DNA of 64,000 nucleotides from Blastomonas fulva (GTDB lineage Bacteria > Pseudomonadota > Alphaproteobacteria > Sphingomonadales > Sphingomonadaceae): the NCBI RefSeq assembly GCF_003431825.1, contig NZ_CP020083.1, positions 1,464,501-1,528,500 of the forward strand. Reading direction: 5' to 3'. Position 1 is the stretch's first letter; each line of letters opens with the position of its first letter. The notes under the pieces are model-generated. The model searched no databases. It was given only the letters and a program-made list of their open reading frames with translations, and was not told the origin of the DNA. The position numbers were made by a program, and so were the translations under genes. Positions 1 through 64,000 of this stretch are shown piece after piece.

Positions 1-1387
1 CGCGCACGAAATGGCTGTCGAACGGGCCGAGCCCGTTGCTCCACCACAATTCCACCACTGCCGACCAGCTCGACACGACCACGCCTGCGCTCACCGCCAG
101 CGCCATGCCGGTCGCGCCCAGTGTGGGGACCGTCAGCCAGCCGACCAAGGCGGCGATGGCGATCCCGGCAAGCGAATTGGCCAGCGGCAGCATGCGGTGG
201 CCGGTCATCTCGACGATCGGGGTGGCAGCCCCCAGGATCGTTTCGCCAGCACGCCCGACCAGCAGCACGATGAGCACCGGAAGCGCAGCGGCGGCCTGCG
301 GCGAGAACAGCAGCAGCAGCGCATCGCCGCCCGCGATCATCACGCCGGTCAGCGGCAGCACGACGATCGCCGCCAGCCGGTTGGCAAAGCGGTACAGGGG
401 CGCGATCTCGGCGGGGTCGGCGGCGCTCTGCGCGGCGCTCAAGGGCGCGAGGACATAAAGGAACGTCTGGCGCACGATCAGCGGCACCGAAGCGATCTTG
501 CGCGCGATGCCGAACAGCCCGGCGGCGACCGCACCCCCCGCACCGCTGAGCGCCAGCCCCAGCAGCACCGGCGGAAGATCGTTGAACGCGCGCCGGGCAA
601 GGTTGGGGGGCATCGTCGCGAGCCCGCTCTTGAGCGTGTCGCGGCGCAGCGCCGGCGGCATCGGTGCGCGCCACAGCAAGGCGAGATCATAATAGCGGCC
701 CAGCAGCCGCACCGACAGCCAGGCGGTGATCGCGAGCGAGGCGATATGCGCGATGAACAGCCCGAACAACCGTACCCCCAGCGCATAGAGCGCTACCGCG
801 ACGATCAGCCGCGCGATCTGCTCCCAGAAGATTCGCAGCCGGATCTCGGGACCGAAGGCGCGCTTGGCGCGCGCAGCGGCGGTGGCGATCTCCAGCGCGA
901 CGGTCAAAGGCAGCGTCCAGATGAACAACGCGATCATTTGCGGAAGCGCCGCGCGCATCTCCGGGCCGACGGCAAAGGCGGGTGCGATCCACGGCGCTGC
1001 CAGCGAAATCGCGAGCGCGAGCAGCGCGGACGGGATCACCGTCACCAGCAGCGCATAGCGCACTGCGCCATGCTCCGCCTCGCGGCTGGGCGCGGCGGGA
1101 ACCGATCGCTGCAGCCCCTGCGCCAGCGAGAGCGTCGTCAGTGTCGCCAGCAGGTTCACCGCCGCCCACAGCACGATGTAGGTGCCATAGGTTGCAAGCC
1201 CGAACATCCACACGAAAGCGGGCTGGGTGATGATCTCGATGACCGCGCCCATTCGCGCCAGGCCTGACAATGCCGCCCCGCTGGCCACGTCGGTGCGGCT
1301 GACGGCAGGGGCGCGGCTGACGGCAGGGGTGGCGCTGACGGCAGGGCCGCCGGGGGGAGCGTCAGGATCGGCGGGCGTGTCCGCCAC
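1..1387 (-). CDS. Polysaccharide/oligosaccharide flippase (Wzx/MurJ-like), 3' end cut by window edge
   Basis: Reading the minus strand from a GTG at 1387 gives an open frame of about 462 codons that runs off the left edge. After a Pro/Ala-rich N-terminus it is dominated by evenly spaced hydrophobic helices separated by short Arg-rich loops, typical of the MATE/MVF-type lipopolysaccharide biosynthesis flippases that move lipid-linked sugars across the inner membrane. It begins 10 bases after the lptG stop, so it is probably cotranscribed with lptF-lptG, which fits an envelope-polysaccharide role. The GTG start is chosen because it lies just after the upstream stop; the next in-frame Met is within the first membrane helix. 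The substrate cannot be told. The N-terminus holds a 6-residue tandem repeat. Confidence 0.75.
   Translation of the reverse strand, partial: MADTPADPDAPPGGPAVSATPAVSRAPAVSRTDVASGAALSGLARMGAVIEIITQPAFVWMFGLATYGTYIVLWAAVNLLATLTTLSLAQGLQRSVPAAPSREAEHGAVRYALLVTVIPSALLALAISLAAPWIAPAFAVGPEMRAALPQMIALFIWTLPLTVALEIATAAARAKRAFGPEIRLRIFWEQIARLIVAVALYALGVRLFGLFIAHIASLAITAWLSVRLLGRYYDLALLWRAPMPPALRRDTLKSGLATMPPNLARRAFNDLPPVLLGLALSGAGGAVAAGLFGIARKIASVPLIVRQTFLYVLAPLSAAQSAADPAEIAPLYRFANRLAAIVVLPLTGVMIAGGDALLLLFSPQAAAALPVLIVLLVGRAGETILGAATPIVEMTGHRMLPLANSLAGIAIAALVGWLTVPTLGATGMALAVSAGVVVSSWSAVVELWWSNGLGPFDSHFVR
1298..1346 (-). repeat. Three 18-bp in-frame tandem repeats in flippase N-terminus
   Basis: The 13-mer GCTGACGGCAGGG occurs at 1298, 1316 and 1334 on the plus strand, exactly 18 bases apart. 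On the coding (minus) strand this encodes three successive Pro-Ala-Val-Ser units in the cytoplasmic N-terminal tail of the flippase. The period is a multiple of three, so copy-number changes would keep the frame. Confidence 0.85.
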
Positions 1388-1396
1388 GGTTGCGGC

Positions 1397-2494
1397 CTAT
1401 TCCTCGGTGCGGATCAGCACGGTTTCGCCCACCATCAGGAACAGCAGGAAAGGCGACCATGCGGCAAGAATCGGCGGATAGGCACCCAGATTGCCCATCG
1501 CCAGCGCGAAATTGTCCGCGACGAAATAGGCAAAGCCCAGCGCCATGCCGATCACCGCGCGGATGAACAGCTGGCCCGAGCGGGCAAGGCCGAAGGCGGC
1601 GACCGCGCCGAGCAGCGGCATCAGCAGCGCCGACAGCGGGCCCGAGAGCTTGTGCCACAGGTTGGATTCGAGCGAGGCGGTCGGGCGACCCGCCTCCTTG
1701 AGCTCGGCAATCGCAGACCACAATTGCAGGAACGACATGCCTTCGGGGTTGACCTTGCTCAGCGTGAACTGGTCGGGGCGCACGCCGCCTGCGGTGGTGA
1801 TGTTGCCCAGCGCCTGCTTCTGGCCGGTGGTGACATCGAACTGGCTGGCCGCGGTCAGCTTCCAGCCGCTGCCGGTGTAAACCCCCTCGGTCGCGGTGAC
1901 GATGCGCGCAAGCCCGCCTTCCTTGTCGCGGACATAGACCGAAATGCCGGTCAGCCGGGTGGCGGGGCCGGTGCCCTCGACCGTATCGGCCTGGATGATG
2001 CTGTCGCCATCGCGCACCCAGACATTGGCCTTCACGTTGGAATCGCGCGGGATCGGGCCGAACTCGGCCTGCTCCCAGGCGCTCAGCGTCGCGGTCGCGC
2101 GGCTCAATATGCGTTCGGAAAACACGAAGGTGATCGCCGACACGCCCAGCGCCGCGATCAGCAGCGGCGCCAGCACCTGGTGCGCCGAAAGCCCCGAGGC
2201 CTTCATCGCGACGACCTCGCTGTTCTGGTTCAAGGTCGCCAGCGTGATGATCGTCGCCAGCAGCACCGAGAACGGCAGCACCAGATCGATGATCTGCGGC
2301 GCGCGCAGACTGATATAGGTCAGAAGCTGCGCCTGGCCGTTACCGGGATAGGCAAGGATCTTGCCGCTTTCGCCCAGCAGGTCGAGCGACTGCAGCACCA
2401 GGAACAGCAATGCTGCCACCGCCAGGATGCTGGTGAGGAACTTGCGCGCCATGTAGATGGCGACGGTGCGCGAGGGGAAGAACTCCATCTGCAT
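1397..2494 (-). CDS. lptG: LptG, LPS export ABC transporter permease
   Basis: This 365-residue protein belongs to the YjgP/YjgQ family. LptF and LptG form the inner-membrane permease that, with LptB, extracts lipopolysaccharide and feeds it to LptC. About 60 N-terminal residues form the first membrane helix, two further helices follow, then a periplasmic jelly-roll region (roughly residues 110-240) and three C-terminal helices. The conserved stretch reading NSEVVAMKASGLS, typical of the coupling region, is present. The ATG at 2494 is chosen because it falls 4 bases after the lptF stop; a longer frame would overlap lptF. Calling this copy LptG rather than LptF rests on order and on its match to the second family member. 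Confidence 0.92.
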   Translation of the reverse strand: MQMEFFPSRTVAIYMARKFLTSILAVAALLFLVLQSLDLLGESGKILAYPGNGQAQLLTYISLRAPQIIDLVLPFSVLLATIITLATLNQNSEVVAMKASGLSAHQVLAPLLIAALGVSAITFVFSERILSRATATLSAWEQAEFGPIPRDSNVKANVWVRDGDSIIQADTVEGTGPATRLTGISVYVRDKEGGLARIVTATEGVYTGSGWKLTAASQFDVTTGQKQALGNITTAGGVRPDQFTLSKVNPEGMSFLQLWSAIAELKEAGRPTASLESNLWHKLSGPLSALLMPLLGAVAAFGLARSGQLFIRAVIGMALGFAYFVADNFALAMGNLGAYPPILAAWSPFLLFLMVGETVLIRTEE

Positions 2495-2498
2495 GGTC

Positions 2499-3710
2499 CT
2501 ATTCCTGGAAGGACCGCTTGCGGCCGAAGCTGAACAGCCCGCGGATCGCCGTGCCCGATTTGGCAAACAGCTTCTCCAGCGTACCGATCGGCTGACCGCC
2601 GGGCACGAAGGCAACCTGATAGTACATCCAGCCGATCAGCGCGGCAAACAGCGAGAAGGGTAGCCACAGGGCGATGATCGGATCGACCAGCCCCAGCGCG
2701 CCCACATCTTCGCCATATTCGTTGATCTTGTGATAGGTCACGATCATCACGATCGACAGGAAGACGCCCAGTGCCGAGGTCGATCTTTTGGGCGGGATCG
2801 CGAGCGCCAGCGCCAGCAGCGGCATCAGCATCATCATCACCACCTCGACCATGCGGAAGTGGAAATTGGCGCGGGTCTGGTTGCGCTGCTGCTCGGGAAT
2901 GCGCGCATCGGCGCCGATCCGGACCAGCTCGGGGATGGTGTATTCGCGGTCCTTGCCGCCACCGCGCCTGCGGAAGGATTCGATCTTGGGCAGATCGATC
3001 GGCAGGTCGTGGTTGGAGAAGGTCAGCACCCGCGGGGTTTCATAGCCCGGGGCATTGTGGATCAGGGTGCCGCGGGTGAGCCGCAGAATGATGACATTGG
3101 GGTCGTCGGTGGCGAGGAACTTGCCCTGCTCGGCACTGACTGAAAGCGAGGTGCCCGATTTGGCTTCGGCGCGCACGAAGATCCCGAACAGTTCGCGTCC
3201 GCCATCACGGCTCTGCTCGATCCGCATCGTCATCCGGTCGCCCAGCTGGGTGAACTCGCCGACCTTGATCGATGCGCCCAGCGCGCCCGAGCGCAGTTCG
3301 AAGCCCAATTCTTCATACGCATAGCGCGCCTTGGGCTGGATATAGCCGACCAGCGCCAGGTTGACGAGCATCAGCGCGACCGCAAACATGTAGGGCACGC
3401 GCAGCAGCCGGGTGTAGCTCAGGCCCACCGCGCGGAACACGTCGAGCTCGGACGACATCGCCAGCTTGCGGAAGGCGAGCAGAATGCCCAGCAGCAGGCC
3501 GATGGGAATGCCGAGCGAGAGATATTCGGGGATCAGGTTGGCAAGCATCCGCCACACCACGCTTACCGGGCCGCCTTCGGCCGCGACGAAATCGAACAGG
3601 CGCAGCATCTTGTCCAGCACCAGCAGCATGGCCGCGATGACCAGCGTGCCGACGAGCGGGAAGAAGACGAGACGGGCGATATAAGCGTCTGTGGCGGTTA
3701 TCAATTTCAA
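2499..3710 (-). CDS. lptF: LptF, LPS export ABC transporter permease
   Basis: This 403-residue YjgP/YjgQ-family permease is the partner of the gene just downstream. It shows an N-terminal helix after a short cytoplasmic stretch, the pair of helices around the SSELDVFRAVGLS coupling motif (near residues 86-98), a periplasmic beta-rich domain rich in charged residues, and three C-terminal helices ending in a basic tail. It starts 128 bases from the divergent secreted protein gene at 3839, so the intergenic gap must hold both promoters. First gene of the lptF-lptG-flippase transcription unit. Confidence 0.92.
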   Translation of the reverse strand: MKLITATDAYIARLVFFPLVGTLVIAAMLLVLDKMLRLFDFVAAEGGPVSVVWRMLANLIPEYLSLGIPIGLLLGILLAFRKLAMSSELDVFRAVGLSYTRLLRVPYMFAVALMLVNLALVGYIQPKARYAYEELGFELRSGALGASIKVGEFTQLGDRMTMRIEQSRDGGRELFGIFVRAEAKSGTSLSVSAEQGKFLATDDPNVIILRLTRGTLIHNAPGYETPRVLTFSNHDLPIDLPKIESFRRRGGGKDREYTIPELVRIGADARIPEQQRNQTRANFHFRMVEVVMMMLMPLLALALAIPPKRSTSALGVFLSIVMIVTYHKINEYGEDVGALGLVDPIIALWLPFSLFAALIGWMYYQVAFVPGGQPIGTLEKLFAKSGTAIRGLFSFGRKRSFQE

Positions 3711-3838
3711 CTTATTGTCGCCCTGTCACCATGATTTGGCCGCAAACGCTTCCCATAAGCAGACGGGTAAAGGGGGCTCATCAGCCAAACCGCGCCATCC
3801 GGAGCGGTCCGGCTATAGCTTCTGGGATTGATTACGTC

Positions 3839-4366
3839 ATGTTCAAAATTGCGGCAAAATCACTGGCCATCGCGGCTGCAGGCACCCTTGCCTTTGCAGT
3901 GTCCGTGCCCGTGGCCAGCGCGCAGCGGCAGGAAATCTCCAACGACATGCGCAAATGCGGCGCCGGTGCGTCCGGTCCTGCGGTGCATGTCGAGGTGAGC
4001 GGGTTCAAGGCCGCGACGGGCCGCGTGCGCGTCCAGGCTTATCCCGCGACCAAGGGCGCCTGGCTCGAAAAGGGCGCGTGGATCAACCGGATCGATGCGC
4101 CGGTCTCGCCCCGTGGCGGCAAGATGAACTTCTGCGTGCCGGTGCCCGATACCGGCGCTTATGGCATTGCCGTGCGCCACGATGTCGATGGCAGCGGCAA
4201 ATCGGGCTGGAACGATGGCGGCGGGTTTTCGAACAACCCCTCGCTCTCGCTGCTCAGCCTCAAGCCCTCCGCAAGCAAGACCGCTATCCGGGTCGGTCCC
4301 GGCGTAACGCGCATCCAGGTGGTTTTGAACTATCGCCAGGGCATGACGATCAAGCCGATAGGATAG
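3839..4366 (+). CDS. Secreted DUF2141 family protein
   Basis: This is a 175-residue protein with a clear Sec signal peptide (basic start, hydrophobic core and an ASAQ cleavage site near residue 30). The mature part is a small beta-rich domain with the pattern of DUF2141: an opening strand containing VEVSGFKAATGRVRVQAY, and the later run YGIAVRHDVDGSGKSG followed by a Gly/Asn-rich segment. The function of the family is unknown and the location should be periplasmic or outer-membrane associated. The ATG at 3839 was chosen over an in-frame upstream codon because it puts the signal peptide at the N-terminus. It precedes the lipid kinase gene by 6 bases, so the two are probably cotranscribed. Confidence 0.8.
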   Translation: MFKIAAKSLAIAAAGTLAFAVSVPVASAQRQEISNDMRKCGAGASGPAVHVEVSGFKAATGRVRVQAYPATKGAWLEKGAWINRIDAPVSPRGGKMNFCVPVPDTGAYGIAVRHDVDGSGKSGWNDGGGFSNNPSLSLLSLKPSASKTAIRVGPGVTRIQVVLNYRQGMTIKPIG

Positions 4367-4372
4367 ACCTAG

Positions 4373-5350
4373 ATGACCCTCGTAGCGCTCATTTCCAATC
4401 CACGCTCCACCGGCAACAAGGCGTTGCTGCCGGCGGTGCGTGATTATTGCGCGCACAATCCCGACATCTTCCATTACGAGGTGGAAGAGGTCCACCAGAT
4501 CGCCGACGCGCTGCGCGCGATCGCTCTGGTCAAGCCCAAGGTGCTGGTGATCAACGGCGGCGATGGCACGGTGCAGGCGACGCTGACCGAGCTCTATCAT
4601 GGCGGCCATTTCGGCAAGAACCCGCCCCCGGTGGCGGTGCTGCCCAACGGCAAGACCAACCTGATCGCGCTCGATCTGGGCGCCAGCGGCAAGCCGATCC
4701 CGACGCTCGACCGCATCGTCAACATCGCGCGCAACGACCTCGAAAGCCATATCGTGGTGCGCCAACTGATCGCGCTGACCGATGGCGAGGATGGCCGTCC
4801 GGTGCTGGGCATGTTCATGGGCGGCGCCGGCCTTGCCGAGATCATCCTGTACTGCCGCCAGAAAATCTATCCCTTGGGCCTGCCCAATTCGGTCAGCCAT
4901 TTCATCGCGGCCGTCGCCGGGCTGCTGACCATGCTGTTCGGCCTCACCGCCAAGTTCCTGCCGATCACCCGCTCGGCGCTGCGAATCTCGTACTTCCAGA
5001 AGGGCGAGCTCAACGGCAGCTTCATCGTGGTGATGGTGACGACGCTGGAGAAACTGCTGCTCGGCAGCCGCGCGGAGGCAGGCAGCTCGCCCACCGGGCA
5101 GCTGAAGTTCATCGCGGTGGAACACAACCGCGCGGGCCTGACGACGATGCTGATCGACACGCTGATGGGCCGCTTCGGCACCCGGCGCGGACGCGGCGTG
5201 CATCTGGCGCGCGAGGACATGATCCGCATCGACAGCGACCGCAGCCGCAGCCGCGTCGTGCTCGATGGCGAGATCTTCGAGGCCAGCGCGGGCAAGCCGA
5301 TCATCCTGCGCTCGACCGATCCGGTGCCGTTCCTGCGGCTGGCGGCTTGA
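4373..5350 (+). CDS. Diacylglycerol kinase-family lipid kinase
   Basis: This is a 325-residue soluble protein of the DAGK catalytic family (YegS/DgkB-like). The nucleotide-binding motif NGGDGT is at residues 61-66, followed by a PNGKTN segment that matches the usual GTxNDFA region in position. The C-terminal half has the beta-sandwich lipid-binding fold signals, ending with VVLDGEIFEASAGKPI. The family phosphorylates diacylglycerol or related lipids with ATP at the inner face of the membrane. It follows the DUF2141 gene by 6 bases. Downstream lies a Tam41-like nucleotidyltransferase that could use the phosphatidate it would make. The exact lipid substrate cannot be read from sequence. Confidence 0.85.
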   Translation: MTLVALISNPRSTGNKALLPAVRDYCAHNPDIFHYEVEEVHQIADALRAIALVKPKVLVINGGDGTVQATLTELYHGGHFGKNPPPVAVLPNGKTNLIALDLGASGKPIPTLDRIVNIARNDLESHIVVRQLIALTDGEDGRPVLGMFMGGAGLAEIILYCRQKIYPLGLPNSVSHFIAAVAGLLTMLFGLTAKFLPITRSALRISYFQKGELNGSFIVVMVTTLEKLLLGSRAEAGSSPTGQLKFIAVEHNRAGLTTMLIDTLMGRFGTRRGRGVHLAREDMIRIDSDRSRSRVVLDGEIFEASAGKPIILRSTDPVPFLRLAA

Positions 5351-5360
5351 TCGCCTTTTT

Positions 5361-5442
5361 CGTCATTCCCGCGAACGCGGGAATCCCGCTATAGACGCGA
5401 CGCCTGCAAGGAAGCGGGACCCCCGCGTGCGCGGGGGTGACG
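5361..5442 (+). repeat. 82-bp palindromic intergenic repeat, copy 1 (REP/MITE-like)
   Basis: It begins CGTCATTCCCGC and ends GCGGGGGTGACG. The outer 30 bases at each end form imperfect inverted repeats, and each arm folds on itself (CCCGCG ... CGCGGG on the left). A second copy of identical length is at 38564-38645 and a short form at 44188-44215. It fills the gap between the lipid kinase stop and the next gene's GTG start, so it would be transcribed as a double hairpin. Confidence 0.88.
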
Positions 5443-5449
5443 AAAGAAT

Positions 5450-6361
5450 GTGGACGTTAGCGTGGACTCTCTGAAATCCCTGATCGCCGCCGAGATCGAC
5501 CAGCCGGTCGACCCGCGCGTCAGCGCCTTTGCTGCCGAGCTCGTCCGCCCGTTCGGCCCTGCGGCGCGCGCGGTGATCTTCTACGGATCGTGCCTGCGCG
5601 AAGCACAGCTCGACGGGCTGATGCTCGATTTCTACGTGATCGTGTCGGATTATGCCGAGGCCTATCGCCAGGCTGGCAAGGCCGGGTGGATGGCAAGCGC
5701 CAATGCGCTGATCCCGCCCAATGTCTTCCCCGCCGCGCACGACAATCTCGCCGCAAAATACGCGGTGCTGTCCGAAGCCGACCTTGCGCGCGCGTGCTCG
5801 ATGCAGGCGGGCGATGTCTCGGTCTGGGCGCGGTTCGCGCAGCCGGTGCGGCTGGTATGGAGCGCGGATGATGCCGCGCGCGATGCCGCGCTGGCCGCCC
5901 TGTGCGATGCGCCGGTGACGCTGCTGCGCCATGCCGCACCGGTGACCGATCCCGCGCCCGGCGATCTGCTGGCCGCGTGGCGTACCGGCTTCACCCGCAC
6001 CTATGGCGCCGAACTGCGCGCCGAGCGCGGTGATCGCCCCGACAAGGTCGTCGACTTCGCGCCCGAGCATTATGCGAAGGTCGGCGCGGCGATCGCGCGC
6101 GAACATCCCGACATTGCCGCGATGCCGCGTCCCGAGGCCGAAAGCCGCTGGGCGGCGCTCAGGCGCAAGGGCAAGAGGATGACGGTGGCGCGCCTCGCCA
6201 AGGCGAGCTTCACCTTTGCCGGCGGGATCGATTACCTCGCCTGGAAGATCAACCGGCACGCAGGCACGCAGATCGAGATCCAGCCCTGGCAACGCAAATG
6301 GCCTCTGGTGGCGGCGGTGTTCCTGGTGCCCAGGCTGCTGCGATCGGGCGCGTTGAAGTAG
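5450..6361 (+). CDS. Tam41-like nucleotidyltransferase, putative CDP-diacylglycerol synthase
   Basis: This is a 303-residue protein. Near the N-terminus it has the nucleotidyltransferase signature YGS at residues 45-47, followed by LMLDFYVIV with Asp60. Further on it has KYAVLSEADL (residues 103-112) and WARFAQPVRLVW (126-137). These three blocks match, in order and spacing, the landmarks of Tam41, the mitochondrial phosphatidate cytidylyltransferase that makes CDP-diacylglycerol from phosphatidate and CTP. The match is from my memory of the family, not a search. The preceding gene is a lipid kinase that would supply phosphatidate. No membrane helix is obvious, as expected for the peripheral Tam41 type. 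The start is GTG at 5450, with a second GTG at 5462; no strong ribosome-binding site separates them. Confidence 0.6.
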   Translation: MDVSVDSLKSLIAAEIDQPVDPRVSAFAAELVRPFGPAARAVIFYGSCLREAQLDGLMLDFYVIVSDYAEAYRQAGKAGWMASANALIPPNVFPAAHDNLAAKYAVLSEADLARACSMQAGDVSVWARFAQPVRLVWSADDAARDAALAALCDAPVTLLRHAAPVTDPAPGDLLAAWRTGFTRTYGAELRAERGDRPDKVVDFAPEHYAKVGAAIAREHPDIAAMPRPEAESRWAALRRKGKRMTVARLAKASFTFAGGIDYLAWKINRHAGTQIEIQPWQRKWPLVAAVFLVPRLLRSGALK

Positions 6362-6370
6362 CATTGCCCT

Positions 6371-6396
6371 CTCCCCTGCCGCTTGCGGGAGGGGAG
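6371..6396 (+). terminator. Hairpin after the Tam41-like gene
   Basis: CTCCCCTGCCGC at 6371-6382 pairs with GCGGGAGGGGAG at 6385-6396 with one mismatch and a TT loop. It begins 9 bases after the stop codon. No T-run follows, so a canonical intrinsic terminator is not shown; it may be a 3'-end stabilising hairpin. Confidence 0.5.
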
Positions 6397-6449
6397 ATAT
6401 CGCGCTTCCATCTTCACCCTTGATTTTCCAGCCCAAAACCGCCATCTCC

Positions 6450-6476
6450 CTAATCGGAACGATTCACTCCGATTAG
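6450..6476 (+). promoter_or_regulatory. Perfect inverted repeat upstream of the suf regulator, likely Rrf2 operator
   Basis: The arm CTAATCGGA (6450-6458) is repeated as its exact reverse complement TCCGATTAG (6468-6476) with a 9-base spacer. The repeat ends 13 bases before the ATG of the Rrf2-family regulator that heads the suf operon. Rrf2 proteins such as IscR and SufR bind dyads of this size and commonly repress their own operon. The position is compatible with autoregulation; the binding itself is inference. Confidence 0.72.
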
Positions 6477-6489
6477 CGGGTCAAGCCTT

Positions 6490-6975
6490 ATGCGCATGTC
6501 CAGTCTTGCCGATTATGCCGTGGTGCTGATGAGCGCCGCCGCGCGCCATTGCGGCGGAATGCGCTGCAATGCGCGCGCGCTGGCGACCGAGACCGGGCTG
6601 CCTTTGCCCACCGCGCAGAAGCTGGTGAGCAAGCTGTCGGCGGCCGGGCTGATCGAATCGGTGCGTGGTGCAGGCGGCGGATTCCGGCTGTCGCGCCCGC
6701 CCGCCGCGATCACGCTCGCCGATATCGTCGAGGCGGTCGACGGCCCCATCGAGATCACCGTGTGCGCGGGCGACCACGCCAGCGATTGTGCGATGGAGGG
6801 CAGCTGCCATGTCCGTCCGCACTGGCAGATCGTCAACCGCACCATCCGCGCCGCGCTTTCAGGCGTGACCCTCGCCAGCCTCGGCCAACACGTTCCAACG
6901 TCTCTTGGCCTCGATCCCGAACGCCCCGAACATCCGCTCGACCTGAAGAAGGTCGGCGAAAGGACCTCAACGTGA
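6490..6975 (+). CDS. Rrf2-family Fe-S regulator of the suf operon
   Basis: This is a 161-residue winged-helix regulator of the IscR/SufR/NsrR class. The helix-turn-helix region lies at about residues 25-65 and contains [20 protein letters not shown] and the wing residues RGAGGGFRL. Three cysteines, C92, C100 and C106, sit in the loop that carries the cluster ligands in Rrf2 proteins, spaced C-x7-C-x5-C, so it probably senses Fe-S status. It is the first gene of the suf operon; its stop overlaps the sufB GTG by 4 bases, and the palindrome just upstream is the likely autoregulatory operator. Whether it corresponds to IscR or SufR nomenclature is not decided here. Confidence 0.85.
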
Positions 6976-8480
6976 CCGACGACAGCACCCCTGCAGACAC
7001 TGCAGCCGACACCAGGCCGCGCGACGCCGATGCCTGGGCGGCGGCGGAAAAGGCGAGCACCTATGAATGGGGCTTCTCGTCCGCGATCGAGCAGGAAATG
7101 GCCCCCAAGGGCCTGACCGAGGACACCGTGCGCTATATCAGCGCCAAGAAGAACGAGCCCGAATGGATGCTCGACTGGCGGCTGAAGGCGTTCCGGATCT
7201 GGCAGACGCTCGAGACCCCCGACTGGGCCAAGCTCAACGTCCCGCCGATCGATTATCAGGACGCCTATTATTACGCCGAGCCCAAAGCCAAGCCCAAACT
7301 GGGTTCGCTCGACGAGGTCGATCCCGAGATCCTCGAGGTCTACAAGAAGCTCGGCATTCCGATCGAGGAACAGAAGGTTCTCGCCAATGTCGAGGGGGCT
7401 CGCCGCGTTGCGGTCGATGCGGTGTTCGACAGCGTCTCGGTCGCGACCACCTTCCGCGAGGAATTGAGCCGCGCCGGCGTGATCTTCATGTCGATCAGCG
7501 AGGCGATCCGCGAATATCCCGATCTGGTCAGGAAGTGGCTGGGCAAGGTTGTGCCGGTGCGCGACAATTATTTCGCGACGCTCAATTGCGCGGTCTTTTC
7601 GGACGGCACCTTCGTCTACATCCCCGAAGGCGTGCGCTGCCCGATGGAGCTTTCTACCTATTTCCGCATCAACGCCGAGAACACCGGCCAGTTCGAGCGC
7701 ACTTTGATCATCGCCGACAAGGGCAGCTATGTGTCCTATCTCGAAGGCTGCACCGCGCCGCAGCGCGACGAGAACCAACTGCACGCCGCGGTGGTCGAAC
7801 TGGTCGCGATGGACGATGCCGAGATCAAATACTCGACCGTGCAGAACTGGTACCCAGGCGATGCCGAGGGCAAGGGCGGGATCTACAATTTCGTCACGAA
7901 GCGTGGGCTTGCGCAGGGCGCACGCTCCAAGATCAGCTGGACGCAGGTCGAAACCGGCTCTGCGGTGACGTGGAAATACCCGTCGTGCGTTTTGAATGGC
8001 GAGGACAGCGTCGGCGAGTTCTATTCGGTCGCGGTGACCAACAATTACCAGCAGGCCGATACCGGCACCAAGATGATCCACAACGGCAAGGGCAGTCGCT
8101 CGACCATCGTGTCGAAGGGGATCAGCGCGGGACGCAGCAACAACACCTATCGCGGGCTGGTGCGCGTCGCCCCCGGCGCGGAAGGCGTGCGCAACTTCAC
8201 CCAGTGCGATTCGCTGCTTCTCGGCGACCAATGCGGCGCGCACACCGTGCCGTATATCGAAGTGCGCAATCCATCCGCGCAGATCGAGCATGAGGCGACG
8301 ACCAGCAAGATCAGCGATGATCAATTGTTCTACGCGATGCAGCGCGGGCTCTCGTCCGAGGATGCCGTGGCGCTGATCGTCAACGGCTTTGCGCGCGAAG
8401 TGCTCAAGCAGCTGCCGATGGAGTTCGCAGTCGAAGCGCAGAAGCTGCTGGGGATTTCGCTGGAAGGCTCGGTCGGTTGA
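6972..8480 (+). CDS. sufB: SufB, Fe-S cluster scaffold subunit
   Basis: This 502-residue protein is the cluster-building subunit of the SufBC2D scaffold in the cytoplasm. The core beta-helix is well conserved, including [21 protein letters not shown], the [19 protein letters not shown] segment with its cysteines, and the [16 protein letters not shown]-terminal motif whose His-Glu pair is implicated in cluster assembly. The GTG at 6972 overlaps the regulator's TGA; the frame is also open upstream, but the conserved sequence begins only after this start. The first ~25 residues are acidic and poorly conserved. The operon continues through two small genes to sufC. Confidence 0.96.
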
Positions 8481-8788
8481 TCCTGCTGTCCGCCCTGGCC
8501 CTGATGCAGCCTGCGATGGTGCCGCCCGCCCCGGCGGACGAGATCGTCGTGGTCGCCGAACGGATGAAGCGGATCAAGCTGCGCCTCTCGCGAAGCAAGG
8601 GCGTGCTGAAAAGCTGCCGCGTGCGTGTTTCCAGCGGTGACCCAGTGATCGACGGCTATGCCTGCGAAGCCATCGGCACCTGCATGGCCGAAGGCGCGGT
8701 CAAACGCCAGCCGCTGGCCGATTGCTCGACCGACAAGGTGCTGGCGTTCTATATGGACCGCCGCAGCGCTGCGGAGACAAGCGAATGA
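8477..8788 (+). CDS. Small predicted exported protein inside suf operon
   Basis: This is a 103-residue protein not recognised as a known family. The start is TTG at 8477, overlapping the sufB TGA (TTGA), which supports translational coupling. A short hydrophobic N-terminus ending in APADE could be a signal peptide. The mature part is basic and has four cysteines (C47, C63, C69, C83), compatible with two disulfides if exported. There is no link to Fe-S assembly in the sequence itself. Codon usage and GC resemble neighbours, so it looks like an insertion into the operon rather than recent foreign DNA. Confidence 0.6.
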
Positions 8789-8808
8789 TGGGCTTTACAT
8801 CCTTAAGC

Positions 8809-8825
8809 CTCCCCGTGCCGGGGAG
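8809..8825 (+). other. Short intra-operon hairpin
   Basis: CTCCCCG and CGGGGAG form a perfect 7-bp stem with a TGC loop in the 52-base gap between the small exported protein and the MORN-like gene. It has no T-run. It may mark an mRNA processing or attenuation point between sufB and sufC. Confidence 0.45.
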
Positions 8826-8840
8826 AAGTTCGTTTGAGGA

Positions 8841-9072
8841 GTGCGTGGCGTGAGCGGCGCGGTCGATCATGTCGAATACCATCGCCAAGGCACTGTCTGC
8901 GCGAAAGGCCAGATGCTGGATGGGAAATTTCACGGATACTGGGAATGGTATCGCAAGGACGGGTCGCTGAAGCGATCCGGTCATTTCAACCGAGGCGAGC
9001 AGGTCGACATATGGACGACCTATGATGCCGACGGTGCCCCCTACAAGACGACCAGGATGAAGATTGTATCCC

Positions 9073-9086
<14 letters not shown>
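8841..9086 (+). CDS. Small MORN/YwqK-like repeat protein
   Basis: This is an 81-residue protein made of about two and a half MORN-like units: the repeating pattern is G-x-x-x-DGKFHGYWEWY-x-x-DGSLKRSGHF-x-x-GEQVDIWTTYDADG. Such repeats occur in the YwqK 'antitoxin' family and in many proteins of unknown role. No toxin partner is visible next to it. The 3' end overlaps the sufC start by 14 bases in another frame. The start is GTG at 8841, with a second in-frame GTG at 8850; both are preceded by GAGG. Its presence between sufB and sufC is unusual. Confidence 0.65.
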
Positions 9087-9809
<723 letters not shown>

Positions 9810-9813
<4 letters not shown>

Positions 9814-10373
9814 GTGACATGCGCGCCTTGCCGCTCGCACAGTTGCAGCGAGATTATCTTGCGGACAGCACCGCGGGCATGCCGATCGCTGGGCTGATCA
9901 CATGGTCTGCCCTGGCTGTCGCAAGCTGGCGGATGGGCGATGCGATGCCTGCATGGGTCGCGTTTACCGCAGCAGCAGCACCGTTCCCTTTGTCGATCCT
10001 TATCGACAAGCTGCGCGGTGCGCCGGGGCTGAGCACGCAATCGAACAAGAACCCGCTCACCCAACTGTTCATGCAGTTCATCTTCGTGATCGCGCTAATC
10101 ATTCCCTTCGTGATTTTCGCCGCCCAGGCATCCTCGTCGATCGCGCTGCTGATCCTGGGGCTGGCAATCCTTGCCGGCATGATCTGGGTCCCGCATGGCT
10201 GGGCAGCGGATGACCGCGCGGGGATGATCCATTTCGGTTTGCGCGCGGTGCTTTGCTATTCGGCCTATCTGTTCGTGCCCGAGCCGAACACGGGGGCAGC
10301 GATCGCTGGTGCTGCGGCGCTGACCTATGTCTATGCCATCTGGGCGATGAAGAAGCCGGAGTCGGTGAAATGA
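9810..10373 (+). CDS. Small polytopic membrane protein in suf operon
   Basis: This 187-residue protein has about five hydrophobic helices, at roughly residues 25-45, 48-65, 88-108, 111-130 and 140-175, and a short basic C-terminus. I do not recognise the family with confidence; it recalls the uncharacterised DUF7010-type membrane proteins. It overlaps sufC (ATGA) at its start and sufD (ATGA) at its end, so it is translationally coupled within the operon even though SUF assembly is cytoplasmic. No catalytic motif is visible. Confidence 0.7.
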
Positions 10374-11131
10374 GCAACGTCATCCCGCTCCCCACCCGCA
10401 AGGACGAGGCCTGGCGTTATGCCGATCTCGATGCGCTCGCGCGTGTCTGGGGCGATGTGCCGCAGGGGCCCGAGCGGATCACTGTCCCGGCCGGTGAAAC
10501 GCTGGCGCGGCAGATCGTGCTGCCGGTCGCGATGTCGGGCGTGTCGATCACCGATCTCGACGTCGTGATCGAAGCAGGCGCGACCTTCGCGCTGCACTTG
10601 CTCGCCACCGACGCCGATTACGGGCGGATGAGCGTCAATGTGCTGCTGCACGAAGGCGCACATTTCGAGATGGGCGGCGCGATCCTCGGCCATGCCGATC
10701 AGACGCTCGAGATCGTCACGCAGGTCAACCATGCGCACCCCAATGCGACCAGCAACCAAGTGGTGCGCAGCGTGCTTGCAGGCCATGCCACCGGATCGTT
10801 TCTGGGCAAGGTCGCGGTCGCGCGGCATGCGCAGAAGACCGATGCCTCGCAGTCGGTCAAGGCGATGCTGCTCGATCGCACCGCGACCGCCAATGCCAAG
10901 CCCGAGCTCGAAATCTACGCCGATGATGTGAAATGCGCGCACGGCGCGACCGTGGGCGAGCTCGACAAGGCGGCCTTGTTCTACATGGCCGCGCGCGGTC
11001 TGCCGCCGAGCATCGCGCGCAAGCTGATGCTGCAGGCGTTCATCGCCGATGCTTTCGTGTCGCTGGAAGACGATGCCGCACGCGAGGCGATCGAGACGCG
11101 CGCGCTCGCCGCGCTGGAGGGTCTGGCGTGA
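10370..11131 (+). CDS. sufD: SufD, Fe-S scaffold subunit (short form)
   Basis: This 253-residue protein is the SufB paralogue of the SufBC2D complex. It has the N-terminal KDEAWRYADLDAL motif shared by SufD proteins and the C-terminal core DDVKCAHGATVGELD, followed by FYMAARGLPPSIARKLMLQAF. The conserved His in CAHGAT is equivalent to the residue shown in E. coli SufD to matter for cluster formation. At 253 residues it is well below the usual ~400, lacking much of the N-terminal part. The start overlaps the previous stop by 4 bases, and its TGA overlaps the sufS ATG. Confidence 0.92.
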   Translation: MSNVIPLPTRKDEAWRYADLDALARVWGDVPQGPERITVPAGETLARQIVLPVAMSGVSITDLDVVIEAGATFALHLLATDADYGRMSVNVLLHEGAHFEMGGAILGHADQTLEIVTQVNHAHPNATSNQVVRSVLAGHATGSFLGKVAVARHAQKTDASQSVKAMLLDRTATANAKPELEIYADDVKCAHGATVGELDKAALFYMAARGLPPSIARKLMLQAFIADAFVSLEDDAAREAIETRALAALEGLA

Positions 11132-12354
11132 TGGCCACGCTCGCACCCGCCCGCCTGCTTGACCACCGCGCCGACTTTCCTGGGCTCGTCACCGCCGATG
11201 GCGCGCCCTGGCATTATCTCGATACCGCCGCGACCGCGCAGAAGCCGCGCGCGGTGATCGATGCGATCGCAAGGGCCTATGGGCCGGATTACGCGACCGT
11301 TCATCGCGGCGTCTATGCGCGCTCGGCGGACATGACGATCGCCTATGAAAATGCGCGGTCCAAGGCGGCGCGCTTCATCGGTGGCCGCGAAGAGGAAACC
11401 GTGTTCGTGCGTGGTGCGACCGAGGGGATCAACCTTGTCGCGCATAGCTGGGGCATGGCCAACCTCAAGCCCGGCGACCGGATCATGCTGAGCCAGCTCG
11501 AGCATCACAGCAACATCGTGCCGTGGCAGCTGGTGGCAGAGCGCACCGGGGCCGAGATCGATGTCGCGCCGCTGACCGAGGATGGCCGGATCGATCTTGA
11601 CGCGCTCGCATCGATGCTCACCGAGCGGCACAAGATGGTTGCGCTGGCGCATGTCTCGAACGTGCTGGGCAGCGTGCTCGATGCGCGGCGCGCGGCGGAC
11701 ATCGCGCACTCAGTGGGCGCGCTGCTGCTGCTCGATGGCTGCCAGGCGGTGCCGCGGCTGCCGGTCGATGTCGCCGCACTCGATTGCGATTTCTATGTCT
11801 ACTCCGCGCACAAGCTTTACGGCCCAACCGGCATCGGCGTTCTGTGGGGCAGGGCGGCTTTGCTTGAGGCGATGCCGCCATGGCAGGGCGGCGGTGCGAT
11901 GATCGACCGGGTCACCTTCGCGCGCACCACCTTCGCCCCGCCGCCGCAGCGGTTTGAGGCGGGAACCCCGCATATCGCGGGCGCGGTGGGTCTGGCGGCC
12001 GCGATCGATTATGTCGAGGCGATCGGAGTGGAGGCGATTCACGCGCATGAGTGCGCACTGGTCGCCGAGGCGCAGGAGGCGCTGGCGGGCATCAACGCGA
12101 TCCAGGTCTTCGGGCCAAAGGACAGTGCGGGCATCCTCTCGTTCGCGATGCAGGGGGTGCATCCACACGACATCGGTACCATATTGGATGAAGCCAACGT
12201 CGCGATCCGCGCCGGGCACCATTGCGCCCAGCCGCTGATGGACCATCTGGGCGTGCCAGCCACCGCGCGCGCGAGCTTCGGCGTGTACAGCAACAGCGAC
12301 GATGTCGAGGCTCTGGTGCGCGGGCTGGACCGGGTGCGCAGGATTTTCGGGTGA
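11131..12354 (+). CDS. sufS: SufS, cysteine desulfurase
   Basis: This 407-residue PLP enzyme takes sulfur from cysteine for cluster assembly. The PLP Schiff-base lysine is K228 in YVYSAHKLYGPTGIG, the cofactor-binding His is in the SQLEHHSN segment, and the persulfide-carrying Cys is C365 in RAGHHCAQPLM. The length and the RASFGVYSNSDDVEAL ending are typical of group II desulfurases. These usually need SufE or SufU as sulfur acceptor; neither is in this window. The ATG overlaps the sufD stop (TGATG); a GTG one codon earlier is possible. Confidence 0.95.
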   Translation: MATLAPARLLDHRADFPGLVTADGAPWHYLDTAATAQKPRAVIDAIARAYGPDYATVHRGVYARSADMTIAYENARSKAARFIGGREEETVFVRGATEGINLVAHSWGMANLKPGDRIMLSQLEHHSNIVPWQLVAERTGAEIDVAPLTEDGRIDLDALASMLTERHKMVALAHVSNVLGSVLDARRAADIAHSVGALLLLDGCQAVPRLPVDVAALDCDFYVYSAHKLYGPTGIGVLWGRAALLEAMPPWQGGGAMIDRVTFARTTFAPPPQRFEAGTPHIAGAVGLAAAIDYVEAIGVEAIHAHECALVAEAQEALAGINAIQVFGPKDSAGILSFAMQGVHPHDIGTILDEANVAIRAGHHCAQPLMDHLGVPATARASFGVYSNSDDVEALVRGLDRVRRIFG

Positions 12355-12359
12355 GGGAT

Positions 12360-12848
12360 ATGGACGAGACAGGAAAGATCATGGCACAGCAAGTGGATGC
12401 GGTAGACAAGCCGCCCAAGGCGCGCGTCGACATGGCGATCGACACCACCGGGCCCGAGAGCGCGGGCGAACGCTATCGCCGCAAGCGCGATTATCTTGAC
12501 GGGTTCCTCAGTGAAAAGCCCACCGGCGTCGCACCGACCGAACCGGGCGGCGAAGTCTATGAGGCCGTGATCGAGGCGCTCAAGGGCATTTATGATCCCG
12601 AAATCCCGGTGAACATCTACGATCTGGGGCTGATCTACGGCGTCGAGGTCAGCGATGGCCATGCCATCATCAGCATGACGCTGACCACGCCGAACTGTCC
12701 GGTGGCAGAATCGATGCCTGGTGAGATCGAACTCACGGTGGGCTCGGTTCCGGGCGTCGGCCATGCCGAGGTCAATCTGGTCTGGGACCCGCCCTGGGAT
12801 CCGGGCAAGATGTCCGACGAGGCCAAGCTTGAAATGGGAATGCTATGA
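12360..12848 (+). CDS. sufT: SufT / MIP18-family (DUF59) Fe-S assembly factor
   Basis: This is a 162-residue protein. The first ~60 residues are charged and low in conservation; then comes the DUF59 domain with VIEALKGIYDPEIPVNIYDLGLIY and the TLTTPNCPVAESMPGEIE motif containing the conserved cysteine. It ends in VWDPPWDPGKMSDEAKLEMGM, typical of SufT. The family helps load or mature Fe-S proteins. It begins 5 bases after sufS (the ATG at 12381 is an alternative start) and overlaps sufA by 4 bases. Confidence 0.9.
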   Translation: MDETGKIMAQQVDAVDKPPKARVDMAIDTTGPESAGERYRRKRDYLDGFLSEKPTGVAPTEPGGEVYEAVIEALKGIYDPEIPVNIYDLGLIYGVEVSDGHAIISMTLTTPNCPVAESMPGEIELTVGSVPGVGHAEVNLVWDPPWDPGKMSDEAKLEMGML

Positions 12849-13198
12849 CCACCACAACCCGCACCCGTCCTGCCGCGTTGACGCTCACCCCGTCGGCCGA
12901 GGCACGGATCGCGCATCTGATGCAGACCGCGCCCGAAGGCGCGATCGGGGTCAAATTGTCGACCCCGCGCCGGGGATGCTCGGGGCTTGCCTATTCGGTC
13001 GATTACGTCACCGAAGAAGTGAAGTTCGACGAGAAGATCGAGACCCCGGGCGGGCTTTTCTATGTCGACGGCGGGTCGATCCTGTATCTGATCGGATCGG
13101 TGATGGACTGGGTCGAGGACGATTTCACCGCCGGCTTCGTGTTCGCCAACCCCAATGCCAAGGGCGCTTGCGGCTGCGGCGAGAGCTTTACCGTCTGA
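12845..13198 (+). CDS. sufA: SufA, A-type Fe-S carrier
   Basis: This 117-residue HesB/IscA-family protein has all three ligand cysteines: one in TPRRGCSGLAYS and two in the C-terminal GACGCGESF. The family passes assembled clusters to target proteins. It is the last gene of the suf operon, overlapping sufT by ATGA. Only 18 bases separate its stop from the convergent ribB stop, and I see no clear bidirectional terminator there. Confidence 0.94.
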   Translation: MTTTTRTRPAALTLTPSAEARIAHLMQTAPEGAIGVKLSTPRRGCSGLAYSVDYVTEEVKFDEKIETPGGLFYVDGGSILYLIGSVMDWVEDDFTAGFVFANPNAKGACGCGESFTV

Positions 13199-13216
13199 CG
13201 CAGCCGCACGCCCCGA

Positions 13217-14500
13217 TCATGCTTGCGGCGTGATCGGTCGCTCGCCGACGATCGACAGGCCATAGCCATCCAGCCCGACCAGGCTGTGATGCGAGTTGGT
13301 GAGCAGTTCCATGTCCTGCACCCCCATTTCGGTGAGGATCTGCGCGCCGATGCCATAATCGCGCAGTTCTTCCATGTCGGCGACCGCTTCGCCGGACTTG
13401 AGCCGGATCGCCTGGCTGAGGCTGTTGGTCCCGTGGCGGTTGAGCAGCACCACCAGCCCCGAGCCTTCCGCCCCGATGATTTCCATCGCGCGTTCGAGCA
13501 GTCCGGTCCGCGCGCCGGTCTCGCCGAAGATATCGGCAAACGGGTTGAGCACGTGCATGCGCACCAGCGTCGGCTTGTCGGGGTCGACATGGCCCTTCTG
13601 CAGCACGGTCTGCTCGGTCTTCTCGGCTTTGTTGTAGAAGACGATCGCCTTCCACTCACCGCCGAATTCGCTGGTGAAGCGGACCTCGGCGCGCTTTTCG
13701 ACGAGATGGTCGTGGCGGCGGCGATAGGCGATCAGATCGCGGATCGTGCCGATCTTCATGCCGTGGATGTGCGCGAACTCGATCAGGTCGTCGAGCCGCG
13801 CCATGGTGCCGTCGTCGTTCATGATCTCGCAGATCACGCCCGAGGGGTTGAGCCCCGCGAGGCGCGAGACATCGACCGCAGCCTCGGTGTGCCCGGCGCG
13901 CACCAGCACGCCGCCATCGCGCGCCATCAGCGGAAAGACATGGCCGGGAGTGACGATCTCTTCGGGGCCCTTGGCGGCATCGATCGCAACGGTGACCGTG
14001 CGCGAGCGGTCCGCGGCGCTGATCCCGGTAGTCACGCCGGTGCGCGCCTCGATCGAGACGGTGAACGCGGTTTCGTGCCGTGTGCCGTTGTGCCGTGACA
14101 TCAGGTTGAGGCCGAGCTGCTCGACCCGGTCCCTGGTCAACGCCAGGCAGATCAGGCCGCGGCCGTATTTGGCCATGAAGTTGATTGCGTCGGGAGTCGC
14201 CATCTGCGCGGGGATGATCAGGTCGCCCTCGTTCTCGCGGTCCTCGTCATCGACCAGGATGTACATGCGGCCGTTGCGCGCTTCGTTGATGATCTCTTCA
14301 GCGGAAGCCATCACGCCGGCGGGGTCGCGCGACAGATAGCGTTCCAGCTTGCCCAGGGTATCGGCGGTGGGGTTCCAGTCGGGCTCGCCCAGCTTGCGCA
14401 GCGAATTGGCGTGCAGCCCGGCTGCGCGGGCGAGGCCTGCGCGGCTTTCCTGACCGGCTTCGATGATTTCAACGATACGTTCGATAAGCTGTGCTGACAT
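13217..14500 (-). CDS. ribB: RibB with N-terminal HTH domain and degenerate GTP cyclohydrolase II domain
   Basis: This 427-residue protein has three parts. Residues 1-60 look like a Cro/CI-type helix-turn-helix (SRAGLARAAGLHANSLRKLG, then WNPTADTLGKLERYL). Residues 62-265 are 3,4-dihydroxy-2-butanone-4-phosphate synthase, with DDEDRENEGDL, RHNGTRHETAF and TPGHVFPLMARDGGVLVRAGHTE, which makes the four-carbon precursor of riboflavin from ribulose 5-phosphate. Residues 270-427 resemble GTP cyclohydrolase II but lack its three zinc cysteines, the expected segment reading VRMHVLNPFADIFGET. This domain is therefore probably inactive, and a separate RibA is expected elsewhere. It follows ribE in the same direction; two CACATT dyads lie just upstream. 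Confidence 0.92.
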   Translation of the reverse strand: MSAQLIERIVEIIEAGQESRAGLARAAGLHANSLRKLGEPDWNPTADTLGKLERYLSRDPAGVMASAEEIINEARNGRMYILVDDEDRENEGDLIIPAQMATPDAINFMAKYGRGLICLALTRDRVEQLGLNLMSRHNGTRHETAFTVSIEARTGVTTGISAADRSRTVTVAIDAAKGPEEIVTPGHVFPLMARDGGVLVRAGHTEAAVDVSRLAGLNPSGVICEIMNDDGTMARLDDLIEFAHIHGMKIGTIRDLIAYRRRHDHLVEKRAEVRFTSEFGGEWKAIVFYNKAEKTEQTVLQKGHVDPDKPTLVRMHVLNPFADIFGETGARTGLLERAMEIIGAEGSGLVVLLNRHGTNSLSQAIRLKSGEAVADMEELRDYGIGAQILTEMGVQDMELLTNSHHSLVGLDGYGLSIVGERPITPQA

Positions 14501-14528
14501 CGGAATATCCCTTCGGGGACTCCGGTAT

Positions 14529-14571
14529 CACATTTTAATGTGCTTCGTAAAGCCAGTATCACATTGCAGTG
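14529..14571 (-). promoter_or_regulatory. Two CACATT-type dyads upstream of ribB
   Basis: The palindrome CACATTTTAATGTG lies at 14529-14542, 29 bases upstream of the ribB ATG. The related half-dyad CACATTGCAGTG is at 14560-14571; both are preceded by GTAT, so the 10-mer GTATCACATT is repeated exactly 31 bases apart, close to three helical turns. The second copy overlaps the ribE stop codon. The spacing suggests a regulator binding on one face of the helix, possibly the HTH domain of RibB itself. Confidence 0.55.
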
Positions 14572-15182
14572 GATTTTGCCGCATTCACCTCGTTCATCCG
14601 CATCAGATAGCGCGCAAGCACGTCGATCTCCAGATTGACCGGATCGCCCGGCTGCAGCGCGCCCAAGGTGGTCATCTCCCAGGTATGCGGGATGATATTG
14701 AGCCCGAAATGGACGCTGCCGTCGCTCTGGTCTGAATGCGAATTCACCGTCAGCGACACGCCCTCGACGGTGATCGACCCCTTGGCGGCAATATAGGGCG
14801 CCAGCGCATGCGGCGCGGCAATGGTGAAGCGGATCGAATCGCCTTCGGATTCGCGCGCCACAACGGTCCCCATGCCGTCGACATGCCCGGTGACGATGTG
14901 CCCGCCCAGCTCGTCGCCGATCTTCAGCGCGCGCTCCAGGTTCAGCCGGGTGCCAGCCTCCCAGCGTCCCGCGCTGGTCTTGCTGACCGTCTCGGCGCTG
15001 ATATCGACGGTGAACCAGTCGTCGCCCTTGGAGGTTACGGTCAGGCACGCGCCCGAGCAGGCGATCGAGGCGCCGATCGCGACGCTGCCCATGTCATAGC
15101 TGCAGCGGATGCGCGCGTGCAGGTCGCCGCGCTGCTCGACATGGTCGATGGTGCCGATATCGGTGATGATGCCTGTGAACAT
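14559..15182 (-). CDS. ribE: Riboflavin synthase, alpha subunit
   Basis: This 207-residue protein consists of two lumazine-binding repeats (about residues 1-95 and 96-200). The N-terminus reads MFTGIITDIGTI, the family's hallmark. The first repeat has CSGACLTVTS and the second GSITVEGVSLTVN, with GHIVTGHVDGMGTV between them. It dismutates 6,7-dimethyl-8-ribityllumazine to riboflavin. The start at 15182 is fixed by MFTG; an open frame continues upstream without conservation. It lies 43 bases downstream of ribD. In some nomenclature this gene is ribC. Confidence 0.95.
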   Translation of the reverse strand: MFTGIITDIGTIDHVEQRGDLHARIRCSYDMGSVAIGASIACSGACLTVTSKGDDWFTVDISAETVSKTSAGRWEAGTRLNLERALKIGDELGGHIVTGHVDGMGTVVARESEGDSIRFTIAAPHALAPYIAAKGSITVEGVSLTVNSHSDQSDGSVHFGLNIIPHTWEMTTLGALQPGDPVNLEIDVLARYLMRMNEVNAAKSTAM

Positions 15183-15225
15183 GATCGTCCTGTGTGTTGC
15201 CCGGGTCACGGGCGATTGTCGCGGG

Positions 15226-16209
15226 TCAGCGTATCCGCTGGTAGCTTTCCACGCGGTCCTTGCCAAGCAGCCGCGTGTCCTCGAGCTGCCATCGGCCATG
15301 CGCGTCGGAAAGCTGCTCCAGCCCTATATCGCCCAGCGCCGCCTTGCCGCGCCCGATCACCACTGGGGCACGATACAGCAGCAGCCGGTCGACGCTGTCG
15401 ATGGCCAGGAACGCAGCGGCGGTTTCCGCGCCGCCCTCGACCATCAGCCAGTCACAGCCTTCGAGCGAACCGATGTCATGCGGCGAAGCAATCGCGGTCC
15501 ATCCCGTCGGAGCATCGCCCATCCGGCTGAGCAGCACGCGGCGCGGGGAGCGTGCCTCGAGCCCTTTGAGCCGCACATCCAGCCGGGGTGCATCGGCGCG
15601 CATGGTGCCGCCGCCGACAAGGATTGCATCATGATGCGCGCGCTCGACATGGGTGTGCGCACGCGCCTGCGGTCCGGTGATCCACTGGCTCGATCCGTCG
15701 GCAAGCGCGATCTGGCCATCGAGCGAGGTGGCGAGCTTGAGCGTTACGAAAGGGCGGCGCTGCGTCTGCCGCGTGATGAAGCCTGCCAGGCTGGCACGCG
15801 CGGCAGCTTCGGCGATGCCCGATTGCACGGCGATCCCTGCAGCCTCCAGCCGGGCGATGCCTTCGCCATTGGTGCGGGGGTCGGGGTCCTGTGTGCCGAT
15901 CACGACGCGCGCCACGCCTGCTGCGATCAGAAGATCCGCGCAGGCCGGGCCGCGCTGGCTCTGGTGCGCGCAGGGCTCGAGCGTGACATAGGCGGTGGCG
16001 CCGTACGCTGCCTCGCCAGCTGTATCGAGCGCCATTGCCTCGGCATGCGGCCTCCCACCCGCCAGCGTCCAACCGCGCCCGATCACGCGGCCATCGCGCA
16101 CCAGGATGCAGCCGACTGCGGGGTTGGGGCTGGACAGCGCCCTTCCGCGCAGCGCCAGCGCGATGGCTGCCTGCATCCAGTCCGCATCAGACCGGGGGGC
16201 TGCGATCAC
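15226..16209 (-). CDS. ribD: RibD, bifunctional pyrimidine deaminase/reductase
   Basis: This 327-residue protein performs the deamination and side-chain reduction steps of riboflavin synthesis. The N-terminal deaminase domain has the zinc motif HAEAMAL and the paired cysteines in LEPCAHQSQRGPAC, preceded by SSPNPAVGCILV. The C-terminal reductase domain starts near residue 150 (RPFVTLKLATSLDGQIA) and includes LVGGGTMRADAPRL and LMVEGGAE. The GTG at 16209 overlaps the upstream gene's TGA by 4 bases, which supports this start over the longer open frame. Confidence 0.94.
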   Translation of the reverse strand: MIAAPRSDADWMQAAIALALRGRALSSPNPAVGCILVRDGRVIGRGWTLAGGRPHAEAMALDTAGEAAYGATAYVTLEPCAHQSQRGPACADLLIAAGVARVVIGTQDPDPRTNGEGIARLEAAGIAVQSGIAEAAARASLAGFITRQTQRRPFVTLKLATSLDGQIALADGSSQWITGPQARAHTHVERAHHDAILVGGGTMRADAPRLDVRLKGLEARSPRRVLLSRMGDAPTGWTAIASPHDIGSLEGCDWLMVEGGAETAAAFLAIDSVDRLLLYRAPVVIGRGKAALGDIGLEQLSDAHGRWQLEDTRLLGKDRVESYQRIR

Positions 16210-16565
16210 TCGGTATCCATGCCGAACTGTTCGGCGAGGCGCCGGTACTGCGCCTTGCGCTCTTCCTCGCGTGCCAGCCGCTCGGCTTCCAGCTTTTCCT
16301 TGCGCTCCTGATTGGCGACATTCTCGGCGGCGATCTCGCTGTCGCTGCGCCCGGGCTCGAAGCTGGTCACCCAGGTGATCTCGGGCCGTTTCCACTGCAC
16401 CTCGAAACCCGATTCGCTGAAGAACGCGGCAAAGATGGTCGTCGTTGCTGCCAGCGAGGCGAGCAGGAACCGCCATTTGTGGTCCTGCTGGTCAAACCAG
16501 TAGGTCTTGAGGTCACCCACGGCGCGGATCGGCGAAATGTCACGAAAGAATCCCATAGCCCCCAA
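16206..16565 (-). CDS. Small membrane-anchored protein upstream of ribD
   Basis: This is a 119-residue protein of unknown function. Residues ~30-50 form one hydrophobic helix (WRFLLASLAATTTIFAAFF), followed by a short extracytoplasmic or cytoplasmic stretch and a strongly charged helix rich in Glu, Arg and Lys (residues ~78-110) that could form a coiled coil. A second start at 16556 would remove three residues. Its GTGA overlap with ribD indicates cotranscription with the riboflavin genes. Confidence 0.75.
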   Translation of the reverse strand: MGAMGFFRDISPIRAVGDLKTYWFDQQDHKWRFLLASLAATTTIFAAFFSESGFEVQWKRPEITWVTSFEPGRSDSEIAAENVANQERKEKLEAERLAREEERKAQYRRLAEQFGMDTE

Positions 16566-16633
16566 GATAGGCGGCTTTGCCCCTCTTGACCAGTATCGGC
16601 GTCCTCGGCCCGGCGCGGCCGGTCAAGCCGCGC

Positions 16634-19600
16634 TTATTGGACGAGCGGCTTGGTGCCGTCTCCCAGCAGGATGAACGCCGCCCAGTAATAGGGATGCGAT
16701 GTCAGCGGATCGTCCATGGCTGCGCGCTGCGCCTGTGCCAGCGACGCGTTCATCGCAGTGCCGGGACTGGCCTTGAACAGCGCGGAGATCAGGTTCTCGG
16801 TCGCGTTGAAATCGTCGGGCACCGGCCAGTGGCTGGCAAGCACCGATCGCGCGCCGGCGCCGACAAAGGCGCGCACCAGACCATCGAGCGCAAAGTTGCC
16901 CCCAGTCTCGATTCCCGCCTCGCGCGAGGCCGAAACGGTGGCGAGCCCTGCGGTGTCGCACGCCGAGAGGATGACAAGATCGGCATCGAGCTTGAGATCG
17001 AAGATTTCCTTGAAGCTCAGCAGCCCGTCGGAGCTGCCATCGCCGAACGAGGTGATCAGCGCCGGGCGGGCGGGGCATTCGGGGCGCGGCGCGGTAACCA
17101 GGCCGTGGGTGGCAAAGTGCAGGATGCGATAATCATCCAGGTCGCTGCGGCCGAGCAATGCGGTGTCGCTGAACGCCGATTGCGTCAGCACATTCGCGCG
17201 GCCAGCGCCCAGCACGCTCTGCGCGAGCTTGAGCTCTGCCGGCGAGATCGGGTCGAGCCAGGTGTTGATAGGCCATTCGCAGTCTGCCGCGCGGGTGGCC
17301 GAAGCCAGCGTGATCCGCTCAGGCGGAGCTGCGTTCTGGCCCAGCCCCAGATAGGCCTGCTTGCCGCGTGCGGGCGCGATGGTCCGCACATCGGCGAAGG
17401 AGCGCGGCGACACCGCGATCGAAAAGCGCCGGTCGCGCCCGAACCAGGCGATGCCGGTAAAGTCGAACGGGTCGGCATCGATCGCCGCAGTGCGTTCCAG
17501 ATAGGCATCGACGCCCTTCTGGTCCTCGACCAGCAGGCCGGGCGGCAGCTGCAGCAGCGCGCCATCGGGTTCGTAGACAAGGTGCTCGATCCCGGCGAGG
17601 TCCTGCTGCAGCCCGGGGAACAGCGCATCGTAAAGCGCCTTGGCCTCGACCACGTCGAAGGGATAATTGGTCGGCTGGCCGTTTTCGATCACCACGATCG
17701 AATCGCGCAGCTTGGCCACGGTCTTGTCCAGATCGGCGCGGGTCAGCTTGATGCTGACCGTGCGCACCCGGTCGGTGGTGATCAGCTGGCCATAAACCTG
17801 GCTGCCGACGAAGCTGACCTTGTAATAGCCCTCTTTGGGCCCCAGCAGCTTCTGCAGCTCGGCCAGCGTCACCGAAGTGGGCGACAGCACGCGATACTGC
17901 GAATACTGGCCGAGCTTCGATTGCAGCGCTGTCTGCTCGTTCTGCTGGTTGGTCAGCGATTCGCGGGCCAGCGCCAGCGTCGCAAGGTCGTCCGCGGTGG
18001 GTGCAGGCAGGGCCTCGAGCCGCTGGATCTCTGCGCTGGTACGCGAGATTTCGCGGGTGCGGGTCACCGCCAGGCGGAACAGTGCGGACGCTTCGTCATT
18101 GCCTTCGGACAGTTCGCGCGCGAGCACCGCCTGGGTCTGCGCGACGCCGGGGCGCTGGAGCAGCTGGCTGGCGGTGAACATGCGCGAGGCGACCGAGGCA
18201 TCGCCATCGGCGCGGACGGCAAGCTGGGCGAAATACGGGCCCAGCATTTCCTTCATCGTCGCGCGTGCGCTGGGCACGGCCTCGCCCTCGGCGACGATCT
18301 CGTCATAGAGCGCGATCGAAGCATCCGCCTCGCCCCGCCGCGCGAGGAACGCGGCCAGCCGCGCCTTGGCGCTGAGCAGGCCGGGCGATTGCGGGTAATC
18401 GAGTCGGTAGATCGCCAGTGCTTCGGTCAGTCCTGCGCGCGCGCCGGTCATGTCGCCCTGCGATTCCTGGATCAGCGCGCGCTGGGTCGCGACTTCGGCG
18501 CGCAGCCAGCCGGTCGAGCTGATGCGGCCGTTGCGCACCGCCACGATCATGTCGATGCCCTGCTGCAGCGCCGTGAGCGCGGCTGCGCTCTGCCCGGAAA
18601 GCCGCAGCGCCGAGCCGCGCAGCAGCAGCGCCTGGCCGTCGAGGATCTGCGCGCGCTCGGTGCCGGTCAGGCTGCTGTCGACCCCGCCCAGCCTTTTGAG
18701 GCCCGAGTTTTCGCGGTTGATCTGGTCGGCGAGCATCTTGGTGATCTCGCCCTGCGACAGCCGCGCCTCGCCGATCATCTCGGTGTCGATCGCCACCGGA
18801 CGGTCAAGAAAGGCGATCGCGGCCGAAGGGTTGCGCTGGTTGATCGCATCGATCGCGCGGAAGTTGCGGATCATCCGCTGCGTGACGCCGTCGCTTGCGG
18901 CGACCAGCCGGTCGGCGCGCGCGAACAGCGCGCCTGCTGTGGCGAAATCGCCCATGTTCGATTGCTGCAGCGCCTGGTTGGCGAGGAACTCTGCGGTGCG
19001 TTCGGACGAGCCCTTCTCGCGCGCGGCGAGCGTTTCGAAGAATTCGGACGATTCGGCATAGGCGCCGTAATTGTTGCGCACATAGGCCTCGGTGCGCGCC
19101 GATTCCTCATCGAGTGTCCCCGCCTGGATGCGTGCGAAGGCGGCAGGATCGCTGACCGAGGTGGTGGCGACATCGACCGTGCCGGTCACCGGCCGGTCGG
19201 TGACCAGCGAGGCCAGCGCCAGCCTGAGCGCGGAATCATAGCCAGAAAGACCCTCGGCGATGAACACGGTCTCGCCGCGCACCGCCGCGTACAGCCGGTA
19301 ATCCACCGACGCCTTGGGGTCGCGGCATTCGATCACCGTCGCGCCGCCGACATTCTCGACCTCGGTCACCTGCCGTTCGGAGCAGCTGAGACGGCTGGCT
19401 GCGGCCTGCAGATAGCTCGCCAGCCGGTCGCCTTCGCCGCCGCGCAGGGCATAGAGCGAACCCACCGGGCTGGCGGCATCGCGGCACACCACGCGATAGC
19501 CGCGATCGAACATGCTGGTCAGCGCTGCATCGGTCGGGCGGTATTGCGCGGTGCACAGCACGCCTGCCGATCCGACGCGGAAGCTGTCGCGCAGCGCGAT

Positions 19601-19732
19601 GGCGTCTTCGCCCTGGGCAGCTGCACTGCCCGGCAGCAGGCCTGCCATCCCCAGGCTGAGCGCCATGACGGCACCGCCCGTGCGCCCCAGCGCGCCTCGC
19701 AAGCCACGGGTGAGGGACGGGGTGCGGATCAT
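16634..19732 (-). CDS. Exported TPR-CHAT domain protein (caspase-fold protease-like)
   Basis: This is a 1032-residue protein with an N-terminal signal peptide (residues 1-40, ending PGSAAAQGE). The middle (about 190-600) is helical and repeat-like, compatible with degenerate TPRs. The C-terminal ~300 residues are a CHAT domain: the catalytic His is H876 in LHFATHG and the catalytic Cys is C925 in VILSACDTAGL, followed by HPYYWAAFILLGDG. Both catalytic residues are intact. CHAT proteins are caspase-related peptidases. The start overlaps the tpsA stop by 4 bases, making it the third gene of a tpsB-tpsA-CHAT operon, so it may process or regulate the secreted exoprotein from the periplasm; that role is inference. 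Confidence 0.88.
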   Translation of the reverse strand: MIRTPSLTRGLRGALGRTGGAVMALSLGMAGLLPGSAAAQGEDAIALRDSFRVGSAGVLCTAQYRPTDAALTSMFDRGYRVVCRDAASPVGSLYALRGGEGDRLASYLQAAASRLSCSERQVTEVENVGGATVIECRDPKASVDYRLYAAVRGETVFIAEGLSGYDSALRLALASLVTDRPVTGTVDVATTSVSDPAAFARIQAGTLDEESARTEAYVRNNYGAYAESSEFFETLAAREKGSSERTAEFLANQALQQSNMGDFATAGALFARADRLVAASDGVTQRMIRNFRAIDAINQRNPSAAIAFLDRPVAIDTEMIGEARLSQGEITKMLADQINRENSGLKRLGGVDSSLTGTERAQILDGQALLLRGSALRLSGQSAAALTALQQGIDMIVAVRNGRISSTGWLRAEVATQRALIQESQGDMTGARAGLTEALAIYRLDYPQSPGLLSAKARLAAFLARRGEADASIALYDEIVAEGEAVPSARATMKEMLGPYFAQLAVRADGDASVASRMFTASQLLQRPGVAQTQAVLARELSEGNDEASALFRLAVTRTREISRTSAEIQRLEALPAPTADDLATLALARESLTNQQNEQTALQSKLGQYSQYRVLSPTSVTLAELQKLLGPKEGYYKVSFVGSQVYGQLITTDRVRTVSIKLTRADLDKTVAKLRDSIVVIENGQPTNYPFDVVEAKALYDALFPGLQQDLAGIEHLVYEPDGALLQLPPGLLVEDQKGVDAYLERTAAIDADPFDFTGIAWFGRDRRFSIAVSPRSFADVRTIAPARGKQAYLGLGQNAAPPERITLASATRAADCEWPINTWLDPISPAELKLAQSVLGAGRANVLTQSAFSDTALLGRSDLDDYRILHFATHGLVTAPRPECPARPALITSFGDGSSDGLLSFKEIFDLKLDADLVILSACDTAGLATVSASREAGIETGGNFALDGLVRAFVGAGARSVLASHWPVPDDFNATENLISALFKASPGTAMNASLAQAQRAAMDDPLTSHPYYWAAFILLGDGTKPLVQ

Positions 19733-22700
19733 GGCTGGCCTCCAGTATCGGGCAGGGCATTGGGCAGCGGCTGGTCAAGCTGCAGATTGGGGTTGCCGCC
19801 GCTGGTTACCGGCTCGTCGATGATCGGATCGACGCCAAGCCGGCGGGTGTTGACGATGGTGACCGGCGGCATGATCGGGCGGCGCGGTGCGGCATCGCCG
19901 CGTGCCGCCTCTTCTGCGGCAGCCTCGGCCTCTTCTTGCTCGCGTTCGGCCTGGCGTTCCTCGGCGGGCCGTGGCGGCGGAGGTCCGGCATGGACCACCA
20001 CGGTCGGGCCCTGTTCGCTGATGCCGCCGCCGCCGCAGCTGATCGCGCTGAGCAGGCAGCCATTGACGCTGGAGTTGGCGGTGAAGCCGGTGATCGTGCT
20101 GGGTCCGTCCTGCCCGGCGGATGACGAGCGCGGGAAGATCAGGTCGCGCACCGAGCTGCCGTTGCGCACGATATCGCCGGTGTCGAGCAACTGGCCATAG
20201 ATCACCATGTCGATCAGGCCCGACGAGCTTTGCGAGGACCGGGGGACGATCTCGACGCTGCCCACCCGGCCGAAGAACCCGGCGTTCAGCAGGCTGGTGC
20301 CGGTGTTCTGGATCAGCAGCGTGCTGCCGACATTGAACTGCAGCCGCGATGCCTGGATCACCCCGTCTGGCCGCGATGTCGCGATCGGCAGGCTGAGCGC
20401 GGTGTCGCGTCCGGTGAAGTTGACGTTGGATGCCAGCTGATCCAGCAGCGACGCGCTGGCGATGTGGATGTTGTTCGCGGTGATCGACAGTACCCCGCCC
20501 GGCGAGCTGCCGTTGAGGAAGATGCCGCCGGTGTCGGCGTTGATCTCCACCCGCGCAGCGTTGAGCGCCACGCGGTTGGTCGATGCCATCGAATTGAAGA
20601 CGGCGTTGCCGTTGACGCGGATGGTGCCAGCCGTGTTGATCGTCAGGCTGCCTTCCGAGCCGTTGAGGTTGACCCCGCTGGCCGCAGCCGATCCGTTCAT
20701 GGTCAGCGCGCGGATTTCCACGCCGGTGCCGGTCGAGGAGACGTTGGGCGCGTTGATGACGATGTTCTGCGCGCGGATGCGCGAGATCTCGCTGCCGTCG
20801 AGCGTGTAGCCACCCTGCTGCGACTGGCTGTCGCTCGTCGTGCCGCCGATGATAACCGCGCCGCTGCGGTTCGCGGTCAGGGTCAGCGTGCCGGTGCTGG
20901 CGTTGCCAAGACCGCCGTTCTGCGAAAACGCGATGTCGCCCGAGCTGATCGCGATGGTGGGCGCGACCGCCAGCCCGCCGAAGACGGCAGTACCGCCGAC
21001 GTCGAGGCTGATCCGCGTGCCTGCCGTGATCGTGCTGCTGGCCGAGAAGCTGCCGGTAGAGGCGGAGAGCAGCGTGCCGGTGGTGACCGGTGCGCCGATC
21101 GAGACGCTGCCTCCGACGCGGACCGGCGTTGCCGCCAGCAGCGCGCCCAGGTCGATCGTCGAGATCAGTCCGGTCGGCGAAATGGCCGAGCTGTTGGCGA
21201 TCAGCGTCGTGCCTGTGGTGCCGGTGCCGATTGCGCCGGTGTTGACCGATTGGGCTGCAAGCAGCACCGCCGAGGTGCCGGTGGTGATGTTGCCGGTGTT
21301 GAGATTGCCCGTCATCGCCGCGGCCAGGATGGCGTTGGTCGCCTGCAGCGCGCCGGTGGTCACCGATCCGCCGCGCACGCGGATCTCGTTGGTCGATGTG
21401 ATCGCGCCGGTGGTCAGTCCCTGCGTGCTGCGCAGGAACGCGCTGCCGCCTGCGGTGATCGCGCCGGTGGTGATGCTGGCCGCGTTGCCGACATTGCCCT
21501 GGCCATCATCCGACCCGATGCCCACCGAGCCGAAGCTGTTGACGGTGCCGGTGGTGATCGCGCCATTGGCGCCCAGGCCGATGCTGAAGCCGCTGGTCGG
21601 CGCAACGCCGGGACCGGTGGTGCGCAGATTGCCCAGCTGCATGTTGCCGCCGACGATCGTGCCGATCCAGCTGCCCGCGGTGATATCCCCGCCGGTCACC
21701 GATCCGGTGGCCGAGAACTGGGTGTTGGCCGAAGAGGTCAGCGTGGAGAAGGTGAGGTTGCCTGCAGTCGCCCCCATCGCGATGGCGCCCGCCGTGCTGG
21801 TGACGTTGGTGAGCGCAATTGCGGTGCCGCCAATGTTCACCGTGCCGCCGGTGATCGCCCCGGTGGAGGTGAACGTGCTCGCACGCGACCGCAGCTGCGC
21901 CGCGCCCGTGGTGGTGACGCCGCCAATGCTGACCGCGCCCTGGCCATCGACGCCAACCTGGCTGCCCGCCAGCGTGCCGGTTGTGATCAGCCCGGTGGTG
22001 GTCTGCAGCGACACAGGGCCACCTGCGACGATGTTGCCGACGGTCATGTTGCCGTTGGTGGCGTTAAGGACCGTGCCCTGGGTGGAGTTGATCGCCTGCG
22101 CAGTGATGCTGCCGGCGGTGATGGCGACGCGTCCGCCGGTGGCGGTGATCGCTCCGGTGGTCGAGAACGCGGTGCCGACGCCGGCCAGCAGATTGCCGGT
22201 CTGGATGGGGCCGTTGACCGTCAGGCTGCCGGTGGTGCGCACCGGCGTCACGCCAAACAGCGGCGCGGGATTGAAGTCTGCGCCAAGCAGCGACACCATC
22301 GATGTGTTGCCGACATAGAAATAGTTGGCAGCGCCCGTTCCGCCAGTGACAGGGCCGTTGAACAGGATGTTGCCGTTGCCGAGGGCGATGATGTTCTCGC
22401 CGCTCGTCAGGGAACCGGTAGTGATGGTGCCTGGAGCCACCAATCCGATGTTGCGCGCTCCTGTCAGGTTTCCGACCTGGATCGAGCCGGTCCGGGAGAG
22501 CAGGCCGACGCTGTAGCTTGTTGTCGGCACAGCCCCTGCAGCGTTGACATTGCCGCCGGTAATGTTGCCCGTTGCTTCGATGGCAAATTCAAGACCGGTG
22601 ACGGCGTTGCCGAATTGGACACTTCCCGCAGCTTCGATCTCGGTTTCGGCACCCGACTGGATGTTGCCCAGCGCCATGTTGCCAGCGCGGGTGTCCAGCA

Positions 22701-25700
22701 CGATATAGGTTCCGGCCGCGAGGTTGCCGATGGTCAGGTTGCCCGAATTGACCAGCAGATCGATATAGCCAGTGCTGGACGTCGCGGTGGTCAGCGTCAG
22801 GCCGTTCGCTGCGGTCATCGCAATGAAGTTGGCCGCGCTGACCACACCTGCATTGATCGAGCCGCTGGTCGATGTGAGGTTGATGTGGTTGCCGGATGTG
22901 AGGTTGCCAAGCTGCAGCGAAGTGCCCTGAATGCCGATCACGCCGCCGGCATTGATGTTGCCGAGGTTGATTGCGCCGTTGCCCACCGCTGTCAGACCGC
23001 CGGGTGTCGCGAAATTGGCCGTGACGACGATGCTGCCGACCGACTGCAGGCTGATCGCATTCGCCGTGATCGTGCCGATGTTGGTGGGTGTGGGCAGCAC
23101 GGTATCGGCGACAAAGGTGCCCGCGCTGAGACCCACCGCGCTGGCATTGAGCGAGGCGTTGCCGATCAGCACCGAGAGCGAATTGGGCGTCAGATAGGTG
23201 AAGCTGTTGCCCGCGTTGAACGTGCCGTCGCTGATCCGGATCGAGTCTTCAAGCTGCAGCAGCGGATCGGGAAGATCGCCGCCGACATTGATTACGAAGC
23301 TGGTCACCGTAGCGTCGGCATTGCGCAGCTCGACATTGTTGCCGGTGGAATAATAGCCCAGGCCCCCCACCGCACCGGCGCCGCCGATGCCGGTGGAAAT
23401 GCCGAGGACGTTGCCTGCCTGCAGCAGACCGCGGTTGGCCGGTATCTGGAACCGGTCGGTGATCGCAAAGCCCAGGCCGCCGCCGGTGCCGTTGCCACCA
23501 TTGCCGCCGACCGCGCCCGCGCCGCCCGTGCCGCCAGCGCCGCCGACCACCATCGTGATATCGTCCGCAGTCACCCGCGATCCGCGCACGATCAGGATAT
23601 TGTCGCCGCCAAAGCCTGCGCCGCCGTTGCCGCCATTGCCGCTTCCGGTCGAGCCGAGGCCGCCATTGCCGCCTGCGCCGCCAAAGCCCTGCGCCGCCGA
23701 TGAGACATTGCCGATATCCGCAAAGCCGACATTGACGGTCAGCGCTCCGGTGCCGCTCTGGGTGCCGAAATCGACCCGGCCGCCGATACCCGCTCCGCCT
23801 GCGCCGCCATTGCCGCCCCGGCCCGCGCTGCCTGCGCCGCCAAGCCCGCCCGCACCGCCGATGCCGTCGGCGCTGAGCTGGACGTCAAGAACATCGAGCT
23901 GTCCGTTGCCCGCCGTGCCGAGCATCTGGATGGTGCCGCCGGTGCCGATGCCGCCATTGCCGCCGGTGCCACCGGTCGGTCCGGTGGTGCCTGCGCCGCC
24001 CGCGCCGCCGAAGCCTGCGGTGTTGATCAGCACATTGTCGAAATCGACCAGCCCGGTCACCGGGCCGCTGCCCGCGATCAGCGATGCGCCGCCGCCGGTG
24101 CCGTTGCCGCCATTGCCGCCCGCAGACCCGTTGCCGCCCGCACCGACCGCGCTGAGCAGGATGTCCGCGCCGCGCAGCGTTGCACCGTTGACGCCCGAAC
24201 GCGCCTGACCGCCCACGCCGTTGCCGCCATTGCCCGCGACAAAGGCGGTTCCGCCAAAACCGTTGGCCGACAGGCTGGCGTTGCCACCGATCGTCACGGT
24301 ACCGACGATGCCCAGGGTGCCGAACTCGGCCAGGCCTCCGGTGCCGACGCCCCCGGTGCCGACATTGGCATTGCCGCCGACGCCGTTGACCTGCTGGGTC
24401 AACGCGCCCGTGGCGCTAGCGGTGCCGCCGCCGGTGCCGAACACCACCATCAGCGTGCGTCCGCCGGTGGCCGCGCCGCCGATTCCCGAAACGGTCGAAT
24501 CGCCGCCGGTGGCCGAGGCATCGAGTACGACGTCGCCGTTGATCTGCAACAGGCCCGATTGCGCGGTTGCGGATGCGCCGCCACCGGTCGCCAGCCCGAT
24601 CACGCCCGTTCCGCTGGAACCGCCGGCCGCGCTCGCATCGGCAAAGACGCTGCCGTTGACGGTGACAGAGCTGCCCGCGGTCTGCGCCTGGATGACGGCG
24701 TTGCCGCCGGTGGCGGTGCCGGTGTTGCCGGTTCCGCCCGCGCTGCTGCCCGCGCCTCCGAAGGCCGCCATGAACACGCTGTTGCCCAGCGTGATGCGGC
24801 CGTCACCCAGCGAAAGAATGCTGGCATTGCCGCCCTGGGCTGCGCCGCCTGCCGCATTGCTGGCGCCGTTGCCGCCAAAGGCCGAGGCGCTGAGGAAGCT
24901 GCTGCGGGTGACGTTGACCCGGCCGCTCTGCGCAAATAGCTGCGCGGTGCCGCCAGTTGCCGCCCCGCCCGAGCCGGTAGTGCCGAAGCCGTCGCCGCCC
25001 TCGCCATTGGCTGCGATATCCGCGATGCCTGCGATCTGGATCAGCGCGGTCGATGTGACGGTGCCGATCAGCGCCTGGCCGCCGATGCCGGTTCCGCCCG
25101 AACCGGAGCTTACGGAATCGCCGCCAAGGCCGGACGCCCGGGCGATGCCATCGCCGCCGATGGTCAGCGTGCCGACTGCCGCGCCCAGATTGGCGAGCCC
25201 GCCGGTGCCGTTGCCGCCGCGGGTTCCGCCCAGATTGTTGCCGCCAAAGCCGCTCGCATCCACCGTCGCGTTGCCGGTGATGGTGACGTTGAAATCGTTG
25301 ACCACGATGCGCGCGTCGCCGCCCACGCCAGTGCCCGCAATCCCGTCGCCGCCGCCCTGGTTTGCATCGCCGGTGCCGGTCGCGGTCACATTGGCGTTGC
25401 CGTTGATGGTGATCTGGCCCAGCGTGTTCTGCGAGATCGAGGCGTTGCCGCCGGTGCCGTTGCCGCCATCGATTCCCGACAGCGCCGATCCGAACACCGC
25501 GCCATTGGCCGAGACCGTGACATCGCCGGTGATGTTGACCACGCCGCCGGTGAGCGCGATCAGCTGTGCGATCGCGCCGCCGGTGCCGTTGCCGGACGAT
25601 CCCGTGCCCGGGGTGCTCGCGGTGCCGCCCAGGCCCGAGCTGTCTACGGTCAGACCGTTGAGCAGGTTGAGCTGCCCTCCATTCTGGACGATGACTTGCG

Positions 25701-27867
25701 CGTTGCCGCCCAGCCCGTTGCCGCCAAAGGTCGCCATGCCGCCGATGCCGAAGGATTCAACCTGCGTGGTGCCGGAAATCGTGAGATTGCCGCCCGCGGC
25801 GTTCTGGAAGATGATCGCGCCGCCGCCGGTGGCATTGCCGCCCAGATTGCCGGTGTGTGCGCCGATGCCGCCATTCGCGCTGGCACGCAAAATCGCATCC
25901 GCGCCGACATTGATCAGCCCGCCGGTGCCTCCCATGCTGAGACTGGCGGTGCCGCCCGTGGCAGCGCCGCCCGCAGCGCCCGAGGTCACGCCTGCAGTTC
26001 CGCCGAAGCCGAAGGCCAGCAGCGACAGGTCGCTCAGGAAATCGAGCGTGCTGGCGCCTTCGGTGCTGACGAAAATCTGCCCGCCTTGGCCAGCGCCGCC
26101 GTTGCCGGCATTGGCGCCACTACCGCCAAAGCCGGTGACATCGGCCAGAAACGCATCGCCAAAGCGCATCAGATGGCCAGAGCCCTGCGCGAAGACGTCG
26201 ATCCGTCCGCCGAAGCCGGCGCCGCCGGTGCCGCTCGCCGATCCCGCATCGTCAAGGCCCAGACCCTGGGCGAACAGTTCGGTGCCCCCGTCCACCAGCA
26301 GCGTTCCGCCGCTGCCCAGCGTAAAGACGCCGATGCTGCCGCCGCGGCCGAAGTTGCTGCCAACCCCGGTGGTTTCGGTCTGACCGGAGAAGCCGGACGC
26401 ATCCGCACGCAGATTGCCCGCAATCGCGATCAGCCCGCCATCATTGGCCAGAATCTCGATCACGCCGCCGGTGCCGCTGCCCACCGTGCCGCTGGTCGAG
26501 TTGGAGCCGCCGATGCCGACCGCATCCAGATTGGCATTGCCCGAAAGGCTGATCACGCCGCCGTTGTTCGCACGCAGACGCACGGTTCCGGCCTGTGCGT
26601 TGGCGCCCTGGACCAAGCGGAAATCGTTGGCAGACAGCGTCAGGTTGCCGCCGACATTGATCGAGGCACTGGCGCCATCGGCGTTCAGGACGGCCGAGTT
26701 GGCGCCAAAGGCCTGCACATCGCTGAAGAAATTGAGATCGCCGCTGAGCGACTGGCCCAGGAAGTTGCGCGAGGCCGCAGCGATGAACGACGATGTGATA
26801 TCTGCCGGCGCGACATTGATGTCCGCCGCCTGCGCCGGATTGACCGCCGCGCTGGTGTCCACGAAATCGCCGAACACGTTATAGCCCGACGACAGGATGA
26901 TCGAGTTACCCTGGACATCGGCAGCGCCCGCAATGTCGAATCCCAGCCGGCTGCCGGCGCCGATCGCCATGGTGATGGCATTGTTCTTGGGCACCGCGAC
27001 CATGTAGATGCGGTGGTTGTCGTTCACGCCGGCGCTCGCCGGGCCGGTGGTCACGCCGCCATGGCCGACCGCAAGACCGCCGGTTCCGTCGGTGCCGGTG
27101 GTCACCTGGATATCGAACAGGCCGTTGCCGCCGAAGGTGATGGTGGCAGCCTCTGCGCCGACATACATCGCCGATCCGTTGACGGTGACGTTGCCGCCCT
27201 GCAGCACGGTCGGCGCGACCATCGCTATATAGCTGTTTTCAGAGGTCGCGCGGATCTGGGCGCCCGGCTGGACGATCACCGAAGACGGCGATGCAGCCTG
27301 GCTGAGGGTGAAGGACCCTGCCGCGTTGATGAAATCGCCATTGCCGTCGCGCACCGGATCGGAACTGGTCAGCAGCAGGCCGCCGACATCGATCACCGCG
27401 GTCGAGTTCACGACCACGCCGCCGGGGCTGTAGAACCACACATTGCCGCCGGGCACGAGCCCGGCTGCGGTCTGCAGCTGGCTGATGATGGTGCCGTTGA
27501 ACTGGACTGCACGGCTGGTGCCGGTGGGGATGATGCGATTGAGGACGGTGAAGAAGTTCTGCGCGGTGGGGTTGTTGCGGAAGAAGGCGGTACGCCCGCT
27601 GGGCAGGAAGTTGATCGGCCCGCCGGTGACTGCGGCGTCGTTGGTGGTCCAGTTGATCACCGCCTGGTTGGTGTCGACGCGGATGGTGTCCGTCCCGGGG
27701 GTGCGGACGATGTTAACCCCGCCCGATATCACGGTGGGGTTGCCTTCGAACGCCTGGGCATGCGCCGGTCCCGATGCGCCGAGAGCCAGGCCGGTGGCGA
27801 GCGCGAGCGCGGAGGTCGCCTTGGCCAGCGTGATGCGGCGGGCGATCATGGTGCGGTTATCGGCCAT
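19729..27867 (-). CDS. Giant TpsA-type exoprotein (filamentous haemagglutinin-like)
   Basis: This is a 2712-residue two-partner-secretion exoprotein. Residues 1-37 are a long basic signal peptide ending AHA. Residues ~40-290 are the TPS secretion domain, with IRVDTNQAVINW and VWFYSPGGVVVNSTAVIDVGG matching its conserved blocks. Residues ~456-1466 are GG-x-G-rich repeats. Residues ~1550-2350 are shorter ITTG/GNL-type beta-helix repeats. Near the end are the only two cysteines I find, C2604 and C2611, as in HMW-type adhesins that stay anchored, and a Pro/Glu-rich tail. I find just two lysines (K16, and one in AVPKNN). The ATG overlaps the tpsB stop (TGATG). Its role is likely adhesion or biofilm; the ligand is unknown. 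Confidence 0.9.
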   Translation of the reverse strand: MADNRTMIARRITLAKATSALALATGLALGASGPAHAQAFEGNPTVISGGVNIVRTPGTDTIRVDTNQAVINWTTNDAAVTGGPINFLPSGRTAFFRNNPTAQNFFTVLNRIIPTGTSRAVQFNGTIISQLQTAAGLVPGGNVWFYSPGGVVVNSTAVIDVGGLLLTSSDPVRDGNGDFINAAGSFTLSQAASPSSVIVQPGAQIRATSENSYIAMVAPTVLQGGNVTVNGSAMYVGAEAATITFGGNGLFDIQVTTGTDGTGGLAVGHGGVTTGPASAGVNDNHRIYMVAVPKNNAITMAIGAGSRLGFDIAGAADVQGNSIILSSGYNVFGDFVDTSAAVNPAQAADINVAPADITSSFIAAASRNFLGQSLSGDLNFFSDVQAFGANSAVLNADGASASINVGGNLTLSANDFRLVQGANAQAGTVRLRANNGGVISLSGNANLDAVGIGGSNSTSGTVGSGTGGVIEILANDGGLIAIAGNLRADASGFSGQTETTGVGSNFGRGGSIGVFTLGSGGTLLVDGGTELFAQGLGLDDAGSASGTGGAGFGGRIDVFAQGSGHLMRFGDAFLADVTGFGGSGANAGNGGAGQGGQIFVSTEGASTLDFLSDLSLLAFGFGGTAGVTSGAAGGAATGGTASLSMGGTGGLINVGADAILRASANGGIGAHTGNLGGNATGGGAIIFQNAAGGNLTISGTTQVESFGIGGMATFGGNGLGGNAQVIVQNGGQLNLLNGLTVDSSGLGGTASTPGTGSSGNGTGGAIAQLIALTGGVVNITGDVTVSANGAVFGSALSGIDGGNGTGGNASISQNTLGQITINGNANVTATGTGDANQGGGDGIAGTGVGGDARIVVNDFNVTITGNATVDASGFGGNNLGGTRGGNGTGGLANLGAAVGTLTIGGDGIARASGLGGDSVSSGSGGTGIGGQALIGTVTSTALIQIAGIADIAANGEGGDGFGTTGSGGAATGGTAQLFAQSGRVNVTRSSFLSASAFGGNGASNAAGGAAQGGNASILSLGDGRITLGNSVFMAAFGGAGSSAGGTGNTGTATGGNAVIQAQTAGSSVTVNGSVFADASAAGGSSGTGVIGLATGGGASATAQSGLLQINGDVVLDASATGGDSTVSGIGGAATGGRTLMVVFGTGGGTASATGALTQQVNGVGGNANVGTGGVGTGGLAEFGTLGIVGTVTIGGNASLSANGFGGTAFVAGNGGNGVGGQARSGVNGATLRGADILLSAVGAGGNGSAGGNGGNGTGGGASLIAGSGPVTGLVDFDNVLINTAGFGGAGGAGTTGPTGGTGGNGGIGTGGTIQMLGTAGNGQLDVLDVQLSADGIGGAGGLGGAGSAGRGGNGGAGGAGIGGRVDFGTQSGTGALTVNVGFADIGNVSSAAQGFGGAGGNGGLGSTGSGNGGNGGAGFGGDNILIVRGSRVTADDITMVVGGAGGTGGAGAVGGNGGNGTGGGLGFAITDRFQIPANRGLLQAGNVLGISTGIGGAGAVGGLGYYSTGNNVELRNADATVTSFVINVGGDLPDPLLQLEDSIRISDGTFNAGNSFTYLTPNSLSVLIGNASLNASAVGLSAGTFVADTVLPTPTNIGTITANAISLQSVGSIVVTANFATPGGLTAVGNGAINLGNINAGGVIGIQGTSLQLGNLTSGNHINLTSTSGSINAGVVSAANFIAMTAANGLTLTTATSSTGYIDLLVNSGNLTIGNLAAGTYIVLDTRAGNMALGNIQSGAETEIEAAGSVQFGNAVTGLEFAIEATGNITGGNVNAAGAVPTTSYSVGLLSRTGSIQVGNLTGARNIGLVAPGTITTGSLTSGENIIALGNGNILFNGPVTGGTGAANYFYVGNTSMVSLLGADFNPAPLFGVTPVRTTGSLTVNGPIQTGNLLAGVGTAFSTTGAITATGGRVAITAGSITAQAINSTQGTVLNATNGNMTVGNIVAGGPVSLQTTTGLITTGTLAGSQVGVDGQGAVSIGGVTTTGAAQLRSRASTFTSTGAITGGTVNIGGTAIALTNVTSTAGAIAMGATAGNLTFSTLTSSANTQFSATGSVTGGDITAGSWIGTIVGGNMQLGNLRTTGPGVAPTSGFSIGLGANGAITTGTVNSFGSVGIGSDDGQGNVGNAASITTGAITAGGSAFLRSTQGLTTGAITSTNEIRVRGGSVTTGALQATNAILAAAMTGNLNTGNITTGTSAVLLAAQSVNTGAIGTGTTGTTLIANSSAISPTGLISTIDLGALLAATPVRVGGSVSIGAPVTTGTLLSASTGSFSASSTITAGTRISLDVGGTAVFGGLAVAPTIAISSGDIAFSQNGGLGNASTGTLTLTANRSGAVIIGGTTSDSQSQQGGYTLDGSEISRIRAQNIVINAPNVSSTGTGVEIRALTMNGSAAASGVNLNGSEGSLTINTAGTIRVNGNAVFNSMASTNRVALNAARVEINADTGGIFLNGSSPGGVLSITANNIHIASASLLDQLASNVNFTGRDTALSLPIATSRPDGVIQASRLQFNVGSTLLIQNTGTSLLNAGFFGRVGSVEIVPRSSQSSSGLIDMVIYGQLLDTGDIVRNGSSVRDLIFPRSSSAGQDGPSTITGFTANSSVNGCLLSAISCGGGGISEQGPTVVVHAGPPPPRPAEERQAEREQEEAEAAAEEAARGDAAPRRPIMPPVTIVNTRRLGVDPIIDEPVTSGGNPNLQLDQPLPNALPDTGGQP
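23400..26500 (-). repeat. Gly-rich coding repeats of the TpsA exoprotein
   Basis: This ~3.1-kb stretch encodes residues ~456-1490 of TpsA and is built of divergent units of roughly 30-45 residues. Each has a beta-strand-like core (for example GGLINVGADAILRASANG) followed by a loop of the form GGxGxxxGGxGxGG. On the plus strand this appears as repeated GCCGCC/GCCGGTGCC motifs. Units are imperfect, so this is an old expansion rather than a fresh tandem array. Confidence 0.8.
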
Positions 27868-29627
27868 CAGCGGGCTCCCCAGGGCAGTAGTAAGGTCGTG
27901 AGGGTGAACAGGATGCGTGGATCAGGCGTGTCGACCAGCAGGCCGGACCTTTCGGTGGGCACCGCCACGGTCACGTCCAGCCGGAACCGGTCGTCGAGCC
28001 GCGCGCGCACGCCGCCGCCGACCGAGCTCAGCCGCTGCGGATCGCCGGGACGGCCATCGTCCCAGGTCCACGCCACATCCATGAACACAAACGGCTGGAA
28101 CGAGAAATCGGTCTGCTTGATCGGGGCGATCTGCGGCCCGCGAAACTCGACCGAGAACCCCGCGCCGTCATCGCCGACGATCACGCCGGGATCGTAACCG
28201 CGTCCGATGGTGAAGTTGCCGCCCGAAAACTCCTCGAAGCTGAGCACCGGATCGAAGGCGATCTGGCCGCGTCCGCGAACGAACACCGAGAACTGGTCGC
28301 CCAGCGCCGCTTCGGCAGCGATTTCGCCGCGGATGAGCGTGGAGGTCGGGTCGCCATCGCCGCGGGTCGTGGGGGTGCGGACCAATGCGCAGACGAAATT
28401 GCACGCCTCGCTCGCGCCCAGGATATCGAGCCCCTGGCGCAGCTCGATCTGCCCGCCCAGCCGCCAGCGCGGCGCAGCGCCATTGTCCATGTCAATCGCC
28501 TCGCCCGCCAGCTGGGCATAGGCCACGCGGATCCGGTCGCGCGACAGCGGTCCGATGAAATCGATGTCCTGGTTGACGTAATCCAGGCCGATGGTGCTGT
28601 AGAGCGATGCAGCCTGGGTGCGCAGCAGCGGATAGCGCGCCTCGATGCTGGCGAGCAAAGTCGTCGCATCGATCGTCGCGCCAACGCCTGCGGGCAGGTT
28701 GAGCTGCGGCTTGGTCCAGGCATAAGTAAACCGCCCACCCAGCGTCAGGCCTTCCTTGCCGACCCGGAATTCGTGCCCCGCCTGGACGATCTGCTGCTCG
28801 TCGAAATCGAGCGTCGAATAGGCCGAGATATAGGTGCGATCGCCCATGCCCGTGAGGCCATAGAACTGCGCGCGCAGCTGCGCGCCATAGGGCCCTGCGT
28901 CGCGCGCGGCGAGGTTCTGGACGTTGAGGTCGACCTCATACGGCGTCCGCCGCACCGTCACGTCGCCGATCAGCTCGCCGGGGCCGGTGCCCGCAGGCAC
29001 CAGGGTGAGCCGGATGTCGTATCCCGGCAGGTCGCGCGCGAGCAGCAGATAGCGCTCGGCCAGCCGCTGGTTGAACACGGTGCCTTCGGTCAACCGCTCG
29101 AGATACCCTGCGACCAGCTTCTCGCCATTGCCGGCATCGCCGCGCACGCGGATCGATGTCAGCTTGGCGTAGAGCACCTCGAACTGGACGATGCCGTTGT
29201 CGATGCGCTGGGTGGGAACCTGCACCGCGGCGATATAGCCATCGCGGCGCAGCTTGGTGGCGACCGCGTCGCGGATTTCGCACAGAACCGCGACCGGCTG
29301 CTCGGTGCCGATATAGGGCTCATACAGCGGGCGCAGCTCGGCCGGAGCGACGGGCCCCAGGTTGTTGAACCGGGCCTCGGTCAGCGTCAGGCGGACATTG
29401 GCATAGGCAGGGTCGGCCAGCGGGCAGGGTGCGCGCTCGATATCGCCTTCCACCGTCAGCCGTGCGGGCCGGTCGGCGCGCTGTTGCACAGGGCGCTCGA
29501 TTTCCTCGCGGGTGGGGGGAGAAGGGACGTTGATCTGCTGGGCATGGCCCGCGGTCGCGCCGAACAGCCCTGCCACCATGGCAGAGCCCAGAAAAACCTG
29601 TTTCGTGCGATTGTTGCGCGTCGCCAA
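27867..29627 (-). CDS. TpsB, outer-membrane transporter of the two-partner system
   Basis: This is an outer-membrane protein of about 586 residues from the ShlB/FhaC/HecB family. After a signal peptide ending GHAQ come POTRA-type domains (about residues 60-240) with the landmark sequence GYIAAVQVPTQRIDNGIVQFEV, then a 16-strand barrel. The conserved loop-6 motif appears as IGRGYDPG near residue 477. It recognises the TPS domain of the downstream protein and threads it through the outer membrane. Two cysteines flank the first POTRA (in APCPLAD and VLCEIRD). I prefer TTG at 29627, spaced 5 bases from GGGGG; GTG at 29633 is the alternative, and the long upstream frame lacks a signal peptide at its start. 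Confidence 0.88.
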   Translation of the reverse strand: MATRNNRTKQVFLGSAMVAGLFGATAGHAQQINVPSPPTREEIERPVQQRADRPARLTVEGDIERAPCPLADPAYANVRLTLTEARFNNLGPVAPAELRPLYEPYIGTEQPVAVLCEIRDAVATKLRRDGYIAAVQVPTQRIDNGIVQFEVLYAKLTSIRVRGDAGNGEKLVAGYLERLTEGTVFNQRLAERYLLLARDLPGYDIRLTLVPAGTGPGELIGDVTVRRTPYEVDLNVQNLAARDAGPYGAQLRAQFYGLTGMGDRTYISAYSTLDFDEQQIVQAGHEFRVGKEGLTLGGRFTYAWTKPQLNLPAGVGATIDATTLLASIEARYPLLRTQAASLYSTIGLDYVNQDIDFIGPLSRDRIRVAYAQLAGEAIDMDNGAAPRWRLGGQIELRQGLDILGASEACNFVCALVRTPTTRGDGDPTSTLIRGEIAAEAALGDQFSVFVRGRGQIAFDPVLSFEEFSGGNFTIGRGYDPGVIVGDDGAGFSVEFRGPQIAPIKQTDFSFQPFVFMDVAWTWDDGRPGDPQRLSSVGGGVRARLDDRFRLDVTVAVPTERSGLLVDTPDPRILFTLTTLLLPWGAR

Positions 29628-30002
29628 AGTCACCCCCTTTAAGCATTGCGGATGCGGGGAATTTGGCTGGGGCCGCATTACCCTGAACCGAGTAACGGAC
29701 AGCATAGCGGTTCTTGCGCTTCTGCTATCCAAGGGCGACCTTGGTGAAAGCCTTAACCCAGCCTCAAACTGGGGGCAACCCGCTAATGCGCGTCCGTCCC
29801 GAAATTGTCCAAAGTTAACATGGCTTTGGGTTGGGCGTAGGGGCGAGCGTTACATGGCTTGTAACGGGGGGGTAATTTGGCAATCTTTTGAAGGAATTGG
29901 CCCCCAGTTGCAGCCACAGCGAGGGGGTGTCGGCTCGGGCGAGGTCCTGCAGCCACGCTCGACGCTTCCCATCCCGGGCGACTCACGCTATGCGCGCGGG
30001 CC
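29628..30002. other. Divergent intergenic region between tpsB and hisC
   Basis: About 370 bases without a convincing gene. It is less GC-rich than its surroundings and must contain the tpsB promoter (minus) and probably the hisC promoter (plus). It holds a 9-base direct repeat ACATGGCTT at 29818-29826 and 29852-29860 and the inverted repeat at 29848-29866. I could not identify reliable -10 elements. An open frame on the plus strand crosses part of it but shows no protein-like features. Confidence 0.6.
29848..29866. promoter_or_regulatory. Inverted repeat in the tpsB/hisC intergenic region
   Basis: CGTTAC (29848-29853) and GTAACG (29861-29866) form a perfect 6-bp dyad around ATGGCTT. It lies about 220 bases upstream of tpsB and 137 upstream of hisC. 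It is a candidate regulator site; a role in controlling the exoprotein operon is only a suggestion. Confidence 0.4.
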
Positions 30003-31103
30003 ATGACCCGACTTCCCCAGCCCAAAGATTGGATCCAGGCGATCCACGCCTATGTCCCCGGAAAATCGACAGGGGATGACGGTGTGCCTTTGGTCAAGCT
30101 GTCCGCTAACGAGAACCCGCTCGGCACCAGCCCGGCGGCGCTGGCAGCGCGCGCGGCAGGCGCGGCGCAGCACCCCTCGCTCTATCCCGATCCCGACAGC
30201 ACCGCGCTGCGCCAGGCGATCGCTATGCTGCACGGGCTGGACCCCGCGCGGGTGGTGTGCGGCACCGGATCGGACGAATTGCTTAACCTGGCCGCGCAGG
30301 CCTATTGCGGGCCGGGGGACGAGGTCGTCTATGTCCGCTACGGATTTTCGGTCTATGACATCGCCGCCCGGCGTTGCGGCGCGACCCCGGTAGTTGCGCC
30401 AGACAACTTTTATGCGACCGATGTCGACGCGCTGCTCGCCTGCATCACCGATGCGACCCGCGTGGTGTATCTCGCCAACCCCAACAACCCCACGGGCACG
30501 CTGACCGCGCGCGGCGAAATCGCGCGGCTGCACGCGGCGCTGCCGTCGCACGTGCTGCTGGTGCTCGACCAGGCCTATGCCGAATATCTGTCGCCCGAAG
30601 AGGATGATCTGGGTCTGGAACTGGCCCGCAACCACGACAACGTGCTGGTGACGCGGACCTTTTCCAAGATCTATGGCCTGGCCGGAGACCGCATCGGCTG
30701 GGGCTTCGGGGCGCAGGCGATCATCGACACGCTCAACCGCATCCGTGGCCCGTTCAACGTCACGCTTGGCGGGCAGGCAGCAGCGCTGGCAGCGCTGGGC
30801 GATCAGGACTTCGTGGCGCGGTCGCGCGCTCACAACTCCCGCTGGCGGCAGTGGCTGGCGGACGAGATCGCGCAGCTGGGCAATCACGGGCTTACCGTCA
30901 TCCCCAGCCACGCCAACTTTGTGCTGGTGTTGTTCGAAGGCGCGGTCAGCGCCGAGACCGCGTTCAATGCGCTGATGCAGGCGGGCTATATCGTGCGCTG
31001 GCCCAAGGGGCAGGGGCTTGGCCATGCGCTGCGGATCACCATCGGGCAGGAGGCGGACATGCGCGCCATCGCCGCCGTGCTGCGCGATCTGGTCAGCGCA
31101 TGA
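30003..31103 (+). CDS. hisC: Histidinol-phosphate (and likely aromatic) aminotransferase
   Basis: This is a 366-residue class I/II PLP aminotransferase of the HisC type. The N-terminus has the substrate-binding [12 protein letters not shown], the middle has the PLP contact region [10 protein letters not shown], the Schiff-base lysine is K222 in [16 protein letters not shown], and a conserved Arg is in ALRITIGQ near the end. It overlaps the next gene, a cyclohexadienyl dehydrogenase, by ATGA. The same gene order is known from Zymomonas mobilis, where this aminotransferase serves histidine as well as phenylalanine/tyrosine synthesis, so dual use is likely here. Confidence 0.92.
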
Positions 31104-32011
31104 GCGCTCCTTTCGCCGCGGTTGCCATCGTCGGTCTGGGGCTGATCGGATCGTCGATCGCGCGCGCGATCCGCCAGAGCCTGCCCGAAACGCGCATCCT
31201 GGGCTATGACCGCAACGCCGAAGTCTGCGCGCGCGCCGAGGCGATCGGGCTGTGCGACAGCTATCACAGCGCGTTCGGAGCGGAGCTGGCCGAGGCCGAG
31301 ATGGTCATCCTGTGCGTGCCGGTCGGCGCGATGGCTGCTGCTGCCGAGGTGATGGCACCTCATCTGTCCGCGCAGGCGATCATCTCCGATGTCGGCTCGT
31401 GCAAGGCGAGCGTGCTCACCGCGCTGCGCGGCGCGCTGCCCAACGCGATCATCGTGCCCGCGCACCCGGTGGCGGGGACCGAGAACAGCGGGCCGGAAGC
31501 GGGGTTCGCCAGCCTGTTCAAGGGGCGCTGGTGCATCCTGACGCCGGATGCCGGCGCGGACGAAGGCGCGTGCGCGCGCGTCGCGGGCTTCTGGCAGGCG
31601 CTGGGGGCGAATGTCGAGACGATGGACGCCGCGCACCATGACCTCGTGCTCGCGGTGACCAGCCATCTGCCGCACCTCATCGCCTACACCATCGTCGGCA
31701 CCGCCAGCGATCTGGAGGGCGTGACGCAGAGCGAGGTGATCAAATATTCGGCAGGCGGCTTTCGCGACTTCACCCGCATCGCCGCCAGCGATCCCGTGAT
31801 GTGGCGCGACGTGTTCCTGTCGAACAAGGACGCGGTGCTCGAAATGCTCCAGCGCTTCTCCGAGGACCTCTCGGCGCTGCAACGCGCGATCCGCTGGGAC
31901 AAGGGCGACGAGCTCGAAGAACTCTTCACTCGCACCCGCACCATCCGTCGCTCGATCATCGAGCAGGGCCAGGACGACGCCAAGCCCGACTTCGGACGCG
32001 AGCATCAATAG
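31100..32011 (+). CDS. tyrC: Prephenate/arogenate (cyclohexadienyl) dehydrogenase
   Basis: This is a 303-residue NAD(P)-dependent dehydrogenase for tyrosine synthesis. It begins with the Rossmann motif [11 protein letters not shown] (residues ~8-18). The substrate-binding section has the conserved [17 protein letters not shown] and [10 protein letters not shown], with the catalytic His in the latter region, and [14 protein letters not shown] in the helical C-terminal domain. No chorismate mutase or ACT domain is attached, as in the monofunctional alphaproteobacterial enzymes. The start is fixed by the ATGA overlap with hisC. Confidence 0.9.
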
Positions 32012-32039
32012 CGGATATCAGACCCGATCGATCTAAATC

Positions 32040-32117
32040 CGCTCAGCCTGAGCTTGTCGAAGGCCCCGCTATTCGGCCGGCGTGGGCGCGGGTCCTTCGA
32101 GAGGCTCAGGATGAGCG
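32040..32117. repeat. Imperfect inverted repeat of the 'CCTGAGC..TCGAAGG' type
   Basis: The left arm (32040-32067) reads CGCTCAGCCTGAGC then TTGTCGAAGG; the right arm (32090-32117), reverse complemented, reads CGCTCATCCTGAGC then CTCTCGAAGG. The 28-base arms differ at about five positions and are separated by 22 bases. It lies between the convergent tyrC and M24 peptidase genes and may act as a bidirectional terminator. I recall similar palindromes being common between genes in sphingomonads. Confidence 0.8.
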
Positions 32118-32129
32118 TATGTGGGCAGG

Positions 32130-33569
32130 TTACTCCTGCACCCCATCCACCACCGGCTCGGTAGGCAGGGCTTCGGGCGCGGGTGCTGGCACCTCCACAG
32201 GCCGGTCCGCAGCGCCCTTGATCAGGTGGAACCTGTCCTGCCGTCCATCCAGATAGCGCACCTGCTCGCCGTCGAAGACCATGTCCTCCTCGGTGCGGAA
32301 CGAGACCGCCTGGTCGCCCCATTCGGGAACGTTGTTTGTGACCGCCAGTTCGATCGACCAGGCGGTATTCCCGCGGACCAGATAGTCGCCTGCGGGCGTC
32401 GCCTCCTGATTGTCCCAGAAGCCGATCGCCGGACCCGCGCCATGGCCATGAAAGCCGATCGGGTGCGAATAGATGCTGGGCTGATAGCCCGAAGCGATCG
32501 CGCGCGCGCGGGTTGCTGCGAGCAGGTCGTTGCCGGTCAGGCCGACGCGGAACTCGGCGGTCAGGATGTCCTGCACCGCGTTGGCGGCGGCGAGCCCCGC
32601 CTTGAGACCTTCGGGCGCATCGCTCTCGCCGGGCTTGAGCACATAGGCAAGGTGCTGGGTGTCGGTGTTGAGCCCCAGATAGGTGATCCCGAAATCGGTC
32701 CACAGCATGTCGCCGGGCTCGATCACCGCATCGCCCGTCAGTTCGCCCGCCTGGCCTGCGCGGAAGATGGCAAGCGAAGGGTGGAACCAGACCTTGAGCC
32801 CCAGCGCGCTGACCTTGTCGCGCATCCACCACTGCACGTCCTCGGCAGTGGTGGTGCCCGGCGTGATCACCGCATCGGACAATGCCTTGGCGATGATGCC
32901 ATGCGCGGTGCGGACGATCGAGGGATAGACTTCCAGCTCGGCCGGGATGCGGCTTTCCAGCCAGCCGATCGCGAGCGGCCCGGCGGGCACGATGCGGTTG
33001 CGCAGCGCTTCGGGCAGCGCGGCGATCAGCTCTTCGTGCTGGCTGTGGGTAAGGCCATCGGCAAGCGCGGTCTGGTCGGAGATGTTGAGCGCGATCTTCT
33101 GCGGGTTGCGCTCGGCGATCACCTCGGCGAGGCGCTTCCACTGGTCGGGCTGCGTTTCGGGCGTCCATACGGGCGTGAACATGCCGGCAAGGCCATAGCG
33201 GCTCACCGTCAGCCGCTCGACCGGCTTGCCTTCGCCCGGATCGAAGAACACCAAGATGGTGCGCCGCCGCGCGTGCATCGAGCGCGCATCGAGCATGGTC
33301 GCAACCACCGGGTCCTCGACATATTCGCGCGCGATCAGAACCCACATGTCGACGCCCTGTTCGCGCATCAGCGCCGGCACCACGCTCTCCAGCCGCTGCG
33401 CCAGCCAGCTGTCGCGCACCTTGGCCTGCTCACGCAGCGGCAGGATATCGGGATAAACGGGCGCCTCGGCCTCTGCCGTGTTGCCGGCCTGCTGCGCCAG
33501 CACGCCTGCAGGCGCACAGACAAGCAGCGCGGCGGCGATTGAGGACAGGATATGGGCGGTGGTGTTCAT
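32130..33569 (-). CDS. Secreted M24-family metallopeptidase (Xaa-Pro aminopeptidase-like)
   Basis: This is a 479-residue protein with a signal peptide (residues 1-25, ending VLAQ). Residues ~50-210 form the creatinase-like N-terminal domain and residues ~220-440 the pita-bread catalytic domain. The metal ligands expected of M24 enzymes are all visible: Asp in LWTDFGI, Asp in LNTDTQHLAY, His in HPIGFHGHG, Glu in WSIELAVT and Glu in FRTEEDMVF. The tail is Pro/Ala/Glu-rich. It is probably periplasmic or outer-membrane associated and acts on peptides; specificity is not determinable. It stands alone between two repeats and a HAD phosphatase. Confidence 0.88.
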   Translation of the reverse strand: MNTTAHILSSIAAALLVCAPAGVLAQQAGNTAEAEAPVYPDILPLREQAKVRDSWLAQRLESVVPALMREQGVDMWVLIAREYVEDPVVATMLDARSMHARRRTILVFFDPGEGKPVERLTVSRYGLAGMFTPVWTPETQPDQWKRLAEVIAERNPQKIALNISDQTALADGLTHSQHEELIAALPEALRNRIVPAGPLAIGWLESRIPAELEVYPSIVRTAHGIIAKALSDAVITPGTTTAEDVQWWMRDKVSALGLKVWFHPSLAIFRAGQAGELTGDAVIEPGDMLWTDFGITYLGLNTDTQHLAYVLKPGESDAPEGLKAGLAAANAVQDILTAEFRVGLTGNDLLAATRARAIASGYQPSIYSHPIGFHGHGAGPAIGFWDNQEATPAGDYLVRGNTAWSIELAVTNNVPEWGDQAVSFRTEEDMVFDGEQVRYLDGRQDRFHLIKGAADRPVEVPAPAPEALPTEPVVDGVQE

Positions 33570-33602
33570 GCGGCTCCCCTGCGGCGCGGTTCGGGGGCTA
33601 CG

Positions 33603-34316
33603 CTAGCCCGGCAGGGTGGGCAGCGCCACCGCAAGATGGCCGTTGGCCGCAGGCCAGTCGAGCTCGGGCCAGCCTTTGGCCCGCGCCACCAGCCGCATCG
33701 GGACATGCGCGTTGGTGACAAACGCCTCGTCCGCCATTTCCAGCATCGGCAGGTCCGAGACATGGTCGGAATAGCAGCGGATGTGGCAGGCGGCACGGTC
33801 GAGCCCGTGCTCGGCCATCCACGCCGCGATCATCTCGGCCTTGTGCGGGCCGTAGCAATTGTGCCCGGATATGCGCGGCTGCACCCGCCCGCGCGAGGCG
33901 GTGAGATCGGTCGCGATGACATCATCGATCCCCAGCCGCCGGGCGATCGCATCGACATAAAGCCGGTAGGATGCGGTGGCGATGACGATGCGATAGCCCG
34001 CCTCGCGGTCCGCTGCGATCTGCTCGATCGCGCCGGGGCGGATGTTCTTGGCGAACACGAATTCGGCGTGCCCCGCCATCGGCGCCGCCAGCCGCGACAG
34101 GCGAAGCGAGCCCAGCAGCAGCCGCTGGTTGATCTGCTTGAGGGAATCGCGGCTGACGATGCGCAGCAGATAGCCAAGCCCCGCCAGCGCGGAGAACGGC
34201 AGCAGCAGTAGCCGCTTGGGGTCATGCCGCCACGCCATCCACAACAGGAAGCGCGCATATGTCGGATGGACGGTAATCGTCCGGTCCATGTCGTAAAAGG
34301 CTAGCCGTTCCCCCAC
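33603..34316 (-). CDS. HAD-superfamily IB phosphatase
   Basis: This is a 237-residue cytoplasmic HAD hydrolase of subfamily IB (SerB-like). Motif I is FYDMDRTIT near the N-terminus, motif II is the IVIATAS strand-loop and motif III/IV is CYSDHVSDLPMLE. The cap is helical and basic. The start is GTG at 34316: the nearer ATG lies inside motif I and would delete the catalytic Asp, and the open frame further upstream only overlaps the divergent gene. Substrates of this group include phosphoserine and phospholipid-derived phosphates; the divergent lipid transport operon suggests, but does not prove, a lipid link. Confidence 0.82.
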   Translation of the reverse strand: MGERLAFYDMDRTITVHPTYARFLLWMAWRHDPKRLLLLPFSALAGLGYLLRIVSRDSLKQINQRLLLGSLRLSRLAAPMAGHAEFVFAKNIRPGAIEQIAADREAGYRIVIATASYRLYVDAIARRLGIDDVIATDLTASRGRVQPRISGHNCYGPHKAEMIAAWMAEHGLDRAACHIRCYSDHVSDLPMLEMADEAFVTNAHVPMRLVARAKGWPELDWPAANGHLAVALPTLPG

Positions 34317-34460
34317 GCTGCTAGGCCATAAAGCCAAATCGGCGGGAAACAAGCGCGCCGTTGTAACACCGTGTAAGCTTGTCTGATCGGGCAAGACTGC
34401 GACGGGCCGTGCGCCAAGATGCTTGTGATTGCGCGCTTTATCGCACAAAGATGCCGCGAT

Positions 34461-35573
34461 ATGGGTGTCCCGGCCGATTTTTCCGTTGAACAGCGTAGCG
34501 ACACCGGCGCGGTGCTGCGCTTTACCGGCGATCTGGATATCGCCACCATCGGTCCGCTCGACAAAAGGCTCAAGTCGCTGGACCAGTCTCCGGCGCTGAT
34601 CGACATGGCCGATGTCGGGCATATCGACACCGTCGGAGCGTGGATCGTGCATCGGCTGGCGCGCGATCACAACTGTGAAATCGTCAATCTGAGCGAATCG
34701 GGCGGCAGGCTGGTCGAGGCGGTCGGCAAGTCCGACGTCGGCGAAGTCGACGCTCCGCCTCGCCCCGATATCGTCACCCGCGCGGTCGGCGGCATCGGCG
34801 AAGGCGTGATGCTTGCGCTGACGTCGATGGTCGGGATGTTGAGCTTTTTCGGCGCGATCGTGCGCGCGGTGCTGTCGCTCGCAGTTCATCCGCGCCGCAT
34901 CCGCTGGGCCGCGATCATCCGCCATTTCGAGCTGGTCGGCGCATCAGCGCTGGGCATCGTCGGCCTGATGAGCTTCCTCATCGGCATCGTCATCGCGCAG
35001 CAGGGCGCGGTGCAGCTGCGCCAGTTCGGTGCCGAAGTGTTCACCGTCAACCTTGTCGGGCGGCTGACGATCCGCGAGCTGGGCGTGCTGATGACCGCGA
35101 TCATGGTCGCGGGCCGTTCGGGCAGCGCCTTTGCCGCGCAGATCGGCACGATGAAGCTGACCGAAGAGGTCGACGCGATGCGGACGATCGGCGTGTCGCC
35201 GGTCGAGGCTCTGGTGCTGCCGCGCGTCGCCGCTGCGGTGCTGATGATGCCGCTGCTCGGTTTCTATTCGATGATCGTCGCGATGGTCGGCGGCGCGTTC
35301 CTGTGCTGGATCGTGCTGGAAATCCCGGTCGCGACCTTCATCGTGCGCATCCAGGAAGTCGTGCCGATTACCGATTTCTATGTCGGCATGGTCAAGGCGC
35401 CGGTGTTCGGGCTGATCATCGCGCTGGCCGGCTGCTATCAGGGCATGCAGGTGCGCGGCAACGCCGAGGAGGTCGGCGCACGCACGACAGCAGCGGTCGT
35501 CCAGGCGATCTTCATGGTCATCGTGCTCGATGCGTTCTTTGCGGTGTTCTTCACCGAGATCGGCTGGGGATGA
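34461..35573 (+). CDS. mlaE: MlaE-type permease with N-terminal STAS domain
   Basis: This is a 370-residue ABC permease for lipid trafficking between inner and outer membranes. Residues 1-95 form a STAS-like domain (FSVEQRSDTGAVLRFTGDLDIATIG... IDMADVGHIDTVGAW), equivalent to a fused MlaB. The MlaE domain follows, with about five helices and the conserved GRSGSAFAAQIGTMK...EVDAMRTIGV segment. ATG 34461 is chosen because the STAS domain begins directly after it; ATG 34419 in frame would add 14 residues. It overlaps mlaF by 4 bases. Confidence 0.9.
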   Translation: MGVPADFSVEQRSDTGAVLRFTGDLDIATIGPLDKRLKSLDQSPALIDMADVGHIDTVGAWIVHRLARDHNCEIVNLSESGGRLVEAVGKSDVGEVDAPPRPDIVTRAVGGIGEGVMLALTSMVGMLSFFGAIVRAVLSLAVHPRRIRWAAIIRHFELVGASALGIVGLMSFLIGIVIAQQGAVQLRQFGAEVFTVNLVGRLTIRELGVLMTAIMVAGRSGSAFAAQIGTMKLTEEVDAMRTIGVSPVEALVLPRVAAAVLMMPLLGFYSMIVAMVGGAFLCWIVLEIPVATFIVRIQEVVPITDFYVGMVKAPVFGLIIALAGCYQGMQVRGNAEEVGARTTAAVVQAIFMVIVLDAFFAVFFTEIGWG

Positions 35574-36418
35574 GCGCTGCCCGACAGAAAGAATGCGATG
35601 TCGCCATCCGCATCACCGGGCTGACCAACAGCTTTGGCGATGACGTGGTGCATGACGACCTGTCGCTCGATGTGCGCCATGGCGAGATTCTGGGCGTGGT
35701 CGGCGGATCGGGCACCGGCAAATCGGTGCTGATGCGCTCGATCATCGGCCTGCAGACCCCCGATTCGGGGCGGATCGAGGTTCTGGGCGAATCCATGCTC
35801 GACGAGGCGGAAGAGGATGTCTCGATCCGCAGTCGCTGGGGCGTGCTGTTCCAGGGCGGGGCCTTGTTCTCCACCCTCACGGTGGCCGAAAACGTCATGG
35901 TGCCGCTGGCGGAATTCTATCCCAAGATCGATTCCAAGCTGCGCCGCGAGATCGCGATGTACAAGATCGCGCTCAGCGGCCTTCCCGAAGAGGCGGCCGA
36001 CAAATACCCGTCCGAGCTTTCGGGCGGGATGAAGAAGCGCGCCGGCCTTGCCCGCGCGCTGTCGCTCGATCCCGACCTGTTGTTTCTCGACGAGCCGACC
36101 GCCGGCCTCGACCCGATCGGTGCGGCACGGTTCGACGAGCTGACGCTGGAACTGCAGCGCACGCTGGGCCTCACCGTGTTCCTGATCACGCACGATCTCG
36201 ATACGCTGCACGAGATCTGCGACCGGGTCGCGGTGCTCGCCGACCGCAAGGTGATCGCCATTGGCACGATCCCCGAGCTGCTTGCGACCGACCACCCGTG
36301 GATCCAGGAATATTTCAACGGCCCGCGCGGCCGCGCCGCTGCCGTGAGCCACGCAGACGAGGAGCGGCGCCAAAACCGGCATCCCGCCCAGAGCAAGAGC
36401 CGGGGGTTCAAGCGATGA
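35570..36418 (+). CDS. mlaF: MlaF-type ABC transporter ATPase
   Basis: This 282-residue ATPase powers the Mla-type lipid transporter. Walker A is GGSGTGKS, the Q-loop is GVLFQGGALFS, the signature is LSGGMKKRAGLARAL, Walker B is LLFLDEPTAGLDP and the switch His is in ITHDLDTL. The final ~30 residues are basic and unconserved. The ATG at 35570 overlaps the MlaE stop; 79 bases separate it from the MlaD gene. Confidence 0.93.
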   Translation: MSAARQKECDVAIRITGLTNSFGDDVVHDDLSLDVRHGEILGVVGGSGTGKSVLMRSIIGLQTPDSGRIEVLGESMLDEAEEDVSIRSRWGVLFQGGALFSTLTVAENVMVPLAEFYPKIDSKLRREIAMYKIALSGLPEEAADKYPSELSGGMKKRAGLARALSLDPDLLFLDEPTAGLDPIGAARFDELTLELQRTLGLTVFLITHDLDTLHEICDRVAVLADRKVIAIGTIPELLATDHPWIQEYFNGPRGRAAAVSHADEERRQNRHPAQSKSRGFKR

Positions 36419-36497
36419 CGCCAGATCACGCTCCGGGGAACGACCGCGCCGCTTTGTCGGTAGACAGCATCAAAAGATCAGGGGCATAACCAACGCC

Positions 36498-37445
36498 ATG
36501 GAAACACGCGCCAATCATGTCTGGGTGGGGACCGTCACCCTGGTGCTGCTCGCAGGCATCGCGGCCTTCGTCATCTGGCTCGCAGGGCTGGGGGATACCG
36601 ACCGCAACAAATACGATATCTTCTTCAAGACATCGGTGGACGGCATCGCCAAGGGCTCGGTTGTCGCCTATTCGGGCGTGCCATCGGGCCAGGTGACCGA
36701 GATCGCGTTGTGGGCCAAGGACCCGCAGTTTGTGCGCGTGCGCATCGAGGTTAACTCTGAAGTGCCGATCCTCGAGGGCACCACCGCGACCATTCAGGGC
36801 GTTGGCTTTACCGGCGTGTCGCAAATCCAGCTCGATGGCGCCAAGCAGGGCGCGCCTGCGCTCACCGAACCTGGCCCTGAAGGTGTGCCGGTGATCCCGA
36901 CCAAGCCGGGCGCGCTGGGCGAACTGCTCAACAACGCGCCGCTGCTGCTCGAGCGGCTGGCGACGCTGACCGAACGGTTCACCCAGGTGCTGTCGGACGA
37001 AAACCAGAAATCGATTTCGGTGCTGCTGAAGAATTCGGGCCGCCTGACCGGCGAACTGTCCGACACTGCACCGCAGATGCGCGCTGCGCTCGCAGAGCTG
37101 CGTGTGACGCTCGCCAAGGCAGGCGTTGCCGCCGAGCAGCTTGGCCTCACTGCGCAATCGACCAAGGATGTGCTCGATTCCGAAGGCCGCCCGCTCGCCA
37201 AGCAGCTCGCCAAGACGCTGGCAGAGACCGACCGCACGCTCGCCAAGCTGACCGAGACGATGGAAGAGGCACGGCCAGGCCTGCGCCAGTTCTCCACCAC
37301 CACGCTGCCCGAAACCGAGGCGCTGGTGCGCGATCTGCGCGTCACCGCCAGGGCGCTGTCGGCGATCACCGAGAAGATCGATCAGGAAGGCGCAACCGGC
37401 CTGCTCGGCGGGCCGCCGCTTCCCGACTACAAGCCCAAGAACTGA
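36498..37445 (+). CDS. mlaD: MlaD-type (MCE domain) lipid-binding protein
   Basis: This 315-residue protein has one N-terminal membrane anchor (residues ~9-30). A single MCE domain follows (residues ~38-115, with VDGIAKGSVVAYSGVPSGQVTEI and GFTGVSQIQLDG), then a long helical C-terminal region with heptad-like Leu/Thr spacing. MCE proteins form hexameric rings that carry phospholipids across the periplasm. It follows mlaF, and the extended helical tail is longer than in E. coli MlaD (about 183 residues in total). Confidence 0.92.
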   Translation: METRANHVWVGTVTLVLLAGIAAFVIWLAGLGDTDRNKYDIFFKTSVDGIAKGSVVAYSGVPSGQVTEIALWAKDPQFVRVRIEVNSEVPILEGTTATIQGVGFTGVSQIQLDGAKQGAPALTEPGPEGVPVIPTKPGALGELLNNAPLLLERLATLTERFTQVLSDENQKSISVLLKNSGRLTGELSDTAPQMRAALAELRVTLAKAGVAAEQLGLTAQSTKDVLDSEGRPLAKQLAKTLAETDRTLAKLTETMEEARPGLRQFSTTTLPETEALVRDLRVTARALSAITEKIDQEGATGLLGGPPLPDYKPKN

Positions 37446-37456
37446 GAAGGCGAGCC

Positions 37457-38083
37457 ATGACCGCGATGCCGACAACCGGAGCCAGCCTTGTGAACCAGAA
37501 GTTCCGCCCCGTTCTCGCCGCCGGGGCGACCGTTCTGCTGCTGGCCGGCTGTGTCAGCTTTGGCGACAAGGCTCCGCCGCAGCTGCTTACCCTGACCTCG
37601 GACGCCGCACCGACCGCAGGATCGATGGCATCGGCTTCGGTGACCGAGGCGATCATCGTCGACGTACCCACGGTCGAGCGCACGCTCGATCAGGTACGCG
37701 TACCGGTCCAAGTCAGCGACAGCGCGATCGCCTACGTCCAGGATGCGGTGTGGGCCGACAAGCCCGCGCGGCTGTTCCGCGGCGTGCTTGCCGAGACGCT
37801 TGCCGCCAAGAGCGGACGGCTGGTGCTCGATCAGGTCGAAACCGGCTCCGAACGCGGCATGATGCTTTCGGGCCAGCTGCAGCGCTTCGGCTATGACGAG
37901 GGCGCGCGTGCCGTCGTGGTGCGCTATGATGCGGTGATCCGCAAGCCCGGCACCCCGCTGCGCAAGCAGCGCTTTGAGGCGAGCGTTCCGGTCGCCACGG
38001 TCGATGCGGTCAGCGTCGGCGCAGCGCTCAACCAGGCAGCCAACACCGTCGCGGGTCAGGTTGCCGCCTGGGTCGCGGGCTGA
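37457..38083 (+). CDS. ABC-type transport auxiliary lipoprotein (PqiC-like)
   Basis: This is a 208-residue lipoprotein. A lipobox LLLAGC is at about residues 27-32, after a basic N-terminus. The mature domain has the layout of the ABC_trans_aux/PqiC family: PQLLTLTSDA, VPTVERTLDQVRVPVQVSDSAIAYVQDAVWADKPARLF, and a final helix. It is the last gene of the MlaEFD operon and would sit in the periplasmic leaflet of the inner or outer membrane as a partner of the MCE protein. It starts 11 bases after mlaD. Confidence 0.85.
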   Translation: MTAMPTTGASLVNQKFRPVLAAGATVLLLAGCVSFGDKAPPQLLTLTSDAAPTAGSMASASVTEAIIVDVPTVERTLDQVRVPVQVSDSAIAYVQDAVWADKPARLFRGVLAETLAAKSGRLVLDQVETGSERGMMLSGQLQRFGYDEGARAVVVRYDAVIRKPGTPLRKQRFEASVPVATVDAVSVGAALNQAANTVAGQVAAWVAG

Positions 38084-38126
38084 CCTTCTTTTTTGCTTTT
38101 TGTGATTTGTACGGGATACTGAAACC

Positions 38127-38549
38127 ATGGCGCATTTCCTCATCGTCGAGGCCCGCTTCTACGACCATCTCAACGACCTGCTGATCGAGGGTGCCAAGGC
38201 CGCGATCAAGAAGGCCGGGCACAGCTGCGAGGTGCTCACGGTGCCCGGCGCGCTCGAAATCCCCGCCGCGATCGCGATGGCATCGGATACCCAGCGCTTC
38301 GATGGCTATGTCGCGATCGGCGTGATCATCCGCGGCGAGACCTATCACTTCGAGGTCGTCTCGAACGAAAGCGCGCGCGCGATCATGGCGCTGACGCTCG
38401 ACGGCATGCCGATCGGCAACGGCATCCTCACGGTCGAGAACGAAGCGCAGGCGCTGACCCGCGCCAAGATGAGCGAAAAGGACAAGGGCGGCGATGCTGC
38501 CCGCGCCGCGATCGCCATGCTCGAAATCTCCGAGCGTCTGGCGGGCTAG
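38127..38549 (+). CDS. ribH: 6,7-dimethyl-8-ribityllumazine synthase
   Basis: This 140-residue protein condenses the RibB product with the RibD-pathway pyrimidine. It has the family landmarks [30 protein letters not shown], the phosphate-binding [18 protein letters not shown], and [14 protein letters not shown]. It lies 43 bases after the Mla auxiliary lipoprotein gene, 21.9 kb from the other rib genes. I find no FMN riboswitch-like sequence upstream. Confidence 0.94.
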
Positions 38550-38563
38550 GGTTTACTGTCTTT

Positions 38564-38645
38564 CGTCATTCCCGCGAACGCGGGAATCCCGCTTGTGCGC
38601 TCAGGTTGCAGTAAAAGCGGGACCCCCGCGTCCGCGGGGGTGACG
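38564..38645 (+). repeat. 82-bp palindromic intergenic repeat, copy 2
   Basis: Same ends, same length and same arm structure as the copy at 5361-5442. The left 30-base arm is identical to copy 1 over its first 29-30 bases, while the 22-base centre differs almost completely. It lies 15 bases after the ribH stop and before a GST gene. Confidence 0.9.
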
Positions 38646-38676
38646 ATGGAGTAGGTGATACTGTGAGCGTGCGCCG

Positions 38677-39309
38677 ATGACCCCTCTCCCTATCCTCTAC
38701 ACCTTCCGCCGCTGCCCCTATGCCATGCGCGCGCGGATGGCGCTGCTGGCGAGCGGGCAGGAGGTTGAGCTGCGCGAGATCATCCTGCGCGCCAAGCCCC
38801 AGGCGATGCTCGATGCCTCGCCCAAGGGCACGGTGCCGGTGCTGATGCTGGCCAACGGGCAGGTGATCGCCGAAAGCCTGGAAATCATGCGCTGGGCGCT
38901 GGCGGCGCGCGATCCCGAAGACTGGCTGGCAGGCGATGACGCCGCGCTGATCGCGGCCAATGACGGTCCGTTCAAGCACCATCTCGACCGCTACAAATAC
39001 CCCTCGCGCTATCCTGGCGACAGCGTCGACCACCGCGCCGGGGGTCTTGAACATCTGGAAGCGCTGGAGGCGCGGCTGGCCGATCAGCCCTATCTGTGCG
39101 GGGACCAGCGCGCGCTGGCCGATATCGCGCTGTTCCCGTTCGTGCGCCAGTTCGCCGCCACAGATGCCGACTGGTTCGCCGCCCAAGACCTGCCCCGGGT
39201 GCAGCGCTGGCTTGAAAGCCTGGTGCAGTCCGATCTGTTTGCCGCCGCGATGATCCGCCCGGTACCGTGGCAGCCGGGCGATGCGCCGATATTGTTTGCG
39301 TCGCATTAA
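38677..39309 (+). CDS. Glutathione S-transferase-family protein
   Basis: This 210-residue protein has a thioredoxin-like N-terminal domain (residues ~5-80) with CPYAMRAR at the position of the active-site motif and the cis-Pro/ES region reading GTVPVLMLANGQVIAESLEI. An all-helical C-terminal domain follows (ALADIALFPFVRQFA). The N-terminal Cys suggests an omega- or glutaredoxin-like GST rather than a Tyr/Ser type. The substrate is unknown. It begins 31 bases after the palindromic repeat. Confidence 0.85.
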   Translation: MTPLPILYTFRRCPYAMRARMALLASGQEVELREIILRAKPQAMLDASPKGTVPVLMLANGQVIAESLEIMRWALAARDPEDWLAGDDAALIAANDGPFKHHLDRYKYPSRYPGDSVDHRAGGLEHLEALEARLADQPYLCGDQRALADIALFPFVRQFAATDADWFAAQDLPRVQRWLESLVQSDLFAAAMIRPVPWQPGDAPILFASH

Positions 39310-39357
39310 CCTCATGGAGGCTATAGGCTGGGCGATGGTTTCCCTTTCGATCGGCTG

Positions 39358-40290
39358 GTGCCCATGTTGATGGATCTTCTGCCCTTCCGCGTTCGCAGCC
39401 GGCTGGACAACTGGCGGCACGACGCCGCCTGCCGCCCGGTGCTGGGTACCGCGCCGATCATCCCTGCCGATGATGGCCTGGTGCTGTTCTCGATGATGGG
39501 GACCGCGGTGCTGTTGCCCTATCTGGTCGCGGTCAAGTCGCTTTGGCACCATGTCCGGCGCGGGCGGGTGGTGATCCTGTCCGACGGCACGCTGACCGCA
39601 GCCGACCGCGCCGTGCTTGCGCAGCATTGCGGCAACCCCGAGATCATCGATATCGCCAATGTCGATACCAGCGGCTTCCCGACCGGCGGCGCGTGGGAGC
39701 GGTTCCTGTCGATCCTCGACCGGCGCGGCGATGACTATGTGATCCAGCTGGACAGCGACACCGTGACCCTGGGTCGCCCCGATGCGGTGATCGACGCGAT
39801 CACCGCCAACCGCAGCTTCACGCTGCTCGGCGGCCCGGAATGGGAGATCGGCGCGCAGACCTGCACCGCGTTCGTGCCCCCGACCGATCTCACCGCATCG
39901 GCCGACGCGCACATCCAGTCGCGCATGGAGCGCGCGCTCGCCCGCATCCGCGATGCGCAGACGCTGCGCTATATCCGCGGCTGTGCGGGGTTCGCGGGCT
40001 TTTCAAAGGGCGGCGACGGGCGCGCGCTTGCCCGCCGATTTGCCGGGGAATTGACCGGCCTGCTCGGCGCCGAAGCGATGCGCGAATGGGGCAGCGAACA
40101 GGTGACCTCGAGCTTCGTCGTCGCCAACGATCCCGATCCGGTGCTGCTGCCCTATCGCCATTACGGCAATTACTGGGCCGAACCCTGGGACGCAGACTGC
40201 CGGTTCATGCACTTCGTCGGCGCGCACCGCCATGACGGCAGCGCCTATCGCGACGCCACCGCTGCTGCGCTGGCGATCATGGATCGCTGA
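39358..40290 (+). CDS. Putative GT-A-type glycosyltransferase-like protein
   Basis: This is a 310-residue soluble protein that I do not match to a named family. It has a Rossmann-like alternation early on (VVILSDGTLTAADRAVL) and then YVIQLDSDTVTLG, where DSD is placed like the DxD metal/nucleotide motif of GT-A glycosyltransferases. A later WGSEQVTSSFVVAN and YRHYGNYWAEPWD resemble acceptor-side loops. No signal peptide or membrane helix is seen. The start is GTG at 39358 (ATG at 39364 and 39370 are alternatives). Glycosyltransferase assignment is tentative. Confidence 0.6.
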   Translation: MPMLMDLLPFRVRSRLDNWRHDAACRPVLGTAPIIPADDGLVLFSMMGTAVLLPYLVAVKSLWHHVRRGRVVILSDGTLTAADRAVLAQHCGNPEIIDIANVDTSGFPTGGAWERFLSILDRRGDDYVIQLDSDTVTLGRPDAVIDAITANRSFTLLGGPEWEIGAQTCTAFVPPTDLTASADAHIQSRMERALARIRDAQTLRYIRGCAGFAGFSKGGDGRALARRFAGELTGLLGAEAMREWGSEQVTSSFVVANDPDPVLLPYRHYGNYWAEPWDADCRFMHFVGAHRHDGSAYRDATAAALAIMDR

Positions 40291-40349
40291 CCGGCGGGCA
40301 AAGCTCGGGGCTGGACAGCGCCCGCGTCGGCGTCGATAGCAGCGCTGCC

Positions 40350-41294
40350 ATGGCATCAGGACCTGCATCTTCCCGCGCGGTGAACGCAGCGCCTCTGGTC
40401 GCGATCGCCGCCTGTTTGGGCGGCATGCTGCTGTTTGGCGCGATGGATGCCGCGATGAAGACGGTGACGATCGACATGGGCGTCGTCGCCGCGCTGTTCT
40501 GGCGCTGCATGATCGGCGTGGTGCTCGCCCTTGCGCTGTTCCTCGCCCAGCGCAGTCCTGCCATCCCGCGCGGAGCGGTGCTGCGGCTGCATCTGCTGCG
40601 CGGAACGGTGGTTGCGGCCATGGCGGTGCTGTTCTTCTGGGGACTGGCGCGCACGCCGATGGCAGAGGCGGTCGCGATCAGCTTCATCGCCCCGATCATC
40701 GCGCTGTTCCTTGCAGCAGTGGTGCTCAAGGAGCGCATCGGCTCGGGTGCCATCATGGCGTCGGTGCTGGGGTTTGCCGGGGTGGCGGTCATCGCAAGCG
40801 GAAGGCTCGGGCTGCTGGGTGGCGCAGCACAAGCCGCAGGCCAGGACACCGGCGTTGCCCAATGGTCGGGGATCGCGGCGATCACCGGGTCTGCCGTGCT
40901 CTATGCTTGGAACCTCATCCTCCAGCGCCAGCAGGCGCAGCTTACCAGCCCGCAGGAGATCGTGCTCGCGCAGAACCTGATCATTGGCTTCTGGATGGCG
41001 CTGGCTATGCCCTTTGTCGGGAAGCTGCCGGGCGAACAGCTGCTCTCCGCGCCGGTCGGCTGGGGGTTGCTGGCGCTGTCCGCGGTGCTCTCCATCCTGT
41101 CGCTGCTGCTGCTGTCCTGGGCCTATGCCCGGGCCGAGGCGCAGGCGCTGCTGCCGCTCGAATACTCCATGTTCATCTGGGGCGCGCTGTTCGGCTGGCT
41201 GGTGTTCGACGAGACCATCGGCTGGACGACGCTGGCAGGCGCAGGCCTGATCGTCACCGGCTGCTGGCTGGTCGCGCGCCAGCCCAGGCCCTGA
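40350..41294 (+). CDS. EamA/DMT-superfamily transporter
   Basis: This 314-residue membrane protein has about ten hydrophobic helices in two homologous EamA halves (residues ~15-145 and ~165-305). The first half ends with the typical ISFIAPIIALFLAAVVLKERI and the second with LPLEYSMFIWGALFGWLVFDE, both EamA signatures. These are drug/metabolite exporters of broad substrate range; nothing points to a specific one. The gene stands alone. Confidence 0.88.
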   Translation: MASGPASSRAVNAAPLVAIAACLGGMLLFGAMDAAMKTVTIDMGVVAALFWRCMIGVVLALALFLAQRSPAIPRGAVLRLHLLRGTVVAAMAVLFFWGLARTPMAEAVAISFIAPIIALFLAAVVLKERIGSGAIMASVLGFAGVAVIASGRLGLLGGAAQAAGQDTGVAQWSGIAAITGSAVLYAWNLILQRQQAQLTSPQEIVLAQNLIIGFWMALAMPFVGKLPGEQLLSAPVGWGLLALSAVLSILSLLLLSWAYARAEAQALLPLEYSMFIWGALFGWLVFDETIGWTTLAGAGLIVTGCWLVARQPRP

Positions 41295-41414
41295 CCGGCA
41301 GCGATCGGCTCGGCGCGGCGGGCGCAGTTCGCGCTTCCCCCATCGCGGCATTCTGGCTAGGCAGGACCGGGGACCAACCAGACATTTCCTTTATCGGGGG
41401 CACGGGCGCAAAGC

Positions 41415-42650
41415 ATGACACGGATTTTGCTGGGACTGGCAGGCATTGCGCTGATCCTGTCGATCGCGCTGCTGCTGTCCAACAACCGGCGCGCGATCAG
41501 GCTGCGCGTCGTCGGCGCCGCGTTCGCGCTGCAGGCCAGCATCGCGGTACTGGTGCTGTACGTGCCCGCGGGCAAGACCGCGATCCAGGCAATGGCGCGC
41601 GGCGTCTCCAACCTGCTGGGCTATGCGCAGGCGGGCACCAATTTCATCTTCGGCCCGCTCGCCAGCCCCGAAGTCGGCGGCAACAGCTTTGCCATCGCCG
41701 CGCTGCCGGTGATCATCTTCTTCTCGGCTTTGGTGTCGATCCTCTATTATCTGGGCATCATGCAGCGGGTGATCCAGTGGGTGGGCGGCGCGATCCAGAA
41801 GCTGATCGGCATCTCCAAGGTCGAAAGCCTGTGTGCGGCGGCCAACATCTTCGTCGGCCAGAGCGAATCGCCATTGGTGATCCGCCCCTATCTCGCCGCG
41901 CTGAAGCCCTCGCAGCTGTTCACGGTGATGAGCGTGGGCATGGCGGGCGTCGCGGGCACCATTCTGGCGGCCTATGCCGCGATGGGCATCCGCATCGATT
42001 TCCTCCTCGCCGCCGCGTTCATGTCCGCGCCCGGCGGCATCCTGATGGCCAAGATCATCATGCCCGACGATCCGGCGGATGCGAGCCCCGAAGCGGTGAT
42101 GCCGCTCGATGTCGAATATGAGGACGAACGCCCCGCCAATGTCATCATGGCTGCCGCGATGGGCGCGCAGACGGGGGTCAAGCTTGCGGTCGCGGTCGGC
42201 GCGATGGTGCTGGCGTTCGTCGCTTTGGTGGCGATGGCCAACGGCCTGCTCGCAGGGGTCGGCGGCTGGATCGGCTTTGCCGACCTGTCGTTCCAGAAGT
42301 TGGTCGGCTATGTCTTCGCGCCGATCATGTACCTGATCGGCGTGCCGTGGGACGAGGCGCTGCGCGCGGGCGGGCTGTTCGGCACCAAGATCGTGCTCAA
42401 CGAGTTCGTCGCATTTATCGATCTGGGCGGACCCGATTCCGGGCTTTCGGCGCGGACCATCGCGATCGTGACCTTCGCCTTGTGCGGCTTTGCCAATTTC
42501 TCGTCGATCGCCATCCAGATGGCGGTGACCGGGGGCCTCGCCCCCAGCCAGCGACCGATGATCGCCAAGCTCGGGCTCAAGGCGCTCGCCTCGGGCAGCC
42601 TCGCCAACCTGATGAGCGCTGCGCTGGCGGGTCTGCTGATCACGGTATGA
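41415..42650 (+). CDS. Concentrative nucleoside transporter (NupC/CNT family)
   Basis: This 411-residue integral membrane protein has the CNT core: GVSNLLGYAQAGTNFIFG near residue 58, the re-entrant VFFSAL-type loop and FVGQSESPLVIRPY (near residue 150), and TKIVLNEFVAFIDL with FALCGFANFSSIAIQMA further on. These match the nucleoside- and sodium/proton-binding motifs of the family. It imports nucleosides by ion symport across the inner membrane. The 120 bases upstream hold no gene. Confidence 0.93.
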   Translation: MTRILLGLAGIALILSIALLLSNNRRAIRLRVVGAAFALQASIAVLVLYVPAGKTAIQAMARGVSNLLGYAQAGTNFIFGPLASPEVGGNSFAIAALPVIIFFSALVSILYYLGIMQRVIQWVGGAIQKLIGISKVESLCAAANIFVGQSESPLVIRPYLAALKPSQLFTVMSVGMAGVAGTILAAYAAMGIRIDFLLAAAFMSAPGGILMAKIIMPDDPADASPEAVMPLDVEYEDERPANVIMAAAMGAQTGVKLAVAVGAMVLAFVALVAMANGLLAGVGGWIGFADLSFQKLVGYVFAPIMYLIGVPWDEALRAGGLFGTKIVLNEFVAFIDLGGPDSGLSARTIAIVTFALCGFANFSSIAIQMAVTGGLAPSQRPMIAKLGLKALASGSLANLMSAALAGLLITV

Positions 42651-42653
42651 CCG

Positions 42654-43049
42654 GTGCTGGGCCCCGCCACCAGAGCAGGGCTGAGATACGGGGCTGAGGC
42701 TTTCGCGCTGGGCTTTGCGCTCGCGCTTGTCCGGATCCCGATGCTGGTTCCGGCTATAGGCGAATTCGCTGCGGTACTGTGCGAGATTCCGGTGATGCTG
42801 GCCGCGATGCTGCTGCGAGCCAGGGCGATCATCCGGCGCAGTAGCATCGCCACCGCACGTCAGCGCACGGCCATGGGGCTGACCGGATTTGCCTTGTTGA
42901 TGGTGTGCGAATGGGGGCTGGCGCTGGTGCTGGGCCAGGGATCGCAAGCGTGGCTGGCGAGCCTCGCGACGCTGCCCGGAGCCATCGGGCTGGCGGGGCA
43001 GCTGATATTCGCGATGCTGCCCCTGATGGTCAGATATCCCAGGGACTGA
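42654..43049 (+). CDS. Small predicted membrane protein
   Basis: This 131-residue hydrophobic protein has about four helices (residues ~14-32, 36-55, 72-93 and 101-127) with basic loops between. It starts at a GTG 4 bases after the nucleoside transporter stop, so it is probably cotranscribed. No family recognised. Confidence 0.6.
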   Translation: MLGPATRAGLRYGAEAFALGFALALVRIPMLVPAIGEFAAVLCEIPVMLAAMLLRARAIIRRSSIATARQRTAMGLTGFALLMVCEWGLALVLGQGSQAWLASLATLPGAIGLAGQLIFAMLPLMVRYPRD

Positions 43050-43071
43050 GCATCATCAGGGGCGGTGGGTG

Positions 43072-43290
43072 TCAGGGCTGGATCGAGGACGGCGGGTCCG
43101 ACGCATCCATCGAATCGTCGAGCGCGTCATCCAGATCTTTCTCGCTGATATCGTCCTTGTCGACATCGGGCTTGGCGTCATGCTCTTCGGTATTCAGGCT
43201 GCTATGCTTGGCGCCGGCGCGCTGCGCGGTTTCCTCGGTGCAATCGACGGGATCGTTGGCGGCGGGCTTGGGGTCTTGATGATCGGTCAT
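43072..43290 (-). CDS. Small acidic hypothetical protein
   Basis: This 72-residue protein is very hydrophilic, with Asp/Glu making up about a third of the C-terminal half (DKDDISEKDLDDALDDSMD). An AAGGAG ribosome-binding site lies 6 bases before its ATG, which supports it as real despite its size. Disorder is likely. Function unknown. Confidence 0.6.
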   Translation of the reverse strand: MTDHQDPKPAANDPVDCTEETAQRAGAKHSSLNTEEHDAKPDVDKDDISEKDLDDALDDSMDASDPPSSIQP

Positions 43291-43351
43291 AAGGCTCTCC
43301 TTGGTGATGAGCCTACGCCGGTGATGGCACGCGGGTTCCGTGGTACAGCGT

Positions 43352-43678
43352 TCAGCTCACCCCGGCGCGCCGGAGCTCGGGCCCCAGCCGACCGGTCAGC
43401 CACAGCCCCCACATCCGGAAATCCGCGGCCAGCGACCAGAGCGGATAGGTGAAGGTGGCCGGCCGGTTGCGCTCGATCCGCCAGTGGCTGACCCAGGCAA
43501 AGAAATAGCCCGCCAGCGGCATCGCAGCGAACAGCAGCCAGTTGCCGGTGAGCAGCGCCGCCAGCCCCAGCAGCACGACCAGCGAGGTTCCCGCATAATG
43601 CCAGGCGCGGGTCAGCGGGCGGCTGTGTTCGGACAGGTAATAGGGCCAGAATTCGGCGAAGCTGGTGTAGCGCTGCAT
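43352..43678 (-). CDS. DUF962/Mpo1-like small membrane protein
   Basis: This 108-residue protein begins MQRYTSFAEFWPYYLSEH, followed by RAWHYAGTSLV, two or three hydrophobic helices and FAWVSHWRIERNRPATFTYPLWSLAADFRMW. The Tyr-His pattern and this last block are characteristic of the Mpo1/YGL010w family, whose yeast member is a dioxygenase in phytosphingosine breakdown; the two conserved His positions are visible. A GGGAG sequence precedes the start. A link to sphingolipid metabolism is attractive in a sphingomonad but unproven. Confidence 0.8.
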   Translation of the reverse strand: MQRYTSFAEFWPYYLSEHSRPLTRAWHYAGTSLVVLLGLAALLTGNWLLFAAMPLAGYFFAWVSHWRIERNRPATFTYPLWSLAADFRMWGLWLTGRLGPELRRAGVS

Positions 43679-43714
43679 ATCGATGTTCTCCCGCAGCCAT
43701 GATAGGCACAGATC

Positions 43715-44131
43715 ATGCCTGCGATCCAGCCCGACCTGCTGCCCGACCTGATCTTCGTCTATGGCACGCTGCGCCGAGGCAGTGCGCACGCCAATGCGGC
43801 GCGGCTGGCGCGCGAGAGCGATTGGCTGGGCCTGGCGACGTTGAGCGGCATGCTCTATCGCGTCAGCTGGCACCCGGCGCTGGTGCTGGAGGGCAGCGAC
43901 CCGGTCACCGGCGACCTGCTGCGGCTGCATGATCCCGCCGCCAGCCTGCCCTGGCTCGACGCTTTCGAAAGCTGCAGCCCCGACGATCCGCCACCGCACG
44001 ACTATCGCCGCGAGATTGCGATGGTCATGACGGCAGCCGGACCTGCAACCGCACTGGTCTATGTCTGGAACCTGTCCGTGGACGGGCTCGAGCGGATAGC
44101 GACCGGTGATTGGCTGGGCGCGGCTGGCTGA
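43715..44131 (+). CDS. Gamma-glutamylcyclotransferase-like (AIG2) protein
   Basis: This 138-residue protein contains the glycine-rich FVYGTLRRG motif near the N-terminus and the downstream acidic residue in LPWLDAFES that acts as the general acid/base in this fold. The ends of the domain (YRREIAMV, ALVYVWN) fit AIG2/GGCT-like proteins. The family includes gamma-glutamyl amine cyclotransferases; the substrate here is unknown. It is divergent from the DUF962 gene, with starts 37 bases apart. Confidence 0.82.
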   Translation: MPAIQPDLLPDLIFVYGTLRRGSAHANAARLARESDWLGLATLSGMLYRVSWHPALVLEGSDPVTGDLLRLHDPAASLPWLDAFESCSPDDPPPHDYRREIAMVMTAAGPATALVYVWNLSVDGLERIATGDWLGAAG

Positions 44132-44187
44132 GAGGGGCGATTGCCGGCATTCTCACGGGCCCGGGTCGGTGACGCCAATGCTGCGCT

Positions 44188-44215
44188 CGTCATTCCCGCA
44201 AATGCGGGGGTGACG
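44188..44215 (+). repeat. 28-bp short form of the palindromic repeat
   Basis: It starts CGTCATTCCCGC and ends GCGGGGGTGACG, i.e. the first 12 and last 12 bases of the 82-bp repeats, joined by only AAAT. It appears to be the terminal inverted repeats with the centre deleted. It lies between the convergent GGCT and XpaC-like genes and may serve as a hairpin terminator. Confidence 0.85.
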
Positions 44216-44243
44216 AACGGTAGAGTACTGGCAAGGACGATCG

Positions 44244-44966
44244 CTACTGGCTGTCCGCCACACCGTCGTACTTCAGCTCGAGAAACCGCCCGCGAATGGC
44301 GAGCTTGTCGGCATCGCCCTCGGCAATTGTTCGGGTCGCGCTGGCGATCTCGCGTTCGATGACCCCAAGGCCATGCAGCAACTGTTCGTCGGGGGTGCGC
44401 TCGCCGCGCTTTTCCTTGCGCATGTTCGCGGGGATCTTGCGATAGCCAGTGATCAGTTCGGGCAGGTGCTCGCCCACCAGCTTGCGGATTTCGCGCGCAG
44501 GCTCGCTGTTTTCCTCGAGCGTCTGCAGCTGCGGCGCGAGCATGTCGAGCTGGACGCCGATATTGTCGATCAGGCTGACCGCAGGCGCGGGCAGCGCCGG
44601 GCGCTGGCTTTCGAGCCAGATCTCGGTCTTGCCCGCCAGCACCTTGAGCGGTTCCTTGGCAAGCTTCTCGGGCGTCGGGACCTTGAGCTTCATGCCGCTG
44701 CCCAGCACCACGGTGGCAACAACTGCGGCGAGCACGGTCAGCAGCACGCCATAGAAGCCGATGCCGTCGATGATCGCGCCGACCACGCCTGCGGCGACCA
44801 GGATCACGCCGATGGAAATAGCGATCGCGGCGATTTTCTTCCACAGATGCTCGCGCTTGAGCGCGCGCGATTTGCTGCCGATCGACGGGCCCATCTGCAC
44901 CCGGCGCTTGACCGCTGCGGCGTCGGCGAGAATCTGGTCGGACTGGCTGGTCAGGGATTTGCTCAT
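44244..44966 (-). CDS. XpaC-like (5-bromo-4-chloroindolyl phosphate hydrolysis) family protein
   Basis: This 240-residue protein has a cytoplasmic basic N-terminus, two adjacent membrane helices (residues ~45-65 and ~72-93) and a helical C-terminal region with a conserved-looking IPANMRKEKRGERTPDEQLLHGL. I assign it to the XpaC-type family because it directly follows a TelA gene, the pairing seen in Bacillus and many proteobacteria. The family's biochemical role is unknown. The start at 44966 lies 13 bases after the telA stop. Confidence 0.65.
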   Translation of the reverse strand: MSKSLTSQSDQILADAAAVKRRVQMGPSIGSKSRALKREHLWKKIAAIAISIGVILVAAGVVGAIIDGIGFYGVLLTVLAAVVATVVLGSGMKLKVPTPEKLAKEPLKVLAGKTEIWLESQRPALPAPAVSLIDNIGVQLDMLAPQLQTLEENSEPAREIRKLVGEHLPELITGYRKIPANMRKEKRGERTPDEQLLHGLGVIEREIASATRTIAEGDADKLAIRGRFLELKYDGVADSQ

Positions 44967-44979
44967 GCGGACCGCTGCC

Positions 44980-46191
44980 TCACGCCTCCAGCGAACTGAG
45001 CAGCGACGGACCAGACGACGCGCCGCCCGAGCCTGCCTGGCTGGCACCCTCGGCGCGGGCGATATAGCCCTTGGACTTCTCGACTTCCTTGCTCAGCGTG
45101 TCGACCGTGGTCTTCATGCTGTCGAGCGCCTTGACCTTGAAGGTGTCGATGTTGTCCATCGTGTCGTAGATGTTCTGGAACGCGCGCTGCAGCGTCTCGA
45201 CGGGGATCGTCGCCGATGCCGCCTGTTCGTGGATCTTGGCGGTCTGTTCTTTCAACATCGTTCCGGTGGAATCGATGATGTTCGCGGTGGTGGTGTTGAG
45301 CGCGGTGATCTGGTCGAGCACCAGCTTTTGCCCAACCAGCGCCTGCGCTACCGTGACGGCCGTGCGCAGCGCCGCGACGGTGGTGGTGCTGGCACGGTCG
45401 ACGCCCTTGACCAGCTCGACGTTGTTCTTCTTGACCAGATCGAGCGCGAGATAGCCCTGCACCGTCACCGCCATCTGCGTCAGCAGGTCCTGCGTGCGCT
45501 GACGGACATAGAACAAGGCGGTTTCGCGGATCGCCTTGGCCTTGGCCGGATCGGTCATGTCGAGCTCGGCGGCCTTTTCCTCCAGCCGGGCATCCAGCGT
45601 CTTGGAAACGTGGATCATCTGCTCGAGCTTGCCCATTGCCGCCCACAGATTCTGCCGCTCGACGTCGATCGCGGCGTTGTCCATCAGCAGCTCGTCCTTG
45701 CCGCTTTGCAAGCTGCCCAGGATCGACTGGATGTGCCCCTGCGAGCTTTTGTAGCTGTCGAAGTAATCGCGCATCTTGTTGCCGAACGGGATGATGCCGA
45801 AGATCTTCTTGCGGGTGAACAGGTCGCCCTTCTTGCCCGGGTCGAGATCCTCGACCGTGCGGCGCAATTGCGCGAGGTTGGCGCCGACCGAATTGTCGGA
45901 GTCCATCGCCTTGACCGGGCGGTCGAGAAAGCGGTTGGACTGCCCTGCGGCATCGCCGATTTCCTTGCGGCCCATATTGGTGATCTGGTCGACACGCTTG
46001 CCGAATTCGGGGGAGTTGACGTCCTGCGCCACCAGATCGCTGATGAAGCCCTCGACCTTCTCGTCGAGCTTCGATTTCACGTCATCGGACACCGGCACCA
46101 GGCCGGTGGCTTCCGCAGCCGTCACCACGGGCACCGGATCGGGTGCCTCCAGGGTCAGTTTCTTGTCCGCAATCGCAGTTTGCGTTGCCAT
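44980..46191 (-). CDS. telA: TelA/KlaA toxic anion resistance family protein
   Basis: This 403-residue, almost wholly helical cytoplasmic protein has the family's KKIFGIIPFGNKMRDYFDSYKSSQGHI motif (residues ~128-155), a long coiled-coil-like centre and a LRTAVTVAQALVGQKLVLDQITALN segment. TelA was named from plasmid tellurite resistance, but chromosomal members have been tied to cell-envelope stress and their function is unsettled. It heads a two-gene unit with the XpaC-like gene, behind a promoter that carries a palindrome. Confidence 0.9.
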   Translation of the reverse strand: MATQTAIADKKLTLEAPDPVPVVTAAEATGLVPVSDDVKSKLDEKVEGFISDLVAQDVNSPEFGKRVDQITNMGRKEIGDAAGQSNRFLDRPVKAMDSDNSVGANLAQLRRTVEDLDPGKKGDLFTRKKIFGIIPFGNKMRDYFDSYKSSQGHIQSILGSLQSGKDELLMDNAAIDVERQNLWAAMGKLEQMIHVSKTLDARLEEKAAELDMTDPAKAKAIRETALFYVRQRTQDLLTQMAVTVQGYLALDLVKKNNVELVKGVDRASTTTVAALRTAVTVAQALVGQKLVLDQITALNTTTANIIDSTGTMLKEQTAKIHEQAASATIPVETLQRAFQNIYDTMDNIDTFKVKALDSMKTTVDTLSKEVEKSKGYIARAEGASQAGSGGASSGPSLLSSLEA

Positions 46192-46262
46192 GCCGTGTGC
46201 GCTCCCGTTTCCGCTTTTCGCCCAAAATGAGGCGAGTTGCCCTTTCAGGCAAGCGATAAGTG

Positions 46263-46290
46263 TTACTGTGTTAATATATCAATACAGTAA
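46263..46290 (-). promoter_or_regulatory. Palindromic promoter region of telA
   Basis: TTACTGT (46263-46269) and ACAGTAA (46284-46290) form a perfect 7-bp dyad with a 14-base AT-rich spacer. On the minus strand a plausible sigma-70 promoter overlaps it: TTGCGC, 16 bases, then TATATT. It sits ~72 bases upstream of the telA ATG. A dyad covering the -10 and spacer is a typical repressor arrangement. Confidence 0.6.
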
Positions 46291-46324
46291 GCCAGCGCAA
46301 GCGGAATACCGCAGCTGTTGCGCA

Positions 46325-48508
46325 TCACGGCGTGAGCATCTGCCGCACCTTGATCGCGAGCGTGTCAATCTGGAACGGCTTGGTCAGCATGTCCATGCCA
46401 TGGTCGAGGAAGCCGCTGCGCACCGCTGCGCCCTGGGCATAGCCGGTGACGAACAGCACCTTGAGCCCGGGCCGGGTCTGGCGGGCAATTTCGGCAAGCT
46501 GGCGCCCGTTCAATCCGGGCAGCCCGACATCGGAGATCATCAGGTCGATCTGGCGGCTGGTCTGCAGGATGGCGAACGCTTCCTCGGCGTGCTCCGCCTC
46601 GCAGGCGGTATAGCCCAGCTCGTCGAGCACGTTGACGATGACCATGCGCACGGCGGCGTCGTCCTCGACCACCAGCACGGTCTCGCCCGCACCCACAGGC
46701 ATCGAGGCGACCCGCGGCTCTGCGACGACGACCGGCGCGTCGCTGCACGGCACGAACAGCTTGACGCTCGTGCCCACGCCCAGCTCGCTGTAGATGCGCA
46801 CATGGCCGCCCGATTGCTTGAGGAAGCCGTAGATCATCGACAGCCCCAGCCCGGTACCCTGGCCGATCGGCTTGGTGGTGAAGAACGGTTCGAATACCTT
46901 GGTGATGGTCTCCGCGCTCATCCCCTGGCCGTTGTCGGAGACGCTGAGCACGACATAGTCGCCCGGCTGCAGGTCCTCGCCGGTCTGGGCAAAGCCGGGA
47001 TCCAGCTGCATCGTGGTCGTCTCGATGGTCAGGTGTCCGCCATCGGGCATCGCATCGCGCGCGTTGATACACAGGTTGAGCAGCGCATTTTCGAGCTGGT
47101 TGGCATCGGTGCTGGCAGGCGGCAGGCCCGGGACGAGCGCCACCGCGAGGCTCACCTGCTCCCCCAGCGTCCGCCGCAGAAAGTCTTCCATCCCGCGCAC
47201 CAGCTGGTTGACGTCGGTGGGGCGGATATCGAGCGATTGGCGCCGCCCGAAGGCCAGCAGCCGCGCGGTCAGCGCTGCGGCGCGCTGCGCCGAAGTCTCC
47301 GCTGCCTCGAGATAGCGATGGACCTGATCCATCCGGCCCGATTCAAGGAAGCGGCGGATCAGGTCGATGCTGCCGATCACCCCGGTCAGCATGTTGTTGA
47401 AATCGTGCGCCAGCCCGCCGGTCAGCTGGCCAATCGCCTCCATCTTCTGCGCTTGGCGCAACGCCTCGGCGGTCACCTCGCGTTCTGCGATGGCCTCGGC
47501 AATCCGCTGTTCGAGCGTCTCGTTCAGCTCGTGCAGTTCCTGCTCGGAACGGCGTCGGTCCGTGATATCCGTGAACAGCGCAGCGACGTGATGATCGGCA
47601 GGATCGCCGATGCGGAAGGCGTGGACATCGAACCACCTGTTGTCCAGCGCGCTGGCGATGTGCTGCACCCGCCTGGACTGCCCGGTCAGGTCGACCTCTC
47701 CGTACAGATCCAGCCAGTACTGTTCGACACCGGGCAACGCATCGCGAACCCACCGGTCTTCGACGTCGCTCAGGCCGGTATGGGTGGAAAATGCCCGGTT
47801 GACCTCGACAAAGCGATAATCGGCGGCGCGACCATCAGCGTCATAGCGCATCTGGAGCACGGAGATGCCGGCATCGACGGCATTGAACAGGTGCCGATAA
47901 TGCTCCTCGCTGGCGGTGCGCGCGGTTTCGGCGGCAATCCGGCTGGCGATTTCCGCTTCCAGAACGGCCGAGCGCTCGTCGCGCTGGACGATCGCACGGC
48001 GCAGATCCAGCTGCGTCATCACCTGCCGCGCCAGCACCTCAAGCGTCAGCCTCTGCCGCGCGGTGATGCCCTCGGGTCTCGGCTTACTGTCGAGCACGCA
48101 CACCGTACCCAGCGGCAGGCCTTCCTCGGTCCTGAGGAGCGCGCCCGCATAAAAGCGCAGGCCGCCTTCGGCCTGAACCAGCGGATTGCTGTCGAAGCGC
48201 GAATCGAGCAGCGTGTCGGGGACAATGAACATGTCGTCCTGCAGCAGCGCATGCGCGCAGATCGAGACATCCAGCGGCAGTTCGCGCGCGCCGATACCGA
48301 TCTCCGCCTTGAACCATTGCCGGTCCGACGCGATCAGGTTGACCACTGAAATGGGGGCGTCGAACACATCGCTGGCCAGCCGGACTATGTCCTCAAACTC
48401 GGGCTCGCGCGGCGTGTCGAGAATGCCGTATCGCAACAGCGCAGCCAGCCGGTCGGACTCGGTCCAACCGGGGGGCGGGCTGCGGTCGGGCGGCGCAATC
48501 GATGTCAC
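46325..48508 (-). CDS. GAF-PAS hybrid histidine kinase with C-terminal receiver
   Basis: This is a 727-residue cytoplasmic sensor with no membrane helices. Domains in order: GAF (about residues 25-170, with SICAHALLQ and PLGTVCVLD), PAS (205-320), a coiled linker, HisKA with phospho-acceptor H368 in GGLAHDFNNML, HATPase (N box [15 protein letters not shown] boxes DNGQGM and GTGLGLS), and a receiver with D660 in LMISDVGLPGLNG. The GAF plus HDFNN architecture is widespread among alphaproteobacterial FixL-like and light or redox sensors; no heme or flavin motif is evident. The output partner is not encoded next to it. Confidence 0.9.
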   Translation of the reverse strand: MTSIAPPDRSPPPGWTESDRLAALLRYGILDTPREPEFEDIVRLASDVFDAPISVVNLIASDRQWFKAEIGIGARELPLDVSICAHALLQDDMFIVPDTLLDSRFDSNPLVQAEGGLRFYAGALLRTEEGLPLGTVCVLDSKPRPEGITARQRLTLEVLARQVMTQLDLRRAIVQRDERSAVLEAEIASRIAAETARTASEEHYRHLFNAVDAGISVLQMRYDADGRAADYRFVEVNRAFSTHTGLSDVEDRWVRDALPGVEQYWLDLYGEVDLTGQSRRVQHIASALDNRWFDVHAFRIGDPADHHVAALFTDITDRRRSEQELHELNETLEQRIAEAIAEREVTAEALRQAQKMEAIGQLTGGLAHDFNNMLTGVIGSIDLIRRFLESGRMDQVHRYLEAAETSAQRAAALTARLLAFGRRQSLDIRPTDVNQLVRGMEDFLRRTLGEQVSLAVALVPGLPPASTDANQLENALLNLCINARDAMPDGGHLTIETTTMQLDPGFAQTGEDLQPGDYVVLSVSDNGQGMSAETITKVFEPFFTTKPIGQGTGLGLSMIYGFLKQSGGHVRIYSELGVGTSVKLFVPCSDAPVVVAEPRVASMPVGAGETVLVVEDDAAVRMVIVNVLDELGYTACEAEHAEEAFAILQTSRQIDLMISDVGLPGLNGRQLAEIARQTRPGLKVLFVTGYAQGAAVRSGFLDHGMDMLTKPFQIDTLAIKVRQMLTP

Positions 48509-48550
48509 GGATTGACAGCTAACATGTTTCCTCCGGTTTGATCATCAATT

Positions 48551-48580
48551 TTGCGCCACATCCAACAGCTGGTGGCGCAA
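48551..48580. promoter_or_regulatory. Inverted repeat upstream of the hybrid kinase
   Basis: TTGCGCCAC (48551-48559) and GTGGCGCAA (48572-48580) form a perfect 9-bp dyad with a 12-base spacer, 43 bases upstream of the kinase start. It may be an operator for the kinase gene; a TTTGGCGCA half-site follows at about 48604. Confidence 0.5.
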
Positions 48581-48629
48581 CCGGTTCCACAAGCGCTCCA
48601 GGTGCTTTGGCGCAGGCGTCACAGGGGCT

Positions 48630-48663
48630 GCGGGGTGCGCACCTCAAAGGGCGCGCACCCCGC
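48630..48663 (-). terminator. Strong hairpin after the small membrane gene
   Basis: GCGGGGTGCGC (48630-48640) pairs perfectly with GCGCACCCCGC (48653-48663) around a 12-base loop, immediately after the minus-strand stop at 48671. No T-run follows, so termination efficiency is uncertain. Confidence 0.5.
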
Positions 48664-48670
48664 ATATCCT

Positions 48671-49000
48671 TCAGGCGCCCATGTCCCACAATGCGGAGCA
48701 CACCACCGCTAGCAGCACGAAGATCACCAGCAGCACGGCGATTTCCTTGGGAGCATGCGATAGCGCCTTTGCCTGCTCCTGCTCGAACGCCGCGATCTTG
48801 TAGCGGATGGTCTCGTCGCCCTTGAGCAGGCCGATCTCAAGCAGTGGGCCCGATTTCAGATAGTCCGTCAGCGCGCGCCGCTCCTCGCTGGTGATGTCGG
48901 GGTAGCGTCTGAACAGCGCCTTGACCCGCTGCTTGCGGGCGGTGTCGTCCTGCTCGTCGGGGGTGCCGGGCAGAGCGGGCACGGGTTGTTGATCGATCAT
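48671..49000 (-). CDS. Small tail-anchored hypothetical protein
   Basis: This 109-residue protein has a charged helical domain (VKALFRRYPDITSEERRALTDYLKSGPLLEIGLL) and one C-terminal membrane helix (EIAVLLVIFVLLAVVCSALW) followed by four residues. This layout suggests a tail-anchored inner-membrane protein. The start at 49000 is chosen as the first Met before the conserved-looking part. Function unknown. Confidence 0.65.
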   Translation of the reverse strand: MIDQQPVPALPGTPDEQDDTARKQRVKALFRRYPDITSEERRALTDYLKSGPLLEIGLLKGDETIRYKIAAFEQEQAKALSHAPKEIAVLLVIFVLLAVVCSALWDMGA

Positions 49001-49133
49001 GTCGTGTCTTTCGGGATGAAAATGTCGTGAAAATGCGAAAGGCGCGCGCCACCCCGCGCGGGACGCGCAGGCGCCCGAACCGCTGGAACAGTGTCGCGGG
49101 GGTTCGTCGTTCAGAAGCGGGAAGCGCCTGGGG

Positions 49134-49556
49134 TCAGCTGAGCGCAGGAGGCGCGCGCGGGCCGGATCCTGCACGGACAAAGGCAGGCATCGCCGCCTGT
49201 GACAGGTCGAACGCGGGGTCTGCCGGTGCGAAATGCAGTCGAGGCAGCGGGCCGAATGGTGTCGGCGGAAGCGTTGCCAGCCCATCGCCGCCGGTCAGCG
49301 CCGGCCGCTGGCGGGCCTCTTGCGCGGCGCTGGCAAAGGCCTGCTCGTTTTCATCGCGGTTGAGCGCAACCTGGGTCGTGGCCGGGTTGAACGCCGAGCC
49401 CACTATCTGGCTTGCGGGCAGCGCGCCGGGCAGCAAGGCGCTGGCAAGCGCGACGAACAGCGCAACGATAAGCCCGCTCGCCCAGGCGCGGTGCCGCGCG
49501 AGCGGAGAATCCGGCTCGGGCGCGACGCGGCGCATCGGAGACTGGGGCTCGGGCAT
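49134..49556 (-). CDS. Hypothetical single-pass membrane protein
   Basis: This 140-residue protein has a short basic N-terminus, one membrane helix at about residues 25-46 and a Pro/Ala-rich extracytoplasmic tail. It reads in the same direction as the acyl-AMP ligase, 71 bases downstream of its stop. An open frame continues upstream of the chosen ATG (49556) but overlaps the ligase and is not protein-like. No family recognised. Confidence 0.55.
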   Translation of the reverse strand: MPEPQSPMRRVAPEPDSPLARHRAWASGLIVALFVALASALLPGALPASQIVGSAFNPATTQVALNRDENEQAFASAAQEARQRPALTGGDGLATLPPTPFGPLPRLHFAPADPAFDLSQAAMPAFVRAGSGPRAPPALS

Positions 49557-49627
49557 GGCCAGACCTATAGGCCCGCGGGCACCGGCGGTAAACCCGTGCA
49601 GCCCGGGCCGGGCTGTGGGACCGGCGG

Positions 49628-51355
49628 TCAGGCCGCCAGTTCGTAGGGCTGGATTTCGCCCGAGAGGTAGAGGTTGCGCGCCTTGGCGCGGCTCAATTTG
49701 CCCGAGGAGGTGCGCGGCAACGTGCGCGGCGGCACCAGCTCGATCACGCAGTTCATGCCGGTGATCGAGCGCACCTTTTCGCGGATCTCGTCGCGCAGGC
49801 GGCGGCGTTCGCCTTCGTCGGTGGTGCGGCACTGCACCAGCACCGCGGGCGCCTCTTCGCCGGCGGGCGTGGTGATCGAGAACGCGGCAATGTCGCCCGA
49901 CTTGAAGCCGGGCAGCTGCTCCACCGCCCATTCGATGTCCTGCGGCCAGTGGTTCTTGCCGTTGATGATGATCATGTCCTTGGCGCGGCCGACGATATAG
50001 AGATAGCCGTCGACCATGTAGCCCATGTCGCCGGTGTCGAGCCAGCCGTCGATCAGGCACGCTTCGGTCGCCTCGGGATCGCGGAAATAGCTGTGCATGA
50101 TCGAGGGGCCTGCGGTCCAAACCTTGCCGATCTCGCGATCTGCCAGCACCACGCCATCGGGATTGCGGATCTCGATCGACATGCCGCGGCAGGCCTTGCC
50201 GCAATTGACGATCGAGCGGTAGCGCTTGGGCTTGCTCGCATCGACCGGCGCGCCCGACAGGCGCTGTTCCTCGACCAGATCGACGACGATGCCTTCGCCC
50301 GGCGGCATCAGCGTGACCGCAAGCGTCGCTTCGGCGAGGCCATAGCTGGGCAGGAACGCGCTGGCCTTGAAGCCTGCTGGCGCGAACGCGTTGACGAAGC
50401 TCTGCATCACATCGGGGCGGATCATGTCCGCGCCGTTGCCCGCCAGCCGCCAGCGCGACAGGTCGAAGCGTTCCTCGACCCGCGACTGGCTACCGATGCG
50501 ACGCGCGCAGATGTCATAGCCGAAGGTCGGGGAATAGCTGCACGAGGTGCCGGGGTTGCGGCTGATCAGATCGAGCCAGGCGAGGGGACGCCGCGCGAAA
50601 TCCTCGGTCTTGAGGTAATCGGTCGAGACCTGGTTGGCGACCATCGAGAGCATGCAGCCGACCAGCCCCATGTCGTGATACCAGGGCAGCCACGAGATGC
50701 AGCGGTCGCTTTGCGCGATGTGCATGCCGTGCGCGTGCGCCGCCAGATTGCTCAGCAGCGCGGCATGGGTGACCGCAACGCCGTGCGGGAAGCGGGTCGA
50801 TCCGCTGGAATATTGCAGATAGCAGATATCGTTCGAGCTTGCCTGCGGCAGCGCGACATCCGTGACGGCGTCAGTGGTAAAGCCTTCCCAGTCGATCCCC
50901 GCAACGCCGCAGCGCTGGGCCGCCTCGCCGCCCATCTCGGCAAGTTCGGCCGGATAGAACAGGAACTTGGGGTCGCTGGAGCGCAATTGCACGCCCAGCT
51001 GCTCGACATAGCTTTCCTTGCCGCCGAAGCTGGTCGGCAAAGGCAGCGGCACCGGCCAGGCACCGGCATAGACCGAGCCGAAGAACAAGGCGGCAAACTC
51101 CGCGCTGGTTTCGGCGACGATGGCGATGCGATCGCCCGGCACCACGCCGCGCGCGATCAGCCGCCGGGCATGCGCCCGCGCATCGCTGCGCAGCTCGCTG
51201 AACGGATAGGGCCGCACCAGGGTGCCGCGCGGATCGTGGAAGTTGAAGCCGCGTGTTCCGCCCGCCGCATAATCGAGCGCTTCGCCCAGTGTCGAGAAAT
51301 CGGCAAAGCGTCGCGCCAGAGTATCGGCGGTCGGTGTCGGCTGCAAATCAGTCAT
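49628..51355 (-). CDS. Fatty-acyl-AMP ligase (FAAL-like adenylating enzyme)
   Basis: This 575-residue enzyme belongs to the adenylate-forming superfamily. The ATP-binding P-loop is YLQYSSGSTRFPHGVAVTH (A3 motif), followed by WLPWYHDMGLVG, typical of FAALs, then YGLAEATLAV, GWLDTGDMGYMVDG and the C-terminal lysine region TSSGKLSRAKARNLY. FAALs activate fatty acids as acyl-AMP for transfer to an acyl carrier protein. No acyl carrier, polyketide or nonribosomal gene adjoins it, so the acceptor is unknown. The ATG at 51355 is the first Met that fits; the frame is open upstream without conservation. Confidence 0.87.
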   Translation of the reverse strand: MTDLQPTPTADTLARRFADFSTLGEALDYAAGGTRGFNFHDPRGTLVRPYPFSELRSDARAHARRLIARGVVPGDRIAIVAETSAEFAALFFGSVYAGAWPVPLPLPTSFGGKESYVEQLGVQLRSSDPKFLFYPAELAEMGGEAAQRCGVAGIDWEGFTTDAVTDVALPQASSNDICYLQYSSGSTRFPHGVAVTHAALLSNLAAHAHGMHIAQSDRCISWLPWYHDMGLVGCMLSMVANQVSTDYLKTEDFARRPLAWLDLISRNPGTSCSYSPTFGYDICARRIGSQSRVEERFDLSRWRLAGNGADMIRPDVMQSFVNAFAPAGFKASAFLPSYGLAEATLAVTLMPPGEGIVVDLVEEQRLSGAPVDASKPKRYRSIVNCGKACRGMSIEIRNPDGVVLADREIGKVWTAGPSIMHSYFRDPEATEACLIDGWLDTGDMGYMVDGYLYIVGRAKDMIIINGKNHWPQDIEWAVEQLPGFKSGDIAAFSITTPAGEEAPAVLVQCRTTDEGERRRLRDEIREKVRSITGMNCVIELVPPRTLPRTSSGKLSRAKARNLYLSGEIQPYELAA

Positions 51356-51566
51356 GCGTTTTAACCCGTTGCTTTCCTGTGCGCGGTGCCTGTTGTCCGG
51401 CATCTCACGCATGATGGGCAGATCGTGTGCGGTCTGCCCCGTGTTCAATGGCTCGGCGATGAACAGGGCGCGGCGCGCGCAGGTCCATCCCCAAAATACT
51501 CCAGCCGCCGCTCTAGCCGACGACAGGCGTTCTAATTTCGGCCCGACTGTGGCACAAAAAAGGCGC

Positions 51567-52133
51567 ATGTTTTCCAGATCGCGATCCGACCGGGCCGAAC
51601 GCCGCCCGCCCAAGCCGCTCAACGAGACGAGCCTGAAGGATCTTGCTCTGCATTATCTGGGGCGCTTTGCCTCGACCCGCGCGAAACTGGTGCAGTATCT
51701 TGAGCGCAAGCTGCGCGAGCGCGGCTGGGATGGCGATACCCCGCCCGATCTGGTGGCGCTGGCCGACCGGTGCGCGGAACTGGGCTATGTCGACGATGCT
51801 GCCTATGCCGCGATGAAGGGCGGGGCGCTGCTGCGCCGGGGCTATGGCGCGCGGCGGGTGGAGCAGGCGCTGCAGGCGGCAGGCGTCAAGGAGCCCGATC
51901 GCGACGAAATGCGCAGCGCGGGCAGGGACCAGGCGGTGAGCGCCGCGCTGGCCTTCGCCAGGCGCAAGCGGGTCGGCGCCTTTGCCGACCAGCCCGCCGA
52001 TCCGGACAAACGCCGCAAGCAGCTGCAGGCATTTATCCGGGCGGGGCATGATTTTGCACTCGCCCGGCGCATCGTTTTCGCCGATAGCATGGAAGAGATT
52101 GCGGGGCTGGAAGAGGACTTCGGGAGAGAATGA
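51567..52133 (+). CDS. recX: RecX-family regulatory protein
   Basis: This 188-residue basic helical protein has the RecX pattern: a first repeat ALHYLGRFASTRAKLVQYLERKLRERGW, then LADRCAELGYVDDAAYAAMKGGALLRRGYGARRVEQALQAAGV, and a final module. RecX limits RecA filament growth. It is not next to recA here. The ATG at 51567 is preceded by a weak AAAAAAGG. It overlaps the following DUF192 gene by ATGA. Confidence 0.82.
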   Translation: MFSRSRSDRAERRPPKPLNETSLKDLALHYLGRFASTRAKLVQYLERKLRERGWDGDTPPDLVALADRCAELGYVDDAAYAAMKGGALLRRGYGARRVEQALQAAGVKEPDRDEMRSAGRDQAVSAALAFARRKRVGAFADQPADPDKRRKQLQAFIRAGHDFALARRIVFADSMEEIAGLEEDFGRE

Positions 52134-52636
52134 TGGTCATGAAATGGTGCGCCACGACGATTGCGACACTCGCACTGGTCGCCTGCAACGCCACCGCCCC
52201 CAGCGATGCGATCGCGCAGCGGCCAGCCGCAGACGCCGGCACGCTGTCGCCCGCCGGGCTGCAGCTCGTACCGTTGACCATTGATAGCAAGGGCAAGCGC
52301 CACACCTTCACGGTCGAGGTCGCAGGCACCTCGCAGGAACAGGCGCAAGGGCTCATGTTCCGCACCGAACTCGCGCCAGATGCGGGGATGATCTTCCCGT
52401 TCCCCACCCTCAAGCCCGCCAGCTTCTGGATGAAGAACACCGTGATCCCGCTCGACATCATCTTCGTGCGTGCCGATGGCAGCATCGAGAGCATCGCGGC
52501 CAACACCACGCCCTATTCGCTCGATGCGGTGAGCTCGCAGGGACCGGTCGCTGCGGTGCTGGAGCTTGCCGGCGGCCGCGCAGCACAGCTGGGGATCAAG
52601 CCCGGCGATATCGTCAAATGGCAAACCAGGCGCTGA
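52130..52636 (+). CDS. DUF192-family lipoprotein
   Basis: This 168-residue protein has a lipoprotein signal sequence ending LALVAC. The DUF192 domain (residues ~50-165) follows with the conserved GLMFRTELAPDAGMIFPF and FWMKNTVIPLDIIFVRADGSI. The family has unknown function; the fold is a small beta barrel. Met codons at residues 1, 2 and 4 are all possible starts; the first overlaps the RecX stop. It is anchored in the periplasm if the lipobox is used. Confidence 0.82.
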   Translation: MMVMKWCATTIATLALVACNATAPSDAIAQRPAADAGTLSPAGLQLVPLTIDSKGKRHTFTVEVAGTSQEQAQGLMFRTELAPDAGMIFPFPTLKPASFWMKNTVIPLDIIFVRADGSIESIAANTTPYSLDAVSSQGPVAAVLELAGGRAAQLGIKPGDIVKWQTRR

Positions 52637-52646
52637 GCACCGCATC

Positions 52647-53336
52647 ATGGCCGCACGCAAACGCGGGTTTCTGGCCCGGCTGATCGCACTGGTGTTCAAG
52701 CTGATCTTCGGCTTTGTCGCCTTATCGCTGCTGATGGTGGTGATCTACCGGTTCGTGCCGCCGCCGACCACGATCACCATGCTGACCGACAGCAATGGCG
52801 CGACCCGCGACTGGACTCCGATCGAGCGGATCGACCGCAACATGGTGGCAGCCGCGATCGCGGCGGAGGACGGCAAGTTCTGCACCCATAGCGGGTTCGA
52901 CCGCGAGGCGATCGAGGCCGCCGTGCGACGCAACGCGCAGGGCGGCCGCATCCGCGGCGGATCGACGATCAGCCAGCAGACCGCAAAGAACGTGTTCCTC
53001 TGGCAGAATGGCGGCTTCTTCCGCAAGGGGCTGGAAGCCTGGTTCACGGTGCTGATCGAGACGATCTGGGGCAAGCGCCGGATCATGGAGGTCTATCTTA
53101 ACGTCGCCGAGACAGGCATCGGCACCTATGGGGTCGAGGCGGGCGCGCAGCGCTATTTCGGCAAGGGCGCAGGCTCGCTCAGCCGCGACGAGGCCGCGCG
53201 CATGGCCGCAGCGCTGCCGCTCCCCAAGAAGCGGTCGGTCAAGAGCCCGAGCGGCTTTGTGCGGCGCTATGGCAACAACATCGCGCGGCGCATCCGGATC
53301 GTCCAGCGCGACGGGCTCGACGCCTGCACGCGGTGA
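52647..53336 (+). CDS. mtgA: Monofunctional peptidoglycan glycosyltransferase
   Basis: This 229-residue GT51 transglycosylase is anchored by an N-terminal helix (residues ~14-36). The catalytic motif AAIAAEDGKFCTHSGFD contains the essential Glu, followed by GGSTISQQTAKNVFLW, typical of MtgA, and RRIMEVYLNVAETG. It polymerises lipid II into glycan strands without transpeptidase activity. It begins 10 bases after the DUF192 gene. Confidence 0.93.
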   Translation: MAARKRGFLARLIALVFKLIFGFVALSLLMVVIYRFVPPPTTITMLTDSNGATRDWTPIERIDRNMVAAAIAAEDGKFCTHSGFDREAIEAAVRRNAQGGRIRGGSTISQQTAKNVFLWQNGGFFRKGLEAWFTVLIETIWGKRRIMEVYLNVAETGIGTYGVEAGAQRYFGKGAGSLSRDEAARMAAALPLPKKRSVKSPSGFVRRYGNNIARRIRIVQRDGLDACTR

Positions 53337-53340
53337 CTGA

Positions 53341-54147
53341 TCAGCCTTCGGAAGAGGCTGTGCTTTCCGGGCCGTCATAATCGATCGCTGCGGCCGCTGC
53401 GCCGGACATGATGAAGCCGATCGGCCGGTCGATTTCCTCGTGCAGATGCCCGATCAGGCTTGCGGTGCGCGCGAGCAGCGAGATGCCCTTCAAGGCTCCG
53501 ACCGGAAAGCCGACATCGAGCATCACCGCAGGGATCGCGCCGTTGACGTTGATCGGCAGCGGACGCCCCAGCGTCTCGGGAAGGCAATCGCGCAGCGCAT
53601 ACAACATGCCGATATGCTCGCCGACGATGCCGTGCTCCTCGGCCATCTTCAGCAGCAGCAGCGCACGCGGATCGCCCGCGGAGTGCTGCGGGTGGCCGAA
53701 GCCGGGGATCGCCTGTCTGGTCGCACGCAGCGTGCGGACGCCATCCGATGCGATCTCGGCCGGCGTTCCCTCGCCGCTGCGCACCTTGGCCACCAGATCG
53801 GCATAGAAGCGCCCGGCAACCTCCGCGCTGCCCAGCACCACCGATCCGCAGCCCAGCAGGCCTGAAGCGACCGCACCGTGAAACGCTTCGGGCGCGGCGG
53901 CGTAAGTCATCCGCGCAGCGACCACGCTGGGCACCAGCCCGTGTTCGGCGATCGCCGCCAGCACGGCGTTGGCGAACAGCTTCTGCACATCGGTCGGTTC
54001 GCCGCCCGTTACCAGCAGCCAGAAATAGCTGGTGAAGTCCATCTTGCCGATGATGTCGTCGCACAGATCGCGCCCACGCACGGTGATGCTGCTGGCATCC
54101 GATGTGCAGATGGCGGTGAAGGGAGCGTCCTGCTTGCCGATGCGCAT
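53341..54147 (-). CDS. Citryl-CoA lyase-like (citrate synthase-fold) protein
   Basis: This 268-residue protein matches the citrate-synthase-homology module of ATP-citrate lyase: SGLLGCGS, then IPGFGHPQHSAGDPRA with H152 in the catalytic His position, LPINVNGAIPAVMLDVGFP, and LARTASLIGHLHEE. Where ATP-citrate lyase has NVDG with the catalytic Asp, this protein has NVNG (N202). It lacks the large N-terminal part of citrate synthase. Likely chemistry is retro-Claisen/aldol cleavage of an acyl-CoA, probably supplied by the divergent CaiB-type transferase. The start codon lies 56 bases from a double operator. The substrate is not identifiable. Confidence 0.78.
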   Translation of the reverse strand: MRIGKQDAPFTAICTSDASSITVRGRDLCDDIIGKMDFTSYFWLLVTGGEPTDVQKLFANAVLAAIAEHGLVPSVVAARMTYAAAPEAFHGAVASGLLGCGSVVLGSAEVAGRFYADLVAKVRSGEGTPAEIASDGVRTLRATRQAIPGFGHPQHSAGDPRALLLLKMAEEHGIVGEHIGMLYALRDCLPETLGRPLPINVNGAIPAVMLDVGFPVGALKGISLLARTASLIGHLHEEIDRPIGFIMSGAAAAAIDYDGPESTASSEG

Positions 54148-54202
54148 GAAAAGAGTCCTTTGCGTTGCTCTGCTGCCGGGCCGGGGCCCCGGGTTAGATA
54201 AA

Positions 54203-54234
54203 TTCGATTTACGAAGTTGATTTCGTATATCGAA
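54203..54234. promoter_or_regulatory. Double-dyad operator A (candidate IclR site), divergent promoters
   Basis: Two dyads of the form TTCG-N5-CGAA lie side by side: TTCGATTTACGAA (54203-54215) and TTCGTATATCGAA (54222-54234), 6 bases apart; together they form an almost perfect larger palindrome. On the plus strand TTGATT (54217-54222) sits in the hinge and is followed after 17 bases by TATGGG (54240-54245), a plausible weak promoter. It lies between the citryl-CoA lyase-like and CaiB genes. A matching site is at 56379-56410. Confidence 0.78.
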
Positions 54235-54267
54235 TTTTCTATGGGTGGGTGTCAGGGAGAAGTCAAT

Positions 54268-55416
54268 ATGGCCAAGCCGCTTGCCAATGTCACCGTGCTC
54301 GAAATGGGCACGTTCATCACCGGGCCCGCCGCTGGCATGATGCTCGCCGACATGGGTGCGGATGTCATCAAGGTCGAGCGGCCCGATGGCGGCGATCCGT
54401 TCCGCGCGTTTCGCGGCGGGCTCTACAGCCCCCATTTTCAGACCTACAACCGCAACAAGCGCTCGATCACGCTCGATACCCGCGGCGGTGCCGATCTCGA
54501 GGCGTTCGACCGGCTGATCGCTAGCGCCGATGTCTTCATCCAGAATTTCCGACCCGGCGTCGCCGACAAGCTCAATGTCGACCCCGAACGGCTGCGCGGC
54601 ATCAATCCCCGGCTGATCTATCTGTCGATCTCGGGCTTCGGCGCGACCGGTCCCGATCGCGACCGCCCCGCCTTCGACACCGTCGCGCAAGCAGCCAGCG
54701 GCTTTCTGCGCCTGCTGGTCAACCCCGAGAATCCCCGCGTCGTCGGCCCGGCGCTCGCCGATGCGATCACCGGCTTCTACGGCGCTTATGGCGTGCTCGC
54801 GGCGCTGCACGAGCGGGAAAGCACGGGCAAGGGGCGCCTGGTCGAGGTCTCGATGTTCGAGGCGATGGCGCATTTCAACCTCGACGATTTCACGCACTAT
54901 TTCTCGGAAGGCGAGGTCATGGGCCCGTACAGCCGGCCCAATGTATCGCAATCCTATGTCTTCCAGTGCGCCGGCGGCGACTGGCTGGCTCTGCACATGT
55001 CGTCACCGCCCAAGTTCTGGGAGAATCTGGCAACCGCTGTCGGCCAGCCCGACATGCTGCAGCGGCCCGAATTCGCCAGCCGCGATGCGCGGATTGCCAA
55101 TTACGGAAAGGTCGCAGCCTTTCTCGCCCCGCTGTTCGCCGCGCGCAGCCGCGCCGAATGGTGCGCGACGCTCGAGCAGCTCGAAGTGCCGCATTCGCCG
55201 GTCTATTCCGCGCCCGAAGTTGTCGAGACCCCTCAGGCGCAGCATCTGGGCCTGACGGTCGAGGATCCCGATGGCCCGCATGGCCGCTTCCGCACCATCC
55301 GCTCGCCGGTGAGCTTCGATGGCGAGCGCGCGACTTCGGTTACCGCGCCGCCGGTGCTGGGTCAGCACAATGAAGAGGTGCTGGGGCTGGCCGATACGTC
55401 CGCTGCGGCCGAGTGA
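54268..55416 (+). CDS. CaiB/BaiF-family (class III) CoA-transferase
   Basis: This 382-residue protein has the class III CoA-transferase pattern: VTVLEMGTFITGPAAGMMLADMGADVIKVE at the start, NRNKRSITLDTR, IQNFRPGVADKL, YLSISGFGATGPD, and the catalytic aspartate D165 in VGPALADAITGFYGAYGVL. It moves CoA between carboxylic acids (often from succinyl-CoA or acetyl-CoA) without a covalent PLP-type mechanism. GGGAGAAG precedes the ATG. It is divergent from the lyase-like gene and overlaps the IclR gene by GTGA, so all are under operator A. Confidence 0.9.
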   Translation: MAKPLANVTVLEMGTFITGPAAGMMLADMGADVIKVERPDGGDPFRAFRGGLYSPHFQTYNRNKRSITLDTRGGADLEAFDRLIASADVFIQNFRPGVADKLNVDPERLRGINPRLIYLSISGFGATGPDRDRPAFDTVAQAASGFLRLLVNPENPRVVGPALADAITGFYGAYGVLAALHERESTGKGRLVEVSMFEAMAHFNLDDFTHYFSEGEVMGPYSRPNVSQSYVFQCAGGDWLALHMSSPPKFWENLATAVGQPDMLQRPEFASRDARIANYGKVAAFLAPLFAARSRAEWCATLEQLEVPHSPVYSAPEVVETPQAQHLGLTVEDPDGPHGRFRTIRSPVSFDGERATSVTAPPVLGQHNEEVLGLADTSAAAE

Positions 55417-56294
55417 GCCTGCTGACCCCCATCGACAGCACCGCCTTGCCTGTACCCCTGGCACAGGCTAGCGGTGGAGCGATGGAAGACGCGGCAAAGC
55501 CCGGCAAAGACAGCGAGTATCTCTCGACCCTCGAACGCGGGCTCAAGGTGCTGCGCGCGTTCGATGCGACGCATCCCGAAATGCAGCTGAGCGAAGTCGC
55601 GCAGGTCACCGGCTTGAGCCCGGCAGTGGCGCGGCGCTGCCTCAACACCTTGGTGCAACTGGGCTATGTCGCACAATTCGGGCGCAAGTTCCTGCTGCGG
55701 CCCGAGGTGCTGTCGTTCGGTACCGCGTATCTCTCCTCGATGAATGTCGAGCAGGTGATCCTGCCGCCGCTGCAGAAATTGCGCGACGATACCGGCGACA
55801 GCGCGTCGATGGCGGTGCTGTCGGGCACTGATATCCTCTATGTCGCGCACGTCTCGACCAACCGCCGGATCCGGCTGGGCGCGAATGTCGGCACGCGCTT
55901 TCCCGTGCATGCGACGTCGCTGGGCAAGGTGCTGCTGGCGTTCCAGTCCGAAGCGGTGATCGCGCAATACATGGCCGCGGTCGATCTCCAGCGGTTCACC
56001 GAGCGGACCGTGACCAGCCACGCGGCGTTGGAGCAGCGGCTGCAGGGCGCGCGCGAGACCGGCTATGATTCGGCGCTCGACGAGCTCGATTATGGCATCG
56101 TCTCGGTCGCGGTGCCGGTGTTCGATGCCAATCGCAAGGCGATCGCCTCGATCAACTGCTCGACCTCGACCACGCGCATCTCGCAGGACGAACTGGTCCG
56201 CACCCGGCTGCCGATGCTGCGCGAGGCCTCGGCCGAAATCGGCAACGCGCTGCAGCGCTGGCCGACCCTGATGCACTCGCTGCAGCACAACTGA
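55413..56294 (+). CDS. IclR-family transcriptional regulator
   Basis: This 293-residue protein has an N-terminal winged helix-turn-helix (about residues 38-95: LERGLKVLRAFDATHPEMQLSEVAQVTGLSPAVARRCLNTLVQLGYV) and the C-terminal effector domain (SLGKVLLAFQSEAV and SVAVPVFDANRKAIASINCS). It resembles the PcaR/PcaU subgroup, which control catabolism of small carboxylates. It overlaps caiB by 4 bases. The two double-dyad sites at 54203 and 56379 flank its gene and are its likely targets. About 30 extra residues precede the DNA-binding domain; a later Met could be the true start. Confidence 0.92.
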   Translation: MSLLTPIDSTALPVPLAQASGGAMEDAAKPGKDSEYLSTLERGLKVLRAFDATHPEMQLSEVAQVTGLSPAVARRCLNTLVQLGYVAQFGRKFLLRPEVLSFGTAYLSSMNVEQVILPPLQKLRDDTGDSASMAVLSGTDILYVAHVSTNRRIRLGANVGTRFPVHATSLGKVLLAFQSEAVIAQYMAAVDLQRFTERTVTSHAALEQRLQGARETGYDSALDELDYGIVSVAVPVFDANRKAIASINCSTSTTRISQDELVRTRLPMLREASAEIGNALQRWPTLMHSLQHN

Positions 56295-56378
56295 TCTTCT
56301 GAAAATCGATGGACGCAAGAGGCTGCCCCGGCGGGGCGGGCGGCCTGGTGTTGCCTGCTTCGCACAGTGGCAGGAAAC

Positions 56379-56410
56379 TTCGCATATCGAACTTGACTTC
56401 GTAATACGAA
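56379..56410 (+). promoter_or_regulatory. Double-dyad operator B upstream of TonB receptor operon
   Basis: TTCGCATATCGAA (56379-56391) and TTCGTAATACGAA (56398-56410) are separated by 6 bases, exactly the layout of operator A. The hinge again contains a -35-like element, TTGACT (56393-56398), followed after 17 bases by TACCTC. It is 88 bases before the receptor's start. The shared architecture makes it a likely second binding site of the IclR protein. Confidence 0.78.
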
Positions 56411-56498
56411 CAATTTACCTCAAATCGTAACCCGCGCGCAGAGCCCTCAAGGGCCGCGGCAGCGACCGTGGCGGGACATCACAGGATGAGGGGTACTG

Positions 56499-58688
56499 GT
56501 GGATATGTCCGGATTGTGGAACAGGCTGCTTCTGGCAGGATCGACGTCGGCGCTGGCGCTGGCATGTGCAACGCCTGCCCTGGCGCAAGGCCAGGCTGCC
56601 CCGGCTGACGATGAAGGCGAGATCGTCGTCACCGCGCTGCGCCGCGACACCAATCTTCAGGACACCCCCGCCGCGATCACCGCGTTCAACGCCGAGACGA
56701 TCGAGAATGCCGGGATCGACAAGGCCGCGGACTTCATCGGGCTGACCTCGAACGTCCAGCTGATCGAGACGCAGAACGCGGGCAACGCGTTCGTCATCAT
56801 CCGCGGGATCACCCAGAACCGCAATTCCGAGCCCTCGGTCGCCGTGGTGGTTGACGGAGTGCAGCAGGTCAATGCTGCCCAGTTCAGTCAGGAATTGTTC
56901 GATATCGAGCAGATCGAAATCCTCAAAGGTCCGCAGGGCGGCCTGTACGGACGCAACGCGATCGGCGGCGCGATCATCATCAACACCAAGCAGCCCAGCG
57001 ACCAGTTCGAGGGCCGGGTGTTCGCTGGGATCGACAACGGCTTCGGCTACACGCTGCGCGCAGGCGTTTCAGGCCCGATCAGCGACACGCTCAAGTTCCG
57101 GCTTTCGGGATCGTACCGCGACACCAACGGCTATATCCCCAACACCTTCCTGGGCGAGGATGCCGATCCGCTCGAGGACATCTCGCTGCGCGGCAAGTTG
57201 CTGTGGACCCCGACCGATCAGCTGACCGTCGATCTGCGCGCCTCGATGTCGCTGCTGCGCACCCAGGCGCTGTACTACAACATCGTTGCCGATGTGAACG
57301 ACACCAGCCTGCCGGTGCGGGTCAACAATGCCGGGCAGAACGACCGCGACATCTACAACGTGTCTGCCAAGATCGACTACAAGGCCGACTGGGGATCGAT
57401 CACCTCGGTCACTTCGTACGACACGCTGTCCGAAATCCTGACCGGCGACGCGTTCAACTTCCTTCCGATCCAGGAATCGCTTTTCTTCGCGATCTTCGGC
57501 TTCGATCTCAACCAGAGCCAGTTCCTCGATGTCGAGGCGATCAGCCAGGATCTGCGCATCCAGTCGGCGGACGGGCAGAAGTTCAATTGGTCGGTGGGCG
57601 GCTATTTCATCGACACCAACCGCTATATCTCGACCGGCAACATGGTCGATACCGGCGCGGGCGTGTTCCCGGTGTTCCGCACCCCCAGCACCAATCCGCT
57701 CAATCCGCAGGCGACCTTCCTGGCGGATTCGCAGAGCAATTTCGCCTGGGCGCTCTACGCCAATGTCGGCTATGAATTCTCCGAAGCCTTCCGCGTCGAT
57801 GCCTCGCTGCGTTATGACCGCGACAAGCGTCGCAACCGGACTTTGACCCCGACCGCGTTCATCCCGGTGGTCCCGGGCTTCCCCACCGGTCGCACCGGCG
57901 AAGTGCGCCGCGAGACCTTTGACGAATGGCAGCCCAAGATCACGCTGACCTACAAGCCGGTCGACAACGTGACGATCTATGGCGGCTACAGCCGAGGCTT
58001 CCGCTCGGGCGGGTTCAACCAGACCGGCGTCGGTGCAGTGGCGGCGGGCACCGGCGTGGTGGGTGTCGCGGACATCTATGAGGCCGAGGTCGCCGACACC
58101 TTCGAGATCGGCGTCAAGACCACTTTGTTCGACCGGATGCTGACGCTCAACGCCAGCGCCTACACCACCAAGTCCGAAAACGGCTATTTCTTCGTCTTCC
58201 TCGCCGCCAACTCGACGCAGAACCTGGGCAATGTTCCCGAGGTGCAGCTGCAGGGCTTCGAGATCGATGGCACGCTGCGTCCCGCGCGCGGGCTGGACAT
58301 CAACTTCGGCCTCGGCGTCACCTACAGCGAGATCAAGGAATTCCCCGACCCCACCGTGATCGGCAACGAAGCCCCGTTCATCTCGCGCTACACGATCAAC
58401 CTGGGCACCCAGTACGAGAGCAACCTGGGCGACAGCGATCTCAAGGGCCGTATCCGGGTGGATTACAACCGCACCGGCAAGACCTGGTTCGATGTGCCCA
58501 ACTCGACCGTGCGGCGGCCGGTGGACCTCGTCAACGCGCGGCTGACATTGGATGGCGGCGCCTGGTCGCTGACAGGCTTTGCCGACAACCTGTTCAACAA
58601 GCGCTACAATGCCGAGTTCTCGCCCGGCGGCTTCGTGTTCAAGGGCCGCCCGCGCGTCTTCGGACTCGAGGCGCTCTACAAGTTCTGA
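56499..58688 (+). CDS. TonB-dependent outer-membrane receptor
   Basis: This 729-residue receptor has a signal peptide ending ALAQ, then a short TonB-box-like stretch ([11 protein letters not shown]), the plug domain ([15 protein letters not shown] ... [24 protein letters not shown]) and a 22-strand barrel ending in FGLEALYKF, with a terminal Phe. It belongs to the large sphingomonad group used for uptake of aromatic and other bulky substrates rather than only iron-siderophores. It starts at GTG 56499 (ATG 56505 possible). Operator B precedes it, and four enzymes follow, so it is the likely uptake route for the locus substrate. Confidence 0.93.
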
Positions 58689-58713
58689 TCCTCACGATAA
58701 CGGGAAACCACCA

Positions 58714-59316
58714 GTGGCACGCATCCTCATCCTCTATTATTCGGGCTATGGTCACACCGAGGTGATGGCGGGTGCCGTCGCTGATGGCGTCAATGCGGTT
58801 GCGGGCTGCGAGGCAGTGGTCAAGCGCGTGCCCGAACTGGTGTCGGACGAGGTTGCTGCGGCCGCGCACATGAAGATCGATCAGGCAGCTGCGTTCGCCA
58901 GCCCGGATGAGCTTGCCGATTATGACGGCATCATCTTCGGCACGCCCACCCGTTTCGGCAACATGGCCGCGCAGATGCGCAACTTCCTCGACCAGACCGG
59001 CGGGCTGTGGGCCAAGGGCGCGCTGATCGGCAAGCCGGGCAGCGTCTTTGTCTCCACCGCCAGCCAGCATGGCGGGCAGGAGACCACGATCACCTCGTTC
59101 CACACCACGTTGCTCCACCATGGCATGATCGTCATCGGCCTGCCCTACAGCTTTGCCGGCAACACCATCATGACCGAGATCAGCGGCGGCACGCCTTATG
59201 GCGCGAGCACGATCGCAGGCGGCGACGGATCGCGCATGCCGTCCGAAAACGAGCTTGCAGGCGCGCGCTTCCAGGGCGAGCATGTCGCCCGCATCACGCT
59301 GAAGCTGGCGGCCTGA
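58714..59316 (+). CDS. wrbA: WrbA-like NAD(P)H:quinone oxidoreductase
   Basis: This 200-residue flavodoxin-fold protein has the FMN phosphate loop near the start ([14 protein letters not shown]), the WrbA-type [28 protein letters not shown], and [16 protein letters not shown] and the C-terminal [17 protein letters not shown], all characteristic of WrbA. It reduces quinones by two electrons, limiting redox cycling. The start is GTG at 58714, 25 bases after the receptor stop. In this locus it suggests that a quinone or hydroquinone intermediate is formed. Confidence 0.9.
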
Positions 59317-59358
59317 CCACGGCCTGCCGGCGGCGTGAGAGATATTGAGGAGGATGCG

Positions 59359-59901
59359 ATGAGCGTATTGGTCAACCGTTTGCACCACACTGCCTATACC
59401 ACCCGCGATCTCGAGGCGACACGCGCGTTCTACGAGGACGTGCTGGGATTTCCTCTGGTCGCGACCTATTGCGAGATGGACGAGCTGTTCGGCAAGGAGC
59501 GGACCTATTGCCATTGCTTTTTCGCGATGAAGGATGGCAGCGCGCTCGCCTTCTTCCAGTTCGCCAACGAGGACGACCAGGCCGAATTCAGCCCGCCGAT
59601 CCCCGAATCGCCGTTCCATCACATCGCGCTGCATGTCGATCAGGATGCGCAGATCGAGCTCGAGCGGCGCATTGCTGCTGCCGGCATCGTCGAGCCGCAG
59701 ACCTACATCCTTGAGCACGGCTATTGCCGCTCGGTCTATGTCAAGGACCCCAACGGCATGATCATCGAGTTCACCTGCGATGCGCCCGAGGCGCTGGCGA
59801 TCGAGGCCGATGTGCGCGCCAAGGCGCGGACCGAGCTCGCACGCTGGCTGGCGGGCGACCACAGCAACAACAATACCTTCCGCAGCGTCGAAGCGGCCTG
59901 A
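59359..59901 (+). CDS. VOC/glyoxalase-dioxygenase superfamily protein
   Basis: This 180-residue protein has two beta-alpha-beta-beta-beta modules. The first begins NRLHHTAYTTRDLEATRAFYEDVLGF and the second FHHIALHVDQDAQIELERRI, ending with VYVKDPNGMIIEFTCD. The His in HHTAY, the His in HHIALHV and the Glu in IIEFT are placed as the His-His-Glu metal triad of metal-dependent VOC enzymes such as extradiol dioxygenases and glyoxalases. A GAGGAG site precedes the ATG. A ring-cleaving or isomerase role in the locus is plausible but not proven. Confidence 0.87.
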   Translation: MSVLVNRLHHTAYTTRDLEATRAFYEDVLGFPLVATYCEMDELFGKERTYCHCFFAMKDGSALAFFQFANEDDQAEFSPPIPESPFHHIALHVDQDAQIELERRIAAAGIVEPQTYILEHGYCRSVYVKDPNGMIIEFTCDAPEALAIEADVRAKARTELARWLAGDHSNNNTFRSVEAA

Positions 59902-59904
59902 TTG

Positions 59905-60783
59905 ATGGCTGGCCCGGTTGGCAGGCTGGGCGACGCATTTGCGATGATCCCGCCTGCCGCCGTGCTGGGCGGAGAGACGTTCTGGCTCGATGTCGGTGAC
60001 GGCCGGCTGGCGGTCGAGACGATCGGGCGCGGGCCTGCGGTCGTTCTGCTGCACGGCTGGACGCTCGACCGGCGGATGTGGACGCTGCAGGCGCGCGCGC
60101 TGGCCGACCGGTTCACGCTGATCGCGATCGACCGGCGGGGGTTCGGCCAGTCGGCCCTGCCGCCCTGCCGCGCGCGCGAAGTCGAGGATCTGGCCCGGCT
60201 GGCCGACCGTCTGCAGCTGGCAAGCTTCCATCTGGTGGGCATGTCTCAGGCGGGCGCGACCGCGATCGCGTATGCGATCGCGCACCGCGACCGCATCGCC
60301 ACCCTGGTGCTGCAGGGCATCTCGCTGGCCGGAATCCCCGATCATTCGAACGCATCGGACACCATACCGCTCGCCGATTATGCCGACATGGTGCGGGCCG
60401 GGCGGCTCGCCGAGATGAAGCGGCACTGGGCCGATCATCCGCTGATGGCGGGCCTGACGGGCGAGGCGGCGGACATCGGCGCCGCCATGCTCGCCGATTA
60501 TGACGGCAGCGACCTGCTCGCAGGTCCCGCAGGACCTTCGGCGCGGCTGGATAGCATGGCCGCGCTCTCCGTGCCGGTGCTGGCGATCACCGGTGATGCC
60601 GACACCCCCTGGCGGCGCACCGTGACCCAGGCGCTGGCGCGCAGTGCGCCGCTGGGCCAGGCGCGCTTCGTGCGCGGCGCAGGCCATCTGTGCAACCTCT
60701 CGCACGGGCTGGAATACAACGCCGCGCTGTGCGCCTTTCTTGCCCGGCCGCTGATGCCGGTGCCCGATGCCGTGAACGACTGA
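59905..60783 (+). CDS. Alpha/beta hydrolase
   Basis: This 292-residue hydrolase has the oxyanion HGW (residues 50-52), nucleophile S114 in HLVGMSQAGATA, the acid in ITGDADTPW and the His in VRGAGHLCNL. Its lid region is short and the sequence fits carbon-carbon or ester hydrolases of the epoxide-hydrolase/meta-cleavage type. It starts 3 bases after the VOC stop (a TTG three bases earlier is possible), so the two are coupled; a ring-cleavage product hydrolase would fit that order. The specific substrate is unknown. Confidence 0.88.
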   Translation: MAGPVGRLGDAFAMIPPAAVLGGETFWLDVGDGRLAVETIGRGPAVVLLHGWTLDRRMWTLQARALADRFTLIAIDRRGFGQSALPPCRAREVEDLARLADRLQLASFHLVGMSQAGATAIAYAIAHRDRIATLVLQGISLAGIPDHSNASDTIPLADYADMVRAGRLAEMKRHWADHPLMAGLTGEAADIGAAMLADYDGSDLLAGPAGPSARLDSMAALSVPVLAITGDADTPWRRTVTQALARSAPLGQARFVRGAGHLCNLSHGLEYNAALCAFLARPLMPVPDAVND

Positions 60784-60806
60784 CCTTGCAATGGAGTATC
60801 CCACCG

Positions 60807-61937
60807 ATGGCCGCGCCTGAAAGTTTTCTCACCACCCATGTCGGCAGCCTGCCGCGGCCCGAGGCCCTGCTCGATATGGTCTTCGCGCGCGAGGGCGGGG
60901 AGCAGGTGTCCGAGGCGGACTTCGATGCCGCGGTCGAGCATGCGACCGCCTATGTCATCAAGCGCCAGATCGAGGCGGGGGTGAGCATCGTCAACGATGG
61001 CGAGCAGTCCAAGCCCAGCTATGCGACCTATATCAAGCACCGGCTCTCGGGCTTCGGCGGCGAGGCGGGGCAGTATGAATTCGCCGATCTCGAAGCCTTC
61101 CCCGGCGCAAAGGCGCAGGTTTTCGGCAACACGGGCCGCGCCAAAAGGTCGGCCCCGGCGTGCACCGCGCCGATCACCGTGATCGACATGGAAGCCCCGC
61201 GGATCGATGCCGAGCGGCTGAAGCGGCTCGCAAACGGCCACGCCACCTTCATGTCGGCGGCCTCGCCAGGGGTGACCGCCCTGTTCTTCCCCAACCAATA
61301 CTATGCCAGCGACGAGGAGTATGTCTTCGCGCTCGCCGAGGGACTGCGGCACGAATACGAGACGATTGCCGCTGCCGGGATCACTTTGCAGGTCGATTGT
61401 CCGGACCTCGCGATGGGCCGCCACGTGCAGTTCACGCACCTGAGCCTCGAGGACTTCCGCAAGCGGATCGGCATGAACATCGCGGCGCTCAACCACGCGG
61501 TGCAGAACATCCCGGCGGAGCAATTGCGGATGCACCTGTGCTGGGGCAACTATCCGGGTCCACACCATTGCGACGTAGCGCTGGACGAGATTGCCGATAT
61601 CGTCTGGACCGCCAAGCCGCAGACCGTGCTGATCGAGGGCGCGAACCCGCGCCACGCGCATGAGTTCGCCTTTTTCGAGCAGCATCCTCTCCCCGAAGGC
61701 AAGATCCTGTGCCCCGGAATGGTCGAACCGCAGAGCCCCTATATTGAGCACCCCGAGCTCATCGCGCAGCGCATCGGCCGCTATGCCGATCTGCTTGGGC
61801 GCGAGCGGGTGATGGCGGGCGTGGACTGCGGCTTTTCGGTCCATGCCGGCAGCAACAGCCTCGATCCCGAGATCGTCTGGGCCAAGCTCGCGGCGCTGGC
61901 GCAGGGCGCAGCCATCGCCAGCGCGCGCTACTGGTAA
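60807..61937 (+). CDS. MetE C-terminal-domain-like methyltransferase or epoxide:thiol transferase homologue
   Basis: This 376-residue protein corresponds to only the catalytic C-terminal half of cobalamin-independent methionine synthase. The zinc set is visible: H243 and C245 in LRMHLCWGNYPG, E277 in LIEGANPRH and C341 in GVDCGF. N-terminally it has THVGSLPRPEALL. Free-standing proteins of this type include archaeal-type methionine synthases and the epoxyalkane:CoM transferase. It closes the TonB-receptor operon, 24 bases after the hydrolase, so a demethylation or thiol-transfer step on the locus substrate is more likely than methionine synthesis. That is inference. Confidence 0.75.
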   Translation: MAAPESFLTTHVGSLPRPEALLDMVFAREGGEQVSEADFDAAVEHATAYVIKRQIEAGVSIVNDGEQSKPSYATYIKHRLSGFGGEAGQYEFADLEAFPGAKAQVFGNTGRAKRSAPACTAPITVIDMEAPRIDAERLKRLANGHATFMSAASPGVTALFFPNQYYASDEEYVFALAEGLRHEYETIAAAGITLQVDCPDLAMGRHVQFTHLSLEDFRKRIGMNIAALNHAVQNIPAEQLRMHLCWGNYPGPHHCDVALDEIADIVWTAKPQTVLIEGANPRHAHEFAFFEQHPLPEGKILCPGMVEPQSPYIEHPELIAQRIGRYADLLGRERVMAGVDCGFSVHAGSNSLDPEIVWAKLAALAQGAAIASARYW

Positions 61938-61940
61938 GGC

Positions 61941-64000
61941 TCAGGCCGTTGCGCGCGCGTCGAGCGCCTCGCGCACTTTGCGCGCCAGCATCTCGCGGGT
62001 GTAGGGCTTGCTCAGCAGCCTGACGCCTGCTTCCAAAGTGCCGCCATGGACGATGCCCTTTTCGGTATAGCCCGAGGTGAACAGCACCGCGAGTTGCGGG
62101 ATCAGCTGCACCGCACGCTTGGCAAGCTCGTGGCTCTGCACCGGTCCCGGCATCACGACATCGCTGAACAGCATGTCGAGCGCGGTGCCGCTCTCGACGA
62201 TGGCGAGGCCAGCGGCGGCATCGCGCGCGGTGAGGGTGGTATAGCCCAGCTCGCCCAGCAATGCGGTGACGGTGGTGCGGACATCGTCATCGTCCTCGAC
62301 CACCAGGATCGTCTCGCTGCCGCCCGATATGGTGTCGGAACGCCGCTCAAGCGCTGCGGTGTCGGGGGTGGTTGATCGCGGCAGATAGATGCGGAAGGTC
62401 GTGCCGATTCCCGGTTCGCTGTACACCGTGACATGCCCGCCCGATTGCTTGATCAGGCCATAGACCATGCTGAGGCCGAGCCCTGTGCCCTTGCCCACCT
62501 CCTTGGTGGTGAAGAACGGCTCGAAGATCCGGTCGCGCACATCGGGCGGCATTCCGCTGCCGGTGTCGGTTACCGAGACCATGACATAGTCGCCCGCCTG
62601 CATGTCCGGGTATTTGCAGGCGAACAGGTTGTCCACTGCGGCATTGGCCATCTCTATGGTGAACAGTCCGCCGCCGGGCATCGCATCGCGCGCGTTGATC
62701 GCCAGGTTCAGGATCGCGTTTTCCAGCTGGCCATCGTCGACGAAGCAATCCCACAATCCGGTCTCGGCGGTGGTCTTGAGGCCGATGTGTTCACCCAGTG
62801 CGCGGCGCAGCATGTCTTCCAGATTGCCGACCAGGCGCGGCAGGTTGACCGGCTTGGGCGCCAGCGGCTGCTTGCGGCTGAAGGCGAGCAACTGCTGCGC
62901 CAGCCTCGTGCCCCGCGCCACGCCCGACAGCGCCAGGTCAAGCCGCTGGCGCGCGCGCTCGTTGCCCGCGACATCGCGGCCGAGCAGCTCCAGGCTGCCG
63001 CCGATGATCTGTAGCAGATTGTTGAAGTCGTGCGCGACACCGCCGGTCAGCTTGCCCACCGCTTCCATCTTCTGGGCATGGCGCAGTTGCGCCTCGGCGG
63101 CATCGCGCTCGGCCAGCGCCTTTTCAACCTGTGCCTTGAGCTCGGCGTTGAAATTCTCGCGCGCCATCCGCGCCTCTAGCTCGGCGGTGATGTTCTTGAC
63201 CTCCAGAACGGTCCCGATGGCAATGCCCGAGCCGTCCTGGATGGGGCTGGCGGAATAGGAGACCGGGTAGAAGCTGCCATCCTTGTGGACGAACACTTCT
63301 TCGCCCTGCACCTGATTAACCTCGGGCAATGCCCGGTCGATCGCACATTCGGCCAACGGAAATGGCTGCCCGCTGGGCCGGGTGTGGTGGATGACATCGT
63401 GGAGAATGCGGCCTTCGATTTCGGCGAAGCGGTAGCCTGTCAGTCGCTCGGCCGCATCGTTGAGGTAAACGCACTGCTGCTGGTCATCCATTAGGAACAC
63501 CGCCATTGATGTGTTGCCCAGCACGGTGTTGAGGCGGTTGGTGACGCTTTGCAGCTCGCGCATCGTGCGGTCGCGTTCGGTGATGTCCTCGATCGCGGCG
63601 TAGAACAGCCGCTGCTGCTGATCGACCAGCAATTGCAGGCGGACCGCGACGTTGTAGTCGGTGCCATCCTTGCGGCGGTGCACCGTCTCGAAGGTCAGCA
63701 TCTGCTGTTCGCCCGCGAGCAGCGGTGCGATCAGCGCGCGGAAGGTGTCCGCATCGATCATCGGCTTGATGTCGATCGGGGTCAGCGACCGGAGCTCTTC
63801 CATCGAATAGCCCAGATTGTCCCGTGCGCCGCGGTTGACCAGGATGAAGTTGAGCGTGTCCGCATCGAACAGGAACGCCTCGCTGACCGCATCCTCGACA
63901 ATCCGCCCCAGCCGCTCGACGCTGGAGGAGGATTTGAGCCGTTCGAGTTCGGCGGCGGAGCGACCGGCGAACAGTTCGAGGATTAGTGCGGGCTGGATAT
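61941..64000 (-). CDS. PAS hybrid histidine kinase with C-terminal receiver, 5' end cut by window edge
   Basis: At least 686 residues are encoded without a stop up to the right edge. Visible in order: a PAS region from the edge ([24 protein letters not shown]), a second PAS, a coiled segment, HisKA with the phospho-acceptor His in [12 protein letters not shown], HATPase ([27 protein letters not shown]) and a receiver with the phospho-Asp in [10 protein letters not shown]. It is closely similar in its kinase-receiver half to the kinase at 46325-48508, so the two are probably paralogues. Its stop lies 4 bases from the convergent MetE-like gene stop. The sensed signal is unknown. Confidence 0.88.

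Follow-up and report, generated by a model that had tools for sequence, protein, structure and literature searches.

Two Paired Dyads Flank an iclR Gene

Two sites of identical layout, operators A and B, are very probably the switches by which one regulator controls eight neighbouring genes of B. fulva. Each site consists of two TTCG-N5-CGAA dyads separated by a hinge of 6 bases, exactly as the original prediction for the window (the whole stretch of 64,000 nucleotides that was analysed) had claimed. Operator A (positions 54203–54234, assigned to neither strand) reads TTCGATTTACGAA GTTGAT TTCGTATATCGAA and is located between a lyase-like gene and a divergent caiB gene. Operator B (positions 56379–56410, likewise without strand) reads TTCGCATATCGAA CTTGAC TTCGTAATACGAA and is found upstream of a TonB receptor operon. 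The hinges are thus GTTGAT and CTTGAC, respectively. The description of both operators as near-identical proved too strong because, despite the identical layout, their letters are equal at only 23 of the 32 positions.

Single dyads are barely more frequent in the 64 kb window than expected. Four copies of TTCG-N5-CGAA were detected, all within operators A and B, versus a mean of 1.30, and at least four copies occurred in 5 of 100 shuffles. Judged by this number, the double dyads could be chance or compositional repeats. However, chance falls far short of explaining the paired arrangement. A search of the whole genome (4,123,210 bases) for paired dyads 6 bases apart revealed two exact copies, both at the predicted positions. 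Double dyads with one or two mismatches were absent from the whole genome, and 9 further places appeared at three mismatches. The reversed pattern, which served as a control, matched 18 places of the genome at up to three mismatches. A chance origin of the dyads was ruled out by the uniqueness of the pair in the genome, its co-occurrence with IclR and the fixed spacing of 19 bp; the flanks with near-zero information also speak against it. This explanation is so improbable that it can be set aside.

The Eight Genes and Their Probable Regulator

The only gene of the set on the minus strand (53341–54147) encodes a citryl-CoA-lyase-like protein with the C-terminal fold of citrate synthase (PF00285; NF004868 with 301.2 bits at a cut-off of 193). 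Its best solved relative by sequence is the citryl-CoA lyase 6hxp. The other seven genes are encoded on the plus strand. The caiB-type gene (54268–55416; PF02515) codes for a family III CoA-transferase and is followed in the same orientation, after a gap of 65 bp, by iclR (55482–56294; ATG at 55482, frame open from a GTG at 55413). Consequently, operator A also precedes iclR. Downstream of operator B we found the genes for a TonB-dependent receptor (56499–58688; PF00593 and PF07715), a WrbA-type NAD(P)H:quinone oxidoreductase (58714–59316; NF002999 and TIGR01755 above cut-off), a VOC-family protein of the glyoxalase/extradiol dioxygenase superfamily (59359–59901; PF00903), an alpha/beta hydrolase (59902–60783; PF00561) and a MetE-like protein with the catalytic domain of cobalamin-independent methionine synthase (60807–61937; PF01717). 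The gap between the TonB gene and the WrbA-type gene is smaller than 30 bp and, with the start codons as chosen, no gap inside the TonB operon exceeds 42 bp. The top NCBIfam match of the alpha/beta hydrolase is 3-oxoadipate enol-lactonase (TIGR02427), although the score of 87.8 bits lies below the cut-off of 255.85.

The regulator is a member of the IclR family, with 57.3 bits for PF09339 and 148.8 bits for PF01614 at cut-offs of 22 and 24, respectively. Its best NCBIfam match is TIGR02431 (PcaR/PcaU/PobR) with 253.1 bits, which is below the cut-off of 284.75. Among 75 aligned IclR proteins, 69 have PAVARRCL as recognition helix, and the RR of this helix is found in all 75.

One locus, L106 from Erythrobacter cryptus, carries GTCG instead of TTCG in the second dyad of both operators (6771–6802 and 8949–8980). 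Its hinges, GTAAAT and GTTAAA, both lack TTG. With regard to a possible co-variation of operator and recognition helix, the second half-sites of this locus are altered in both operators, but its helix is still PAVARRCL.

Conservation of the Sites in Orthologous Loci

Related loci were collected by a scan with the IclR protein, and the best 80 of 106 (L042–L121), which are not independent of each other, were compared. They originate from Blastomonas, Erythrobacter/Porphyrobacter, Sandarakinorhabdus, other Alphaproteobacteria and eight more distant sources (L111–L118), of which seven are Gammaproteobacteria and the last is “Alpha proteobacterium Q-1.” An exact double dyad is present in 78 of these best 80 loci; L106 and L118 have one-mismatch sites. 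With up to one mismatch, 153 sites were found, comprising 66 of A-type, 68 of B-type, 8 in the distant loci L111–L118 and 11 others. The caiB gene lies to the right of operator A at all 66 A-type sites and the lyase gene to the left at 65 of them, and a TonB receptor gene lies to the right of operator B at 63 of the 68 B-type sites. Outside the sites and the promoter elements described below there is almost no conservation, with near-zero information.

The spacing of the dyads is invariant. In the 1,162,575 bases of the best 80 of 106 loci, which contain 322 exact single dyads, all 142 exact pairs within 100 bp are spaced by 19 bp. No pair within 100 bp was obtained with eight other half-sites, a weak control because these half-sites had far fewer single dyads (2–51 each). 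Three tandem dyads, each 19 bp apart and the first with one mismatch, were observed before the TonB gene in L059 (4411–4461) and L193 (1482–1532).

Several loci are rearranged, and there the sites mostly move with the genes. Extra exact double dyads precede the relocated VOC gene in L048, L051, L054 and L064, and in L070 another is located ahead of the TonB unit, which is likewise relocated. An exact site at 11957 of L091 is followed by lyase-VOC-MetE; a one-mismatch site at 4582 of this locus is followed by an unnamed gene and then by the genes for a P450, CaiB and IclR. In L084 and L107 one-mismatch sites were also detected, with a PQQ-dehydrogenase gene about 0.6 kb downstream. These extra sites point to the P450 unit as a putative variable entry enzyme and weakly indicate the same role for the PQQ dehydrogenase. 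In six of the eight loci L111–L118 the lyase gene and the TonB gene flank the site. Several loci, for example, L057 and L089, have a MetE-like gene whose orientation or position leaves it without a preceding site. A second MetE-like protein of about 345 amino acids, closer to core MetE (e.g., L064, 4433–5551; L111, 14852–15886), was found in 24 of the best 80 of 106 loci by ORF clustering and in 31 of them by tblastn.

Putative Promoter Elements in the Hinge

According to the original prediction, each hinge carries a −35-like sequence which runs into the second dyad. On the plus strand, the putative −35 hexamers are TTGATT (54217–54222) in the hinge of operator A for the caiB-iclR promoter and TTGACT (56393–56398) in the hinge of operator B for the promoter of the TonB operon. 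A conserved TA 17 bp past the first hexamer (54240–54241, plus strand) was taken as positions −12/−11 of the −10 box. For the promoter of the TonB operon, the corresponding TA (56416–56417, plus strand) of a putative −10 box was assigned from the conservation among B rows. A simple sigma70 consensus scan of positions 53300–62000 detected neither hinge promoter, and the −10 boxes of the window are weak. Consequently, the −35 assignment relies on conservation across species.

Among the best 80 of 106 loci, position 15 in the hinge of the distinct A rows is T in 64 of 64, and positions 16 and 17 are T and G, respectively, in 63 of 64 each. In the B rows position 15 is T in 63 of 66, positions 16-17 are nearly always TG, and the hinge reads CTTGAC or GTTGAC at 61 of 68 B-type sites. 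Of 65 A rows, 63 have the TA at position 38 of the operator. It is less sharply placed in the B rows, with 32 of 67 at position 38 and 25 of 67 at position 37 (57 of 67 together). The TA therefore sits 16–17 bp beyond the TTGAYT hexamer, which is the geometry of a sigma70 promoter. In the distant loci L111–L118 the hinge contains TTGA at 8 of 8 sites, with the TA at position 38 in six cases and at position 39 in two. Since the hinge TTG and a TA 16–17 bp further on are conserved into the gammaproteobacteria, we conclude from the alignments that the dyads have a predicted sigma70 −35 box between them. Thus, the comparison across species upheld the −35-like hinge, but the consensus scan of positions 53300–62000 did not. 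Nine of the 11 other sites with up to one mismatch kept the dyads and had no hinge TTG on either strand. This observation suggests that the TTG is a promoter element rather than part of the binding motif.

Co-Occurrence of the Double Dyad and IclR

The distribution of site and regulator was analyzed in a family set of 397 genomes, in which an orthologue was defined by an E value of at most 1e-60 (59–100% identity). The IclR orthologue was present in 35 of the 397 genomes and the exact double dyad in 37. All 35 IclR-positive genomes contained the exact double dyad versus 2 of the 362 IclR-negative genomes. The contrary case named in the original prediction, a double dyad that recurs at numerous unrelated genes with no IclR neighbour, was consequently not encountered. 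Both exceptions (G156 and G321) belong to one genus and carry one and the same site; cluster genes are absent within 4 kb, and lyase and MetE-like genes are absent from the whole genomes. In genome G002, which belongs to the genus of the window, the orthologue, the exact site, the lyase gene and the MetE-like gene are all absent, the best IclR match being distant (27% identity).

A class-wide draw comprised 385 genomes, five of them common to the family set. Here the exact site occurred in four genomes, three with the orthologue (68–100% identity) and one (G427) without it; the 2.7 kb stretch of the latter contained no cluster genes. The exact site was present in 3 of the 5 IclR-positive genomes of this draw. 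Two genomes with an IclR protein of 44% identity (G459 and G649) had no exact site; later inspection revealed a one-mismatch double dyad upstream of their lyase gene. When spacings from 14 to 59 were allowed in these two genomes, pairs with no more than one mismatch appeared at 19 bp only. Altogether, no IclR match at E 1e-60 was obtained in 739 distinct genomes, of which 3 (G156, G321 and G427) contained an exact double dyad, and these sites were treated as unrelated because cluster genes are absent nearby. The counts do not represent independent events because the genomes are related. With this reading of the numbers, the apparent link of the double dyads to IclR is very strong.

In principle, the double dyads could be the sites of a different regulator whose gene lies elsewhere and which controls the cluster by coincidence. 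Binding is not demonstrable from sequence alone, and the three sites in genomes without an IclR match would fit such a regulator. However, the site tracks IclR in genomes which were drawn regardless of IclR, and the half-site equals one listed for the related PcaU in the main text of PMC8222616. We regard control by another regulator as very improbable.

Proposed Mode of Regulation

The double dyads are likely to be the operators of the PcaR/PcaU/PobR-like IclR protein encoded between them, where paired dimers would repress transcription until an inducer is present. We infer direct repression by such paired dimers from the arrangement of sites and promoters. Each dyad would be bound by one IclR dimer. 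The centre-to-centre spacing of 19 bp corresponds to about two helical turns, so that both dimers should bind on the same face of the DNA, as a pair or a tetramer. At both promoters, caiB-iclR and TonB-wrbA-VOC-hydrolase-metE, a bound site would cover the −35 box in the hinge; on the opposite strand it would lie where the lyase gene starts. Binding without inducer would thereby silence the complete set of eight genes, among them iclR. The protein would be released by an inducer, perhaps an aromatic substrate or intermediate. The predicted IclR regulon of eight genes gains support from the co-occurrence of IclR and site (35 of 35 versus 2 of 362 genomes) and from the location of the sites before the caiB, lyase and TonB genes.

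Activators of the PcaR/PcaU/PobR subfamily can bind over the −35 region. The same IclR protein might bind the double dyads and activate the caiB and TonB promoters, with repression perhaps limited to its own unit. Its best NCBIfam match (TIGR02431) is in line with this idea. Furthermore, titles in reference lists describe PcaU and PobR as transcriptional activators, and the sphingomonad IclR protein PbaR is likewise called an activator. Three features argue against activation. The near-consensus −35 TTGAC is kept at the TonB promoter at 61 of 68 B-type sites, and caiB and iclR both lie behind one operator. A near-consensus −35 is unusual for an activator-dependent promoter. Finally, the start codon of the lyase gene, which was located in 64 of the 66 A loci, is only 10–20 bp away from operator A in 40 of these 64 (median 17; 55 bp in the window). 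A protein bound so close to the start codon should block the lyase gene, and blocking fits this distance better than activation. We consider the activator model unlikely and prefer repression by paired dimers.

Comparison with Known Systems

Tandem IclR palindromes with centres 18–22 nt apart were predicted in 94 orthologous groups and explained by tetramer binding, as stated in the main text of Suvorova and Gelfand 2021 (PMC8222616). The operators described here resemble them in that two palindromes are placed 19 nt apart and the sites precede the target transcription units. By our own alignment, the half-sites agree with the group 1 motifs of that text, of the WTT-11-AAW type. Thus, the architecture is known and not new. 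The main text of PMC8222616 contains no match for Novosphingobium, Erythrobacter, TonB or CaiB, while its supplementary tables may list the group; a −35 box within the hinge was not met in the text consulted.

The core of the PcaU motif is given there as TTCG-ATWAT-CGMA, and the core TTCG-N5-CGMA is common to PcaU of Acinetobacter and the operators of this study (PMC8222616, main text). The arrangement differs, since that text gives three boxes for PcaU and PobR, namely one dyad and an additional direct half-site, whereas four boxes in two dyads are found here. PcaU and PobR moreover serve genes for 4-hydroxybenzoate and protocatechuate, none of which is among the eight. Signs of beta-ketoadipate control were not found: no pca or pob model was above cut-off for any of the eight genes, and the genome has no other site at up to two mismatches.

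PheR of Sphingobium sp. SHPJ-2 is described in the accessible text of PMC13273656 as an IclR repressor with a 44-bp footprint from +23 to −21. It is alike in being a sphingomonad IclR protein linked with catabolism and TonB-dependent uptake. It differs in its motif (GCAACG) and its pathway, the TonB link comes from transcriptomics, and that text reports no operator shared with a TonB gene. TtgV of Pseudomonas putida, an IclR family protein with DNA structures (PDB 2xrn/2xro), is a possible model for IclR dimers on the operator. However, it is an efflux regulator and only a distant relative of the IclR protein studied here (E 2.4e-13). PobR of Agrobacterium was not used for comparison because the accessible text of PMC12285266 annotates it as AraC family.

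A literature search which covered few subscription papers yielded no paper on such a cluster. The regulon around the citrate-synthase-fold lyase appears to be uncharacterised. The type of switch is known and is here unusually well conserved.

A Possible Pathway behind the Proposed Regulon

The eight genes perhaps serve the uptake and breakdown of one compound, which may be aromatic. Within the cluster, the quinone reductase, the VOC protein and the hydrolase provide hints to the pathway. In seven of the eight distant loci, the gammaproteobacterial L111–L117, a gene for a PaaK-like CoA ligase is present and CaiB is not encoded nearby, which may mean that activation of the acid follows a chemistry different from that of the alphaproteobacterial clusters. 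L113 additionally contains a gene for a VanA-like Rieske oxygenase.

Genes for intradiol (catechol-type) dioxygenases were observed next to iclR in L198 (8205–9062) and L199 (6854–7750). The genes of the IclR homologues of these loci (44% identity) have lyase and CaiB genes as neighbours, together with a double dyad that contains one mismatch. Both loci perhaps represent a second, intradiol version of the cluster. L199 also encodes an iron-containing alcohol dehydrogenase, which we take to have the fold of maleylacetate reductases.

Taken together, the PaaK-like, VanA-like and intradiol dioxygenase genes and the quinone reductase, VOC protein and hydrolase suggest that the substrate is aromatic, that a ring-cleavage product is activated with CoA and that a lyase step is involved. 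Citramalate and methylcitrate routes were also considered and rejected, as no curated model for these routes reached its cut-off. Sequence matches to solved structures provided no substrate clue for the MetE-like, VOC and CaiB proteins. As a tentative proposal, which may well prove wrong, the cluster might encode an undescribed aerobic ring-cleavage pathway. Its ring-cleavage product would be converted to a CoA ester by CaiB in the alphaproteobacteria or by the PaaK-like ligase in the gammaproteobacteria and then split by a retro-Claisen enzyme with citrate synthase fold. The quinone reductase, the VOC dioxygenase, the hydrolase and the MetE-like proteins would serve earlier steps, under an IclR switch with the −35 box between two bound dimers.

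With this assignment, eight genes with family-level names only become one testable regulon, a gene set conserved in part of the sphingomonads and in some gammaproteobacteria. The operator is so regular in its spacing and co-occurrence that it may be used to find further pathway genes in other genomes. The locus would also be a natural system in which to study promoter control by a pair of IclR dimers placed around a −35 box.
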